Position numbers and translations under genes: made by a program. Below, piece after piece: positions 1 to 64,000 of a stretch of DNA of 64,000 nucleotides. This DNA is from Marinitoga lauensis (lineage in GTDB: Bacteria > Thermotogota > Thermotogae > Petrotogales > Petrotogaceae). Numbering within the stretch: the first letter of the stretch is position 1; each line of letters opens with the position of its first letter. The stretch covers positions 62,001-126,000 of the forward strand of contig NZ_QHLX01000007.1 of assembly GCF_004135675.1 (NCBI RefSeq). The letters are read 5' to 3'. Below the pieces are notes generated by a model, which ran no database searches, had not been told where the DNA came from, and was given only the letters and a program-made list of their open reading frames with translations.

Positions 1-51
1 CTCGATCCGGATAAACCGAGAAATTTGGCGAAAAGTGTTACAGTGGAGTAA
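1..51 (+). CDS. C-terminal end of an unknown protein (partial)
   Basis: An open frame runs in from the window edge and stops at TAA 49-51, leaving only 17 codons, with the tail ...LAKSVTVE. The next gene's ribosome site GGAGGTG follows at once, so this looks like the upstream member of the same operon. Too little is left to name a family. The frame is inferred from position and spacing only. Confidence 0.4.
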   Translation, partial: LDPDKPRNLAKSVTVE

Positions 52-66
52 TGGAGGTGAAAATTA

Positions 67-435
67 GTGAATATAAAATCAGAAGAGGAGATTTTTGAAT
101 TAACAAAAGAAATAGTGAAAGTATTGGATGAAAAAGATGGTATTGATATTAAGATTTTAAATATGAAAGAATCTCCATTATTAGTAGATTATTTTATTAT
201 TGCTACGGGTAATTCTGAAACGCATTTAAATGCTTTAAGAGATACAGTCGTAGAAAAATTTAAAGAAAAAGGTCACGAATTATTATATTATGATAAAGAT
301 AAAGGTTATGAATGGTTAATAATTGATGGTGGAAGTATAGTTGTTCATCTATTTACTGAAAATGCAAGGGATTTTTATGATTTAGAAGGTTTATGGAGTG
401 AAGTAGAGAGAATTAATATTGAGGAATTAAAATAA
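67..435 (+). CDS. rsfS: Ribosomal silencing factor RsfS (Iojap/DUF143 family)
   Basis: A 122-residue protein matching the whole RsfS fold. It has the family's central stretch LVDYFIIATGNSETHLNAL and the later segment YEWLIIDGGSIVVHLF, followed by the typical R-x-FYDLEGLW ending. RsfS binds ribosomal protein L14 on the free 50S subunit and blocks joining with 30S when nutrients are low. The start is GTG at 67, preceded by GGAGGTG at 53-59. The gene lies 15 bases after the preceding stop, so it is probably co-transcribed with that gene. It sits directly upstream of rpsB, and its own target, L14, is encoded at the other end of this window. Confidence 0.93.
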   Translation: MNIKSEEEIFELTKEIVKVLDEKDGIDIKILNMKESPLLVDYFIIATGNSETHLNALRDTVVEKFKEKGHELLYYDKDKGYEWLIIDGGSIVVHLFTENARDFYDLEGLWSEVERINIEELK

Positions 436-436
436 A

Positions 437-503
437 ACCTCACACACCGTTATGCAGTTTCCTCGGTGCCTGCAATAGGTCGGAAACGTAGGGCGGTGGA
501 GGT
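437..503 (+). promoter_or_regulatory. Structured leader RNA in front of rpsB
   Basis: The rsfS-rpsB gap is much richer in G and C than its surroundings and folds on paper. Bases 437-441 (ACCTC) and 445-449 (CACCG) pair with 494-498 (CGGTG) and 499-503 (GAGGT), a 10-pair outer helix with a 3-base bulge. Inside, TGCAG 453-457 can pair with CTGCA 470-474, and TTTCC 458-462 with GGAAA 482-486, which would make a pseudoknot. CACCG 445-449 could also pair with CGGTG 464-468 instead, giving a possible switch. The position directly ahead of rpsB suggests autoregulation by S2, but that is inference; I recognise no known riboswitch class. Confidence 0.55.
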
Positions 504-529
504 AAAAACCAAAAACTGGAGGTGTTGGT

Positions 530-1336
530 ATGTCAGTTATCAGTATGAAACAACTTTTAGAAGCAGGTGTTCACTTTGGGCATAGAACAAGAAGATGGAA
601 CCCAAAGATGAAACCATATATTTTTACAGAAAGAAAAGGTATTTACATTATTGATTTACAAAAATCTTTAAAAGCGGTAGAAGAAGCATATGAATTTGTT
701 AGAGATCAGGCAGCAGAAGGTAAAGTGATCTTATTTGTTGGAACGAAAAAACAGGCACAGCAAATTATTGCTGATGAAGCAAAAAGAGCAGGAGCATATT
801 ATGTAAATAACAGATGGTTGGGTGGATTATTAACAAACTTCCCAACAATCAAAAAAAGAATTAAAAAGTTAGAAGAATTAGATGAATTTGTAAATTCAGA
901 AGAATTTGAAAAATTACCTAAAAAAGAACAAAGTAAAATTAAAAAGATGTACGAAAAATTAGACAAAAACCTTGGTGGTTTAAGAGGAATGAAAAAAATC
1001 CCGGATTTATTATTCTTAATTGATCCAAGAAAAGAACAAATAGCTGTTGCAGAAGCAAATATGTTAGGTCTTCCTGTAATTGCATTGGTAGATACAAATT
1101 GTGATCCAGATCCAATAGATATTGTAATCCCTGGAAATGATGATGCTATTAGAGCAATAAAATTAATTACTTCAAAAATTGCAGATGCATATATTGAAGG
1201 TAGAGAAGGAAGAATGGGAGAAGAACCAGTTTCATCAGAATCTGAAGAAGAAGTTATAGATGCTGTTGAAGAAGTAACAAAAGCAAAAGTAGAAGCAGAA
1301 GAAAAATATGGAGAAGTCGTTGAGGAAGAAGAGTAA
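530..1336 (+). CDS. rpsB: 30S ribosomal protein S2
   Basis: The 268-residue protein starts [18 protein letters not shown] and carries the S2 hallmarks [33 protein letters not shown] and the C-terminal [15 protein letters not shown]2 binds the platform side of the 30S subunit. After about residue 228 there is a strongly acidic, Glu-rich tail, a common lineage-specific addition. ATG 530 follows GGAGGTG with good spacing and lies behind the folded leader. A hairpin with a T run follows the stop, so much transcription may end before miaB. Confidence 0.97.
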
Positions 1337-1347
1337 TTGAGAATAAT

Positions 1348-1367
1348 AAGGGGGTATCCCCTTTTTT
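1348..1367 (+). terminator. Rho-independent terminator after rpsB
   Basis: AAGGGG at 1348-1353 pairs with CCCCTT at 1358-1363 around a GTAT loop, followed by a T run to 1367. It lies 10 bases after the rpsB stop and 26 bases before the miaB start, so it may act as a partial terminator within the operon. Confidence 0.75.
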
Positions 1368-1393
1368 ATTTATGAATTTTGGAGGTGAAAAAA

Positions 1394-2743
1394 GTGAAAT
1401 TTTATATTAAAACATTTGGCTGTCAGATGAATGTAAATGAATCTGAAATTATGACAGGAGTATTGGAAAAAGAGGGCTTCGAATGGACAGAAAATCCACA
1501 AGAAGCAGATTTTATTATTTTAAACAGTTGTGCAGTAAGAGAAAAAGCAGAGCATAAGCTGTATGGAGCAATTGGTCATTATGAAAAATTAAAGAAAAAA
1601 CGAGAAGATTTAGTTATAGCTGTAGGTGGATGTGTGGCAGAAAAAGAAAAGAAAAATATATTAAACAGATTTCATGGAGTAAATTTTGTTTTTGGTACAA
1701 GAAATTATATGGATATAAAGAATTTATATGATAAGGCTAAAAAAGATAAAAGATTTGCGGATTTTTCGGATAATTTTGATAAAATAACAGCAGAATTGCC
1801 AAAACATCCATATAGCAAACATCACGGATGGATAAATATTATTTATGGGTGTAATAAATACTGTACATATTGTATAGTACCATATACAAGACATTTTGAA
1901 AAGAGTAGACCCATAGAAGATATTCTCAAAGAAGTAAAATATTATAACGATAATAATTATAGAGAAATAACCTTTTTAGGTCAAAATGTTGACTCGTATG
2001 GAAAAGATTTTGGAGATAAAAAACCTAAATTAGATATATTAATACGTGAAGCATCGAAATTTAAATCTATAAAAAGAATATGGTTTTTAACTTCTTATCC
2101 AACTGATATAACCGATAAATTAATTGAAGAAGTTGCAAATAATTCTAAAGCAGCAAAAAATTTTCATTTACCTGTTCAGGCGGGAAGCAATAATATTTTA
2201 AAGAAAATGAATAGAAGATATACAAGAGAGTTTTATATCGATTTAATTGAAAAAATAAAAAATACAGTTCCTAAAGTTACTATATCTGGAGATATTATTG
2301 TAGGATTTCCAGGAGAGACAGATGAAGATTTTATGGACACTGTAGACCTGGTAAAAAAAATTAGATATGAAAGATTAAATATTGCAGAATATTCTCCAAG
2401 GGAAGGAACAATTTCAGCCAAATATTATGAAGATGATATACCAAAAAGAATAAAAAACAAAAGATTTCAATATCTTATGAATATTCAAAAACAAATTAAT
2501 CATGAAGAAAATGAAAAATATTTAGATAAAATAGTTACCGTAATTCAAGAAAATAAAACTAAATCAGGAGCATATCTTGGAAGGACTATAAACAATAAAG
2601 TGGTAATCTTTGAAAGTGATGAATCTTTGATAGGTAAATTTGTAAAAATAAAAATAAATAAAATTTCAGCTGGTCCATTATATGGTGAAATTGTATCTAA
2701 AGAGAACGACAGAGTTTTTAATAAAACGGAATCTTATATTTAA
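1394..2743 (+). CDS. miaB: tRNA-2-methylthio-N6-isopentenyladenosine synthase MiaB
   Basis: A radical SAM methylthiotransferase that adds the 2-methylthio group to position 37 of tRNAs reading U-initial codons. The UPF0004 N-domain begins FYIKTFGCQMNVNESE and has its three cluster cysteines in FGCQMN, NSCAVR and VGGCVAEK. The radical SAM motif YGCNKYCTYC lies near residues 152-160, and a TRAM-like domain ends the protein. The start is placed at GTG 1394 because GGAGGTG sits 6 bases upstream at 1381-1387; an upstream in-frame TTG at 1379 has no such site. The paralogue MtaB is possible but the FGCQMN-type N-terminus favours MiaB. Confidence 0.93.
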   Translation: MKFYIKTFGCQMNVNESEIMTGVLEKEGFEWTENPQEADFIILNSCAVREKAEHKLYGAIGHYEKLKKKREDLVIAVGGCVAEKEKKNILNRFHGVNFVFGTRNYMDIKNLYDKAKKDKRFADFSDNFDKITAELPKHPYSKHHGWINIIYGCNKYCTYCIVPYTRHFEKSRPIEDILKEVKYYNDNNYREITFLGQNVDSYGKDFGDKKPKLDILIREASKFKSIKRIWFLTSYPTDITDKLIEEVANNSKAAKNFHLPVQAGSNNILKKMNRRYTREFYIDLIEKIKNTVPKVTISGDIIVGFPGETDEDFMDTVDLVKKIRYERLNIAEYSPREGTISAKYYEDDIPKRIKNKRFQYLMNIQKQINHEENEKYLDKIVTVIQENKTKSGAYLGRTINNKVVIFESDESLIGKFVKIKINKISAGPLYGEIVSKENDRVFNKTESYI

Positions 2744-2747
2744 AAAA

Positions 2748-2784
2748 ACAACCTGGTATCCGTATTTGATACCAGGTTGTTTTA
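2748..2784. terminator. Bidirectional terminator between miaB and the HD-GYP gene
   Basis: A perfect 13-base inverted repeat (2748-2760 with 2768-2780) around a 7-base loop, flanked by an A run on the left and T run on the right. It separates two convergent genes and can stop transcripts from both strands. Confidence 0.92.
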
Positions 2785-2785
2785 A

Positions 2786-3676
2786 TTATACAAATTTTTC
2801 CTTGGATAGATAATCTTTAATAAAATTAATGAATTCTTTTCCCAGAATAGGGTCAAATTTTTTACCAAGATTAAATTCTACATACTCTATTGATTCTTCA
2901 GGAGTTAATATGCCAAAATGTTCAGATGTAGCAGTATGTGTAGCCCAGTCAAACCAATCTATAATACCTATAAATCTGGCCATATATGGTATTTCATCTC
3001 CTTTTAAATGATCAGGGTATCCCGTTCCATCCCAGTATTCATGATGTGATCTAACTACATCCATAGCATACCATAATTCTTTTCTATTTGCTAAAAAAAT
3101 TGATCCAGCAACTGTATGCTCTAAATCCCATTCTTCCAGATCATAAACGCGTGTTTTTGAAAAAAGCATTAGTTGTTCTATTCCTATTCTTCCTACATCA
3201 TGTAACATAGCTAAATCATAAATAAGCTTTATTTTATCTTCGGACCATTTTAAATATTCAGCAAATTTTTTAGAATAAAATGCAACTCTTTGTGTATGAC
3301 TCATACTGTTTCTTTTATCTTCTACTTCAAATAAAACTATTAAGTTTTTTATAAATTCAGCTACTTCTTTTCTTTTATCTTCCAATAAATATAAAAGCTC
3401 AAAAGGTTTTTCGCCAAAAATTTTGGATAATAATTTTAATAAAATAATTTGAAAATTCTCGCTGGAAAATTCGCATACAAAAAGATTATGATTATTTTCA
3501 ATTAAATTTAGTTGTTCATTTTTTAATAAAATATAAGTTTTACTTGTTTCTTCGTGTTTATTTGAAATCACTATTTCAGCGGTATTTATATTGGGCACAT
3601 ATTCAAATAAAAAAATGTTTAGTAATTCCTTAGATAAATTGGTAGAATCATAAATTTTAATTTTATTAAATGACAT
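2786..3676 (-). CDS. HD-GYP domain protein with unknown N-terminal domain
   Basis: Residues from about 125 on form an HD-GYP metal-dependent phosphodiesterase domain: the HD pair at 159-160 in LAMLHDVGRIG, a conserved histidine near 187, HHEYWDGTGYP at 211-221 and RFIGIIDWFD near 234-243. The family hydrolyses cyclic di-GMP. The usual GKI is GRI here, and the normally conserved D-x-(Y/F)-DALT stretch reads DWFDWATH, so activity is not certain. The first 120 residues match no domain I recognise and have no membrane segment; they may be a sensor. ATG 3674-3676 has a GGAGGG site. The gene stands alone, convergent with miaB. Confidence 0.85.
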   Translation of the reverse strand: MSFNKIKIYDSTNLSKELLNIFLFEYVPNINTAEIVISNKHEETSKTYILLKNEQLNLIENNHNLFVCEFSSENFQIILLKLLSKIFGEKPFELLYLLEDKRKEVAEFIKNLIVLFEVEDKRNSMSHTQRVAFYSKKFAEYLKWSEDKIKLIYDLAMLHDVGRIGIEQLMLFSKTRVYDLEEWDLEHTVAGSIFLANRKELWYAMDVVRSHHEYWDGTGYPDHLKGDEIPYMARFIGIIDWFDWATHTATSEHFGILTPEESIEYVEFNLGKKFDPILGKEFINFIKDYLSKEKFV

Positions 3677-3726
3677 AAAAAAATCCCTCCTTTCTCAAAA
3701 TTATACCATAAAAATTTAAAAAAGTC

Positions 3727-3755
3727 TTGACATTTTTAAATTAAAAATATATAAT
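3727..3755 (+). promoter_or_regulatory. Consensus sigma-A type promoter for tRNA-Thr
   Basis: TTGACA at 3727-3732 and TATAAT at 3750-3755 with a 17-base spacer, both perfect consensus. The tRNA begins 17 bases after the -10 box, as expected for a short 5' leader. Confidence 0.9.
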
Positions 3756-3772
3756 ATCTTGTGTTGCATTAT

Positions 3773-3847
3773 GCCGGTGTAGCTCAACGGTAGAGCGGCT
3801 CATTCGTAATGAGTAGGTTGGGGGTTCGATTCCCTTCACCGGCTCCA
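3773..3847 (+). tRNA. tRNA-Thr (anticodon CGT)
   Basis: A complete cloverleaf: acceptor arms GCCGGTG and CACCGGC, D stem GCTC/GAGC, anticodon stem GCTCA/TGAGT with loop TTCGTAA giving anticodon CGT (reads ACG, Thr), and a T arm with TTCGATT. The 3' CCA is encoded. It has its own promoter upstream and terminator downstream, so it is a single-gene unit. Confidence 0.96.
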
Positions 3848-3902
3848 GAACTTTTGCTTCACAAAAATTTTAAGATATTTTTGGTAAAAATATTAAACTA
3901 AA

Positions 3903-3927
3903 ATTCTCCTTTCAGGAGAATTTTTTT
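3903..3927 (+). terminator. Terminator after tRNA-Thr
   Basis: ATTCTCCT 3903-3910 pairs with AGGAGAAT 3914-3921 around a TTC loop, followed by seven T. It ends the single tRNA transcript 55 bases after the CCA. A TATAAT at 3966-3971 just downstream is the likely -10 box for tilS, though I see no good -35 box. Confidence 0.88.
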
Positions 3928-3994
3928 ATTTGTTGATGTTTTTAAAATAAATAAAGAAAATATGTTATAATTATTTAAGATAGGAGATGTAAAG

Positions 3995-4945
3995 ATGAAA
4001 TTAGAATATGAGGTGTTAAGATTTATAAGAAAATATAATATGTATGAAGAAGGGGATAGGGTATTATTAGGAGTTTCTGGTGGAAGAGACTCCATGGTAA
4101 TGATGGATATATTATTTAAACTTAAAGATAATCTAAGCATTTCTCTGGGGGTAGCACATTTTAATCATTCCTTAAGAGATACAGCGGATGAAGAAGAAAA
4201 ATTTGTAGAAAAAGAATGTAGAAAGAGGAGTATCCCATTTTATTCAAAAAAAATGGATGTAAAAACTTATGCTATAACAAACAAGTTAGGAATTGAAGAA
4301 GCAGCAAGAAAATTAAGATATGAATTTTTTAATGAAATTTTAGAAGCAAAAAAATATAATAAAATAGCTATTGCACATTATTCAAGAGACTTATCGGAAA
4401 CTGTAATATATAGATTAACTAAGGGAACGGGTATTTTTGGAATTGCTGGTATACTACCAATATACAAAAATGTTACAAGACCGATATTAAGTTTAAATTT
4501 TGAAAATCTGGAAAAATATGTTACAATTAACAATGTTAAATATGTTATCGATGAATCGAATTATGATACAAAATATGCAAGGAATAAAATAAGGCATGAA
4601 ATATTACCTAAGCTATGTGAAATAAACGAAAAATATGAAGATGCTATTTTCAGATTTGCAGAGATAAGCTGGGAGTATAGAGCTTTTCTTAATAGTATAT
4701 ATGAAGAGCGTGTTTGGGTTGAGGATAATGTGTATAAATTTATGTTAAAAAGCGATTATTTAGATAAAGAAATATTAAGAATGATTTTTTTAAATTTAAA
4801 TGAATTGCCACCATCAAAAAAAGAAGTTGAAAAAATATTATGTATGAAGTCAAAAGGTAAAAGGAAAATTAATAATATATTGTTAAAAAAAGAAAAAAAT
4901 ATGCTTTATATATCAAAGGAGGTAAATTCTCTTGGCGGAAAATAA
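3995..4945 (+). CDS. tilS: tRNA(Ile)-lysidine synthase TilS
   Basis: An N-type ATP pyrophosphatase that converts C34 of the CAU-anticodon tRNA-Ile to lysidine, switching it from Met to Ile. The PP-loop SGGRDS is at residues 28-33. It is followed by HFNHSLRDTADEEEKFV, by GIEEAARKLRYEF and by the family's RNKIRHEILPKL near residue 205. At 316 residues it resembles the short TilS forms with a reduced C-terminal domain. The ATG follows a GGAGA site. The 3' end overlaps the ftsH start by 14 bases, which implies translational coupling. Confidence 0.92.
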   Translation: MKLEYEVLRFIRKYNMYEEGDRVLLGVSGGRDSMVMMDILFKLKDNLSISLGVAHFNHSLRDTADEEEKFVEKECRKRSIPFYSKKMDVKTYAITNKLGIEEAARKLRYEFFNEILEAKKYNKIAIAHYSRDLSETVIYRLTKGTGIFGIAGILPIYKNVTRPILSLNFENLEKYVTINNVKYVIDESNYDTKYARNKIRHEILPKLCEINEKYEDAIFRFAEISWEYRAFLNSIYEERVWVEDNVYKFMLKSDYLDKEILRMIFLNLNELPPSKKEVEKILCMKSKGKRKINNILLKKEKNMLYISKEVNSLGGK

Positions 4946-6821
4946 AGGACCAAATAGCAATAATAGAAAAAGATTACTTGGAATTGTTGCTGTTTACTTT
5001 GTTATAGGACTTATAATATTTTTTATTATAAGAGGAATGACAGTAGACACATCGAGTTTAACCATTAGTTATACAGAATTTGTTGATTTAGTTAATCGTG
5101 GAAAGATTTCAAAAGTTTTAGTGAAGGACACCGGTAGTATTAATGTGAAAACTATAGATGGACAAACATACGAATTATTTGCGCCTGTAATATTAAGAGA
5201 TGCTAATTTTGTTGATAAATTAATAGAAAAAAACATAGAGGTAGATTTTAAGCAAGATGTTACATCGGGTTGGTTATATGGTATTTTAAGTTATGTTATT
5301 CCATTTATTATTTTGATATTCTTATGGATGATGATGTTAAGACCATTAACAGGTCGGGGACCGCAGGGAATGAATTTCACAAAAAGTCCTGCAAGGAAAT
5401 ATGATCCTGAAAAGGAAAAAATAACCTTTAATGACGTTGCAGGGGTTGATGAAGCTAAAGAAGAATTAATAGATATAGTGAAATTCTTAAAAAATCCACA
5501 GGCATTTAATAAAATGGGAGCTAGAATGCCAAAAGGTATTTTGTTAGTGGGACCTCCTGGTACAGGTAAAACTTTAATTGCCAGAGCAGTTGCTGGAGAA
5601 GCAAAAGTGCCGTTCTTTTATATTAGTGGATCTGATTTTGTTGAATTGTTTGTTGGTGTGGGAGCTGCAAGAGTTAGAGATTTATTTGCACAGGCCAAGG
5701 CTAATGCCCCTGCCATAATATTTATTGATGAAATTGATGCAGTTGGAAGACAAAGAGGGGCTGGATTAGGTGGAGGACATGATGAAAGAGAGCAAACATT
5801 AAACCAATTACTTGTTGAAATGGATGGGTTTGATCCAAGGGTTGGTATTATTGTAATGGCTGCAACTAATAGGCCGGATATACTTGATAAAGCTTTATTA
5901 AGACCTGGTAGATTTGATAAGAAGGTTATACTTGATATGCCAGATGTTAAAGGTAGAGAACAAATATTGAAAATACATATGAGAGGTAAACCAATATCAC
6001 CAAATGTAGATGTTGAAGTATTAGCTCGAAGAACACCGGGTTTTTCAGGTGCAGATCTCGAAAACTTAATAAATGAAGCTGCATTGCTCTCTGCAAGAAA
6101 AGATAAAAAAATTATTGAAATGAATGAATTAGAAGAAGCAATAGATAGGGTTATAGCGGGGCCAGCGAGAAAAAGTAGAGTAATTTCAGAAAAAACAAGA
6201 AAGATTATTGCTTATCATGAATTGGGACATGCGATTGTTGGTTCATTATTGCCTAATGCAGATCCTGTTCATAAGGTTACCATTGTCCCAAGAGGGCATC
6301 AAGCGTTAGGATTTACATTACAATTGCCTTTAGAAGATAAATATTTGATGACTAAAGAAGAAATATTGGATAGAATAACAGGAATTTTGGGTGGTAGAGC
6401 AGCAGAAGAACTTGTATTTAATCAGATAACCAGTGGGGCTGCAAATGATTTACAAAAAGCCACTGAATATGCAAGGATTATGATATTGAAGTTTGGTATG
6501 AGTGAAAGATTGGGTCCAATAGCCTGGGGAGCTGAAGAAGAAGAAGTATTTCTTGGAAAAGAATTAGCAAAAATGAAAAATTATAGTGAAGAGACTGCTA
6601 ATGAAATAGATAATGAAATAAAGAGAATTATAATTGAGTCATATGAAAAAGCAAAGAGTATTTTAGAGGAAAATATAGATAAATTACATGAAATAGCCGA
6701 TGTTTTACTTGAGAAAGAAACATTAAGCGGAGATGAACTAAACGAATTATTGGGCGTGAAAAAAGTTGAATCCTCAAATGAGGAGGTGGAAGATGATGGA
6801 GGTGATTTGGAAAGAAATTGA
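4932..6821 (+). CDS. ftsH: ATP-dependent zinc metalloprotease FtsH
   Basis: A membrane-anchored AAA+ protease of 629 residues that degrades misassembled membrane proteins and some soluble regulators. Membrane helices lie at about residues 15-35 and 110-135 with a small outer domain between them. Walker A is GPPGTGKT near 205, Walker B IIFIDEID, and the second region of homology contains [19 protein letters not shown]. The zinc site is HELGH near residue 429 (HEAGH in most homologues), with the third ligand in the [12 protein letters not shown] segment. The start is a TTG with AAGGAGGT seven bases upstream, inside the end of tilS. The acidic tail after residue 600 is typical. Confidence 0.96.
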
Positions 6822-7218
6822 GGACCTGGTGGGGAAGGAATATAACTTTTCATTTAATGTTAATGATGAAAGTTTTTTATGGTCAGAGAAAGAAGAATAT
6901 AAAGATTTTCATCTGCTATCTACAACAGCTTTATTAGAAGAAATATTCAGGGCTTCAACAGAACTATTAGAACCGTTGATTCCAGAGCATGTTGCAGTAG
7001 TTTCTTCTGCAAAGATTAACCATATTGCACCTACACCATATGGATTTAAAGTATTTATAAAATTAAAAATTGTTTATGTAAAAGAAAATAGAATCAAATT
7101 TTTAGCTGAAGTTTATGATGAAATGGAAAAGATTGCTGAGGCTGAATTTAAAAGAGTTATAGTGAATAAAAAAGCTTTAAAAAGAAAAACTAATGAAAAA
7201 TCATCAAAATTAATTTAA
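6793..7218 (+). CDS. Hotdog-fold thioesterase family protein
   Basis: A roughly 141-residue protein shaped like the hotdog acyl-CoA thioesterases of the FlK/PaaI type. A helical turn LLSTTALLEEIFRASTELLEPLIP is followed by VVSSAKINHIAPTPYG and strands ending in AEAEFKRVIVN. The substrate cannot be told from sequence. The start at ATG 6793 (or the adjacent ATG 6796) is chosen for the GGAGGT at 6782-6787, and it overlaps the ftsH end by 29 bases. Homologues often have a role in fluoroacyl or housekeeping acyl-CoA hydrolysis; that is only family knowledge. Confidence 0.75.
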   Translation: MMEVIWKEIEDLVGKEYNFSFNVNDESFLWSEKEEYKDFHLLSTTALLEEIFRASTELLEPLIPEHVAVVSSAKINHIAPTPYGFKVFIKLKIVYVKENRIKFLAEVYDEMEKIAEAEFKRVIVNKKALKRKTNEKSSKLI

Positions 7219-7246
7219 ATTGTATATTTTGAAGGGAGGAACAAAA

Positions 7247-7978
7247 ATGGGTAAAAAAGTTATTATGATTATTGAAGATGATCCAGCTATCTCTGAAATG
7301 CTGAATTTCAATCTTACAAAAGAAGGTTATGATGTAGTTTTAGCTTCAGATGCAGATGAAGCAGTTAAAATGATTGAGGAAAAAGAGGTAGATTTCTTCA
7401 TCGTAGATATTATGTTACCAGGTTCTATGGACGGTTTTGATTTTATTAGAACAGTAAAAAGCAATGAAAAGTTTAAAAACGCTCCAGTTTTAATTCTTAG
7501 TGCTAAAGATGATCCAGCAGATAAGGTTGCAGGTTTGGAATTGGGTAGTGATGATTATGTAACAAAGCCATTTAATGTAAGAGAATTAATTGCCAGAATA
7601 AAATCAATATTCAGAAGACAACAACAAGCAATGCAAATAAAAGAAGAAGGACCAAAAAAGATTATTGCTAAGGATTTAGAGATTGATACAGAAAGATATG
7701 AAGTTTTAATCAGAGGAAATCCTGTAGAATTAACACCATTAGAATTTGAATTATTAACATTCTTAGCTAAAAATGAAGGAAAAGTATTTAGTAGAGATGT
7801 TTTATTAGATAAATTATGGGGTTATGATTACTTTGGAGATACCAGAACAGTTGATGTTCATATAAGAAGATTAAGAACAAAAATAGAAGAAGACCCATCG
7901 AATCCAAAATATATTATTACAGTAAGAGGAAAAGGATATAAATTTAGAGATCCTGGAAAAGAAAAATTGGACTACTAA
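7247..7978 (+). CDS. OmpR/PhoB-family response regulator (DrrA-like)
   Basis: A 243-residue regulator. The receiver domain has the acidic pair in IIEDDPA near residues 10-12, the phospho-acceptor Asp54 in FIVDIMLPG, Lys in YVTKPFN, and a C-terminal winged-helix DNA-binding domain from about 135 to 235 (ELTPLEFELL, RTVDVHIRRLRTKIEEDP, IITVRGKGYKF). It resembles Thermotoga DrrA. ATG 7247 is preferred over an upstream in-frame TTG at 7220 because GGGAGGA precedes it. The cognate kinase follows at 8029 with a strong hairpin between the two. Confidence 0.94.
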   Translation: MGKKVIMIIEDDPAISEMLNFNLTKEGYDVVLASDADEAVKMIEEKEVDFFIVDIMLPGSMDGFDFIRTVKSNEKFKNAPVLILSAKDDPADKVAGLELGSDDYVTKPFNVRELIARIKSIFRRQQQAMQIKEEGPKKIIAKDLEIDTERYEVLIRGNPVELTPLEFELLTFLAKNEGKVFSRDVLLDKLWGYDYFGDTRTVDVHIRRLRTKIEEDPSNPKYIITVRGKGYKFRDPGKEKLDY

Positions 7979-7983
7979 AAACA

Positions 7984-8014
7984 AAAAGCGACAGATGAGT
8001 CTGTCGCTTTTTTG
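7984..8014 (+). terminator. Terminator or attenuator between response regulator and kinase
   Basis: A perfect 12-pair stem (7984-7995 with 8000-8011), loop TGAG, ending in a run of T. It lies 6 bases after the regulator stop and about 15 bases before the kinase start. It probably lets only part of the transcription into the kinase gene. Confidence 0.9.
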
Positions 8015-8028
8015 AAATAGGTGATAAA

Positions 8029-9321
8029 ATGTTTTATGCATTAATAATATTATTATTCCTAATAGTTTTTTATATTTTTTTCTCAAATTATGCGGAAATA
8101 AAAAAAGAAAATCATAAGTTAAAAAATTCTATATCCAAAGTGTTGTCTATTAGTGCTAATGACCCAGCAGTTGAATACTTGATCCATTCGTTAGAAGAGA
8201 AGATTAATAACTTAAATAAAAAAGTGCTTTTTGAAAAAATGAAAAGAAAAAATATATATTCTGTATTAAATAATATAACTGAGGCTATTATGCTTGTTTT
8301 TTATTCAGAATCTTCTGATACATTAATTTTAGATTATGCTAATAAAAGTGCTCAAAATCTTTTTATAACATCAGATTTTTTAGGAAAAACATTATCTGAG
8401 ATATTAGAAGATCATAATTTAATAGATATAATACTAAAAAGTTATAGATTAGACGAAAATATCAGTGATGAAATTATAGTATATAGCCCTAAAAAGTCAT
8501 TTTTTCATTGTGAGATAAAAAAGATTTTTTTAGAGTCGGAGAAAAATCAAAATTATAGGATCGTAGTATTAAGAGATATTACTAAAGAGAAAGAATTAGA
8601 TCTAATGAGGAGAGAGTTTTTGACTATAATGTCCCATGAATTAAAAACACCATTAACAGTAATTCATGGCTATTCAGAAACATTATTAATGAGTAATGAA
8701 AAATTATCTCCTCAAGCTTTAAGATTTTTAAATATTATTGAAGATGAATCTTCAAGATTGACAAGACTAATAAACGATTTATTGGACATCAGCCGATTGG
8801 AAAGAAAAGATTATGAATATCAATTTAAAGAAGTGAATCTATCAAATTTATTAAAAAAGATGTACATGATTTTTAATTCTTTAACAAAGGAAATGGACAT
8901 AAATATTGGTTTAGAAATTGAAGAAGATTTAACGATAATTGGTGATGAAGATAGATTAATGCAGGCGATCTATAATATTCTTGATAATGCTGTAAAATTT
9001 ACCCATATAAAGGATTCTGGAAAAAAAGAAATACAAATAAGATTATATAGTGAAAATGATGAGGTTATTTTAGAAGTAGAGGATACAGGAATAGGGATTC
9101 CTGAACGTGAGAGAAATAAGATATTCAATCTCTTTTATAGAGTTGATAAATCAAGAACAAGGCAGGTTCCAGGTACAGGGCTTGGATTGTATATAGTAAA
9201 ACAAATATTAGAAAAACATAGAGCATATATTGAAGTTGATAGTGAAGAGAATCAGGGAACGTTGGTAAAAATTATGTTTAAAGGGAGGAATAAGAATGAG
9301 ACCGGTGGATATAATTTATAA
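8029..9321 (+). CDS. PAS-containing sensor histidine kinase (HpkA-like)
   Basis: A membrane-bound kinase and likely partner of the preceding regulator. A single N-terminal membrane helix (about residues 3-20) leads into a coiled coil and a PAS-like region (about 75-185). HisKA follows, with phospho-acceptor His203 in MSHELKTPL, then HATPase_c with the N box YNILDNAVKFT, G1 DTGIGIP and G2 GTGLGLYIVK. There is almost no extracellular part, so the signal is probably cytoplasmic. The last 13 residues overlap the next gene. Restoring one G in the run at 9283-9285 would instead end the protein at ...MFKGEE just before the next start, which looks more natural. Confidence 0.93.
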   Translation: MFYALIILLFLIVFYIFFSNYAEIKKENHKLKNSISKVLSISANDPAVEYLIHSLEEKINNLNKKVLFEKMKRKNIYSVLNNITEAIMLVFYSESSDTLILDYANKSAQNLFITSDFLGKTLSEILEDHNLIDIILKSYRLDENISDEIIVYSPKKSFFHCEIKKIFLESEKNQNYRIVVLRDITKEKELDLMRREFLTIMSHELKTPLTVIHGYSETLLMSNEKLSPQALRFLNIIEDESSRLTRLINDLLDISRLERKDYEYQFKEVNLSNLLKKMYMIFNSLTKEMDINIGLEIEEDLTIIGDEDRLMQAIYNILDNAVKFTHIKDSGKKEIQIRLYSENDEVILEVEDTGIGIPERERNKIFNLFYRVDKSRTRQVPGTGLGLYIVKQILEKHRAYIEVDSEENQGTLVKIMFKGRNKNETGGYNL

Positions 9322-10615
9322 AAAGAGAAATGGTGAAATAAATACCAAGGAAGAAATAGAATTTATGATTAACGGTTATGTGAATGGGCAAATTCCAGAT
9401 TATCAAATTTCAGCATGGTTAATGGCTATTTTCTTTAATGGTATGACTAAAGAAGAAAGGTACCATTTAACTATGGTAATGAGAGATAGTGGAGATATAA
9501 TTGATTTATCTGGTATAAAAGGAATAAAGATCGACAAACATTCAACTGGAGGAGTTGGAGACAAAACAACACTTGCAGTAGGCCCATTAGTTGCTTCTGC
9601 GGGATTAAAAGTATCAAAATTATCAGGTAGAGGGTTAGGTCATACAGGTGGAACTATAGATAAATTAGAAGCAATACCAGGTTTTAAGACAGCTATTTCT
9701 AAGGATGAATTTTTTAAAATTGCAAATGAGGTAGGAATGGTAGTTGCAGGTCAAACTGGTAATATTGCTCCAGCAGATAAAAAAATATATGCATTAAGGG
9801 ATGTTACAGCTACAGTGGATGAAATTTCATTGATTTCAGCAAGTATTATGAGTAAAAAATTAGCTGTAGGCTCAGATGGTATTGTTTTGGATGTAAAAAC
9901 TGGTAGTGGAGCTTTTATGAAAAATATTGATGATGCTATTGAATTAGCGAAATCAATGGTTGAAATTGCAGAATTAAATAATAGGAAAATTGTAGCGTTA
10001 GTTACAAACATGGATCAACCTTTAGGAGACAATGTGGGTAATTCATTAGAAGTTCTTGAAGCAATAGAAACGTTAAAAGGAAAAGGACCTAATGATTTTA
10101 CCGAATTATGTATAGAATTAGGAGCAAATATGTTAGATTTATCGGGTTTATATACATATGAAGAAGCAGTAGAAGTTTTAAAAAATAATATTGCAAATGG
10201 TAAAGCTTTGGAAATCATGAGAAATTGGATTAAGGCACAGGGCGGAGATGAAAGAGTAATTGATAATCCAGGAGAAATTTTGCCTATTTCAAAAGAAATA
10301 GTAGAATTTAAAGCTGAAAAAGATGGATATATTTCTCATATAGATACAGAGAAAATAGGGATAGCTTCAATGGTTCTTGGTGCAGGAAGAAAGAAAAAAG
10401 AGGATGAAATTGATTATTCTGTTGGAATAAAGATTTTGAAAAAATTGGGAGTTAAGGTATCAGAAGGAGACACAATTGCAAAATTATATGTTTCCAGCAA
10501 AAGTAATGTAGAAGAGGCCTTGAATTTATTAAAGGAAGCATATGAAATAACAAATAATCCTCCAAAAGAAGAAAAAATGAAGTTGATATATGAGAAAATA
10601 GTAGGAGGTAAATAA
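9296..10615 (+). CDS. pdp: Pyrimidine-nucleoside (thymidine) phosphorylase
   Basis: 439 residues of the thymidine/pyrimidine-nucleoside phosphorylase family, which releases free base and (deoxy)ribose 1-phosphate for salvage. The signature KHSTGGVGDKTTLAVGPLVASAGL is followed by KLSGRGLGHTGGTIDKLEAI (phosphate and base site) and by SxxIMSKKLAVGSDGIVLDVKTG. The C-terminal alpha/beta domain ends about residue 435. ATG 9296 has GGGAGG upstream. The stop and the next start overlap as TAATG. Gram-positive Pdp versus DeoA cannot be separated with certainty, but the SxxIMSKK form fits Pdp. Confidence 0.93.
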   Translation: MRPVDIIYKKRNGEINTKEEIEFMINGYVNGQIPDYQISAWLMAIFFNGMTKEERYHLTMVMRDSGDIIDLSGIKGIKIDKHSTGGVGDKTTLAVGPLVASAGLKVSKLSGRGLGHTGGTIDKLEAIPGFKTAISKDEFFKIANEVGMVVAGQTGNIAPADKKIYALRDVTATVDEISLISASIMSKKLAVGSDGIVLDVKTGSGAFMKNIDDAIELAKSMVEIAELNNRKIVALVTNMDQPLGDNVGNSLEVLEAIETLKGKGPNDFTELCIELGANMLDLSGLYTYEEAVEVLKNNIANGKALEIMRNWIKAQGGDERVIDNPGEILPISKEIVEFKAEKDGYISHIDTEKIGIASMVLGAGRKKKEDEIDYSVGIKILKKLGVKVSEGDTIAKLYVSSKSNVEEALNLLKEAYEITNNPPKEEKMKLIYEKIVGGK

Positions 10616-12472
10616 TGTATAAGAAATTGTTTCTTATATTAACTTTGCTGTTTTCTATATTATCTTTTTCAAATGTTTATTATATCGGTATTACAAAAGA
10701 ATCCACAGAATTTACCGACATGGCGTTTTCAAATAAAATATTTGTTGATATTGAAGAGTTTGCGAAGTTTTTTAAACTTCAACAGTTCCCCTCTAAAAAT
10801 ATTGTTTATCTATCAAATCCAAAAAATAACGATATTTTAGAATTGGATTTAATAAAAGGAACAGCAAGAGTTAATTTTAATATTAATAGATCATATTCAT
10901 CCGCTGTAATATCAAAAAACAATAAATTGTATGTATGGTTGGATGCAATTAAAGATTTTTTTGCTCTTAAATCATTTAGATTAAATAATGATGTATTTAC
11001 ATATAAAAGTGTTCCTAGAGTGATTAAAATAGAATATTCTTTCAATAAAATTATTTTTACGTTAAGTCATTTAATTAATAAAAAAATGCTTAAAATCGAG
11101 AAAGATGGTTTTTTAGTTTTTCCAGCGATAAATGAATTTCCAGTACCAAAAGATATTGATTATAAGGTAGTATCAGATAATATAATAAAATATACTATAA
11201 AAAATTTTGAAAGTTATGATATGACTATATCCAAGAGAAGTATTATATTTACTTTAAATGAATCCAAAATAAATACAAATGAGAGCAAAACTACTGAAAA
11301 TAAAGAAAGCAATAAAACGAAGCCCAATGAAAATAATAAAAAAAATGAAGAGAGCACCCAGGCTTCTCCCTTAGAACAAAAATTAAATGAAATAAAAAAG
11401 CAGCAAAATACATATGTTGAACCATTAAAAACTGATAATAATCAAGAAAAAATAACCCTTGATACTGAATTATTAAAAGTGGAAAATAAAATGATAGATT
11501 TAAATGGGAGAATTATTCCTGTTCATATTGCAAGAGTAAATCCAAAAGAACTTGAAATAAAAGTTTTATTTAATAATTTAGGTGCTCCAGAAGATGCAGA
11601 AAAATTTTTAAATGAAACAAAGCCTCTGCTTGCAATAAATGCAGGATATTTTGATGTTTCTACGTTAGAGCCAATTGGGAAAATTATAACTGAAGGTAAA
11701 ATTCAGCATATTTCTTCATATTTAAGACCATGTTTTATTATTGATAATTATAATAATCCAACAATAAAAGATGTTGTTATGGAATATAAAATATATGTAA
11801 AAGATGTTCCATTCTGGATAAAAGCAATAAACACTGCATGGAAAGGGATGTTAAACTTTATACAAGTAAATATAAGGGTAAAATTAATGAAAGTGAAGAT
11901 GATTATATTTTTTTGCTTATAGAAAATGGTTATATTGTTCATATTGGTAAAGAAAGGCCACTTAAAGATCAGAGGTTGTTGCTGATTGATAAAAAATATG
12001 AAAAATATATTTCTGATATAAATGAAGGCGATGAAGTTATTTTCAATATAGATATTAATCAGAAAATATCAATAAAAGAGATGGTTGAAGGTGGACCTTT
12101 GGTAATAACCGATGATTTAATGCAAGAAGCGCTGAAAGAAGAGAAACTCGCTTATTCATCAAGCATTATTAATCGAAAAACGCCTAGAACTATGGTTGCA
12201 ATTGATAACAATAATATGGTATTATTTATAGTAGTTGATGGTTATATGGAATCCAATCCTGGTATAAATTATGATGAGGCACAATTATTACTGGAAAAAA
12301 TTGGAAATATAAAACAAGCAATGATGCTTGATGGAGGAAGTTCATCTATATTTTATTATAACGGCAAGATTTTAAATTATAGATCTGAAAATTGGAGAAA
12401 TAAAATTCCTGCCTTTTTGGGGTATTTAAGAAAAAATAGATATTCTACAGTGGGGGTGTATTATATGGCTAA
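10615..12472 (+). CDS. Secreted phosphodiester glycosidase (NAGPA-like) family protein; two frame breaks
   Basis: An N-terminal signal peptide (MYKKLFLILTLLFSILSFS) is followed by a copper-amine-oxidase-N-like beta region and a low-complexity Asn/Lys/Glu linker near residues 220-265. A C-terminal phosphodiester glycosidase domain has LLAINAGYFD, VEGGPLVITDD, RTMVAIDNNN and MMLDGGSSS. The domain occurs in uncovering enzyme and in sporulation and envelope proteins. Reading breaks at GGG 11845-11847; one extra G restores AWKGDVKLY. At the 3' end the frame runs straight into the EF-G-like gene, but one extra G in the run 12452-12456 gives a stop at 12470-12472. The apparent fusion is therefore probably not real. 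Confidence 0.8.
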
Positions 12473-14548
12473 TATTAAACCAGATAAAAAAAGGATAGTG
12501 GGGCTCTTTGGGCATCATGGATGTGGGAAAACCACATTGATGGATGCTATATTAAAAAATTATAGTGGAGCAGATAGAATAGGTCAAAGATATCTGGATT
12601 CTGAAGAAGTAGAAAAAGATAAGGGTTCAACATTTTCAAATCATGTAGTATCTGTTGATTATAATGATACAAGATTCTACTTCTTTGATACACCAGGTAT
12701 GTCAGATTTTCTTGGTGATATTGATGTAGCAATTAATGCAGTTGATAATGTGGTATTGGTAGTAAATGCAAGTTCTGGAATTGAAGTTACAACTGAAAGG
12801 ATATGGAAAATAGCAAGAGCAAATAAAAAACCTATTTTTATATTTATAAACCAAATGGATAAAGAAGGAGTAAATTTTGGTGAGTTAGTTTCATCAATAA
12901 AAGAAACATTTGAAGATGGAGTTAAAGTAGTACCACTACAGGTTCCTATTGGTGAAGGGCCAGAATTTCAAGGAATAGTTAATTTAATTACCCATGAAGC
13001 TTTTGAATATGAAATGAATCAAAGTGGGAAAGATAAAAAATTAAATACAATCCCTGAAATGTCAAAAACTTATTATGAAGATTATCATCAAGAGTTGATT
13101 GAAGATGTAGTAGAGACAAATGAGGCAATGATGGAAAAATATCTGGAAGAAGGCGAAGAAGCTTTAAATCCAGAAAATGTATTTAAAGCATTGCATCAGG
13201 CTTTTGAAGATGATGAGATTGTTCCTATTGTTGTTGGATCAGCAGAAAAAAATATAGGATTAGATCGATTTATGGAGATGATTAGGTTAGTTGGTATGTA
13301 TCCTTCTGAAAGAGTATTTAAAGGTAAAATAGAAGACAAGGAATTTGAGATATTAGGCAAGGAAGAGGAACCATTTGTTGGACTTGTAGTAAAAAATGCA
13401 GTTGATCCATTTGTTGGGAAACTAACTTATATTAGAGTTTTATCTGGAACAGTGAAATCTGGAGATTCGTTTGTGGAAGTTCAGGAAGATTCCAATGAAA
13501 AAGTATCTCACATATATATTCCAAGATTCGATAAAAATGAAGAAGTTTCTGAAGCTGGTGTTGGAGATATAATTGTTGTTCCTAAACTTAAAAAGAGTAG
13601 AATAAATGATACAGTAGCACATTCTTCAAGATTGATTAGAGTTGACGTTCCGGAATTTCCAGAACCAATGATTTCAAAATCGGTGAAACCAACATCAAAA
13701 AATGAAATTGATAAGGTTAATAATGCATTATCAAAATTGCAAGAATCCGATCCAACATTTTCCTGGAATTTGATCCAGAAACGGGAGAAACAATCGTATC
13801 AGGTTTAGGAACTACACATCTTGAAATTATGATTGAGAGATTAAAGAAAACATTTAAGGTAAATGTGGAAGTAGGAAAACCGAAAATAGCATATAGAGAA
13901 ACCATAAGAAGAAAAGTTGTTGCAGAATATAAGCACAAAAAACAAACAGGTGGTCATGGGCAATATGGTCATGTTAAAATAGAAATCGAGCCATTACCAA
14001 GAGGAGAAGGATATGAATTTGTTGATAAAATTGTTGGTGGAGTAATACCAAAGAACTTTATACCATCTGTAGATAAAGGGATAAAAGAAGCAATGAAAAA
14101 AGGTGTTGTTGCAGAATATCCAGTTGTAGATATAAAGGTTACATTGTTTGATGGTTCTTATCATGATGTTGATTCATCAGATATTGCATTCCAGATTGCT
14201 GCAAGACAGGCATTTAAAGATGGAATGAAAAATGCTAATCCAGTAATTCTTGAACCAATTATGAAAGTAGAGGTATTTACTCCTACAGAATATACAGGTG
14301 ATGTAATGGGAGAAATTTCTTCAAAAAGAGGTAGACCTATGGGTATGCAATCAATGGGTAGAGGAATGGATAGAATAGATGCAGAAATACCTCTCGCTGA
14401 AATGTTAGACTTTTCTCCAAGATTAAGTTCTATTACGAGCGGTAAAGGATATTTTACAATGAAATTCTCAACATATCAGGAAGTAACTCCGGATATTCAG
14501 CAGAAAATTATTCAAGAAAGAGAAAGGGAAAAAGCAGAACAGGAATAA
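12465..14548 (+). CDS. Elongation factor G-like GTPase (EF-G paralogue); one frame break
   Basis: A second, divergent EF-G beside the canonical fusA at 48921. The G domain has P-loop GHHGCGKTT, switch II DTPGMSDF and NQMD for guanine recognition. Domains II to V follow, with ending segments YGHVKIEIEPL and GEISSKRGRPMGMQ. Such EF-G-like proteins lack some translocase residues and their role is not settled. The frame breaks at GG 13765-13766; one extra G gives FSWEFDPETGETIVSGLG, the usual EF-G sequence. ATG 12465 has a G-rich site just upstream. Confidence 0.88.
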
Positions 14549-14551
14549 TAC

Positions 14552-14578
14552 AAGCGGTTGCTATGCAACCGCTTTTTT
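14552..14578 (+). terminator. Terminator after the EF-G-like gene
   Basis: AAGCGGTTGC 14552-14561 pairs with GCAACCGCTT 14565-14574 around TAT, followed by a T run. A TATAAT at 14623-14628 downstream marks the likely -10 box for the next operon; its -35 box is poor. Confidence 0.93.
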
Positions 14579-14662
14579 ATTTTTTAAAATAAAAAAGTTC
14601 TTAATTTTTCACATATAAAATGGTATAATAAAATAAGAGAGAATGAACAAGGAGGAAAAACA

Positions 14663-15190
14663 ATGTCTATAAGCACTGGTGGAGGAGATAATGGTAAAAC
14701 AAGTTTATGGTCAGGAGAAAGAGTTTCTAAAGATGATTTAAGAGTGGAAGCCTATGGAACAATAGATGAATTATCCTCTTTTTTGGGAGAAGCCAAACAT
14801 TATGTAAAATCATATAAAGTGAAGAATATAATAAATATTATACAAAATGATTTGTTTAAAGTTGCAGGAGAATTAGCGTCTAAAAATAGAGATTTTTTGT
14901 ATAAAATAAATGCTGAAGATGTTGAAAAAATAACTCAATATGTGAAATTTTTTGAAAAGAGGATAAATTTGAAAGGATTTGTATTAACAGGTAATACAAT
15001 TGAATCTGCTAAATTGGATATATGTCGAACAATTGTTAGAAGAGCGGAAAGAAGGATAGTAAGCCTTTCAAAAAAGGATAATATTTCTGAAAACCTTTTA
15101 AAATATATAAATAGATTATCAGATTTATTATTTGTTATGGCAAGGTATGAAGAATATTTAATAGATAAAATAGAATATAAAGAATGGTGA
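14663..15190 (+). CDS. PduO-type cob(I)yrinic acid a,c-diamide adenosyltransferase
   Basis: A 175-residue ATP:cob(I)alamin adenosyltransferase that makes adenosylcobalamin. The N-terminal ATP motif STGGGDNGKTSLWSGERVSKDD and the conserved VEAYGTIDELSSFLGEA are present. The active-site helix segment CRTIVRRAERRIV and NRLSDLLFVMARY complete the PduO pattern. It opens a new operon after a terminator and a -10 box. No B12-dependent enzyme is encoded nearby. GGAGG precedes the ATG. Confidence 0.92.
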   Translation: MSISTGGGDNGKTSLWSGERVSKDDLRVEAYGTIDELSSFLGEAKHYVKSYKVKNIINIIQNDLFKVAGELASKNRDFLYKINAEDVEKITQYVKFFEKRINLKGFVLTGNTIESAKLDICRTIVRRAERRIVSLSKKDNISENLLKYINRLSDLLFVMARYEEYLIDKIEYKEW

Positions 15191-15194
15191 TTTA

Positions 15195-15475
15195 ATGAGA
15201 ATTTTAGTAGCAACATATCAAGTAGAATTAATTAATATAAATTCTTTAAAAGAGAAAAGAAGTATAGTAAAAAAATAATTAACGATTTTAGAAAAAAATA
15301 TAATATAGCAATTGTAGAAAGCGGATTTAACGACAGTAAAAAATTTTTTGAAATTACAATAGTTACGCTATCTCAAAATAAAGATTTTTTATTAAGATTT
15401 TTTGAGAAATTAGAGGATGAAATAGAATATAAATATGGACTAAGTCCTATAGTTTCTAATTATGAAATAATATAG
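15195..15475 (+). CDS. DUF503 (YlxP-like) family protein; one frame break
   Basis: The N-terminal part MRILVATYQVELININSLKEKRSIVKK matches the short DUF503/YlxP proteins. The frame then breaks in the A run at 15269-15275, and the other frame continues IINDFRKKYNIAIVESGFND to the stop at 15473-15475. With one base restored the protein is about 93 residues, the family's normal size. Function is unknown; some members sit in nusA-infB-rbfA operons. The start is 4 bases after the preceding stop. Confidence 0.8.
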
Positions 15476-15486
15476 AGGTGAAAATT

Positions 15487-16050
15487 TTGGAAGAAAAAAT
15501 AGAAGAAATAAAAAAAATCTTGAAAAAAATGTTATCTGAAAATAGATTAAAACATATTATGGGAGTAGCGTATACCGCTAAGATGTTGGCGAATAAATAT
15601 AATATAGAAGAAAAACGGGTTGAAATTGCAGCGTTAGGACATGATTTATTCAGAGATGTAAAACCATATAAATTTTTAAAAATTGCTATGGTATATGGGA
15701 TAGATATATCCTATGTAGAAAAGAAACATCCTATATTATTGCATGGAAAAATATCAGCAGAATATCTAAAAAGAGAATATAATATTCCTGAAGATGTATA
15801 TGAAGCTATTTATTATCATACCAGTGGATATAAGTTTTTTGGTATTGTTGGAAAAATAATATTTATATCTGACTCAATAGAACCTACCAGAAAATATGAA
15901 AATGTTGAATATTATAGAGAATTAGCTTTTTATAATTTGGAGAAAGCATATAAAGAGATTTTAAAAAATAAAGTTATCTATGCTCTTAAAAAAAATCATT
16001 TTTTATTACCAGATACAGTTGAGGCATGGAACTATAATATTATAAACTAA
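15487..16050 (+). CDS. HD-domain hydrolase, YqeK-like (Ap4A hydrolase family)
   Basis: A 187-residue HD protein like the YqeK symmetric bis(5'-nucleosyl)-tetraphosphatases. It has RLKHIMGVAYTAKMLA, then AALGHDLFRDV with the HD metal pair, HPILLHGKISAEYL, YYHTSGYKFFGIVGKIIFISDSIEP and EAWNY. This pattern (HTsG, ISDsIEP) is specific for YqeK within the HD superfamily. TTG 15487 is chosen because GAGGTG lies 6 bases upstream; an in-frame GTG at 15478 lies within that site. In many genomes yqeK neighbours rsfS; here the two are 15 kb apart. Confidence 0.85.
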   Translation: MEEKIEEIKKILKKMLSENRLKHIMGVAYTAKMLANKYNIEEKRVEIAALGHDLFRDVKPYKFLKIAMVYGIDISYVEKKHPILLHGKISAEYLKREYNIPEDVYEAIYYHTSGYKFFGIVGKIIFISDSIEPTRKYENVEYYRELAFYNLEKAYKEILKNKVIYALKKNHFLLPDTVEAWNYNIIN

Positions 16051-16084
16051 AAATAAACATAAAAATTTATGGAGGTGGAATAAA

Positions 16085-16807
16085 TTGGCAGCAAGAATTC
16101 AAGTTGGAGGTAGCAGAAGATCAGGTGGAAAATGGATATGGGCAATAATACTATTAATAATTATTGTTATTATAGGTGGCATTTTTTATTTTTATAATAA
16201 TTTAAAAAATACTACTGAAATGAAAGCTGAAGCAGTGAGTTATTTAATTACTTATGAAACACCTAAAAAAACAGAGTTATATTTCATTAGAATAAAAAAT
16301 CAGTCAAGAAAAATTTTTGTTGTAAAAAGCCCGGATAATATTTTCTATTCAGAAAAAGGCTTGTACATTGATTCATTAAAACCAGAAGAAGCTTTAACAA
16401 ACTTTGAACAAATGTTTGATATTAGTCCATCTACTATAAAATACCATTTTATTTTAAAAAGCGACAGTATTTCAAACTTTCTATCAATATTAAAAGGAAC
16501 TGGGAATTCTATTGACGATGTATTTGAAATATTAAAAACCAGAAAATCAGGAATTATGGACATGTTAATATCCAATAACTTTGTAAATGAAATAAGAAAA
16601 TACGGTAATACTAATTTATCTTATAATGGTGCTTTTGCTTTATTGCAAGCTTTTTCAAAATATTCAATAACGAGTTATGATAAATTGGAAATAAAAACAT
16701 TATTATCAAAACCAGTTGTAATTAATTTGCCAGATTTAAAAAAACAATTAGAAAGGAATTATGTAGATAAAACAGCATTAGAATCCTTGAAAACAATTTT
16801 GGAGTGA
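16085..16807 (+). CDS. Single-pass membrane protein of unknown function
   Basis: 240 residues with a Gly/Arg-rich start, one membrane helix at about residues 18-38 and a mainly extracytoplasmic remainder. I see no known domain or catalytic motif. TTG 16085 has GGAGGTGG 7 bases upstream. It ends 4 bases before an LCP-family gene, so it is probably translated with it and may belong to the same envelope-polymer job; that link is from context only. Confidence 0.7.
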   Translation: MAARIQVGGSRRSGGKWIWAIILLIIIVIIGGIFYFYNNLKNTTEMKAEAVSYLITYETPKKTELYFIRIKNQSRKIFVVKSPDNIFYSEKGLYIDSLKPEEALTNFEQMFDISPSTIKYHFILKSDSISNFLSILKGTGNSIDDVFEILKTRKSGIMDMLISNNFVNEIRKYGNTNLSYNGAFALLQAFSKYSITSYDKLEIKTLLSKPVVINLPDLKKQLERNYVDKTALESLKTILE

Positions 16808-16811
16808 TCAA

Positions 16812-17666
16812 ATGAAATTTTTAATGTATGTATTAGGCATTATTTTTTCTTTAATAGTAATAATGTCTATATTTTTTCCTTTTGTAAACACATATGTAAA
16901 AATGGAAAAATTACCAGATCCATACTATTTTTTGGTGTTAGGAATGGATACTACAGATGTAAATGAAAAAATCTCTCGAACTGATTCAATATTATTAGTT
17001 GGCGTTAGTGAAAAGAAAGAGAAAATTCTTGTTTTGCCTATTCCAAGAGATTTATTAATAACTGTTGATAATTCAACAATGAGGATAAATGCTGTATATG
17101 TTAAATATGGCATAAAAAAATTGAAGGAAATTATTCAAAATATATTCAGTATAAAAATATCAGATTATTTAATTTTTGATTATGGACTTTTTAAAGAAAT
17201 TGGAAATATATACGCACCAGTCAAAATATACGTTTCAAAAGATATGTATTATGAAGATTACCATCAAAATTTACATATTAATTTTAAGCAGGGATATAAT
17301 TATTTGAATGGTGAAGAATTATTGTATTATGCGAGATTCAGGCATGATGCATTGGGTGATTTGGGAAGAATTCAAAGGCAAAAAGATGTTTTGTTTGCTT
17401 TGATGAATGCTGCGAAAAGTTCGGGATTATCAAAAATATTATATTCTATAGATAAAGTTTTGAATAGAACGATAAATTCTTTTGATTTTGAAAAGTTGTT
17501 TTCTTTATTTGTAGTTTCTAAAAAATCTAATATAAGTTTTCTTTCTTTACCTATAAAAGTAGTTGGTGATTATGTCAAATTGGATAATAGTCAGATCAAA
17601 TATATGAATAAATATTTGACCGATTTTGAAAAGCCCCAGAAAATAAAAAAATCTGGGTCACTTTAA
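16812..17666 (+). CDS. LytR-CpsA-Psr (LCP) family protein
   Basis: An N-terminal membrane anchor (about residues 4-26) is followed by the LCP fold: YFLVLGMDTTD, RTDSILLVGVS, LVLPIPRDLLITV, then LNGEELLYYARFRHDALGDLGRIQRQK with the family's arginine-rich active site. LCP enzymes attach phosphoprenyl-linked glycopolymers to the cell wall. The usual C-terminal LytR_C domain is absent at 284 residues but seems to be encoded separately by the next gene. The substrate in this double-layered thermophile is unknown. Confidence 0.92.
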   Translation: MKFLMYVLGIIFSLIVIMSIFFPFVNTYVKMEKLPDPYYFLVLGMDTTDVNEKISRTDSILLVGVSEKKEKILVLPIPRDLLITVDNSTMRINAVYVKYGIKKLKEIIQNIFSIKISDYLIFDYGLFKEIGNIYAPVKIYVSKDMYYEDYHQNLHINFKQGYNYLNGEELLYYARFRHDALGDLGRIQRQKDVLFALMNAAKSSGLSKILYSIDKVLNRTINSFDFEKLFSLFVVSKKSNISFLSLPIKVVGDYVKLDNSQIKYMNKYLTDFEKPQKIKKSGSL

Positions 17667-17674
17667 TTAATAAT

Positions 17675-17995
17675 ATGAAGAATTTTAATTTAAGCTTTTA
17701 TACAGTTACAAGAAATAGATGGAAAAATTCTAATGGTTATTTAATTGAAATAGTAGATAAGTTGCCAGAAATAAATGGAATTCAGCATAATAAATCTTAT
17801 TTGATAATAAAAAATAAAAAATATGAAGAAAGAATATTAAAAGAAATAAAAAATAGATATAGCAATACAGCCTTTGAAATAATCGATGCTAAACAAAACC
17901 CTGATTTATATTTTTCAATTATCAAATTTTTAAGTGATAATTTTTATAATACATTGAATTCAGATATTATTATATTAGTGGGGAAAAACTCATGA
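17675..17995 (+). CDS. Small LytR_C-like protein
   Basis: 106 residues with no membrane helix. The arrangement of strand (YLIEIVDKLPEING), a basic helix (YEERILKEIKNRY), strand (FEIIDAKQNPD) and final DSDIIILVGKN-like strand (NSDIIILVGKNS) resembles the LytR_C domain that normally follows LCP domains. The gene lies 8 bases behind the LCP gene and overlaps the next start as ATGA. The assignment is from pattern and position, not from a clear motif. Confidence 0.55.
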   Translation: MKNFNLSFYTVTRNRWKNSNGYLIEIVDKLPEINGIQHNKSYLIIKNKKYEERILKEIKNRYSNTAFEIIDAKQNPDLYFSIIKFLSDNFYNTLNSDIIILVGKNS

Positions 17996-19060
17996 AAGAT
18001 GTGTTTTTATTAATAAAAGGTTTCTTAAAAAGAAATAAAAAGCATTTCTTATTTCCATTTCTTTCTATATTTATTGGAGTGTGGGGGATGATTGTTGTTA
18101 TATCGGTAATAAAAGGATTTGACAAAACTCTTATAGACTCATTAACATCATTTTATCCCCATATAATTGTATATGAAAGGGTTGATAAAAATATAAAAGA
18201 TGAAAAATTTAAGATATATTTTTCATCATATCAGGGCTTTTTTAATAGGAATAAAAAAAGGATAGGGATTACGTATTGGGAAATAAATAATCTTGATTAT
18301 TATGAAGATTTACTAATTGCCGGGATATCTCAGGTTGTATTATAGGAAGTGTAATGGCAGAAAATATGAACTTAAATCCTGGTGATACGTTAAATATATT
18401 TTATACAGATGGAGAAAATAAAGTTAGATTAAAAAATATAAAAATAACAGGTATATTTCACTCAGGAATATATATTATAGACTCTTCCTTTATTGTAAAA
18501 AAGAAAAGATGGAATATTTGAATTATACAGGTATATATTTAAAAAATCCAAGAAATGCCAGAAATATAAAAAAACAATATTTTAATGCTTATCTTGCAAC
18601 AACATGGGAAGAACAAAATGAAAATTTTGCCAAAGCGGTTGAAATAGATTCGTATTTTGCTTTAATAATTACCTTTTTTGTGGTATTAATGAGTGGTTTT
18701 AGTATTTCTAATTCAGTTATGTATTCAATTTTTACCAGAAAAAAGAAATAGGAATATTATTTTCAATGGGAATGGAAAAAGGAAAAATATCAATGATATT
18801 TATTCTTGAGAGTCTTATAGTGGCTGTAACTGGTTTTATTTCTGGCTTATTTTTGCCCTGACAACAATTGTAATATTGGAAAAAATAAATATAAAACTAC
18901 CTTCTGGGTATTTTATATAGACAAAATTCCTTTTTATATTTCATTTGATGATATAATTTTGGGTTTTTTATTTATTATAACGTTATCTTACCTTTTTTCT
19001 TATATATCTTCGAAAAAATTATTGTCTTTTGATCCAGTAGAGGTGCTTCATAATGAATAA
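17992..19060 (+). CDS. ABC transporter permease (LolC/MacB-like FtsX family); five frame breaks
   Basis: Reading across breaks gives one roughly 355-residue protein. It has a membrane helix near residues 18-40, an outer domain and three more C-terminal membrane helices ending SFDPVEVLHNE, typical of FtsX-type permeases. Each break is repaired by one G: at 18333-18334, 18503, 18745, 18855 and 18906-18908. Restored joints read SQGCIIGSVMAENM, VKKEKMEYLN, KKEIGILFSMGMEKG and FLALTTIVIL. The stop overlaps the start of the ATPase gene at 19053. If the breaks were real this would be a pseudogene. Confidence 0.78.
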
Positions 19061-19664
19061 TTTAATTGAGATAAATGATTTATATTTTTCTTATGATAAG
19101 AAAACAAATGTTTTAAAGAATATAAATTTAAAAATAGAGAAGAATAAATATTATGGAATATATGGACATTCGGGAAGTGGAAAAAGTACATTGCTATTTT
19201 TAATGGGGAAAATATTAAAACCATCGTCAGGAGAAATTATATATTCTTTTAATGATAATATAAAAAAACATATAGGTTTTGTATTTCAGTTTTTTAATCT
19301 AATAAATGAACTAACGATTTTAGAAAATGCAAAATTAGCTCAATATATTAGAGAAGGAAAGGAAAATTTAAAAGAAATAAGAGAATTTGCAGAAATTTTA
19401 GGAATAAGTAGAATAATGAATAAATATCCAGGAGAGTTATCTGGTGGAGAAAAACAGCGTGCAAGTATTTTAAGAGCGGTAGTAGGAAACATAAAAATCG
19501 TTTTGGCGGATGAACCAACAGGTAGTTTGGATATGGCAAATAAAATAATTGTATTTGAATTATTCAAAAAACTTATTCAATACGATAAAACAGTTGTTGT
19601 AGTTTCACATGAAAAAGAGTTAATAGATTTTTGTGATAAAAAATCTTATTGGAAGATGGATTAG
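19053..19664 (+). CDS. ABC transporter ATP-binding protein (LolD-like)
   Basis: 203 residues with Walker A GHSGSGKST (38-46), Q loop FVFQFFNL, signature LSGGEKQRASILRA, Walker B IVLADEPTGSLD and switch histidine VVVVSHEKE. The length and the FtsX-type partner upstream indicate a LolD/MacB-class exporter acting on lipoproteins, lipids or peptides. It overlaps the permease gene, and the pair is probably in the same transcript as the LCP genes. Confidence 0.9.
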   Translation: MNNLIEINDLYFSYDKKTNVLKNINLKIEKNKYYGIYGHSGSGKSTLLFLMGKILKPSSGEIIYSFNDNIKKHIGFVFQFFNLINELTILENAKLAQYIREGKENLKEIREFAEILGISRIMNKYPGELSGGEKQRASILRAVVGNIKIVLADEPTGSLDMANKIIVFELFKKLIQYDKTVVVVSHEKELIDFCDKKSYWKMD

Positions 19665-19679
19665 TAAAGGGGAATTTTA

Positions 19680-20123
19680 ATGGAAAGAGAATTTTTATTT
19701 TTAAAACCAAATACTGTAAGAAGAGGTTTAGTGGGTGAAGTAATAAGTAGGTTAGAAAGAAGAGGAATAAAAATTGTTGCAATGAAAATGATATGGGCTA
19801 CAAAAGAGCAGGCAGAAAAATTATATAAAGAACATGAAGGGAAACCGTTTTATAATGAATTAATTGAATTTGTATTATCAGGTCCTGTAGTTGTGATGGT
19901 TTTAGAAGGCCCAAGAGTAGTTGAGATGGTAAGACATATTATAGGTAATACAGATCCTTTAAAAGCTTCTCCAGGAAGTATACGTGGTGAATTTGGAATG
20001 AGTGTAACAAAAAATATTGTTCATGCATCAGATTCTCATGAAAATGCTGAAAAAGAAATGAGGATATTCTTTTCTGAAAATGAAATATTAAATTATAAAT
20101 TGGATGTGCAACACGACTTATGA
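19680..20123 (+). CDS. ndk: Nucleoside diphosphate kinase
   Basis: 147 residues: MEREFLFLKPNTVRRGLVGEV, SGPVVVMVLEGPRVVEMVR, IGNTDPLKASPGSIRGEFG and catalytic His115 in NIVHASDSHENAEKE. It transfers the gamma phosphate between nucleoside triphosphates and diphosphates through a phospho-histidine. The 3' end overlaps the methyltransferase start as ATGA. Confidence 0.96.
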   Translation: MEREFLFLKPNTVRRGLVGEVISRLERRGIKIVAMKMIWATKEQAEKLYKEHEGKPFYNELIEFVLSGPVVVMVLEGPRVVEMVRHIIGNTDPLKASPGSIRGEFGMSVTKNIVHASDSHENAEKEMRIFFSENEILNYKLDVQHDL

Positions 20124-21283
20124 TAATTATAAAATTAAAAAAAGATAAAGAAAAAAAATAAAAAATGGGTATTTATGGATATTCAAAGATGAAATTGAAG
20201 AGATTACTGGAGAAAAAAAGATGGCGAAATCTGCAATGTATTTTCCCATAATTTTGAGTTTATAGGCAAAGGAATATTTTCTCATTCATCAAACATAGCT
20301 GTGAAAATTTTATCTTTAAGTGATGAAGAAATAAATGAAAGGTTTTTTTATAAAAAATTTATAAAATCTTTGAAATTAAGAAGAGGATTCGGCAATTCAT
20401 ATCGTTTTTTTCATGCTGAAGCAGATGGAATTCCGGGATTAATTGTGGATAAATATGAAGATTATTTTGTTATACAATTTCGAAATAAAGGAGTAGAAAA
20501 TAAAAAAAATGAAATAATAAGCGCATTATTAAAAATATTCAACAAAGAAATAAAAGGTATTTATGAAAGAAGTGACTTTGAAACGTCATCAAAAGAAAAC
20601 CTTGAGAGAAATGTTGGATTAATATGGGGAGAAAATCCACCAGATAATTTTATTATCGAAGAAGAAGGAATAAAATATATAGTTGACATAAAAAATGGTC
20701 AAAAAACGGGCTTTTTCTTTGATCAAAGAAAAAATAGAATTTATATTAGACAATTTTCAAAAGATTCAATAGGGTTGGATGCATATTCATATACTGGTGG
20801 TTTTGCATTAAATATGGCAAAATATGGTGCGAAAAAAGTGGTTGCTGTAGATAAAGATGAGTATGCACTTGAATTATTAAAAGAAAATGCAAAAATAAAT
20901 AATATAGAAGATAAAATAGAAGTTATATATGATGATGTAGAACATTTTCTTTTAGAAACAAAAGAAATATTTAATTTAATGATGCTAGACCCACCGTCAT
21001 TGATAAAAAAGAAAACAGAAAGATTTAAGGGGTTCGAATTTTTAAAAGAATTTCAGAATTAGGAATAAAAAGATTAGACAATTATGGGATTTTAAGTTTG
21101 TGTAGTTGTGCATATCAAGCAGATATATCCTTGTTAATCGAGTCATTAAGAAGAAGTGTTGAAAATCAGGGTATTGGATTGCAAAATATTGATATTATAA
21201 CACAATCAAATGATCATCCATGGATACTTCAAATTCCTGAAAGTTTGTATTTGAAATGTTTATGGATTAGAGTTCTGAGGTGA
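20120..21283 (+). CDS. RlmI-like class I SAM 23S rRNA (cytosine) methyltransferase; two frame breaks
   Basis: A PUA-like N-terminus (KNGYLWIFKDEI) leads into RRGFGNSYRFFHAEADGIPGLIVDKY, then VDIKNGQKTGFFFDQR, the SAM site GLDAYSYTGGFALNMAKYGAKKV and the catalytic region MMLDPPSL. The ending LCSCAYQADIS carries the second cysteine region. This is the RlmI/RlmK family that forms m5C in 23S rRNA. The frame breaks in the A run at 20151-20158 and at GGGG 21029-21032, where one G restores KGVRIFKRISELG. With both repaired the protein is about 388 residues, the family's normal size. Confidence 0.85.
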
Positions 21284-21287
21284 TAAA

Positions 21288-21938
21288 ATGCCCAGCATAC
21301 TGGCTCATATATTATATTCTATGAAATCTCCTCAAAAAATTTGGGGCCCTGAATTATATTTAGGGGCACAGGGTCCAGATGTTTTTTTTTATGTTAATGA
21401 AAAAAAATATGTAGAATTGGGTAGTAAATTACATGAATTAAATAGTTCATATTATAAAAACATAATGAAAGATTTTCCAGAAAATTTTTATTATGGTTAT
21501 ATATCACATATGATTTTAGATGAAAAATTGCATTCGTTGATAAATTCATATTATTCAGATCCAATATTACATACTAAATTTGAATATAATTTTGATGAAA
21601 TACTATCTTTGCGTTTTTTAGGTACACATTTTATTGAAAATAAATGGTGGAAAATATTAAAGGTAAATAATATAGAAAAAATATCAAAAGCCTTTGATTT
21701 AATGTTGAAAAAAGAATTTGGTATAAAAAACGTTAGTTATAAATATGCATACGAGAAAATGTTGAAAAATATAAAAATATTATTTAATTATCCGTATTTC
21801 AAAAAAAATGTTTTATCTAAACTTTTTAAGTTTTTCGGAAAAGATTATACTTATTTATATCCTGAAATAGTTGATGAAGATAGAGGTAAATTAATTCAAC
21901 TTGAAAAAGAATTTCTTTTGACTCTTAAGGGGGATTGA
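21288..21938 (+). CDS. Zinc-dependent phospholipase C-like domain protein
   Basis: 216 residues starting MPSILAHILYSM, with LGAQGPDVFFY, a histidine in GSKLHELNSSYY and YGYISHMILDEKLHSLI. These match the zinc ligands of the PF00882-type phospholipase C/S1-P1 fold seen in many uncharacterised clostridial and Thermotogota proteins. No signal peptide is visible, so it is probably cytoplasmic and the substrate is open. It is tightly packed between the methyltransferase (4 bases) and glgD (4 bases). Confidence 0.75.
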   Translation: MPSILAHILYSMKSPQKIWGPELYLGAQGPDVFFYVNEKKYVELGSKLHELNSSYYKNIMKDFPENFYYGYISHMILDEKLHSLINSYYSDPILHTKFEYNFDEILSLRFLGTHFIENKWWKILKVNNIEKISKAFDLMLKKEFGIKNVSYKYAYEKMLKNIKILFNYPYFKKNVLSKLFKFFGKDYTYLYPEIVDEDRGKLIQLEKEFLLTLKGD

Positions 21939-21942
21939 TAAA

Positions 21943-23055
21943 ATGAAAGTTTTAGGTTTAATTTTAGCAGGTTCATCAAGAAGTGGTATTAAAGAATTAA
22001 CAAAGAAAAGAGCAAGTGCAGCAGTACCTGTTTTTGGTAAATATAGAGCTATAGATTTTACATTAAGCAATTTTGTAAATTCTAAGATTAAAAAAGTTGG
22101 AGTATTAACCCAATATTATCCAAGAAGTTTAATGGATCATCTTGGAAGTGGTAAAGAATGGGATCTGGATAGAAAAACTGGTGGACTGTTTATATTGCAA
22201 CCTTATTTCAAAAATAAAGAAGAAATACCAGTTTATAAAGGAACGGCCGATGCAATATTTCAGAATATGACACTATTAAGGAGAGGCGATGAAGATTTTG
22301 TTTTAATTGGATCAGGAGATCATATATATAATTTTGATTTTACAAAATTATATCATTATCATCTGTTAAACGCTGCGGACATTACTATTTTAACTAAGGA
22401 ATGCAAGGATAATAAGCTTATTAATACATATGGTCAGGTGGTAACAGATGAAGATGGAAGAATTTTGGAATTTCATGAAAAACCATCGGAGACAATATCA
22501 AATAGAATATCTCTGGGAGTATATTTTATAAATAAAGCATTATTAATAGAATTATTATATACGTCAATACCCAGTGGTGGGAAAGATATTGTAAGGGATA
22601 TTATACAACCTAATCTAAAAAAGTTAAGGGTATTTTCATATAATTTTGAGGGTTATTGGTCAAATATAAAAAAATCAATAGAAGCATATTACAATACAAA
22701 TATGGATATTCTCAGAGAGGAAGTAAGAAAGGAACTGTTTTATTCAAACAAAATATATACTAAATTAAAGGATTATGCTCCACCAAAGATTAATATCAAT
22801 GCAAATATTCAAAATGCGTTTGTTGCTGATGGTACCATAATAAATGGAACTGTAAAAAATTCCATAGTTTCCAGAGGTGTAAGGATAAAAGCTGGAGCTA
22901 TTATAGAAAATTCGATAATATTACAGGATACTATTATATCCGAAGGAAGTTTTATAAAGAACGCCATTATAGATAAAGATTGTAAAATTAGAGAAGGGAA
23001 AAAAGTTATTGGTGAAAATAAAATAGTGGTAATAGAAAAAGGCACGATTTTATAG
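21943..23055 (+). CDS. glgD: Glucose-1-phosphate adenylyltransferase, GlgD subunit
   Basis: 370 residues of the ADP-glucose pyrophosphorylase family. The N-terminus reads [36 protein letters not shown], lacking the GGxGTRL signature of GlgC, which marks the GlgD type. SGDHIYNFD and a C-terminal left-handed beta-helix ([22 protein letters not shown] and on) are present. In two-subunit bacteria GlgD modulates GlgC in making ADP-glucose for glycogen. GlgC follows 10 bases downstream. Confidence 0.9.
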
Positions 23056-23065
23056 GGGGATACAG

Positions 23066-24307
23066 ATGAATGTTGTAGCTTTAATATTAGCAGGAGGTCA
23101 GGGAACCAGACTTGGAGCTATTACTGAATATCTTGCAAAGCCAGCGGTTCCATATGGCGGTAAATATAGAATAATAGATTTTGCTTTAAGTAATTGTGTT
23201 AATTCAGGAATATATAATGTAGGTGTATTAACCCAATATAGACCACATGTATTAAATAAACATCTGGGTATAGGTAAGCCATGGGATCTGGATATAAAAT
23301 CTGGAGGATTAACTATTTTACCTCCATATGTAAGTAATACCGATCAATCGTGGTATAGGGAACAGCAGATGCTATTTATCAAAATATAGAGTATATTGAC
23401 AGTTATAATCCTGATTTTGTTGTAATATTATCGGGAGATCATATATATAAAATGGATTATAATGAAATGATAGATTATCATATAGAAAAAGGAGCAGATG
23501 TTACCATAGCCTGTATGGAAGTACCAATAAGCGAAGCATATAGATTTGGTATTATGGTCACAGATTCTTTTGGTGAAATAACGGAATTTCAGGAAAAACC
23601 TTCAGAGCCACGAGGAAATCTGGCTTCTTTAGGTATTTATGTATATACATGGTCAATCTTAAAAAATTATTAATTGAAGATTCAAAAGATTCTAATTCTG
23701 AACATGATTTTGGAAAGAATATCATTCCGAAAATGTTAGAAAACAAAAATAAATTATATGCATTTAATTTTGAAGGATATTGGAGAGATGTTGGGACGTT
23801 ACAATCTTATTGGGAATCTAATTTAGAATTGTTAGGACCAATGCCTATGTTAAATATACATGACGTAAATTGGAAAATATATACTCAATCAGAAGAATTA
23901 CCTCCAGCTTTTATATCAAATGAAGCAAATTTGTCAGGATCTTTAATTAGTGAAGGCTGTGAAATATATGGAGAGGTTCATAATTCTGTATTATTTCAAG
24001 GGTAATTGTAGAAAAAGGAGCTGTTATTAAGGATTCGGTAATAATGAATAAAGTAATAATAAGAAAAGGAACATATATTGATAAAGCCATTGTTTGTGAA
24101 AATACTGAGATTGGCGAAAATGTGAATATTGGCCTAGGTGAATTTAAAGAGAATCAATTTAATAGTAAAATATATAATACTGATATAACCCTAATCGGAT
24201 TCAATGTAAAAATTCCATCAAATATAAATATTGGGAAAAATGTTATTATAGGAAATTATATAAGTGAATTTACAGGTGATATACCTTCTGGAGGGTATAT
24301 AATTTAG
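23066..24307 (+). CDS. glgC: Glucose-1-phosphate adenylyltransferase, GlgC catalytic subunit; three frame breaks
   Basis: The catalytic signature [15 protein letters not shown], then [42 protein letters not shown] and [21 protein letters not shown] identify GlgC, which makes ADP-glucose from glucose 1-phosphate and ATP. Breaks lie at GGG 23358-23360 (one G gives [13 protein letters not shown]), in the A run 23661-23666 ([11 protein letters not shown]) and at GGG 24000-24002 (LFQGVIVEKG). Restored length is about 414 residues, the family's normal size. Confidence 0.88.
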
Positions 24308-24319
24308 GGAGGCGGAATA

Positions 24320-25346
24320 ATGGATTTTTACGCTGTAAAATTTTTTGCCACATCTTCATTAACAGCTGAAGTAATAGTAGGTTATATGTTTGGAAAACAA
24401 AAAGGAACACCGGAATATAAGGTTTTATCCATACCTAAATCAAAACTCCCAAAATTTGAATTGCCAGATATAAATTTATCTTATATTGAATATAAATCTA
24501 AATTAGAAGAATTATATTATACAGCTATAAAAGATTCAACAGTATTGGATTTAAACAAACAATTTTTGGCATTTGTTCAATCTACTATAAAACGATATGG
24601 TCCAGAAATAATAAATGCAAAAATGTTCTTAGGTGTGAGAGATTCAGATGTAGCCATAATAAAAGCTATATTATCTGAAATTTTTGAAGAATGGGAAGGA
24701 GAAGTTAATTTAAGAATAGTTGCAGAAAAATTAACTTACCAGGATTTAGTATGGTTAATGACCCAGAATAGAAGTTTTAGCGAAAAAGAAAAATCTTATC
24801 TAAATAGAGTTGACGTATTATCGTCTCCTGAAGTATTACCTCTTTCAGACCCATTAAATGGAATGACTATAAATAATCTTGATGTAGGGATCCGGTTTAT
24901 TCATTGGTTATAGATCCTGTAGAACCTGCAAATTTAAATAGGTTAAAAGAGCTTTATCCAGATAAATTTGATGAAAGTGGGAAAAATGTTTTACCGATAG
25001 AATCTAAATTAATAGCTAAAGAGTTAATACCCGGAACTGACTATTATTTTATAAAAATGGACCTTGGGAATGGACTTATAGGTAAAGCTGTTATATCAAA
25101 GAATTTAAAAATGATGGTAGATTCTAATAAAATAGAAGAAATGCATAGAAAAAGAGAAGAATACTTTAATCCTCCCGAAGATAAAATAATAGGAGATATC
25201 TTAAAAGATTCTATTGCAGGATTAAAAAGAGAGGCAAATCTTCCAGAAAATAAAGTAAAAAGCAGTGATATACTAATTATTTTTGGATTATCAGTTGGAC
25301 TAATAATAGGTGCAATATTGTTGGGAATTTGGCTAGGGTATTTTAA
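24320..25346 (+). CDS. Unknown tail-anchored protein, Thermotogota type; two frame breaks
   Basis: Roughly 342 residues with no enzyme motif I can name. The body is hydrophilic, with a repeated Leu/Glu-rich helical part near residues 55-160, and a single hydrophobic helix (about 315-338) ends the protein, so it is probably anchored in the membrane with its body in the cytoplasm. It may belong to an uncharacterised DUF such as DUF4899, which I cannot confirm. One G at 24887-24889 restores LDVGDPVYSLVIDP. One G at 25336-25338 ends the protein as ...GIWLGVF at TAA 25344-25346, overlapping the next ATG. Confidence 0.65.
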
Positions 25347-25608
25347 TGAATATACAATCTTTAATTTTAATAATTTCTTTAATAATTATAGGTATTGTAT
25401 TTAACTTAGTTATGATAAATTATCTATATATAAACTCAATATATAGAAAAAATGTATTTAAAAGAGATCTAGAAGAAATAAATAAAATAGAAAATAGTTT
25501 ATATAATAAAAATTATAATGAAGAGATTATTTATAATACTAATTCAGCAACATTGATAAAAATCACCTTTGATGATAATATAGAAGGGTTATTATTCGGG
25601 AGGAATAA
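25346..25608 (+). CDS. Small membrane-anchored unknown protein
   Basis: MNIQSLILIISLIIIGIVFN forms one N-terminal membrane helix, followed by about 60 polar residues ending near EGLLFG. In the raw frame it runs on into the radical SAM gene. One extra G in GGG 25598-25600 would stop it at TAA 25606-25608, two bases before a good ATG preceded by GGGAGG. I take it as a separate 87-residue protein. No domain is recognised. Confidence 0.5.
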
Positions 25609-25609
25609 A

Positions 25610-26492
25610 ATGAAAATTAAATTATCATACGCCACAGCTGTTCTATTAGGACTTAAAAAAGGAAAAATCCATTTTGAAATGCCAACAGCTTATTTAATGT
25701 TAGGAGAAAAATGTATATATAATTGCAGTTTTTGTGCTCAAGCTAGAGAAGCCAAATCAGATAAAGACTACCTGTCAAGAATTAAATGGCCAGAATATTC
25801 ATTAGTTGAATTTATAGCAAAAGTAAAAGAGAATAATCCATTTAAAAGATTTTGTATTCAGGTGGTAAATTCCGAAAATTATTTTGAGAAATTAAAAATT
25901 TTTTTAAATGAGATAAAAGAATTAGATATTTTAAAAGCAGTATCTTTACGACCAAAAAATATGAAAGAAGTAGACGAGATATTTAGATATGATATAGATA
26001 ATCTGGGATTTCCATTGATTCTGCAAATAAAAAATTATTTTCTAAAATAAGAGGGGGAGTTTCGACTCTCTCTTTAACATTTTAATAGAATCTTCAAAAA
26101 AGTATCCAGGTAAGATAACAACGCATATAATAGTTGGTTTAGGGGAAAGCGATGAAGAATTGGTAGACTTAATGCTTGAAATGAAAAAATATAATATTTT
26201 AGTTTCTTTGTTTTCATTTACGCCGATTAAAGGAACAAAATTTGAGAATGTAAAACCTCCTTCGTTAGAAAGGTACAGAAAAATACAATTTGCTAGAGAA
26301 ATAATAGAAAAATATGATGTAAGTAAAGATGATTTTGGTTTTATTGATGGGGTTTTAATAAAATTGCCAGATTTAAAAATTTCTGTGGAAGAAGCTATTA
26401 AGACAAGTGGGTGTAGTTATTGTACCAGACCATATTATAATGAAAAACCAAATAAAACATTATATAATGTACCACAAAAGAGGAAATATTGA
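25610..26492 (+). CDS. BioB/LipS-like radical SAM enzyme; two frame breaks
   Basis: The radical SAM cluster motif CIYNCSFC (C-x3-C-x2-C) follows MPTAYLMLGEK. HIIVGLGESDEELVD and FSFTPIKGTKFE are typical of the BioB branch, and the C-terminus has GCSYCTRPYYNEKP with an extra CxxC and a YNVP end. This build resembles biotin-synthase-like enzymes, including the two-part LipS lipoyl synthases, but only one such gene is here, so the reaction is open. Breaks: CC 26012-26013 (one C gives PIDSANKKLFSKIRGG) and GGGGG 26053-26057 (one G gives RGGSFDSLFNILIESS). Start ATG 25610 has GGGAGG upstream. Confidence 0.75.
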
Positions 26493-26505
26493 AAGGAGGA
26501 AGGAA

Positions 26506-27833
26506 ATGGCTCTATTGACTTTTAAGGGAGGAGTTCATCCACCAGAAAAGAAAGAGTTGGCAGAACACAAAGAAATTAAAGTTTTGCCATTGCCAGAAAA
26601 AGTATATATTTATACTACAAACCACATAGGAGCACCAGCAAAAATTTTAGTGGAACCTGGTCAAAAAGTAAAAACCGGGCAAAAAATTGGGGAAGCAAAT
26701 GGATTTATTTCCGCTAATATTCATTCTTCAGTGACTGGTGAAGTAGTAGAAATAGTAAAAATGACAAATGCGGCATCTGGAACCAAAAATGATGTTATAG
26801 TAATCCAGAGAACAGATGAAGATGATTGGGAATTAATTCCAAATCATGGTGATTATACAAAAAATCACCAAAAGAAATAGTTGAAATTGTAAAAGAAGCA
26901 GGAATTGTTGGTTTAGGTGGAGCTATGTTCCCTTCTCACGTTAAAATGTCTGTTCCTGAAGGGAAAAAAGCGGAATATTTAATTATAAATGCTGCAGAAT
27001 GTGAGCCTTATATTACTATTGATAACAGAATGATGTTAGAAAGATCAAAAGAAATTGTAAAAGGTATAAAGATTATTATGCATGCTACAGGTGTGAAGAA
27101 AGCTTATATTGGTATAGAAAGCAACAAACCAGAAGCTATAGAAAAAATGAAGGAAGCAGTTTCTGGAGAACCAATAGAAGTTAAAGTATTAAAAACAAAA
27201 TATCCACAGGGTGCAGAAAAACAATTAATATATGCAATTACAAAAAAAGAGGTTCCATCTGGCGGATTGCCATTAGATGTTGGAGCAATAGTTTTCAATG
27301 TTTCAACGACTTATGCAATATATGAAGCTGTTGAAAAAGGAAAACCATTAATAGAAAGAGGTATTACATTAACTGGAGAAGGTGTAAAAAATCCTGGTAA
27401 CTTCATATATAGAATAGGTACTTTAGCAAAAGATTTATTAGATCATGTAGGCTTAGTTGAGGAAGAAAAAATAGATAGAATATTATATGGCGGTCCAATG
27501 ATGGGAATTCCATTACCAAGTATAGAATTACCAACATTTAAAGGTAATAACGCTTTAACTGTAATGACTAAAGAAGTTGCACCTAAGAAAGAGTTATATC
27601 CATGTATTAGATGTTCTAAATGTGTCCAGGTTTGTCCTATTAATTTAATGCCATATTTATTAAAAATGCAAGTAGAAAAGAGAGAATATGATAAAGCCTT
27701 AGAATATGGTCTTATGGATTGTATTGAATGTGGCTCATGTTCATTTGCTTGTCCAGCAGGAATTGAGTTGGTAAAGACATTTAAAACTGGTAAAAAAGTA
27801 GCAAGAGCTTTAAAAGGGAGGGCAAAAAAATGA
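26506..27833 (+). CDS. rnfC: Rnf complex subunit RnfC; one frame break
   Basis: The soluble NADH- and FMN-binding subunit of the ion-translocating ferredoxin:NAD oxidoreductase. TFKGGVHPPEKKELAE, GLGGAMFPSHVKM (FMN/NADH fold) and two ferredoxin-like clusters near the end, CIRCSKCVQVCP and CIECGSCSFACP, are diagnostic. The frame breaks in the A run 26859-26864; one base gives GDYTKKSPKEIVEIVKEAG. ATG 26506 follows GGAGGAAGG. The stop overlaps rnfD as ATGA. The gene order C-D-G-E-A-B matches that of Clostridia and Thermotogota. Confidence 0.93.
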
Positions 27834-28813
27834 AGTTGAATGTTGCAGCTGCACCACATTTAAGATCTAAAGATAGCGTAAGAGCTGTGATGGTTGATGT
27901 ATTAATCGCCCTCATACCATCATTTATAGTCTCTACATGGGTGTTTGGATGGAGAGCTTTATGGATTATGCTCTATACTATGCTTTTAGCAGAAGGTATG
28001 GAATTATTTATAATGAAGGTTTTAAGAAAACAAAAGAATTTCAAACCAGATTTTAGTGCATCAGTTACAGGATTGCTATTGGCTATGAATTTAAGTTTAG
28101 CTGTAAACTGGTGGCAAATTCTTATAGGAACATTTGCCGCAATTGTATTAGGAAAACATGTATATGGCGGATTAGGAAAAAATGTCTTTAACCCTGCATT
28201 AGTTGGAAGAGTTTTCATGTTAATATCATTCCCTGTAGCCATGACAACATGGTATAGACCATTTTATTTTAAATATGATACTATTACAACTGCAACACCT
28301 TTAGCTATTTTAAAAGAAAAAGGTGTTTCAACTTTGGCTAATTGGCCAGATTATACAATTAATCTAAAAACATTGTTTATAGGAACAGTTCCAGGTTCTA
28401 TAGGTGAAGTTAGTGCATTAGCATTAATAATAGGTTTTATATATTTAGTTGTTAGAGGAAGAATAAAAATTTGGATTCCTATAACATATATTTCAACTGT
28501 ATTTGTAATTTCATCAGTCTTTTATTTGGCTGACCCGACAAAATATGCATCTCCATTATTCCATCTATTTGCTGGTGGTTTAATGTTAGGAGCATTATTT
28601 ATGGCAACTGACATGGTAACAAGTCCTATGACAGTTAAAGGACAGGTAATTTTTGGATTGGGATTAGGATTAATAACAATGACAATTAGACTTTTTGGAG
28701 GATATCCAGAAGGCGTATCTTTCTCAATTTTAATTATGAATGCATTAGTACCTCTAATTGATATATATGCAAAACCACGTATATTTGGAACTACAAGAGG
28801 TGGTAAAAAATGA
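27830..28813 (+). CDS. rnfD: Rnf complex membrane subunit RnfD
   Basis: 327 residues with many membrane helices. HLRSKDSVRAVMVDVLIALIP begins the protein, GKHVYGGLGKNVFNPALVGR is the family signature, and MATDMVTSPMTVKGQ contains the threonine that carries covalent FMN. RnfD with A, E and G forms the membrane electron path coupled to ion transport. It overlaps both neighbours as ATGA. Confidence 0.95.
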   Translation: MKLNVAAAPHLRSKDSVRAVMVDVLIALIPSFIVSTWVFGWRALWIMLYTMLLAEGMELFIMKVLRKQKNFKPDFSASVTGLLLAMNLSLAVNWWQILIGTFAAIVLGKHVYGGLGKNVFNPALVGRVFMLISFPVAMTTWYRPFYFKYDTITTATPLAILKEKGVSTLANWPDYTINLKTLFIGTVPGSIGEVSALALIIGFIYLVVRGRIKIWIPITYISTVFVISSVFYLADPTKYASPLFHLFAGGLMLGALFMATDMVTSPMTVKGQVIFGLGLGLITMTIRLFGGYPEGVSFSILIMNALVPLIDIYAKPRIFGTTRGGKK

Positions 28814-29514
28814 AAGAATACATGAAAACAGGATTTATATTAATGTTATTTATTGTAATTTCGGGTTTCATTGTTTCTTTAGTTTACGTATCAGCTAAAC
28901 CAGCTATTGACAATGCTGAATTACAAGCTAAATTAAAAGCTATTAAAAAGGTTTTACAAGATTCCAGAGGTGAAGGTTTATTGATAGCTCAAAAAGACAT
29001 TCCAACATCTTCAAAAGAATTAAATTCAGCAATTTGGGATTCAAATGAAAGTGGCGTGGTTTATTCTAATGAAAAATCAAAGGTTTATTCTCCTGTGTAT
29101 AAATATGTAAATTCAAAAGGTCAGGAAATATATATTTTAACAGTATCAAGTATTGGTTTTGGTGGAGAAGTTATATCTGTTGTATCCTTTGTTAAAGATA
29201 AAGAATTATATTTTAATAATTTAGAAGTAATTTCATATTCTCAAGAGACACCAGGCTTGGGAGCTAACATTGCTGAAGAGAAAGTAAAAGAAAGATTTTA
29301 TCCAATTTCTTATAAAGGATTGGTAAATGGAGTAAAAGTAAATAAAGATGCAGGAGTTATTTTAAGTACTCCAGAACAAATAAAAGAAGGAAAAGAAAAA
29401 GGTATAGTTCAAACAAGTGATATAATGACAGGTGCGACAATTACACCAAGAGCTGTTGCGAATTCAATAAATGTAGGATTTGAATACCTCAAATCCAAAG
29501 GGGTGATTCAATAA
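28810..29514 (+). CDS. rnfG: Rnf complex subunit RnfG (covalent FMN)
   Basis: 234 residues with one N-terminal membrane helix (about residues 7-28) and an FMN_bind domain outside. The flavinylation motif DIMTGATITPRAV (TGAT, covalent FMN on the final Thr) lies near residue 210, and YSQETPGLGANI is the other family marker. It ends in TAATG overlap with rnfE. Confidence 0.94.
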   Translation: MKEYMKTGFILMLFIVISGFIVSLVYVSAKPAIDNAELQAKLKAIKKVLQDSRGEGLLIAQKDIPTSSKELNSAIWDSNESGVVYSNEKSKVYSPVYKYVNSKGQEIYILTVSSIGFGGEVISVVSFVKDKELYFNNLEVISYSQETPGLGANIAEEKVKERFYPISYKGLVNGVKVNKDAGVILSTPEQIKEGKEKGIVQTSDIMTGATITPRAVANSINVGFEYLKSKGVIQ

Positions 29515-30131
29515 TGGCTAATATAAAAAATTTAAAAGCAGGATTATTTCAACAAAATCCGACTTTTATACAGGTTTTGGGAATGTGTCCAACACTTGCT
29601 ACAACGACGAATGCAGAAAATGCACTAGGTATGGGTTTAGCAACATTAGCTGTTTTAATTCTATCCAATATAGTTGTATCTTTAATAAAAAAATGGGTAC
29701 CTAAAAATATCAGAATACCTATTTACATAGTTGTTATAGCTTCATTTGTTACTATGGTTGATTTATTAATGCACGGTTATACATATGACTTATGGAAAAC
29801 ATTGGGTTTATTTATTCCGTTGATAGTTGTTAACTGTATCATTTTAGGTCGTGCTGAATCATTTGCTTCAAAAAACAGCGTATTGGATTCTATATATGAT
29901 GCATTAGGTATGGGGTTGGGTTTCACGGGTTCATTGATATTATTAGGATCAGTTAGAGAATTATTAGGTAATGGCACAATTTTTGGATTACCAATTTGGG
30001 GCGATGCAATGAAATTATATGTTATGATACTTCCACCAGGAGCTTTCCTTGTATTGGGAATGTTATTGGCTATGTTTAATTCCATTGGAATACATAACAG
30101 AAATAAGGCAAAGGCTGGTGAAAAGAAATGA
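29514..30131 (+). CDS. rnfE: Rnf complex membrane subunit RnfE
   Basis: 205 residues, six membrane helices. NPTFIQVLGMCPTLATTTNAENALGMG and VNCIILGRAESFASKN are the RnfE/NqrD hallmarks, each with a conserved membrane Cys that in related complexes holds an intramembrane FeS centre shared with RnfA. The stop overlaps the rnfA start as ATGA. Confidence 0.95.
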   Translation: MANIKNLKAGLFQQNPTFIQVLGMCPTLATTTNAENALGMGLATLAVLILSNIVVSLIKKWVPKNIRIPIYIVVIASFVTMVDLLMHGYTYDLWKTLGLFIPLIVVNCIILGRAESFASKNSVLDSIYDALGMGLGFTGSLILLGSVRELLGNGTIFGLPIWGDAMKLYVMILPPGAFLVLGMLLAMFNSIGIHNRNKAKAGEKK

Positions 30132-30703
30132 AATTATTTTTTATATTTCTTTCAGCAATATTAGTAAATAATTTTGTTTTATCTAAATTTTTAGGAATTT
30201 GTCCATTTTTAGGAGTATCCAAAAAGATAAGTTCTGCATCAGGAATGTCAATGGCTGTAATTTTTGTTATGGTTATTTCAAGTGTAATTACATGGTTTTT
30301 AAACCTTTTACTGGTTAAATTAGGGTTAGAATTTTTAACTACAATAGTCTTTATTTTAGTTATAGCAACATTGGTTCAATTTATAGAATTTTATATAAAA
30401 AAGGTTTCACCAAATTTATATGAAGCTTTGGGTATTTATTTGCCTTTAATTACAACTAACTGTGCTATTTTAGGATTAGCATTAATTAACGTAATGAATA
30501 ATTATACATTGATAGAGACAATAATTTATTCTCTTGGTGCTGGATTAGGCTTTGGAATGGCTTTAATAATATTCTCAGCCATCAGGGAAAGAATGGATTA
30601 TTATGATGTTCCTGAACCATTTAAAGGAACAGCTATTGCCTTAATTACTGCTGGATTATTGTCAATGGCATTTATGGGATTCTCAGGTCTCATAAAAATA
30701 TAA
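30128..30703 (+). CDS. rnfA: Rnf complex membrane subunit RnfA
   Basis: 191 residues, six membrane helices, with NNFVLSKFLGICPFLGVSKK and ITTNCAILGLALINV, the two conserved half-motifs of RnfA/NqrE with cysteines for the intramembrane cluster shared with RnfE. It is followed 13 bases later by rnfB. Confidence 0.95.
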   Translation: MKLFFIFLSAILVNNFVLSKFLGICPFLGVSKKISSASGMSMAVIFVMVISSVITWFLNLLLVKLGLEFLTTIVFILVIATLVQFIEFYIKKVSPNLYEALGIYLPLITTNCAILGLALINVMNNYTLIETIIYSLGAGLGFGMALIIFSAIRERMDYYDVPEPFKGTAIALITAGLLSMAFMGFSGLIKI

Positions 30704-30716
30704 GGGAGGAATTCTT

Positions 30717-31063
30717 ATGTCTATAGTTATAAATGCAGTAATATTACTTGCAATATTAGGCTTTTCCGCTGGGGCATTTTTAGCGTTTGCTGAGAAAAAA
30801 TTTGAAGTGAAAGAAGATGTAAGAGTTATATTTGCTGAAAATTTATTACCAGGAATAAACTGTGGAGCTTGTGGTTATCCTGGATGTTCAGGATTTGCAA
30901 AAGGTTTTGTTAATGGAGACGTAAAAGCAGATGGATGTCTTCCTGGGAAAAGACAGGGGTTCCAGAAAAATTAACAAAGTTGTCTAAAATGTCAGATGAT
31001 GAACTAAACAAAATATGGGAAGAAATTGGAGAAGATCCAGATAAAATAAAAGAAAAATTTTAA
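30717..31063 (+). CDS. rnfB: Short RnfB, lacking the ferredoxin domain; one frame break
   Basis: An N-terminal membrane helix (about residues 4-24) is followed by the RnfB cluster domain: NCGACGYPGCSGFA with a fourth Cys in DGCLPG, the C-x2-C-x4-C-x16-C pattern for one 4Fe-4S centre. One G at 30956-30959 restores QGVPEKLTKLSKMSDDELNKI to a stop at 31063. The restored protein is only about 115 residues. It has none of the two-cluster ferredoxin domains that usual RnfB proteins carry after this region. A strong terminator follows immediately, so no missing second half is hidden by another break nearby. Confidence 0.85.
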
Positions 31064-31064
31064 A

Positions 31065-31101
31065 AAATTAAGGAGCTTATTTAAGCTCCTTAATTTTTTT
31101 T
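31065..31101 (+). terminator. Terminator of the rnf operon
   Basis: A long stem joining TTAAGGAGCTTA around 31068-31079 with TAAGCTCCTTAA around 31082-31093, preceded by A's and followed by a run of T. It starts directly after the rnfB stop. Confidence 0.93.
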
Positions 31102-31184
31102 ATTATTATTCTAAAATAATAGTAGAATTTTTATATTTCCTGGATTTGATTTTTAAAAATTAACCGTTAAAGTAGTAGTAAATA

Positions 31185-32900
31185 TTATAATAAGTTCCTT
31201 AATTTTTCTATTAATAAATTCTTAAAAATCTCAACATTTGAATTATTTTTATGTTTTATTATAAAATTTAGCCAGTTATAAAAAATGTGAAAGTCGTTTT
31301 TAATCAGAGAATTATTTAATATACTTATTTTATCTGGATTGATATTATTTAATGTATCAATATATAAAGTAATGATTTCTTCAATATATTTATTTGCCTG
31401 ATTTACTGTATATTCATTTTCAATAAGTTTGGTTAAGTAAAAATTCTTTAGAGTAATAAGATCATAATTCTTTATAAAATCTATATAATCAACAGAAATT
31501 TCAATTTTAATAATTGAATCAGAACCACTTTGATTAAAAAATGTATTTCCCTTCAAATCTTTAATATATTTTTTAATCAATATAATATCGTATAATTTTA
31601 TATCTGTTTTGTCGAAGTGGGATTGGTTATTTAATAATAAAATATAATCATTAAAAATATTATCTTTATCAATTATTTTAATTTCCAATACACAGTTTTT
31701 TATTAAAGAGTATGATATAATGATATTTCCGTTTTCTTTTTCTTTTAAAATTAGAGCCAGTATTTTGTACAGTACTTTATGCAGTTTATCTTTATTAGAA
31801 AAAACAAAGGGATTTTCAACATTTATATTTTTTTTGATTTTAATATCTTTTTTTGCAATATAAAAAGATAAGAAATAGACAAGTTCGCTATGAAATTTAT
31901 TTATATCAAAAAATTCAAAATAACCTTGTTCGAATCTATCAGAATTAAAAAGAAAAATATTTTTAAATTCTTCTATTAAATAATTAATTTCAGAAATATT
32001 TTTTATTATCAAACTTTTCTCAATATCTTTTGGTAGTTTTATATTTAAAGAATTAACAAGATTTTGAATAGGGGTATTAATGGAAAAAATAAGATCATTT
32101 ATCAAAGAATTATTCTTATTTTCTATTTGTTTAATACGCATCTCTAATTCTGAAATTTTATTTTCTTTGTTCTTTAAGGTAGCAATAATATTATCGATCT
32201 TTGTTTTTAAAGAGATACCGATATCTGTATTTAATTTAACATTATTTTCATTAATGGAATTTAATATTAAATTTAGATCTTTTAGAGAATAATAATAATT
32301 TTTTTTCAAAAGCAGAAATAAAGTAAAAAATAATATAGAATTAATAATAATATATAAAGATAATTTATCTATAAATAACATATTCAAATTTTTATCTGGA
32401 ATAATATAAAACAACATTTTTTTGTATGGGATAAAAAGTTGAATTTTTGATTTAATTGAATCTGGAGATTTTACATTTAAACTTTTTTCGAAAAATAATC
32501 TATTATTGTATTTTAAAATTATAATACCATTTGTGATTAAATTAATATAATCAATGTATTCAAATAGGTTATAAGCATAAATATATCTTTTATTTTTTAT
32601 TTCAATGTTACTATAGAATAGATTATCACCATTAATATCTTTAAAATCAGAATATATAATTCTATCATTTTGGAATATAATTAATTTAAAAGGCTTAAAA
32701 ATAAACTTCTGATAATTTATATAATGCACAATGCTTTCTTTCATTTTTTCATCCAATTGAAATATTGTATTTTTTAAGTATTTTGATATATTCTTTTGTT
32801 CGTAATTATCAATATCAATTTTTATTAAAAAGATTAGTGAAACAAAAGAAAGGACAATGAGTAAATGAATAAACATAAGTTGTTTAAGTGAGTTTTTCAT
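31185..32900 (-). CDS. Membrane sensor protein related to histidine kinases, likely inactive as a kinase
   Basis: 571 residues: a membrane helix at about 8-28, an outer sensor region, a second helix near 180-198, a coiled coil (about 225-270) and then a HisKA/HATPase-like remainder. At the place where HELRTPL is expected the sequence reads FSINTPI (about residues 273-280), so the phospho-acceptor His is missing. The ATPase half keeps the N-box shape (KDKLHKVLYKILALI) but without the usual Asn, and the G2 region reads IILIKKYIKDLKGN without glycines. It looks like a degenerate kinase or scaffold. It has no neighbouring response regulator. Confidence 0.7.
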   Translation of the reverse strand: MKNSLKQLMFIHLLIVLSFVSLIFLIKIDIDNYEQKNISKYLKNTIFQLDEKMKESIVHYINYQKFIFKPFKLIIFQNDRIIYSDFKDINGDNLFYSNIEIKNKRYIYAYNLFEYIDYINLITNGIIILKYNNRLFFEKSLNVKSPDSIKSKIQLFIPYKKMLFYIIPDKNLNMLFIDKLSLYIIINSILFFTLFLLLKKNYYYSLKDLNLILNSINENNVKLNTDIGISLKTKIDNIIATLKNKENKISELEMRIKQIENKNNSLINDLIFSINTPIQNLVNSLNIKLPKDIEKSLIIKNISEINYLIEEFKNIFLFNSDRFEQGYFEFFDINKFHSELVYFLSFYIAKKDIKIKKNINVENPFVFSNKDKLHKVLYKILALILKEKENGNIIISYSLIKNCVLEIKIIDKDNIFNDYILLLNNQSHFDKTDIKLYDIILIKKYIKDLKGNTFFNQSGSDSIIKIEISVDYIDFIKNYDLITLKNFYLTKLIENEYTVNQANKYIEEIITLYIDTLNNINPDKISILNNSLIKNDFHIFYNWLNFIIKHKNNSNVEIFKNLLIEKLRNLL

Positions 32901-32943
32901 ATTTTCACCTCGAAGATTAATATATATTTATTATAACACAAAT

Positions 32944-32969
32944 AAAAAAAACGGATCCAACGGATCCGC
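32944..32969 (-). terminator. Terminator on the minus strand after the RND exporter gene
   Basis: On the minus strand CGGATCC (32968-32962) pairs with GGATCCG (32958-32952) around a GTT loop, then eight T (plus-strand A 32944-32951). It would end the transcript from the exporter cluster before the degenerate kinase gene. The 140 bases between it and the exporter stop hold a G-rich patch (32992-33010) and nothing else I can name. Confidence 0.8.
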
Positions 32970-33111
32970 TAAATGTCTATCCATCTATTTCAGGGGGGAT
33001 AGGGGGATTTTCTTTTTACAACAATAGTATACAAAAATAAATGTTACTTTTCAATACCAGAATATTAATTGTGAATTTTCAAACGTAACAAAAAAGGTAG
33101 TTATGTAAATT

Positions 33112-35464
33112 TCATTTTTTCAATGATGGGATAAGTAAAACTGTCATTGCCCATACTATAGAAATTCCCAAAACCATAGTTAAACTAAACTGTTTAAGCA
33201 ATTCTCCCTTGATAATTGAAAGGTAATAAAAGAGGATATTGTAGTTAAAAATGATAATGTTGTGGCTTTTAAAGTATGCCAATAATGAACCTTATCTTCG
33301 TCAATAGCATGAAAGATGTGTATGTATCCATCAACCCCTATTCCAAATATTAAGGGAGTGAAATTATCGTTAAAAATGTTGCTTTAATGTCAAAAAAGTA
33401 AATAACTCCAAAAGCTGATAAATTTGTAAATATTAATCCAAATATAGAAATTATAGTTTCTTTAAGCGATTTTCTTGAAAAAAATGTGAGTATACCTATC
33501 ATAAATACTGAAAATAATATTACATAGTAAAATCTACTTTCAATAATATACATTAATTTATATAAGGCTTTTTTATTACCTAAAAAACGGTTTAAGTATT
33601 TGCTCAAAGAATCAAAAAAATATTTCATACCGTTATTGGAATTTAAGTCAATAGAAGGGGTGACATATACAATGAAATAATCCTTACCATCTTTGTTAAT
33701 TAAAATATTTTTTCTTAAATTTTCAGGAATTAATTCAGTTATTCCTATTATAAAATCTTTTTCATTTTTTGATCTAGCAGCAAGATCTATTATTTTTAAA
33801 GTTTCTGAGTAAATCCCGTATTTTTTTAGAACTGCAACTGCAAATGGGTCATTTACTAATTCAGATATTTCCTGTGTTTTTATTTTTAGTTTTTCAAAAT
33901 CACCCAATTGTTTTTTTAAAATGTCTAAATAACTTTCAACTTTAGATACATATGGTGATTTTTTTAAATCTTCAATTATTTTTTTTGAATCTTCATCTAT
34001 TTTAACAATAAACTGCATCTCATTAAATAGAGATGTGCCAAAATGGTTTGCGATATCTTTGAAAACTTTTGTACTTTCTGCGTTTGTTGGAGCAAGTCCA
34101 GGGGAGTATATGAAAAATTAGAGAAATTAATTATACCAAATATGGAAAAAAAGATAACAAAAATTAAAAGAAAAGGTAAAATAAATTTCTTTCGTTTAGG
34201 AATCCATTTACCAAGTTTTTGAAACCATATATTAATTTTATTTTCTCGATACGTTTTAAGAATAATATTTCTGAATGGATAAAATGTAATAGGTGTAATG
34301 AATATCATTATAATTGCAAAAACAAATAGTCCGATACTACTAATTAAAGCCATTTGTGTAAATGCAGGCAATTTCATGAATATTAAAGATAAAAATACAA
34401 ATATTGTTGTTAATACACCAAAAATAACAGGTATTAATACAGTTTCGTAGGTTATAGCCAGTGCTTCTATATAGTTTTTTCTTTCTTTAAATTCTGTAAT
34501 CAAACGACTTGTAATATGAATGCCGTAATCTATCCCAGACCTAAAGTTATAGCTGCAACAAAAGAAGTTAAAATATTGAACTCTTTAAATACAATAGTTG
34601 ATAATCCTAAAGTAACGCCTACAGAAATTAGTAGACTGATAAAAACTAAAACGGTAGTAATTATATTTCCAAATGTAATATAAAAAATAATGATAATTAG
34701 TATAATAGATAAATACGTAGTAATAGAAAAGTCAAAAGAAACTGTTTTATTTGCTTCATATGTATATATGTAGGCTCCAGTTAATCCGGTTTTTATTGAG
34801 TAATCTTGGTTTATATCAGCTAAAATTCTTTTTACTTTCGGTATAATTTTATTCACAAAAACAAGATTTGAAGTAGGCTCTTTAAATGTAACCCCATAAC
34901 CATGATTTTTTTATCTGGAGATAAAGTATAATAACCCAACATTGGGTCAGTTTCTTTAGAACTTTCAAAATTTTTATTTAATTTATCTAATAAATATATA
35001 GTGTCATTAATATATTCGAATGATTTAAAATCATAAGGGTTAATATCTGAAAAAGCATTGAATGTATCTTTGATATTATTCATTAATTCGTCAATTAATC
35101 TCGAATTAGAAATATTCAAGAACCCATAAGATAATAGTAAAGAAACATCAGTTTTTGCTAAATCCTTGAATTCTGGCAAATTTTTCATTCGATTATAAAA
35201 ATCAAGGGCTAATTTTTTATGATCAATATTATGGTTTATATAAAAAGCAACTATCATTACTTCTGATTCTGATTGTTGGGCTAATTCTTTTTTATATGAA
35301 ATAGCAATAGGATCATCTTTTGGAAGTAATTCCAGAAGATCAGAATTTATCTTTAAGTTTTTTAAATTGTATATAATGCCAAAAGATAATATAAAAAATA
35401 GTATTAATAACCATTTATAATTTTTTGTAAGAAATTCAGAGATTACTAAATATTTTTTTTTCAT
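33112..35464 (-). CDS. RND/MMPL-family exporter; at least five frame breaks
   Basis: Reading across breaks gives one protein of about 785 residues with the RND layout: helix 1 (WLLILFFILSFGIIYNL), a large outer loop, helices 2-6, helix 7 (YYVILFSVFMIGILTFF), a second loop and a last helix set ending VLLIPSLKK. LPLIFGIGVDGYIHIFH and LGLGIDYGIHITSR are the paired MMPL-type motifs. Breaks are repaired by one base at 33222-33223, 33354-33356, 34101-34104, 34534-34536 and 34892-34895, always in a G/C run. Such single-protein exporters move lipids or hydrophobic compounds. Substrate unknown. Confidence 0.8.
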
Positions 35465-35468
35465 GGTT

Positions 35469-35894
35469 TCATCTCCACAACATAATGTATATTAATATAT
35501 CTACGGAAGTTCCTATAATCAAAGCATAAAAATTTTTATTCTTAAGATCTTTATATCCCTTTAATAATTCTATCCAGATGAATGGAATTACTAAATAATA
35601 TTTGAAAAATGAGAAAAAACCCAGTAATAAAATGGGTGAAAGTGAAAGCATATAATATGGAAAAATAATTCTAAAATCTTTTATAGGGTAAAAAAATGCT
35701 CTTAAGACATTATTAATAAAAATAAAGAATATCAAAATAATGCTTTTTAAAATAAAAGCATATAAAGAGATGTATTTAAAGAATGGTGAAAACCAGAAAT
35801 AAAATAGAATAATAAAACCAATAAAAATTGTATCATATTTAATATTTTTTATTTTGTTAGGTAAAAATAGAATTTTAAATATATTATTAAACAT
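35469..35894 (-). CDS. Multi-pass membrane protein of unknown function
   Basis: 141 residues, with four or five hydrophobic helices (for example TIFIGFIILFYFWF, FILKSIILIFFIFI and ALIIGTSVDILIYIML). No motif I recognise. It sits 4 bases ahead of the exporter gene and overlaps the upstream gene by one base, so it is probably made together with both and may be part of the same membrane assembly. Confidence 0.7.
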   Translation of the reverse strand: MFNNIFKILFLPNKIKNIKYDTIFIGFIILFYFWFSPFFKYISLYAFILKSIILIFFIFINNVLRAFFYPIKDFRIIFPYYMLSLSPILLLGFFSFFKYYLVIPFIWIELLKGYKDLKNKNFYALIIGTSVDILIYIMLWR

Positions 35895-36589
35895 TAATGT
35901 ATTCCTCCAGTATATACTTTCATGTCATAAGTTACATTTATTCCTAATTCAATAAACACATTTAAAAGTGGACGAACACCAGGGTTATTAAGAATATTAG
36001 AGTCAAGAATAATACCATTCTCTTTTTTTAATTTTTCCAAAATTTCTGTTTTGAAAGAATATGGCTTATAATTCTCTTTATCCATAACAAAATATTTTAA
36101 TTTCAAAAAACTTAATTCTTTTAAAGTTAATTTTGATAGGTCAGTTACAGCGATTGTTGGATAATTTATTACTGTGAAATTTTTTGAATAAGCAATATTC
36201 TTGTTTAATTGAAGACCGTAAAAAGTTAATTTTTCATTATATTCTTTTAGTGTTGAATCAAATGATTTTAAAGTAGTTTTTAATTCATCATATATTTCAC
36301 TATTAATTACAGCAATAGAAATATGATTGTTAGAATAATTTATATGTATTTTACCAATAAAAACTCCAAGATCTTTAATAACAAAAAATAATCTCGATAA
36401 ATTTTTAGATTCATTAATCATTGAGATTATATCATTTTTTATATCATTATGATAATTTTTTATAGAGTATGAAGGGATTGGTTCTCTAATAATAGTTTTT
36501 ATCTCAATTGTGCCAAATAAATAATATATAATGATACTTAATAAAAGAATGGTAATAGAAAAAACTATTACCATTCCATATATCCTCAA
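35894..36589 (-). CDS. Membrane-anchored protein of unknown function
   Basis: 231 residues with an N-terminal membrane helix (about residues 5-26) and an extracytoplasmic body. I see no catalytic motif. Segments such as YPTIAVTDLSKLTLKELSFL and NNPGVRPLLNVFIELGINV suggest an alpha/beta fold. The start lies one base after the CtpA stop region, and the stop overlaps the next gene, so this is one tight operon. Confidence 0.7.
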   Translation of the reverse strand: MRIYGMVIVFSITILLLSIIIYYLFGTIEIKTIIREPIPSYSIKNYHNDIKNDIISMINESKNLSRLFFVIKDLGVFIGKIHINYSNNHISIAVINSEIYDELKTTLKSFDSTLKEYNEKLTFYGLQLNKNIAYSKNFTVINYPTIAVTDLSKLTLKELSFLKLKYFVMDKENYKPYSFKTEILEKLKKENGIILDSNILNNPGVRPLLNVFIELGINVTYDMKVYTGGIH

Positions 36590-36590
36590 T

Positions 36591-37838
36591 TTATTTTCCT
36601 CCCATCTTCAAAACTTCAATAGCTTTTAATAATTGTAAATCATTTTCTAAATCAACAACCGCTTCAAAAGTTGTTGTGTTTTTAGCTTCCATTTGCTCAA
36701 CATTCTTAACCTCTTTTTTGGGATTTTCAACAACAATATCAGGTTTTATTCCCTTTAAATGTATATCATGGCCTGCAGGAGTAAAATAATGTCCTATAGG
36801 TAACCATACTTCTCCACCGTTTTCTAAAGGAATTGGTCTTTGAACGGCAGCTTTACCATATGTAGTTTTTCCAACTACAGTAGCTATATTATTATCTTTT
36901 AAAGCACCTGTTAAAATTTCAGACGCTGAAGCTGAAGATTTATTAACTAAAAGCACAATTGGTAATTTATCTAAAAAATTAAAATGTTCATATGTTTTTG
37001 GTTTTATAACCTCTTGAGAACCATCGAAGTATCTTACAGTAACTATTGTCTTATCTTTTATGAACATACTTGCAATATCAATTGCAACATTTAAAAAACC
37101 TCCTGGATTATTTCTAAGATCCAGAATAATTCCGTTAACATTTTCTTTTTCGATAGCCTTTAATGCTTTTTGCATTTCAGAGGCACTCTTTTCACCAAAG
37201 TTAGTAAGTTTAATATATCCTATTTTATAATCACCGCTATTGAAAACTTTATATTTTGCAGTTACGGTTTCTATCTTTGCTCTTACAAGAGTTATTTTCT
37301 TAGGTTCCTCCCAACCATCTCTAAAAACTTCGATCTGCACTGTTGAACCAGGCTTTCCGCGCATCTTATTCACTGCACCAATATAACCAATTTCTGATAC
37401 CGGAGAACTATCAACACTTATGATCAAATCATCCGCCTGAAGCCCAGCTTCATAAGCTGGAGTTCCGATCATAGGGCTAATTATTCTGATAGCTTTAAGT
37501 TTTGAATCATAACTTACTAATATTCCTAATCCGCCATATTCTCCTGATTCTTCTATTTTGCTTTCAGTTACCTGTTGTGAATCCAGATACCATGCAAAAG
37601 GATCGTTTAAACCTTCAACCAGTCCATTTAAAGTAGAATCAAGTACTTTATCGTAATCGACTTTATCTTTTTCATAATAAATGTTATTGATATAATAAAG
37701 AAGAGTATAAATAGGGTTCTGAAATTTTTCTAAATATAATTTTTCAATATCTTTTTGGTTATTAGTATTTGCCCATAATAAGGCAAATGAAAAAATAATA
37801 AGTAATACCACAACAACATTCTTTAATCTTTTGTTCAA
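36591..37838 (-). CDS. S41-family C-terminal processing protease (CtpA/Prc-like)
   Basis: 415 residues: signal peptide or anchor NVVVVLLIIFSFALLWA, a PDZ domain at about 95-180 (GGLGILVSYD, DLIISVDSSPVSEI) and the S41 catalytic domain. That domain has YIKLTNFGEKSASEM, LDLRNNPGG, the Ser of NKSSASASEILTGAL and the Lys of TTYGKAAVQ. It cleaves envelope proteins at C-terminal tails. TTG 37838 is chosen because GGGAGAG lies just upstream; an earlier in-frame ATG at 37856 lacks a ribosome site. It heads the group with the two membrane proteins and the exporter. Confidence 0.92.
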   Translation of the reverse strand: MNKRLKNVVVVLLIIFSFALLWANTNNQKDIEKLYLEKFQNPIYTLLYYINNIYYEKDKVDYDKVLDSTLNGLVEGLNDPFAWYLDSQQVTESKIEESGEYGGLGILVSYDSKLKAIRIISPMIGTPAYEAGLQADDLIISVDSSPVSEIGYIGAVNKMRGKPGSTVQIEVFRDGWEEPKKITLVRAKIETVTAKYKVFNSGDYKIGYIKLTNFGEKSASEMQKALKAIEKENVNGIILDLRNNPGGFLNVAIDIASMFIKDKTIVTVRYFDGSQEVIKPKTYEHFNFLDKLPIVLLVNKSSASASEILTGALKDNNIATVVGKTTYGKAAVQRPIPLENGGEVWLPIGHYFTPAGHDIHLKGIKPDIVVENPKKEVKNVEQMEAKNTTTFEAVVDLENDLQLLKAIEVLKMGGK

Positions 37839-37891
37839 AAAAATCTCTCCCTTCATATATTTGAATTTTAATAATATTTTTTAGTAAATAT

Positions 37892-39547
37892 TTAATATTT
37901 GAAAGTACTTCTTCCAATAAATTCTCTAATAATTGATTTTTTGGGTATTTCCTCTAATTCTGTTATAGGTAAGAAATAATCAAGGAATTTTAATAATCTT
38001 TTTGCTTCAGAATATTCTTTATTTTCATTTGTTACAGAGAGTAACAGCGGTTCAGCAAATATCTTTAATACTGAAAGTTCGTAAATTAAATTTGAATTAA
38101 ACATAACGTCCGCTTCTTCTTGATACGGGAAAATATTCTTGTCTTCGCCTTTACGAACATTAGGCCACATTTTTAATGTTGCAAGTGCAGAATGTCCTCT
38201 AAATTTAAAATCTCTTACGATTCTTCTTATTAATCTGGTGTCAGTTGTCGTAATTCTATTCATCGCATCAAGGTTCATTTGAGTTAAAGCGCTAACATAA
38301 ATTTTGTATTTAAATTCTTTTGGTATACTTTCAGTCAATGTTTCATTTAATCCATGAATTCCCTCAATTATCAATATTTGATTGTCATCAATTTTTATCT
38401 TTTTACCACTTTTTAAGCTTTTTCCATGCACAAAATCAAATTTTGGAAGTTTAATTTCTTCTCCTTTTAATAATTTTTGTAAATGAGTGTTAAAAAGCTC
38501 TAAATTTAAAGCATATATTGATTCAAAATCATAATTTCCATTCTCATCTTTTGGTGTTTTTTCCCTATCAACAAAATAGTCATCTAACGAAATAGGTATA
38601 GGTTTCAAACCGTTCACTTTTAATTGAAGAGCTAATCTTTTTGCAGATGTTGTTTTTCCGGAAGATGATGGACCGGCAATTAATACTATTTTAACATTTT
38701 TTCTTTTAATGATTTCATCAGCGATTTGAGCATATTTTTTTTCATGTAATGCTTCTGAAACTCTTATTAATTCAATAACTTCATTTGGTCCTTTGGTAAT
38801 TAATTCGTTTAATTCCCCAACTGTACTGACTTCTAATATTTTTAACCATTCTTTATATTCATTGAAAGTGAAAGAAAGCTTTGGATAATGTTTATATTCT
38901 GGTACTTCATCCGGAACTTGTGGAGTGGGATGTAATACTACAAAACCATCATCGATATCTTTTAAATCAAATTTATTTATATATCCAGTAGATGGAGGCA
39001 TATAACCATAAAAGTAATTAAAGTATTTATCGCATATATATATATTGACTTTATCTTTTTTTCTATACTTAAATAAATCGGATTTATCCTGCAAATCCAC
39101 ATTTTCAAACATTTTTATTGCCCTAAACTTGTTTACAGTAGATTTTTCAAAAGGTAAATCCCTTTCTACATATTCTAACATTTTCTTCTTTAAATTTTCA
39201 AGTTTTTTTTGTGAAGGTTTGCCATCTCTTAATTCACAATAAAGGCCATTTCCTATGGAATGATGAACATATAATTTATCTTGAGGATATAAATCTTTTA
39301 AAGCCATATATAATAAATATAAGACACCTCTTTGATAAATTCTAAACCCATCAAGTGTAGATGTATCTAGAAGTTCAATAGGCCCTGAATCTTCTATAAA
39401 TTTATTTAGCTCTTTTATGTTATTATTATGTTTAACAGCTAAAATAGGTAAAGGATGTGTTTTTTGAATTTCTTTTATAATATCGATGTATTTTTTTCCT
39501 TTTTCTACGTATATGATTTCGCCATTAAATTTTAATTCATATCGCAT
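37892..39547 (-). CDS. Uridine kinase-like P-loop nucleoside kinase with N-terminal TGS-like region
   Basis: 551 residues. The first 65 resemble a TGS/ubiquitin-like domain, and about 80-200 resembles the second additional domain of threonyl-tRNA synthetase (YPQDKLYVHHSIGNGLYCEL). A C-terminal uridine kinase/phosphoribulokinase domain begins at the P-loop GPSSSGKTT near residue 291, with SLDDYFVDREKTP and a later RRIVRDFKFRGHSA. This fused form is known in Thermotoga and Clostridia. The nucleoside specificity is not certain. A single gene between CtpA (35 bases) and the divergent tRNA-Gln. Confidence 0.88.
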   Translation of the reverse strand: MRYELKFNGEIIYVEKGKKYIDIIKEIQKTHPLPILAVKHNNNIKELNKFIEDSGPIELLDTSTLDGFRIYQRGVLYLLYMALKDLYPQDKLYVHHSIGNGLYCELRDGKPSQKKLENLKKKMLEYVERDLPFEKSTVNKFRAIKMFENVDLQDKSDLFKYRKKDKVNIYICDKYFNYFYGYMPPSTGYINKFDLKDIDDGFVVLHPTPQVPDEVPEYKHYPKLSFTFNEYKEWLKILEVSTVGELNELITKGPNEVIELIRVSEALHEKKYAQIADEIIKRKNVKIVLIAGPSSSGKTTSAKRLALQLKVNGLKPIPISLDDYFVDREKTPKDENGNYDFESIYALNLELFNTHLQKLLKGEEIKLPKFDFVHGKSLKSGKKIKIDDNQILIIEGIHGLNETLTESIPKEFKYKIYVSALTQMNLDAMNRITTTDTRLIRRIVRDFKFRGHSALATLKMWPNVRKGEDKNIFPYQEEADVMFNSNLIYELSVLKIFAEPLLLSVTNENKEYSEAKRLLKFLDYFLPITELEEIPKKSIIREFIGRSTFKY

Positions 39548-39614
39548 ATTTTTTCCTCCTTTTAATTTTTATTTTTTGTAATAATCTTATTTGTTTTCAG
39601 AAACAATGAAGGTA

Positions 39615-39642
39615 TTGACAAATGTAAAAAATATGATATAAT
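39615..39642 (+). promoter_or_regulatory. Consensus promoter for tRNA-Gln
   Basis: TTGACA 39615-39620 and TATAAT 39637-39642 with a 16-base spacer. The tRNA begins 13 bases downstream. Confidence 0.88.
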
Positions 39643-39654
39643 AGTTACTGTGAT

Positions 39655-39729
39655 TGGGGCGTGGCCAAGCGGTAAGGCGGCGGATTTTGGCTCCGTTATT
39701 CGGTGGTTCGAATCCATCCGCCCCAGCCA
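39655..39729 (+). tRNA. tRNA-Gln (anticodon TTG)
   Basis: A full cloverleaf: acceptor TGGGGCG/CGCCCCA, D stem GCC/GGC, anticodon stem GCGGA/TCCGT with loop TTTTGGC giving anticodon TTG (reads CAA, and CAG by wobble), T arm with TTCGAAT, and an encoded CCA. The weak first pair (T-A) is typical of bacterial tRNA-Gln. Confidence 0.96.
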
Positions 39730-39730
39730 G

Positions 39731-39754
39731 AGCCGGCATGTGCCGGCTTTTTTT
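39731..39754 (+). terminator. Terminator after tRNA-Gln
   Basis: AGCCGGCA 39731-39738 pairs with TGCCGGCT 39741-39748, followed by a run of T. It begins two bases after the CCA end. The 75 bases from there to the LysR gene show no further clear signal. Confidence 0.93.
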
Positions 39755-39828
39755 GTTATCAACTACCAGAAATTTGTTGCAGTGTAATTATATCATAAAT
39801 TTCTATTTTTTAATATAGGAATGAGAAA

Positions 39829-40709
39829 ATGGACCTTTTACAATTGAAATATTTTAGGGAATTGGCTTATTGCCAACATATGATTGAAGTATCAGAAAAA
39901 TTACATATTTCTCAACCATCATTAAGTATAACAATAGCAAAGCTCGAAGAAGAGCTTGGAGTTAGGTTATTTGATAGAATAGGTCGAAAAATAGTTCTTA
40001 ATGAATATGGAAAAAATTTTTTAAAACATGTGGATAATATTTTTAATGAATTGAATTTTGCTATTAAAGAAATAAATGAGTTAAAAGAAGAAAACTCCAA
40101 ACATATTACATTAGCCACAACGGGAGCTTCTTTTTTATCTGAATTTATAGTAGAATTTTTAGAAAATAATCCAGATATAAATATAAAACAATTTATAACC
40201 CATTATGATGAAGCAGAAAAGCTTTTAAAAAAGGGAGAAATAGATTTTGCAATAACTCATCCGACATTGAAATCAGAAAATATAAAAACTATTGTTTTAT
40301 TTGAAGATGATATTGTAGTGGCTCTTCCAAAAAAACATCATTTATCAGCAAAAAAGAAATAGATTTTTGCGAACTTAAAAATGAGAATTTTATAAATCTG
40401 GTTGAACATTATGATTTTAGAAAAGTAACTGACAAAATATATAAAGAAATAAAATTTAAACCTAAGATAATAGTTGAAGGTGAATATTCGTTGCTAGAAA
40501 AAATGCTGGAAAAAGGTGTCGGAATAGCAATAATTCCGGAAAGTATAGTGAAGCAATATCCTGGGTTTCCAGCTAAAACAGTAAAAATAAAAAGACCTGA
40601 GATAAAATGGAAAGTCGGAATTTCATGGTTGAAAGACAGATATATGAATGATGCATTTAAAAGATTCAAAACATTTATGTTGGATTATTATAAAATAACT
40701 GAGGGTTAA
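39829..40709 (+). CDS. LysR-family transcriptional regulator; one frame break
   Basis: The N-terminal winged helix is typical: MDLLQLKYFRELAYCQHMIEVSEKLHISQPSLSITIAKLEEELGVRLFDR. The effector-binding domain follows from about residue 90. The frame breaks at a lone G, 40356, within AAAAAGAAAT; a second G there gives LSAKKEIDFCELKNENF and the frame continues to the stop at 40707-40709, for about 293 residues. The effector is unknown. It is convergent with the 3-hydroxyacyl-CoA dehydrogenase gene. Confidence 0.88.
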
Positions 40710-40724
40710 CCCTCAGTTATTTTA
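40695..40724. terminator. Bidirectional terminator between the LysR gene and the dehydrogenase gene
   Basis: A self-complementary stretch, ATAACTGAGGG 40695-40705 against CCCTCAGTTAT 40710-40720, with A's before and T's after. It overlaps the LysR stop and serves both convergent genes. Confidence 0.88.
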
Positions 40725-41613
40725 AAAATTCTGGATTTTGATATTCAGGATTTGGATATTTATAAAATCCTTCACCAGTACTTACTCCGAGTTTGTTTTT
40801 ATCAATAAAATTCTTTTTAATTTTTTCAGCTCTGCTTAATATTTTTTCATCTTTCAGTTTTTCACCACGCATTTTTATGATATTATACAAAGTATTCATA
40901 CCGATTAAATCAATTATTCCAAAAGGACCAAATTTTGCTCCAGTGCTAATCATCCATGTTTTATCAATATCTTTATAATCAGCAACTCCATCGAAATATA
41001 AAGTTTCTGCAGCATGTAATAATGGAACTAATAAAGAATTTAAAACATAACCGCTTTGTTCTTTCTTTATTGGAATAGGGATCATACCTATTTCTCTTGC
41101 AAAATTAACAACAATATCAAATATTTCTGGTGATGTTTTTTTATGTCCCATAATTTCTCCGATATTGGCTTCCCAAACTGGATTTGCAAAATGTAATGCA
41201 AGGAATTTTTCTGGTCTTTCCGTGTAATCTGCCAATTGCGAAGGCAACATAGTTGAAGAATTAGTGGTGAAAATAGTTTTTTCAGACGCTAAATTGGAAA
41301 GCTTCTGGTATGTATCCCTTTTTATTTCAAAAATTTCTGGAACTGATTCACTTATTAAATCAGCATCTTTAATTGCTTCTTTAAGATTTGTAGTATATTG
41401 TAATCTTGAAAATGTATTTTCTATTTCATTACTTGTTGCATTTTTATGAAGTTTAAAATATTCGCTAAAATTTCTATGAAAATTTTTTGCCTTTTTTAAT
41501 GATTCTTCGCTAATATCATAGACAATGACATTAAAACCTTTAAATGCAGTTTGCCATGCAATTTGTGATCCTAATACCCCAGCACCAATAATAGTAACAT
41601 TTTTTATTTGCAT
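40717..41613 (-). CDS. 3-hydroxyacyl-CoA dehydrogenase family protein
   Basis: 298 residues. The NAD-binding start is VTIIGAGVLGSQIAWQTAFKGFNV. The mid segment TIFTTNSSTMLPSQLADYTERPEKFLALHFANPVW and the histidine in LHFANP are family hallmarks, as is the C-terminal KFGPFGIIDLIGM. It interconverts 3-hydroxyacyl-CoA and 3-oxoacyl-CoA in fatty-acid or butanoate-type metabolism. No other beta-oxidation gene is in the window. ATG 41611-41613 has AGGAGGGG upstream. A promoter (TAGACA 41714-41709, TATAAT 41691-41686 on the minus strand) and a four-half-site operator lie ahead. Confidence 0.92.
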   Translation of the reverse strand: MQIKNVTIIGAGVLGSQIAWQTAFKGFNVIVYDISEESLKKAKNFHRNFSEYFKLHKNATSNEIENTFSRLQYTTNLKEAIKDADLISESVPEIFEIKRDTYQKLSNLASEKTIFTTNSSTMLPSQLADYTERPEKFLALHFANPVWEANIGEIMGHKKTSPEIFDIVVNFAREIGMIPIPIKKEQSGYVLNSLLVPLLHAAETLYFDGVADYKDIDKTWMISTGAKFGPFGIIDLIGMNTLYNIIKMRGEKLKDEKILSRAEKIKKNFIDKNKLGVSTGEGFYKYPNPEYQNPEFLK

Positions 41614-41646
41614 ACTTCCCCTCCTAAAATTTTAAATTTTTAATTT

Positions 41647-41678
41647 GTTAGAATATTAGAAAATTCTAAAATTCTAAC
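41647..41678. promoter_or_regulatory. Near-perfect palindromic operator ahead of the 3-hydroxyacyl-CoA dehydrogenase gene
   Basis: Arms 41647-41661 and 41664-41678 are inverted repeats matching at 14 of 15 positions with a 2-base centre. Each arm holds two copies of TTAGAA (or TTCTAA), giving four half-sites. It lies about 8 bases after the -10 box at 41686-41691 (minus strand), where a repressor would block transcription. The regulator is unknown. Confidence 0.7.
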
Positions 41679-41761
41679 ATTTAAAATTATATTACCAGGA
41701 GAGGAAAATGTCTAATACAAAAATATATATAAGCTTATAAGTATAAATTTATAAATAAAAA

Positions 41762-41784
41762 TCCCCCTCATTAAATGAGGGGAA
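41762..41784 (-). terminator. Terminator after the pullulanase gene
   Basis: On the minus strand CCCCTCATT (41782-41774) pairs with AATGAGGGG (41772-41764), then GATTTTTATTT. It lies 6 bases past the pullulanase stop. Confidence 0.85.
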
Positions 41785-41787
41785 TAT

Positions 41788-44384
41788 TTATTTTTGATAT
41801 AAAACATAAGCAGATAAAGAATCTAGTATAATTTCATTTTTGACAGTTTCAAGAATTTTTGTTCCAGCAAATTTTTCATTAACAACTACATTCCATCTTC
41901 CTTGTGGGAGTTTAAAATTAACTTTTGAAGAATTTGCATTATAAATTACAATGATGTTTTTCCACGAATCATTATTTGCGTTATCTTTAATTATAAAGGC
42001 AACCATTCTTTTTTTAGGGTTTTTAAGAATGTTAAATGACTCTTAATCATATCCGCATTAGTCATTCTAAATGCGGGATGTGCTTTTCTTAATTCTATTA
42101 ATCCTTTATAATAGCTAAAAATATCATAATATTTTGATTTTCTGGACCAATCAAAAACATTTGGCAATTCTTTATTATACGGATTGTCATTTCCCATTTT
42201 TGTTCTCGCAAAATCGACGCCACCATGTAAAAAGGCTATTCCCTGAGAAGTTAAGATAATTGCATTTGAAAATTTTTGAGCTTTCTTTAATTTATTTTCA
42301 ATTTCTTGAGGTATTTTTTCTTTCCATGGTTCGTAACCTAAAGCTAATGCATTTTTATCCCATAAAGTATGATTGTCATGATTTGAAACATAGTTTATCG
42401 TTTCTTCTGGATCATTTGTCCATAATCTAATTCTTGAATCATAATATATAGAACCTACAACTCCTCTTTTGATTTTTATTTCCTTACCTAAAGAACCTAA
42501 TCCAAAACCCTTTATTTTTGCGTTAAATACACTACCTCTAATAGCATTTCTGAAATCATCGTTAAACATCGCTATATGCATATTTTTTTGATCGCCTTTA
42601 CCAAATAGTAATTTTCCTCCGCCAGTCCATGGTTCGCCGTATAGTAATATTGATGGATCAATTTTATGAAGTTCTTCGCTTATTAATTTCATTGTTTTTT
42701 TATCTATTAAGCCCATAAGGTCAAATCTAAAACCATCAACATGATATTCTGTTGTCCAATATTTTACAGAATCAAGAATAAATTTTCTAACCATAGGTCT
42801 TTCTGTTGCTATTTCGTTTCCAACACCTGAACCATTTGTGTAATGTCCGGTGTCATCAGTTCGATAATAGTAATAAGGTACAGTTTGATCAAAAGCAGAG
42901 CCTTCACCAACAACAGCGGTATGATTATATACAACGTCAAGAATAACTCTAATTCCATTTTCGTGGAATTTTTTTATCATTTCTTTTACTTCTTTTATTC
43001 TTGAATTTGGGTCAAAAGGGTTAATTGAGTAAAAACCATCTGGTACATTATATAATTTTGGATCATATCCCCAACCATATTGTTCTTTAAATTTTGTTTC
43101 ATCTATAAAATAAATATCCTGAATTGGCATAATGTGAACATGTGTAACACCTAGTTCTTTTAAATGGTCTAATCCTGTTTTTACACCATTTGGTCCAATA
43201 GTATTTTCTTGAACTAAGCCCAGATATTTTCCTCTATATTTTTCAGGAACACCAGAATTCTTATTAATTGTAAAATCTTTTACATGAATTTCATATATAA
43301 TAGCATCTTCCGGATTTATAAAAGGTGGTTTTGTGTCGTTGTTCCAATTTTTTGGGTTTGTATCTTTTAGATCCACAATAGCAGATTTTTCTGAATTTAT
43401 AGAAACAGCTATTGAATATGGGTCAACGGTTTCTCTATATTTACCATATGAGTAAAATCTATATTTATAAAATAATCCTTTTATATCTCCATTTACTTTA
43501 ACACTCCAAACTCCATTTGTATCTTTTTTCATATTATATATTTTATCTGGTTTTTTATTTTTATAGTTGGTATATAATAAAAGTTCGGCACTTTTTGAAA
43601 CAGGAGACCATACTTTGAAAATAGTATATTTTTTTGAATAAGTTATACCGAGATCATTTCCGGTGTAATAAAAATCATTTAATATATTTCTCATAATAGC
43701 AGTATTCTCAACGTATCCTGAAATTTTTATTTTGACTGTTTTATCAACATCTTTAAAAGGAGAATTAAGCATAATTTTAATTTTAGTAGTTTTTGAAATA
43801 TCAGTAGGATCTAATTTTTCGACATTTTTTATTGTTAATTTTTCATCATCAGCAAAGACCTTGATTTTTCCTTTCCAGTCTTTTGTATCAAATGGAGTGG
43901 TTAAATTAACTTTTAATTCAGTAGGAGAATCCATAATTGCACTCAAAATTCTTGGACTTATATCGATATTATTTGGGTTTGTATAAGGTTTTTCTACACT
44001 GGTAATAACCCAAATTTCAGCAACTCCAGATTTCGGTATTTTAACAAATCTATCCTTTGCAACATCTTTAGCCTGCCATTCGTTTAATCTTACAATATAT
44101 CCCAATTCTGTATATTTTTCGTCAAAAGTAATAATGGCGTAAGGTCCAAATTCATCTCTTCCTGTGAATTGATAAGCGTGTCCCTCTAAGGATTGAGGTT
44201 TATTAGGCCATACCCATAAATTCCAGCCGTTGTAATTGTTATCAAAGCGGTGATAATGTATAATTAAAACCGTTTTTGCTCCAAAGTCTTTTGCTGTTTT
44301 TCCGGCGCTATATGATGGAAAGGCAGATAAGAGAATAGTGGAAATAATTAATAAAACTAAAACTAATAAACTTTTCTTTTTCAT
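41788..44384 (-). CDS. pulA: Secreted type I pullulanase; one frame break
   Basis: About 865 residues with a signal peptide (LLVLVLLIISTILLSAF, cut near SYSAG). A starch-binding CBM41-like domain (VLIIHYHRFDNNYNGWNLWVW) is followed by an Ig-like region, a CBM48 domain (GITYSKKYTIFKVWSPVSKSAELLLY) and a GH13 catalytic barrel. The type I motif reads YGWGYDP. Catalytic parts: VVYNHTA, VDGFRFDLMG (nucleophile Asp), LLYGEPW (acid Glu) and VSNHDNHTLW. It hydrolyses alpha-1,6 links of pullulan and starch outside the cell. One G at 42017-42019 restores TFLKTPKKRMVAFI. ATG 44384 has AGGAGGG upstream. Confidence 0.94.
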
Positions 44385-44407
44385 AAGACTCCCTCCTAAC
44401 ATGTATT

Positions 44408-44432
44408 TGGTATTTTTACCATATTTATTATA
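44408..44432 (-). promoter_or_regulatory. Pullulanase promoter -10 box with possible operator
   Basis: On the minus strand a TATAAT lies at 44432-44427 and a TGGTA-TTTT-TACCA inverted repeat at 44408-44421 covers the expected start of transcription. No clear -35 box. The symmetric site could bind a sugar-responsive repressor. The remaining 200 bases up to the MFS gene are AT-rich, hold a TATAAT at 44622-44627 on the plus strand, and show nothing else I can support. Confidence 0.5.
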
Positions 44433-44655
44433 ACTATTTACATAATAAATAAAAATAATAATAATTGTTATTATTCGTAATTAACATTAAATATATAACA
44501 TTATATATAAAAGTATAATAAAATCTTCGTAAAATAATAAAAATCATTTAATAGGATATAACTTTTATTTTATATGAAATTTTTAAACATCCTGGATATA
44601 TGTATTTAAGAAATAACATGATATAATCAAGTATACTTAAAAGGTGGTGTTGTCA

Positions 44656-46008
44656 GTGGAAAAGTTGAATACAACATTAAAATTATCGATATTTGAAGGG
44701 ATGTTTTTTAATGCTTTTTTTGTGGCAACCCAGACATTTATAATAATTTCTATAGCATTGTATTTTGATGCGAATCCATTTCAAATATCTATAGTATCAT
44801 CTTTTCCTGTGTTTTCACAAATGTTTCAAATTTTTACCCCCTTTTGGTACAATTTGTTTAAAGGTAGGAAGAATAGTCTTATTGTTGTAGCTATTATTGG
44901 TAGAGGAGCCCTGGTCTTATTGCCATTTGCAGTTTTATTTGATTTAAAAAATTCATGGATATTTGTATCAATAATGATAGTATATTCATTATTTGGAACA
45001 TTTATAAGCAATATATGGACTTCAGCGATGAGAGAGTTGGTTCCGTTTGAGAAAAGAGGTAAATATTTTGGTTTAAGGAATGTATTTGCATCTGCTGTTG
45101 GTATATTGGCTACATTTTTATATGCGCAATTTCTGGATTTTTCAAATAAAAAAATGGGTATATTACTTGTTTCATCTTTAGCGGCGGTATTTTCTGTTAT
45201 AACAATAATTCTTTTTATTTTTCATAAAATTCCAGAAGTTACAGAACGCGTACCTAAAATAAGTTTAAAAAAACCATTTTACGATGAAAAGTTTCAAACA
45301 TTTTTAATATTTGTTGGTATATGGACATTTGCTATAGAATTGACAAGACCATATTTTTCTTATTTTCAATTAGCTATTTTAGGAGTAAATACGAGATTTT
45401 TGGGTAATATAAGTGTAGTTTCAGGTTTAATAACATTAGGTTTATATCCATTTTATGGAAAATTAAGTGATAAATATGGAAATAAAAATATTTTAATGAT
45501 AGGTATTTCACTTGCAACTATAGCTCCACTATTATACTTTGTAATGACGGATTACAATTTTAGAAGTTTAATACTATTGGACGGCATATTTTCAGCCTTT
45601 GCATGGTCTGCTATAAACCTTACGTTTTTTAATTTATTACTTGAAACGGTTTCTGAACCAGCAGAAAATTATATAGGGGCATATGCCCTGGTTTCTGGAA
45701 TAACAGCAATAATAGCTTCAAATATTGGAGGTTTTTTTGGAAATATATTAAAAAACAAAACATTTCATATATTAGGTGATAGATATCATGGTATCCAGTT
45801 TTTAATATTAGCTGGTTTTTTATTGCGGATATATGCGTTATTGCATTTAACAAGTGTTGAAGCATATGAAAAGCCAATTAGATATAAGAGTTGGTTATTA
45901 TCAAATCCATCATTATTTAAACGAAGGGAAGTACATTTGCCAATTTATTTGAAAATATTAAAGCCTCGAAGAAGAAAAATGGAGGGAAAAAATGTCAATA
46001 GAAATTGA
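44656..46008 (+). CDS. Major facilitator superfamily transporter
   Basis: 450 residues with about twelve membrane helices. The loop after helix 2 has the shape of the MFS signature (FWYNLFKGRKNSLIVVAIIGRGA), the later counterpart is FYGKLSDKYGNKNILMIG, and RELVPFEKRGKYFGLRNVF is common in sugar-type members. Its position divergent from pullulanase hints at an oligosaccharide or sugar cargo; that is inference. GTG 44656 is chosen because AGGTGGTG lies 7 bases upstream. The C-terminus is unusually basic. Confidence 0.85.
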   Translation: MEKLNTTLKLSIFEGMFFNAFFVATQTFIIISIALYFDANPFQISIVSSFPVFSQMFQIFTPFWYNLFKGRKNSLIVVAIIGRGALVLLPFAVLFDLKNSWIFVSIMIVYSLFGTFISNIWTSAMRELVPFEKRGKYFGLRNVFASAVGILATFLYAQFLDFSNKKMGILLVSSLAAVFSVITIILFIFHKIPEVTERVPKISLKKPFYDEKFQTFLIFVGIWTFAIELTRPYFSYFQLAILGVNTRFLGNISVVSGLITLGLYPFYGKLSDKYGNKNILMIGISLATIAPLLYFVMTDYNFRSLILLDGIFSAFAWSAINLTFFNLLLETVSEPAENYIGAYALVSGITAIIASNIGGFFGNILKNKTFHILGDRYHGIQFLILAGFLLRIYALLHLTSVEAYEKPIRYKSWLLSNPSLFKRREVHLPIYLKILKPRRRKMEGKNVNRN

Positions 46009-46563
46009 AAGAAAATATATTATAAACGATGAAGAAGCTGAGAAATTAAAAAATAGGAGTATAAAAAAAATAGGAATAATACAATGGTATATAAAGTCTG
46101 AAGAAAATGAAATTGAGAGAGTGAGATTACAATTAATAAGAAAAAAAATAATGTGATGAAAAAATGGAATTATGCCTATAAAGCAAATACAGAGATTCCA
46201 CATGAAAAAATCGAAAGAGAAAAGGAATATTTTCCAGAAAATATAGAAAGACTATTTGAAAAAAAGATGGTGATAAAAGTAAGATATATTATGAATGAAA
46301 ATCCAGAGATAGTTTTAGATGAATTTATTGAAGTAGGAGGAATGAAATACAATATATCTGAAAAATATTTACTAGAAATAGAAATGAAACATATAAAAAA
46401 GTATGACAAGGAAGATTTTGAAAATGAATTAAAAAATAAAGATATAAATATAATAAGAGATGTCACAGAAGATTATAAATATTATAATAATAATATAGCT
46501 TCAAAACCTGATAGATATATAGATTTAAATGAAATAATTGAGGTGCTAAAATGGAGGATATAA
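45992..46563 (+). CDS. CYTH-domain protein; one frame break
   Basis: The start MSIEIERKYII holds the ExExK metal-binding motif of CYTH proteins (class IV adenylate cyclase, thiamine and inorganic triphosphatases). Alternating charged strands follow (ENEIERVRLQL, KWNYAYKAN, IEVGGMKYNISEKYLLEIEMKH). The frame breaks in the A run 46141-46148, and one extra base joins the halves at IRKKNNVMKKW. About 190 residues when repaired. A triphosphatase is more likely than a cyclase in such organisms, but the substrate is not shown. It overlaps the genes on both sides. Confidence 0.8.
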
Positions 46564-47729
46564 TTGAAAAAGCATGGATAGAATTAGGGAAGGAAAGTAT
46601 ATTTTATAATTATTTAAAAATGTATTTTGATAACATCCCTTCTGAAAATGTTAGGACAGTAAAATTATCAATATCAAAATCAGGTCGTTTTAAAATATTA
46701 TATAATTTAAGGAGATTAAAAGCACGGGGAATTATTTTTGCTAAAGCGATATTGAAACATGAAATATTTCATATTATTCATGGGCATATTTTTATAAAAC
46801 CGAAAGATAAAAAAGATAAAAAAATATGGAATCTTGCAATGGATGCAGCAATTAATCAGCAAATTAAGGAATTAGATGCCTTTTCTGTACCTCTGGATGT
46901 ATTACTTGATGAAGGGTGTGGTACTGATAACGAAAATATGTTTGTAGGTCCTCCGATGAATTACATAAATAGAACAGCTGAAGAATATTATAAATGGATT
47001 TTAGAATTCTATGAAAAATCTAACAAAGTAGACCTTGAATTAATTGAAGAAAATAGAATTGATTCGCATGATGATTTTGGGAATTTTGAAGTAATAGAAG
47101 AAATAGTTATGGATCTTGTTAGTGAAGTTATAAGTGAAGCTTATGAAAAATCCAAAGGAGATATTCCATCAGGACTTGAAATTCCAATTTCATTATTAAT
47201 ATCAAAATCTCAAAAGAATTGGAAAGATCTAATAAGGAGATTTTTTGGCACTTCAATAGTTATAGAAAAATATAGAACACCGTTGAGGCCAAATAGAAGA
47301 TATGAAAATCAACCTGGATGGAGAAACTTATTTGGGCCAAAAATTGCAATAATAATTGATACAAGTGGCTCGATAATAGAAGAAGAATACTCTGCTTTTT
47401 TTTCTGAAATTGAAAAAATTGCAAAAATATACGATTCAAAAATTTATATTGTTCAAATAGATAACAGTATTCAAAATATTTTAAGATATGGACAGGGAGA
47501 TTGGAAAAATATAGAAATTAAAGGAAAAGGAAATACTGATTTAGAACCAGCTATAGAATATTTAGAAGAAAATTTAAGGCCAGAAGGAATAATAATATTT
47601 ACCGATGGTTATGTTGACTTACCAGTAGTTAAAAGAAGGGTATTATTTGTTTTAAGTAAGAATTATAATGAAGATTTTAAAATGAGTGCAGAAGAAGTTT
47701 ATGGAAAAAATTCAACAATAGTTTTGTAG
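46551..47729 (+). CDS. Putative metallopeptidase with VWA-like domain (DUF2201 type)
   Basis: 392 residues. The N-terminal half has a zinc-peptidase-like motif HEIFHIIHGH (residues 70-79) and WNLAMDAAINQQIKEL, and the C-terminal half is a VWA-like domain with the MIDAS motif DTSGSI and later FTDGYVDL. This is the DUF2201 architecture, normally paired with a MoxR-type AAA+ ATPase that acts as a chaperone. No such ATPase is in this window. The start overlaps the CYTH gene by 13 bases. Confidence 0.82.
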   Translation: MEDIIEKAWIELGKESIFYNYLKMYFDNIPSENVRTVKLSISKSGRFKILYNLRRLKARGIIFAKAILKHEIFHIIHGHIFIKPKDKKDKKIWNLAMDAAINQQIKELDAFSVPLDVLLDEGCGTDNENMFVGPPMNYINRTAEEYYKWILEFYEKSNKVDLELIEENRIDSHDDFGNFEVIEEIVMDLVSEVISEAYEKSKGDIPSGLEIPISLLISKSQKNWKDLIRRFFGTSIVIEKYRTPLRPNRRYENQPGWRNLFGPKIAIIIDTSGSIIEEEYSAFFSEIEKIAKIYDSKIYIVQIDNSIQNILRYGQGDWKNIEIKGKGNTDLEPAIEYLEENLRPEGIIIFTDGYVDLPVVKRRVLFVLSKNYNEDFKMSAEEVYGKNSTIVL

Positions 47730-47895
47730 TTTTTTAACAAAACACCCAAAACCGTGTATTATATCGTAACAAAATAATAAAGCTATTTTTGTATAAAGCG
47801 AGTAAAATAAAACATATAGGGAAAGATTTATTTTATTAAAAAAACTAAAATAGTCTAATAATGCTGTTTAGAAAAAATGAAAAAATATATATTGT

Positions 47896-47998
47896 TTGAA
47901 AATGTTGATGTTATGCGTAAAATACGGTTTAACATATTCGTAACTTCACAAAAATATCACAACATTTTAATTGAAAATTAAAAAGACCTGCGGTAAAA
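47896..47998 (+). promoter_or_regulatory. Tandem promoters of the str/S10 ribosomal operon
   Basis: Two matched units stand in the 316-base gap before rpsL: TTGAAA 47896-47901 with TAAAAT 47918-47923 (16-base spacer) and TTGAAA 47970-47975 with TAAAAT 47993-47998 (17-base spacer). A third TAAAAT near 47813 lacks a -35 box. The rest of 47730-48045 is AT-rich with no gene or terminator that I can see. Confidence 0.7.
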
Positions 47999-48045
47999 TA
48001 CACTTGGTATTTTTTAAAATATTGAAAGGAGGAATAGAAAATACT

Positions 48046-48420
48046 ATGCCAACTATAAATCAGCTTGTAAGATATGGAAGAAAACAAATCAAGAAAAAAT
48101 CAAAGTCACCAGCATTACAAAGTAACCCTCAAAAAAGAGGAGTTTGTGTGAGGGTTTCAACAATGACTCCTAAAAAACCTAACTCAGCTTTAAGAAAAAT
48201 TGCAAGGGTTAGACTTTCAAATGGAATTGAAGTTACAGCATATATCCCAGGTGAAGGTCATAACTTGCAAGAGCACTCAAACGTATTAATAAGAGGTGGA
48301 AGGGTAAAAGACTTACCAGGTGTAAGATATAAAATAATTAGAGGAACATTAGATACAGCTGGTGTTGAAGGAAGAAAACAAAGCAGAAGTAAATACGGGA
48401 CAAAAAGACCTAAGAAGTAA
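48046..48420 (+). CDS. rpsL: 30S ribosomal protein S12
   Basis: 124 residues starting [14 protein letters not shown]. It holds the highly conserved [27 protein letters not shown] and [12 protein letters not shown] around the decoding centre; the KKPNSALRK lysine is the usual streptomycin-resistance site and is wild type. ATG 48046 matches the family N-terminus, with AAAGGAGG about 13 bases upstream. First gene of the long ribosomal operon. Confidence 0.97.
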
Positions 48421-48432
48421 GGAGGTAAGTAA

Positions 48433-48900
48433 ATGAGAAGAAGAAGAGCGCCAAAGAGACCAGTTACTCCTGATCCAATATATAATGATACATTAGTTTC
48501 TAAATTAGTAGTTAGAATAATGAAAGATGGTAAAAAAACTGTTGCACAATCAATTGTGTATGGTGCATTTGATATAATTAAAGAAAAATTAGAAAAAGAT
48601 CCTTTAGAAGTTTATCATCAAGCAGTTGAGAATGTTAGACCATTAATTGAAGTAAGACCAAGAAGGGTTGGTGGTGCTACTTACCAAGTACCATTTGAAG
48701 TTCCAGAAGATAGAGCTATTTCTTTGGCTTTGAGATGGATAGTGAAAGCTGCTAGAGATAAATCAGGAAGGCCAATGAAAGAAAAATTAGCTCAAGAATT
48801 AATAGATGCTTATAATGGTGTTGGTGCAGCAGTTAAGAAAAGAGACGACGTACATAAAATGGCTGAAGCCAATAAGGCTTTTGCACATTACCGCTGGTAA
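48433..48900 (+). CDS. rpsG: 30S ribosomal protein S7
   Basis: 155 residues, [19 protein letters not shown], with [28 protein letters not shown] and [11 protein letters not shown]. It nucleates the 30S head by binding 16S rRNA. GGAGGT precedes the ATG, 12 bases after rpsL. Confidence 0.97.
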
Positions 48901-48920
48901 TTTTTTGAGGAGGGATTGTT

Positions 48921-50999
48921 TTGAAAGAGCGGTTATATGCTTTAAATAAAACAAGAAATATAGGAATTATTGCACACATAGATGCAGGTAAAACAACAAC
49001 TACAGAAAGAATTTTGTTCTATACAGGTAAAAAACACAAATTAGGTTCTGTTGATGACGGAACTGCTACAATGGACTGGATGGAACAAGAAAAAGAAAGA
49101 GGTATTACGATTACTTCAGCTGCCACAACATGTTTCTGGAGAGATCATAGGATTAATATTATTGACACACCCGGACACGTGGATTTTACAGTTGAAGTTG
49201 AAAGAGCTTTAAGGGTATTAGATGGTGCAGTTGCAGTATTTGATGCTCAAGTAGGTGTTGAGCCACAATCAGAAACTGTATGGAGACAGGCTGATAGATA
49301 CCATGTTCCAAGAATTGCTTACATGAATAAAATGGACAAGCTTGGAGCAGATTTTTATAATGCAGTTCAAACAATGATTGATAAATTGGGTACTAATCCG
49401 TTGCCATTGCAAATTCCAATTGGAGCTGAAGCAGACTTTGAAGGTGTTGTAGATTTAGTAAAAATGAAGGCAATTTATTGGATTAGTGAAGATGGAGCAC
49501 AATACGAATATAGAGATATACCAGAAGATTTGGTAGCAAAAGCAGAGCAATATAGAGAAGATTTAATTACAGCAATTTCAGAATATGATGAAGAAATAAT
49601 GGAATTATTCTTTGAAGGGGAAGAAATTCCAGAAGATAAAATTAAAGCAGCAATCAGAAAAGGAACTGTAGAAGGTGCATTTGTTCCAGTTATATGTGGA
49701 ACATCATTCAAAAATAAAGGTGTCCAACCAGTATTAGATGCAATAGTGGATTATTTACCTTCACCATTGGATTTACCTCCTGTTAAAGCATATGACGAAA
49801 GAACAGGTGAATTCGTAAAAGAATTACATCCAGATGAAAATGGTCCTTTTGTAGCTTTGGCGTTTAAAATTATGGTAGATCCATTTGTTGGTAAATTAAC
49901 ATTTGCCAGAGTATATTCAGGTAAATTACAAAAGGGAAGTTATGTAAAAAATACTACAAAAGGTAAAAAAGAAAGAGTTTCAAGGTTATTATTCATGCAT
50001 TCAGACCAAAGAGAAGAAGTAGATTATATCAGAGCAGGGGATATAGTAGCTATAATTGGTTTAAAAAACACAACTACAGGCGATACATTAACTTCAGAAG
50101 ATGAATCAATTGTATTAGAAAAATTAGAATTTCCTGAACCAGTTATATCGCTTTCTATTGAACCGGAAACAAAAAATGATGAAGCAAAATTATCTAAGGC
50201 ATTACAAGCATTGATTGAAGAAGATCCAAGTTTAAATGTTAAACTCGATCATGAAACTGGAGAAACAATTCTTTCTGGAATGGGAGAATTGCATTTAGAA
50301 ATTATTGTAGATAGATTAAAGAGAGAATTTAAAGTTGGAGTAAAAGTTGGACAACCACAGGTTGCATATAGAGAAACTATTAGAGGAACAGCAGATGTAG
50401 AAACCAAATATATCAGACAATCTGGTGGTAGAGGGCAATACGGTCATGTTAAAATTAAAATTGAACCTATTGATAATACAAAAGTATTGGAATTTGAAGA
50501 TAAGATTGTTGGAGGTATTATTCCTAAAGAATATATTCCAGCAGTTGAAGCAGGTATAAAAGAAGCAATGCAATCTGGAATTTTAGCTGGCTATCCAATG
50601 GTTGGAATTAAAGCAACGTTATATGACGGTTCATATCATGAAGTTGACTCTTCAGAAATGGCCTTTAAAATTGCAGGTTCTATGGCCTTAAAAGATGCTG
50701 CTAGAAAAGCAAATCCAGTATTATTAGAACCAATAATGAAAGTTGATATTACAACTCCAGAAGAATATATGGGTGACATTATTGCTGACTTAAACTCAAG
50801 AAGAGGTAGAATTGAAGGCTTTGAAAATGTAGGAAATACAAATACGAGGTTAATTCACTCATTGGTTCCATTATCAGAATTATTCGGTTATGCAACAGTA
50901 TTAAGATCATTATCTCAAGGTAGAGCTACACAATCAATTCAATTCTCTCATTATGAAGAAGTTCCTTCTTCAGTAGCAGAGAAAATAATAAATAAATAA
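48921..50999 (+). CDS. fusA: Translation elongation factor G
   Basis: The canonical 692-residue EF-G that moves tRNA and mRNA after each peptide bond. P-loop [15 protein letters not shown], switch region [27 protein letters not shown] and the domain IV loop [12 protein letters not shown]. The start is TTG 48921 with GAGGAGGG upstream. A divergent paralogue is encoded at 12465. Confidence 0.97.
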
Positions 51000-51032
51000 T
51001 AATGCATCACAAAAGATAGAGGAGGGAAAAAA

Positions 51033-52232
51033 ATGGCAAAAGAAAAGTTCGTCAGAAGTAAACCACATATGAACATTGGTACTATCGGACATATTGACCA
51101 TGGTAAAACAACATTAACAGCAGCTATTACAAAATCATTAGCAATGAAAGGATACGCAGATTTCACACCATTCGAACAAATTGATAAAGCTCCAGAGGAA
51201 AAAGCTAGAGGTATTACAATTAATATTGCACACGTTGAATACGAAACAGATAACAGACACTATGCACATATTGACTGTCCAGGTCACGCTGACTACATCA
51301 AAAACATGATCACTGGTGCAGCTCAAATGGATGGTGCTATCTTAGTTGTTGCAGCAACAGATGGTGTTATGCCACAAACAAGAGAACACGTATTGTTATC
51401 AAGACAGGTTAACGTTCCAGCAATCGTTGTATTCATAAATAAAACAGATATGGTTGATGATGAAGAAATTATCGAATTAGTTGAAATGGAAGTTAGAGAA
51501 TTATTAAGTCAATACGAATTCCCAGGAGATGAAGTTCCTGTAATTAAAGGTTCAGCATTAAAAGCATTAGAAGCAGATTCTCAAGACGATCCATGGGTAC
51601 AAAAAATATATGAATTAATGGATGCAGTAGATAGCTACTTCCCAGAACCACAAAGACCAGTAGATCAACCATTCTTAATGCCTGTTGAAGACGTATTCTC
51701 AATTACTGGTAGAGGTACAGTTGTTACAGGAAGAATTGAAAGAGGAGCTATTCACCCAGGCGATGAAGTAGAAATCGTTGGTATGACAGATGAAATCAGA
51801 AAAACAGTTGTAACTGGTGTAGAAATGTTCAGAAAATTATTAGACGAAGGTATTGCTGGTGACAACGTTGGTTGTTTATTAAGAGGTATTGATAAAGATG
51901 AAGTGTGGAGAGGTCAGGTATTAGCAAAACCAGGATCAATTACACCACACAAAAAATTCAAAGCTCAAATCTATGTATTGAAGAAAGAAGAAGGAGGAAG
52001 ACATACTCCATTCAAAAAAGGTTACAGACCACAATTCTACATTAGAACAGCTGATGTTACAGGAACATTGTTAGAATTTGATGGTGGAGCAGAAATGGTA
52101 ATGCCAGGTGACAATATTGTAACAACAGTAGAATTAATTTACCCTGTAGCTTTAGAAAAGAACATGAGATTTGCTGTTCGTGAAGGTGGAAGAACAGTTG
52201 GTGCAGGTGTTGTTACAGAAATAGTAGAATAA
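51033..52232 (+). CDS. tuf: Translation elongation factor Tu
   Basis: 399 residues: [63 protein letters not shown], and beta-barrel domains ending [21 protein letters not shown]. It delivers aminoacyl-tRNA. It uses noticeably more C-ending codons than its neighbours, as expected for a very highly expressed gene. GGAGGG precedes the ATG. Confidence 0.98.
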
Positions 52233-52242
52233 TAAAATCTTT

Positions 52243-52295
52243 TTGCAAAGTTTTTACTATAAAATATAAAATCGGGGAGCTTCCACGCTCCCTTT
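52243..52295 (+). promoter_or_regulatory. Possible internal promoter and hairpin between tuf and rpsJ
   Basis: TTGCAA 52243-52248 and TATAAA 52265-52270 are 16 bases apart. Directly after, GGGAGC 52275-52280 pairs with GCTCCC 52287-52292, followed by three T. The hairpin could be a weak tuf terminator or an S10-operon leader element; the T run is too short for a strong terminator. Confidence 0.45.
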
Positions 52296-52320
52296 GCTAA
52301 ATGCTTAAAGGAGGGTTTAT

Positions 52321-52629
52321 ATGGCAAAAAAATTGATCAAAATAAGATTAAAATCTTATGATCATAGATTGTTAGATGAATCTGCTCAAAAGATTATTGA
52401 TGCAGTAAAACAAAGTAATGCAAAGGTTTCAGGACCAATCCCATTACCAACAGAAAAAACAATTTATACAGTAATTAGATCGCCACATAAATACAATTAT
52501 TCAAGAGAACAATTTGAAAAAAGAGTACATAAAAGAGTCATTTATATTTACGATGCAACTCAAGAAACAGTTACACAATTATTAAAGATACAATTACCAT
52601 CAGGTGTATCAGTAGATATGAAAGCTTAA
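52321..52629 (+). CDS. rpsJ: 30S ribosomal protein S10
   Basis: 102 residues: [35 protein letters not shown] and [16 protein letters not shown] are the S10 hallmarks. It starts the S10 cluster, 88 bases after tuf, behind a small hairpin. Confidence 0.97.
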
Positions 52630-52659
52630 TTTATGATCGGGCTCTGGAGGTGAATTAGC

Positions 52660-53256
52660 ATGAAGGGTATTTTAGGAAGAAAAGTAGGTATGACAAGAGT
52701 TTATAAAGATGGTAAAGCCATCCCGGTCACAGTTATCAAAGCTGGACCATGTGTTGTAGTACAAAAGAAAACAGAAGAAAAAGATGGTTACACAGCTATC
52801 CAAGTTGGTTTTGAAGAATTAAAAGAGCATAAAGTTAACAAACCAAAACTTGGAATATTCAAAAAAGCTGGTGTAAAACCAATGAGAGTTTTAAAAGAAT
52901 TCAAAGTTGAAGATGTAGATGCTTATGAAATTGGACAGATCATTGATGTAACGGTATTCGAAGAAGGAGAAAAAGTAGATGTAACTGGGTGGTCAAAAGG
53001 TAGAGGTTACACAGGTGTTATGAAAAGATGGAATTTTGGTGGAGGAAGAAAAACGCACGGTTCTAAATTCCATAGAGCGTTAGGTTCAACAGGTAATCAT
53101 ACAGAACCAGCAAAAGTATTCAAAGGTAAAAAGATGTTTGGACAGTATGGAAATGAAAAAGTGACAGTATTAAACTCAGAAGTTGTGAAAATAGATAAAG
53201 AAAATAATCTTATAGCAGTTAAAGGTGGAGTTCCAGGTGCGAGGGTGGATTATTAA
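52660..53256 (+). CDS. rplC: 50S ribosomal protein L3
   Basis: 198 residues: MKGILGRKVGMTRVYKDGKAIPVTVI, the long loop segment GRGYTGVMKRWNFGGGRKTHGSKFHRALGSTG that reaches the peptidyl-transferase centre, and the GNEKVTVLN end. GGAGGTG precedes the ATG. Confidence 0.97.
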   Translation: MKGILGRKVGMTRVYKDGKAIPVTVIKAGPCVVVQKKTEEKDGYTAIQVGFEELKEHKVNKPKLGIFKKAGVKPMRVLKEFKVEDVDAYEIGQIIDVTVFEEGEKVDVTGWSKGRGYTGVMKRWNFGGGRKTHGSKFHRALGSTGNHTEPAKVFKGKKMFGQYGNEKVTVLNSEVVKIDKENNLIAVKGGVPGARVDY

Positions 53257-53315
53257 TAATTAGAGAAGCAATAAAGAAGTAAGCCCGAAAATGAAGAACG
53301 AGGAGGTAAAAGAAA

Positions 53316-53993
53316 ATGGCTCAATTAGACCTTTATTCAGTTAAAGGTGAAAAAATTGGAACAATAGAAGTTAAAGATTCTATTTTTTCAATTGAACCAA
53401 ATATGGACGTGTTATACAGATACGTTGATATGCAATTAACAAACAGAAGAAGAGGAACTGCTTCGACAAAAACAAGAGCTGAAGTAAGAGGTGGAGGAAG
53501 AAAACCATGGTCTCAAAAACATACAGGTAGAGCAAGAGCAGGGTCAACAAGATCCCCTTTATGGAGACATGGAGGAGTTACATTTGGTCCAAAACCAAGA
53601 GATTGGTCAAAGAAATTAACAAAGAAAATGAAAAAATTGGCTTTAAAATCTGCATTAAGTGTAAGAGTAAAAGAAAATAATTTAGTGGTAATAGATGATT
53701 TGACTTTTGAAAACCCAAGAACAAAATCGATGAAAGAAGTTTTGAAAAATTTTGGATTTGAAAATACAAAGACTTTAATTGTATTACCTTGGAAAAAAGA
53801 AGAATATATAAACGTAAAATTATCAGCTAGAAATATTCCTGGAGTAAAGGTTATTATTGCAGATAATCCAAATCAGGGAAAAGATAATAAAAAGGTTAAT
53901 ATTGACGGTTTAAATGTATTCGATTTAATAAATAATGAAAAAGTTGTACTTACAAAGGATACAGTAGCTAAAATCGAGGAGGTGCTCGGCTAA
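53316..53993 (+). CDS. rplD: 50S ribosomal protein L4
   Basis: 225 residues. [44 protein letters not shown] is the exit-tunnel loop. In some bacteria L4 also represses its own operon; whether the hairpin ahead of rpsJ is involved here is unknown. The stop overlaps the rplW start as TAATG. Confidence 0.97.
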
Positions 53994-54292
53994 TGGATAA
54001 AAAACAATTTAATTATGACATAATTATAAGGCCGGTCCTCACAGAAAAAACATACATGCTAATGGGTGAAAATAAATACACTTTTGAAGTAGCAAAAGAT
54101 GCAACAAAACCAGAAATAAAGAAAGCTGTTGAGGATATATTTAATGTAAAAGTAGAAAAGGTATACGTGATGAATGTAAAGCCAAAGCCAAAAAGATTAG
54201 GAAGATTTGAAGGAAAAACAAGGGTTTGGAAAAAAGCAATAGTAAAATTAGCTGAAGGATACGTTATAAAAGAGCTTCAAGGTAATTTATAA
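53993..54292 (+). CDS. rplW: 50S ribosomal protein L23
   Basis: 99 residues: IIRPVLTEKTYMLMGENKYTFEVAKDATKPEIKKAVE and VYVMNVKPKPKRLGRFEGKTRVWKKAIV. It lies at the tunnel exit and docks SRP and trigger factor. Confidence 0.97.
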   Translation: MDKKQFNYDIIIRPVLTEKTYMLMGENKYTFEVAKDATKPEIKKAVEDIFNVKVEKVYVMNVKPKPKRLGRFEGKTRVWKKAIVKLAEGYVIKELQGNL

Positions 54293-54308
54293 GGAGAGGT
54301 GAGTTAGA

Positions 54309-55132
54309 ATGGGTCTCAAAAATTTAAACCAACAACTCCTTCAAGGAGATTTATGATAATCACTGATTTTTCAGAAATTACAAAGTCCGCCCCGGAAAAA
54401 TCTTTAATACAACCTCTCAAAAAATCAGGTGGTAGGAACTCATATGGTAGAGTTACTATGAGACATAGAGGTGGTGGACATAAGAGAAGATACAGAATTA
54501 TTGATTTTAAAAGAGAAAAATTTGGAATTCCATCAAAAGTAGTATCTATTGAATATGATCCAAATAGAAGTGCAAGAATTGCATTATTGGTATATGCAGA
54601 TGGTGAAAAAAGATATATTTTAGCTCCAAAAGGAATAAAAGTTGGAGAAGAAATTATTTCAGGTCCAAATGCAGAAATAAAACCAGGTAATGCATTACCA
54701 TTAGAAAATATTCCAGTAGGTACAATTATTCATAATATAGAATTCGAACCTGGAAAAGGTGCTAAAATTGCTAGATCAGCAGGAACATATGCACAATTAA
54801 TGGCAAAAGAAGGAAATTATGCATTATTAAGAATGCCATCAAGCGAATTGAGAAGAGTTCATGTAAAGTGTATGGCTACAATAGGAATGGTAGGAAATGA
54901 AGATCATATAAATGAAGTATTCGGTAAAGCAGGTAGAACAAGATGGTTAGGTAAAAAGCCACATGTAAGAGGTATGGCTATGAACCCAGTTGATCACCCA
55001 ATGGGTGGTGGTGAAGGTGCAAGTAAAGGACATATTCCAAGAAGTCCATGGGGAACACCTGCAAAAGGATATAAAACAAGACGTGGTAAAAGAAAATCAG
55101 ATAAATTTATAGTAAGAAGAAGAAAAAAGTAA
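54309..55132 (+). CDS. rplB: 50S ribosomal protein L2; one frame break near the start
   Basis: The body ([46 protein letters not shown]) is a normal L2, needed for subunit joining and peptidyl transfer. The true start is ATG 54309 with GGAGAGGTG upstream, giving MGLK. The frame then breaks in the A run 54318-54322, and one base joins it as [24 protein letters not shown], the expected L2 N-terminus. Starting at the later in-frame ATG would leave out the conserved first 15 residues. Restored length is about 274. Confidence 0.95.
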
Positions 55133-55148
55133 CCTAGGGGTGCTGTTA

Positions 55149-55433
55149 GTGAGTAGATCATTAAAGAAAGGGCCTTATGTACACCCAAGTCTGTTGAAAA
55201 AGGTAAGAGAATTAAATGAAAAAGGTGAAAAAAAGGTAATAAAAACCTGGAGTAGAGCTTCTATGATTTTACCTGAAATGATTGGACATACAATTGCTGT
55301 ACATAATGGTATGAAACATATACCTGTTTATATAACAGAACACATGATTGGGCATAGATTAGGTGAGTTTGCACCAACAAGAAGATTTGGTGGTCATGCT
55401 GACAAGAAGGCTAAAAAAGGTAAGGTGAAATGA
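55149..55433 (+). CDS. rpsS: 30S ribosomal protein S19
   Basis: 94 residues from GTG 55149 ([19 protein letters not shown]), with [23 protein letters not shown] and [14 protein letters not shown]. The start is set by AGGGGTG at 55136-55142 and by the family N-terminus. Confidence 0.96.
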
Positions 55434-55447
55434 GGAGGGACGTAACT

Positions 55448-55900
55448 ATGGCTGTATCAAGAGTTCAAGATGGTAAAAGATTGAAAAGATCAGTTTTTCA
55501 TAAATTAAGAAAAGAAGCTGAAGCAGCACAGCCAAAAATTGAAGCAAAAGCTACAGCAAAATACTTAAGAATTTCCCCTAAAAAAGCAAGATCAGTTGTT
55601 AATGCAATTAGAGGAAAAAATGTTGATGAAGCTTTACAGATATTAATGTTTAGCCCTAAAAAAGCTGCAAGATTAACATATAAAATTTTGGTATCTGCAA
55701 TTGCGAATGCTGAAAATAATTTTGGTTTAAATGCTGATGATTTATACGTTGCTGAAGTATATGTAAATGACGGTCCAAGAATGAAGAGATTGTGGCCAAG
55801 AGGAAGAGGAAGAGCTGATATTTTACAAAAAAGATTGGCACATATTACTGTTGTAGTTAGAGACAGAGAAAAAGAAAAAGAGTTAAAATCTCAGAAGTGA
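55448..55900 (+). CDS. rplV: 50S ribosomal protein L22
   Basis: 150 residues. The conserved core begins at [24 protein letters not shown] and includes [24 protein letters not shown]. An N-terminal extension of about 35 residues, rich in Lys and Arg, precedes it, longer than in Escherichia coli. ATG 55448 has GGAGGGAC upstream. Confidence 0.96.
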
Positions 55901-55906
55901 GGTGGA

Positions 55907-56545
55907 ATGTCCGTGGGTCAAAAAGTACATCCATATGGATTTAGGTTAGGAATATCAAAACCATGGAAAGCTAATTGGTTTAGTGAAGATAATTATGCAG
56001 AATTTCTAAAAGAAGATTTAAAAATAAGAGATTATATAAAGAATAAATACTATGAAGCAGGAATTGGAGATATTTTAATTGAAAGACCATCTTCAACACA
56101 AATAAATATTACAATAAAAGCAGTAAGAGTTGGAATAATCATCGGAAGAAAAGGTGTAGAAATTCAAGGATTAAAGAAAGAAATTGAAAAAATGGTTAAT
56201 GATAGGAATGTAAGAATAAATATTGATGAAATTAGAAACCCTCAAGTAAATGCATTGTTAATTGCTGAAAATATTTCAGCACAAATATTAAAAAGAGCTT
56301 CTTATAAAAGAGCTATGAAAAGAGCTATATCAGCTGCTTTAAAGAAGGGTGCAAAAGGAATTAAAATTATGGTTTCTGGAAGACTTAACGGTGCTGAAAT
56401 TGCTAGAACTGAATGGTATATGGAAGGAAGATTACCTTTACAAACCTTAAGATCAGATATTGATTATGGAACTGCTGAAGCACAAACATTGTCTGGAACA
56501 ATCGGAATCAAAGTATGGGTTTATAAAGGCGACACTCAGTTATGA
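55907..56545 (+). CDS. rpsC: 30S ribosomal protein S3
   Basis: 212 residues: [22 protein letters not shown], the KH domain [21 protein letters not shown] and the C-terminal [26 protein letters not shown]. It lines the mRNA entry channel. ATG 55907 follows GAGGTGG; a GTG two codons in is a less likely start. Confidence 0.97.
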
Positions 56546-56567
56546 ACTAAAGGAGGGCGTGATGTAA

Positions 56568-56995
56568 ATGTTAATGCCAAAAAGATATAAATATAGAAAG
56601 ATACAAAGAGGTAAAATGAAGGGTAATGCCAAAGGTGGAACATTAGTTGACTTTGGCGAATGGGGTTTAAAAGCTCTTGAGCCAGCTTTAATAACTTCAC
56701 AACAAATTGAAGCATGTAGGTTAGCAATGGTTAGAACATTAAAAAGAAATGGTAAAATCTGGATAAAAATATTCCCTGACAAACCAATAACTTCAAAAGG
56801 AATCGGAACAAGAATGGGTAAAGGTAAAGGTGATGTAGAAGGATGGACAGCAGTAGTAAAACCAGGAAAAGTATTATTTGAAATTGCTGGAACTTCCGAA
56901 GAATTAGCAAAAGAAGCATTAGAATACGCAGCAACTAAATTACCTATCAAAACAAAAATAGTACCCAGGTACCACATAAGGGGGAAGCAAAATGA
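56568..56995 (+). CDS. rplP: 50S ribosomal protein L16; frame break near the 3' end
   Basis: [24 protein letters not shown], then [32 protein letters not shown] and [19 protein letters not shown] identify L16. The raw frame runs 41 bases into rpmC. One extra G in the run 56980-56984 ends it as RYHIRGGEAK at TGA 56993-56995, which overlaps the next ATG as ATGA and gives 142 residues, the family's normal size. I take the shorter form as real. Confidence 0.93.
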
Positions 56996-57198
56996 AGAAA
57001 CAAGTAGCAGAATTAATCAACTTAACAGATGATGAATTAAAAGCAAAATTAGAAGAGTCCAAGAAAAAATTATTTGAAATGAGATTTCAACATGAATTAG
57101 GTCAAATAAAAAATACTGCTTCCATAAAGATGGTAAGAAGAGACATAGCTAGAATAAAAACAATTCTCAGACAAAGGGAATTGGGTATAAGGAGGTAA
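56992..57198 (+). CDS. rpmC: 50S ribosomal protein L29
   Basis: 68 residues of two helices: [53 protein letters not shown]. It sits beside L23 at the tunnel exit. Confidence 0.96.
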
Positions 57199-57204
57199 TG
57201 AGTA

Positions 57205-57506
57205 ATGCCTAAAAAAACATTAATAGGCGAAGTTGTTAGCGACAAAATGGACAAAACTGTTGTTGTCAAGGTTGAAAGAAAAATAAAACATCCTATATAT
57301 AAAAAATTCGTTAAAAAGTCAAAAAAATTCCATGCTCATGATGAAAATAATGAATGTGGTTTGGGAGATATTGTAGAAATCGAAGAAACAAAACCATATT
57401 CAAAAACAAAAACATGGAAGGTTATAAGGATTGTTGAAAAGAATATTTTTGCGGAAAAAAATAATGAAACACCCGAAACAGTGGAAGAAGTTGGGGTGAC
57501 GCATAA
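57205..57506 (+). CDS. rpsQ: 30S ribosomal protein S17; frame break near the 3' end
   Basis: [71 protein letters not shown] is a standard S17 with a short acidic tail. The raw frame overlaps rplN by 38 bases. One extra G in 57493-57496 ends it as EEVGGDA at TAA 57504-57506, in TAATG overlap with rplN, and gives 100 residues. Confidence 0.93.
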
Positions 57507-57873
57507 TGATCCAGGCCGAAAGTTACTTAAGAGCAGCAGATAATTCAGGAGCAAAAGTTTTAAGAGTAATAAGAGTTTTAGGCGGATTTCACAAATCAGT
57601 AGGTACAATAGGAGATGTAGTAGTTTGTTCTGTTAGGGAAGCAATTCCACACACAGATATAAAAAAAGGTCAAGTAGTAAAAGCTGTAGTTGTAAGAACA
57701 AAAAAGAAATAAGAAGAAAAGATGGTTCTCACATAAGATTTGATGAAAATGCAGCGGTTTTAATTGATAAAAACAATATGCCTGTTGGTACACGTGTGTT
57801 TGGACCAATTGCTAGAGAAGTAAGAGAAGCCGGTTATACAAAAATAGCATCTCTTGCACAAGAAGTATGGTGA
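57506..57873 (+). CDS. rplN: 50S ribosomal protein L14; one frame break
   Basis: [27 protein letters not shown] and [28 protein letters not shown] are L14. The frame stops early at 57709-57711. A second G beside G57705 gives [25 protein letters not shown] and runs to TGA 57871-57873, exactly 122 residues, the universal L14 size. L14 is the binding site of RsfS, encoded at the start of the window. Confidence 0.95.
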
Positions 57874-57882
57874 GGTGAGAGC

Positions 57883-58200
57883 ATGAAAGTAAAAAAGGGT
57901 GATTTAGTTAAAGTAATTTCTGGTAAAGATAAAGGTAAAGAAGGTAGAGTTTTAAGAGTAATTCCTAAATTAAATAAAGTCATCGTTGAGAATGTAAATA
58001 TAGTAAAAAAGCATCAAAGACCAACTCAACAATTAAGAGAAGGTGGAATTATTGAACAACCTTCACCAATTCATGCAAGTAAAGTTATGGTTGTTTGTCC
58101 AAGTTGTGGCAAGCCAACAAGAGTTGGATACAGATTCTTAGAAGAAGGTAGAAAAGTAAGAATTTGTAGAAAATGTAACGAAATTATAGATAAGGTTTAA
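57883..58200 (+). CDS. rplX: 50S ribosomal protein L24
   Basis: 105 residues with the KOW motif [22 protein letters not shown], then [14 protein letters not shown] and two CxxC pairs ([20 protein letters not shown]). An early assembly protein of the 50S subunit; the cysteines may bind zinc. Confidence 0.96.
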
Positions 58201-58217
58201 TGAGGGAGGAATAGATT

Positions 58218-58772
58218 ATGAGATATGAATACATTCCATTAAAAGAAGAGTATGAAAAAGAAGTAGTTCCAGCCCTCATGAAAGAATTTGGATATAAAAA
58301 CATTCATGAAGTTCCAAAAATCGTTAAAATAGTTGTAAATATGGGTATTGGCGAGGGCGCTAGGAATGCTGACGTTGTTGAAAAACACGCTCAAGAATTG
58401 TCTTTAATTACAGGTCAAAAGGCTGTAGTTACAAGAGCAAAAAAGAGTGTTGCTAACTTCAAATTAAGAGAAGGTATGCCTATTGGTGCAAAAGTTACAT
58501 TGAGAAATGTAAAAATGTATAATTTCTTATTTAAATTAATAAATATAATTTTTCCAAAATTAAGAGACTTTAGAGGTATGAATCCTAATAGTTTTGATGG
58601 AAGAGGAAATTATACATTTGGTTTAACAGAACAATTAGTATTTCCAGAATTAAAACCTGATCAAGTAAAAAGAGTTCAGGGTATGGATATTACTATCGTA
58701 ACTACTGCAAAGACAGATGAGGAAGCAAGAAAACTCCTTCAATTAATGGGCTTCCCTTTCAAGAGAGATTAA
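58218..58772 (+). CDS. rplE: 50S ribosomal protein L5
   Basis: 184 residues: [78 protein letters not shown] and [28 protein letters not shown]. It contacts 5S rRNA and P-site tRNA. Confidence 0.97.
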
Positions 58773-58786
58773 GGAGGAGGTAAATA

Positions 58787-58972
58787 ATGGCAAAGAAATC
58801 AATGGTTGCTAGGTGGAGAAAACCTAAAAAATATAAAACAAGAGAATATTCAAGATGTATAGTTTGTGGAAGACCTAGAGCTGTATATAGAGAATTTGGT
58901 TTATGTAGAGTATGTTTCAGGAAATTAGCCTTGGAAGGAAAATTACCAGGCGTTAAAAAGGCAAGTTGGTAA
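58787..58972 (+). CDS. rpsN: 30S ribosomal protein S14, zinc-binding type
   Basis: 61 residues with four cysteines in [23 protein letters not shown], the short zinc-containing (type Z) S14. GGAGG precedes the ATG. Confidence 0.96.
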
Positions 58973-58985
58973 GGAGGGAATCTTA

Positions 58986-59390
58986 ATGTGGAGTGATCCC
59001 GTAGCAGATATGCTTACAAGAATAAGAAATGCAAATCTTGTTATGAAAGAAAGTGTAGAAATTCCAGCATCAAACTTAAAAAGAAATATAGCTGAAATAT
59101 TAAAAAGAGAAGGTTACATTAAAGATTATAAATTTATTGAAGATGGAAAACAAGGAATATTAAAAATTCAATTAAAATATAAAGGTGACAGAAAAAATAA
59201 ACAACACGTTATACACAGCATCATCAGGGTTTCAAAACCTGGTAGAAGAATATATGTTTCTAAAGATAAAATTCCAGTAGTAAAAGGTGGAATGGGTATA
59301 TCAATAATTTCAACTTCAAAAGGTGTTCTTACCGACAAAGAAGCAAGAGAACTTGGAGTCGGTGGAGAATTAATTTGTTACGTTTGGTAG
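58986..59390 (+). CDS. rpsH: 30S ribosomal protein S8
   Basis: 134 residues: [74 protein letters not shown]. It binds helix 21 of 16S rRNA and often regulates the spc operon. Confidence 0.97.
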
Positions 59391-59404
59391 GAGGTGCTGA
59401 ATAA

Positions 59405-59959
59405 ATGTCACGTATATCAAAAAATCCAATAGATATACCAAATGGAGTAGAAGTGACAATTAACGATAATTTAATTAAAGTTAAAGGTCCAAAAGGAGAA
59501 TTAACTCAAGAATATTTACCATATGTTAAATTTGTAATTGAAGATAATAAAATAAAAGTTGAAGGAAACGAAACTTCGATGAAGAGAAAAAGTGATGCAA
59601 AAAGAATAAATATGTTTCAAGGAACTTATGCATCATTGTTAAAAAATATGATTAAAGGCGTAACAGAAGGTTTTTCTAAAGAATTAGAAATAATAGGTAT
59701 TGGTTATAGAGCGGCAATGCAAGGTTCTAAATTAGTATTACAATTAGGATATTCTCACCCAATTGAATACCTTCCACCTGAAGGAATAACAATTGAAGTA
59801 CCAGCACCAAACAAAGTAATAGTTAAAGGAATTGATAAATATTTAGTTGGTGAAGTTGCTGCAAAGATTAAGAGATTTAGAAAACCAAATGTATATTCAG
59901 GAAAAGGTATCAAATATGTTGGTGAGGTAATTATCAGAAAACAAGGTAAGAAAGTTTAA
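59405..59959 (+). CDS. rplF: 50S ribosomal protein L6
   Basis: 184 residues: [28 protein letters not shown], then [24 protein letters not shown] and [17 protein letters not shown]-like ([21 protein letters not shown]). It lies near the factor-binding site. Confidence 0.97.
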
Positions 59960-59973
59960 GGGAGGCTGACCAG

Positions 59974-60336
59974 ATGATTAAACCCATCCAAAAGAAAAAA
60001 TTAAGAAGAAAAAGACATTTAAGGGTTAGAAGAAAAGTTTTTGGAACTCCTGAAAGACCAAGAATGGCAGTTTTCAAGAGCAATAAACATATATACGTTC
60101 AAATTATAGATGACACAAAAGGTCATACAATAGCAGCTGCTTCTACTGTAGATAAAGATTTCAAATTAGAAAAAACATGGAATATTGAAGCTGCTAAAGA
60201 AGTTGGAAAATTAATTGCTAAAAAAGCTTTAGAAAAAGGAGTATCAAAAGTATCATTTGATAGAGGCGGCTTCAAATATCATGGAAAGATAAAAGCATTA
60301 GCTGATGCTGCACGTGAAGCAGGTCTTGACTTTTAA
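59974..60336 (+). CDS. rplR: 50S ribosomal protein L18
   Basis: 120 residues: [40 protein letters not shown] and [28 protein letters not shown]. It binds 5S rRNA. Confidence 0.97.
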
Positions 60337-60353
60337 GGAGGTGTAGACAGGAA

Positions 60354-60887
60354 ATGGCCTTAGATAAAAATTTAATGGCTTCAGCAGCTGCTGAAGAGTT
60401 TGAAGAAAGAATAATAGAAATTAGGAGAGTTACAAAGGTTACTACAGGTGGAAAAAATATCTCATTTAGGGTTGTAGCTGTAGTAGGAAATAGAAATGGA
60501 AAAGTTGGAGTAGGAAGTGGAAATGCAAGAGAAGTCCCACAAGCAATTAGAAAAGCAATACAAAATGCAAAGAAAAATATGATAGAAGTTCCTGTAAAAA
60601 ATGGAACTATTCCTCATGAAGTACTTGGAAGACAGGATGCTTCAAAAGTTCTTTTAAAACCAGCAGGACCAGGTACTGGTATTATAGCTTCTGCAGCAGT
60701 TCGTGCTGTTGTTGAGTTAGCAGGAGTTCATAATATCCTTTCAAAAGCTTTAGGTTCAACAACAGCAATTAACTTATCTAAAGCTACTTTGAATGGATTA
60801 AAAGAATTAAAATCACCAAAAGAATATGCAGAACTCAGAGACTTGAGTGTTACAAAGGTATTCCAAGGTGCCCATAAGGAGGGATAA
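60354..60887 (+). CDS. rpsE: 30S ribosomal protein S5
   Basis: 177 residues: [71 protein letters not shown] and [19 protein letters not shown]. It helps maintain decoding accuracy. ATG 60354 has AAGGAGGTG a little far upstream. Confidence 0.97.
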
Positions 60888-60892
60888 GAGAA

Positions 60893-61078
60893 ATGGCTAA
60901 ATTAAAAATAAAACTTATAAGAGGAAGAGCGGGAAAAAATTATAGACAACTCGCCACCTTAGATGCCTTAGGGTTAAGAAAGCCAAATCAAGAAGTAATA
61001 AAAGAAGATAGACCAGAAATAAGAGGTATGATAACAAAAGTACAACATCTCGTGAAGGTTGAAGAAATTGAAGAATGA
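60893..61078 (+). CDS. rpmD: 50S ribosomal protein L30
   Basis: 61 residues: [56 protein letters not shown]. It starts 5 bases after rpsE. Confidence 0.96.
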
Positions 61079-61090
61079 GGGGTAGCAAAT

Positions 61091-61545
61091 ATGTCTCTTA
61101 AAATATCAGACTTAAAACCCGCCGAAGGATCAAGAAAAGTTGCTAAGAGAACCGGAAGAGGTTGGAGCTCAGGGTTAGGAAAAACAGGTGGAAAAGGTCA
61201 TAAAGGTCAAAAGTCAAGAGGTAAAGGAAAAGTAAGACCAAGCTTTGAAGGTGGTCAAACACCTTTGTTTAGAAGAATACCAAAATATGGATTCACAAAT
61301 GCTCCATTTAAGAAAGTTTATGCAGAAGTAAATATTTCTGTATTAGAAAGTAAATTTGAAGCAAATGAAGAAGTGACACCAGAAAAATTATTAGAGAAGA
61401 AAATAATTAAGAAAATAAAAGACGGTGTTAAAGTATTAGGAAATGGTGAATTAACAAAACCATTAAAAGTTAAAGCACATGCATTTAGTAAAAAAGCACA
61501 AGAAAAAATCGAATCAGCCGGCGGAAGTGTCGAGGTGATTCAGTA

Positions 61546-61546
<1 letters not shown>
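61091..61546 (+). CDS. rplO: 50S ribosomal protein L15
   Basis: 151 residues: [63 protein letters not shown]. Stop and secY start overlap as TAATG. Confidence 0.97.
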
Positions 61547-63478
<1,932 letters not shown>

Positions 63479-63482
<4 letters not shown>

Positions 63483-64000
63483 TTTTAATAAAAACACAAT
63501 CTGAAGTTGATAAGATGAGGCGAGCTGGTAGGCAGCTCGCTATCCTCTTTGAGAAAATAAAAGATTTAGTTGTTGAAGGTTCAAATGCATATGAAGTTGA
63601 AAAATTTGTAAACAGCTATATGAAAGAAAAAGGTTTTATTCCAACATTTAAAGGATATGGTGGATTCCCTTATGCAACATGTATTTCAATGAATGAAGAA
63701 ATTGTACACGGTTTTCCATTAAAAGAAAAAATTTTTAAAAACGGGATATTGTATCAATAGATATGGACTAACCTTAGATGGATATATAGCAGATGCAGCA
63801 AGAACATTTATAATAGGTGAAGTAAGTGAAAAAGTAAAAAAATTAGTAGAAATTACTGAAAAATCGTTTTGGATTGGGATTGAACAAGCTATTCCAGGAA
63901 ATAGGATAGGAGATATCGGCAATGCAATTCAAACTTATGTAGAATCTTTTGGTTTTTCTATTATTAAAGAATATGTTGGTCATGGTGTGGGAAGAAAGTT
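63479..64000 (+). CDS. map: Methionine aminopeptidase, type I (partial, two frame breaks)
   Basis: MILIKTQSEVDKMRRAGRQLAILFEKIKDLV, then FKGYGGFPYATCISMNEEIVHGFP is type I MetAP, which removes the initiator Met. Breaks at GGG 63743-63745 (one G gives KNGDIVSIDMG) and GG 63765-63766 (one G gives GLTLDGYIADAARTF). The first metal ligands (SIDMG and ADAARTF Asp) and HGVGRK at the window edge are present. The C-terminal part lies beyond base 64000. Confidence 0.93.

Follow-up and report, generated by a model that had tools for sequence, protein, structure and literature searches.

A putative S2-responsive leader of the t44 / rpsB-motif class upstream of rpsB in Marinitoga lauensis and other Thermotogota

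Introduction

The closest described systems are the RNA leaders that precede rpsB, the gene encoding ribosomal protein S2. According to the accessible text of PMC10931766, S2 of Escherichia coli represses its own mRNA through this leader, helped by S1; the same text calls the mechanism unclear, since the ribosome binding site lies outside the operator. The E. coli record annotates T44 (tff) just 5' of rpsB, and the Rfam family t44 (RF00127) is therefore the rpsB leader. The rpsB motif (Meyer 2009) combines a long stem P1 and a short stem P3 with a pseudoknot that links the junction to a 3' extension following P1. It is described in Alpha-, Gamma-, Delta- and Epsilonproteobacteria, a few Betaproteobacteria, Cyanobacteria, and some Firmicutes (PMC2704228, accessible part). 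In the main text of that paper, supplementary alignment aside, the accessible part does not name Thermotogota, Aquificota or Synergistota. The accessible part of PMC3766115, which covers Thermotogales, reports L20 and L21 leaders there and mentions neither rpsB nor t44. We found no report of an S2 leader in Thermotogota in the literature searched, even if Fu 2013 may list Thermotogota. Here, we analyse the leader upstream of rpsB in a 64,000-nucleotide (64 kb) stretch of the Marinitoga lauensis genome, called the window hereafter.

Results

A GC-rich folded leader between rsfS and rpsB

The segment 437-503 lies between the stop codon of rsfS (435) and the start of rpsB (530), and the core of the leader is directly 5' of the latter (Table 1). 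The gene tsf, which follows rpsB in E. coli, is not joined to it here: it lies on the opposite strand at a distance of about 24 kb (G000:C17:37841-38272). The GC content of 437-503 is 0.567, against 0.289 for the window. Windows of 67 nt with such a high GC content form only three clusters in the 64 kb; apart from the one at this leader, they fall on two tRNA genes, which bears out the GC-rich leader noted in a first, sequence-only reading of this DNA. The folding energy computed for the region 420-530 is -32.9 kcal/mol (z -2.63; 3 of 200 shuffles were equally good). The pairs of the lowest-energy fold in the leader are 437-441/499-503, 445-451/492-498, 453-455/488-490, 457-462/482-487, and 468-472/476-480. 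This fold also pairs ACCAA (508-512) with UUGGU (525-529), enclosing the Shine-Dalgarno site and competing with the pseudoknot described below; judged by eye, the full pairing is not kept in six relatives of the genus.

Table 1. Features of the rpsB leader and of its flanking genes (positions in the window).
Feature	Position	Strand	Evidence or remark
rsfS, ribosomal silencing factor	67..435	+	PF02410, E 3e-29; end adjoins leader
Basal P1 extension, 5' strand ACCUC, pairs with 499-503	437..441	+	Genus-level; outside cross-phylum consensus
Whole leader core	441..513	+	R1, 50.3 bits; R2, 57.8 bits (model includes the window leader); Rfam t44 spans 423-508
Conserved CACAC, start of leader core	441..445	+	Alignment A5
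Helix P1, 5' strand, pairs with 492-498	445..451	+	Fold, genus comparison, covariation
Upper helix, 5' strand GUUUCC, pairs with 482-487	457..462	+	Fold, genus comparison
Predicted pseudoknot strand GGU before apical hairpin, pairs with 508-510	465..467	+	In the window by homology
Apical hairpin (P3 of Meyer 2009), 5' strand	468..472	+	Fold, covariation
Apical hairpin, 3' strand	476..480	+	Fold, covariation
Upper helix, 3' strand GGAAAC	482..487	+	Fold, genus comparison
Helix P1, 3' strand	492..498	+	Fold, covariation
GGAGG at P1 foot, Shine-Dalgarno-like, 27 nt 5' of start codon	498..502	+	
Predicted pseudoknot strand ACC, 7 nt 5' of Shine-Dalgarno site	508..510	+	
Shine-Dalgarno site of rpsB, GGAGGUG	518..524	+	Read directly
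rpsB, ribosomal protein S2	530..1336	+	PF00318, E 2.4e-98
Intrinsic-terminator-like hairpin directly 3' of rpsB	1348..1364	+	

The leader matches t44 below the Rfam cut-off

At the gathering thresholds, the Rfam search of the 64-kb window gave two tRNAs and nothing at the leader. The leader is missed because of its score: RF00127 aligns over its full length to 423-508 (E 6.9e-5), but at 29.8 bits it falls short of the 44 bits of the family, which is a database threshold and not a biological feature. RF01815 (rpsB) gives a weak full-length alignment at the same place (17.2 bits, E 0.13), far under its own cut-off of 40 bits, and its model is longer (132 positions versus 95).

We built two covariance models from relatives, whose E-values are rough (short calibration). 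R1 was made from 21 aligned Thermotogota leaders of other families and orders, none of them from the order of the window, and excludes the window leader; R2 includes it. R1 matches the leader core with an E-value of 4.5e-12, its sole match in the 64 kb. Over the 2.6-Mb genome it has one strong match, 5' of rpsB, and the runner-up has an E-value of 1.4. The same model recovers the leader of E. coli K-12 (34.6 bits, E 2.8e-9) in a match that overlaps the annotated T44 RNA. Homology was thus found in both directions, from t44 to the window and from R1 to E. coli.

The two leaders align over their full length with the same order of helices, share the blocks CACAC, GGUGCC, GGUC, GUGGAGG, and ACC, and are both directly 5' of rpsB. 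The long P1 capped by the P3 hairpin and the pseudoknot between junction and 3' extension are also those of the rpsB motif, while the extra stem P2 is absent in the window, as the accessible part of PMC2704228 describes for Firmicutes, Cyanobacteria, and most Gammaproteobacteria. On these alignments, we class the window leader as a divergent member of the t44 / rpsB-motif class, and not as the RNA of no catalogued class that the sequence-only reading had supposed. That reading had advised an Rfam search, which gives nothing at the leader at the gathering threshold and t44 below it, and had held that a hit to a different known RNA would speak against S2 control; a known RNA was indeed found, yet it is itself an S2 leader.

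Stems are conserved and covary

The long interrupted stem has a basal part specific to the genus, in which A437-U503 pairs in 6 of 7 genus members and the remaining four pairs in 7 of 7. The outer helix of ten pairs predicted from the sequence was recovered as 437-441/499-503 plus 445-449/494-498 with a bulge at 442-444. Two of these ten pairs carry compensatory changes, seen for each pair in a single relative among the six from the genus. The helix ends 14 bases, and not 10 as first given, before the Shine-Dalgarno GGAGGUG. Across the genus alignment, 3 of 22 pairs have a compensatory change. The bulge overlaps the conserved CACAC at the start of the leader core: in alignment A5, 443 C and 444 A are present in 100 of 100 rows and 445 C in 97 of 100.

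The stems covary strongly in a broader alignment of 57 leaders, made up of E. coli, L031, and 55 further named loci. There, 91.9% of the stem cells are paired, compared with 63.2% in shuffles, and both sides change in 19 of 19 pairs, a number that none of 500 shuffles reached. The covariation score is 0.710, compared with 0.203 in shuffles and at most 0.194 when partners were slid. In 88 Thermotogota leaders, 92.6% of the cells are paired versus 74.7% in shuffles (score 0.542 versus 0.196), and both sides change in 14 of 19 pairs, which 6 of 500 shuffles reached. Both alignments were fitted to the stems of the model, which favours the stems and not the pseudoknot. The stems thus covary and are kept in relatives, which was the check proposed from the sequence.

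Several inner details of that prediction did not survive. Outside the window, only G003 among six genus relatives retains all five pairs of the hairpin 453-457/470-474 (one of them as G-U), and this hairpin was rejected as not conserved in the genus. All seven genus members retain the pairing 458-462/482-486, as part of a nested helix and not as the pseudoknot it had been taken for.

A conserved pseudoknot before the ribosome binding site

A conserved pseudoknot does exist elsewhere, between GGU 465-467 and ACC 508-510, next to the apical hairpin 468-472/476-480 that had also been missed. The two strands can pair in the window, joining the junction to the extension 3' of P1. The 51 leaders analysed, of which only L031 belongs to the Thermotogota set, exclude the 6 of 57 that lack an aligned apical G. 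At least three anchored Watson-Crick pairs are possible in 50 of the 51, the aligned 3' columns being unused. When the 3' segments were exchanged between leaders, none of 20,000 permutations was as good (observed 176, mean 149.8, sd 4.5; the test ignores kinship, and the set contains near-identical leaders). Of the 14 leaders whose first strand differs from GGU, 13 have a matching partner, compared with 47% for exchanged segments.

In Thermotogota, at least three pseudoknot pairs are possible in 88 of 88 leaders, with nearly invariant strands. The window pseudoknot has 3 bp, whereas 5 bp are possible in E. coli; a fourth pair cannot form in 79 of the 86 rows from Thermotogota and in 31 of 53 rows of alignment A6. 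As the two G-C pairs hardly vary within Thermotogota, the covariation comes from other phyla. Since the strands are nearly invariant there and the fourth pair is mostly absent, the pseudoknot of the window itself is predicted by homology.

The leader is frequent in Thermotogota and extends to other phyla

Of 93 Thermotogota rpsB loci, 88 are matched by R1, which was itself built from 21 of them. Among the five others (L126, L144, L154, L155, and L159), R2 gives weak matches in three (E 0.014 to 0.056) and none in L154 and L155, which carry a leader with an insert in the apical hairpin. In two relatives of the same order, G025 (L180:176-471) and G027 (L181), the rpsB leader has approximately 207 and 209 extra nt inside the apical hairpin relative to their sister G029, with an extended stem, and Rfam gave no match at E <= 1 on the G025 leader. 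The leaders of G094 and G099, at contig ends, are outside the leader alignments; the whole-genome search with R1 later matched that of G094. A -10-like hexamer is present within 40 nt upstream in 45 of 88 Thermotogota leaders (alignment A4; a loose pattern with no chance estimate), and some of them may therefore have their own promoter.

The other named rpsB loci are the best 80 among the listed relatives of the window's S2 protein, and not a random sample. R1 matches 60 of 79 of them at E <= 1 and 55 of 79 at E <= 0.05, leaving 19 of 79 without match; these counts omit L031, a contig whose genome is also the source of the model sequence L023. With L031 the count at E <= 1 is 61 of 80 named loci, and each of these matches is in the sense orientation and directly 5' of rpsB. 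The searched loci were chosen around rpsB, and it is within them that every match is directly 5' of this gene.

The surveys of Thermotogota genomes with RF00127 and R1 used stricter filters, with which weak matches are lost. RF00127 exceeded its cut-off in 1 of 101 Thermotogota genomes, and reached E <= 0.001 in 31 of 101. Under stricter filters too, R1 reached E <= 0.001 in 80 of 103 genomes, with one match each (the 21 model sequences come from these genomes). At rpsB loci, t44 at its gathering threshold found the E. coli leader and 0 of the 16 other loci tried; at a permissive threshold, it found 10 of 17. Its absence at the gathering threshold in 16 of 16 loci means that negatives there say little. 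R2 matched 19 of 29 whole genomes, and 18 of these 19 have their leader in R2; among genomes outside R2, 1 of 11 matched, these having been chosen largely because R1 missed or barely matched them. For the phylum of one Synergistales genome, the count with R2 was 33 of 61 genomes, at least two of which had contributed to this model (matches were counted irrespective of rpsB position, and filters were stricter). Given the loci and genomes that R1 and R2 miss, the leader is either not universal or has diverged beyond these models.

Discussion

Homology in both directions, covarying stems, covariation of the pseudoknot in other phyla, a single strong copy in the genome, and the place before rpsB concur. 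We conclude that the region 437-513 is very probably the rpsB mRNA leader and a homologue of the S2-responsive t44 / rpsB motif of E. coli and other bacteria, through which S2 would repress its own translation. The binding of free S2 and the resulting repression of rpsB translation are likely by homology with E. coli. Autoregulation by S2, one of the two readings first offered, is thus the best supported, by homology with the E. coli leader.

We propose that the RNA forms P1 as a long stem with interruptions, capped by a short hairpin, and that GGU before this hairpin would pair with ACC after P1, placing a pseudoknot 7 nt 5' of the Shine-Dalgarno site. If the system works as in E. coli, S2 in excess over 30S subunits would leave free S2 (with S1 in E. 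coli) to bind the fold. Bound S2 would then block initiation at 518-530 and curb its own translation. The target in Marinitoga lauensis would be rpsB alone: with the gene alone, followed by a terminator-like hairpin, and tsf about 24 kb off, the feedback would act on S2 alone.

In Thermotogota, the homologous leader could instead mainly aid translation start or mRNA stability, for instance with GGAGG as a docking site for the 30S subunit, and exert little S2 feedback. The GGAGG at the foot of P1 is common (63 of 88 leaders have it in Thermotogota, and 39 of 57 in alignment A6), and the E. coli mechanism is called unclear, with the ribosome binding site outside the operator (PMC10931766, accessible text). 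We nevertheless find this unlikely, given that a complex fold conserved 5' of the S2 gene fits recognition by S2 and that E. coli S2 represses through the homologous leader (same accessible text). Within the genus of the window, the GGAGG can pair with ACCUC 437-441.

A switch, in which 445-449 would alternate between 494-498 and 464-468 and thereby break P1 and the pseudoknot, seems quite improbable. All seven genus members could form the alternative pairing, which was pointed out in the sequence-only reading. Across Thermotogota, however, only 11 of 88 leaders could form such a 5-bp pairing, and it is therefore at most a genus-level feature. A metabolite-sensing riboswitch would be in keeping with the compact pseudoknotted fold beside the ribosome binding site, and a ligand-sensing RNA had been the other reading first offered. 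This is very improbable and was rejected: the only strong copy in the genome is 5' of rpsB, with none before metabolic or transport genes, and the E. coli homologue responds to the S2 protein (PMC10931766, accessible text). A chance GC-rich hairpin, for which the only moderately unusual local folding could be cited (3 of 200 shuffles equally good), has a negligible probability and was rejected on cross-phylum homology and covariation. S2 autoregulation thus stands from the sequence-only reading as a whole, with the GC-rich folded leader and its outer helix, while the absence of a known class, the ligand, and several helix details were set aside.

The motif, its pseudoknot, and its spread over Proteobacteria, Cyanobacteria, and some Firmicutes are already described in the accessible part of PMC2704228. 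What this work adds is the extension of a known S2 leader to Thermotogota, together with evidence that the Rfam cut-off hides it: the leader is under-reported, with 1 of 101 genomes at the cut-off against 80 of 103 with R1.

We also advance, very tentatively and as a scenario we consider doubtful, that this RNA might be ancient. It may have stood before rpsB, mostly by vertical descent, since a very early bacterial ancestor, and been kept in Thermotogota, Aquificota, Synergistota, Bacillota, delta-type proteobacteria, and Pseudomonadota, hidden by the two partial models of Rfam. The GGAGG at the foot of P1 might then be a second Shine-Dalgarno-like docking site, locked closed by S2 with S1.

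Thermotogota include many thermophiles. The leader and its protein make a small RNA-protein pair from this group that structural studies of mRNA recognition by S2 could use.
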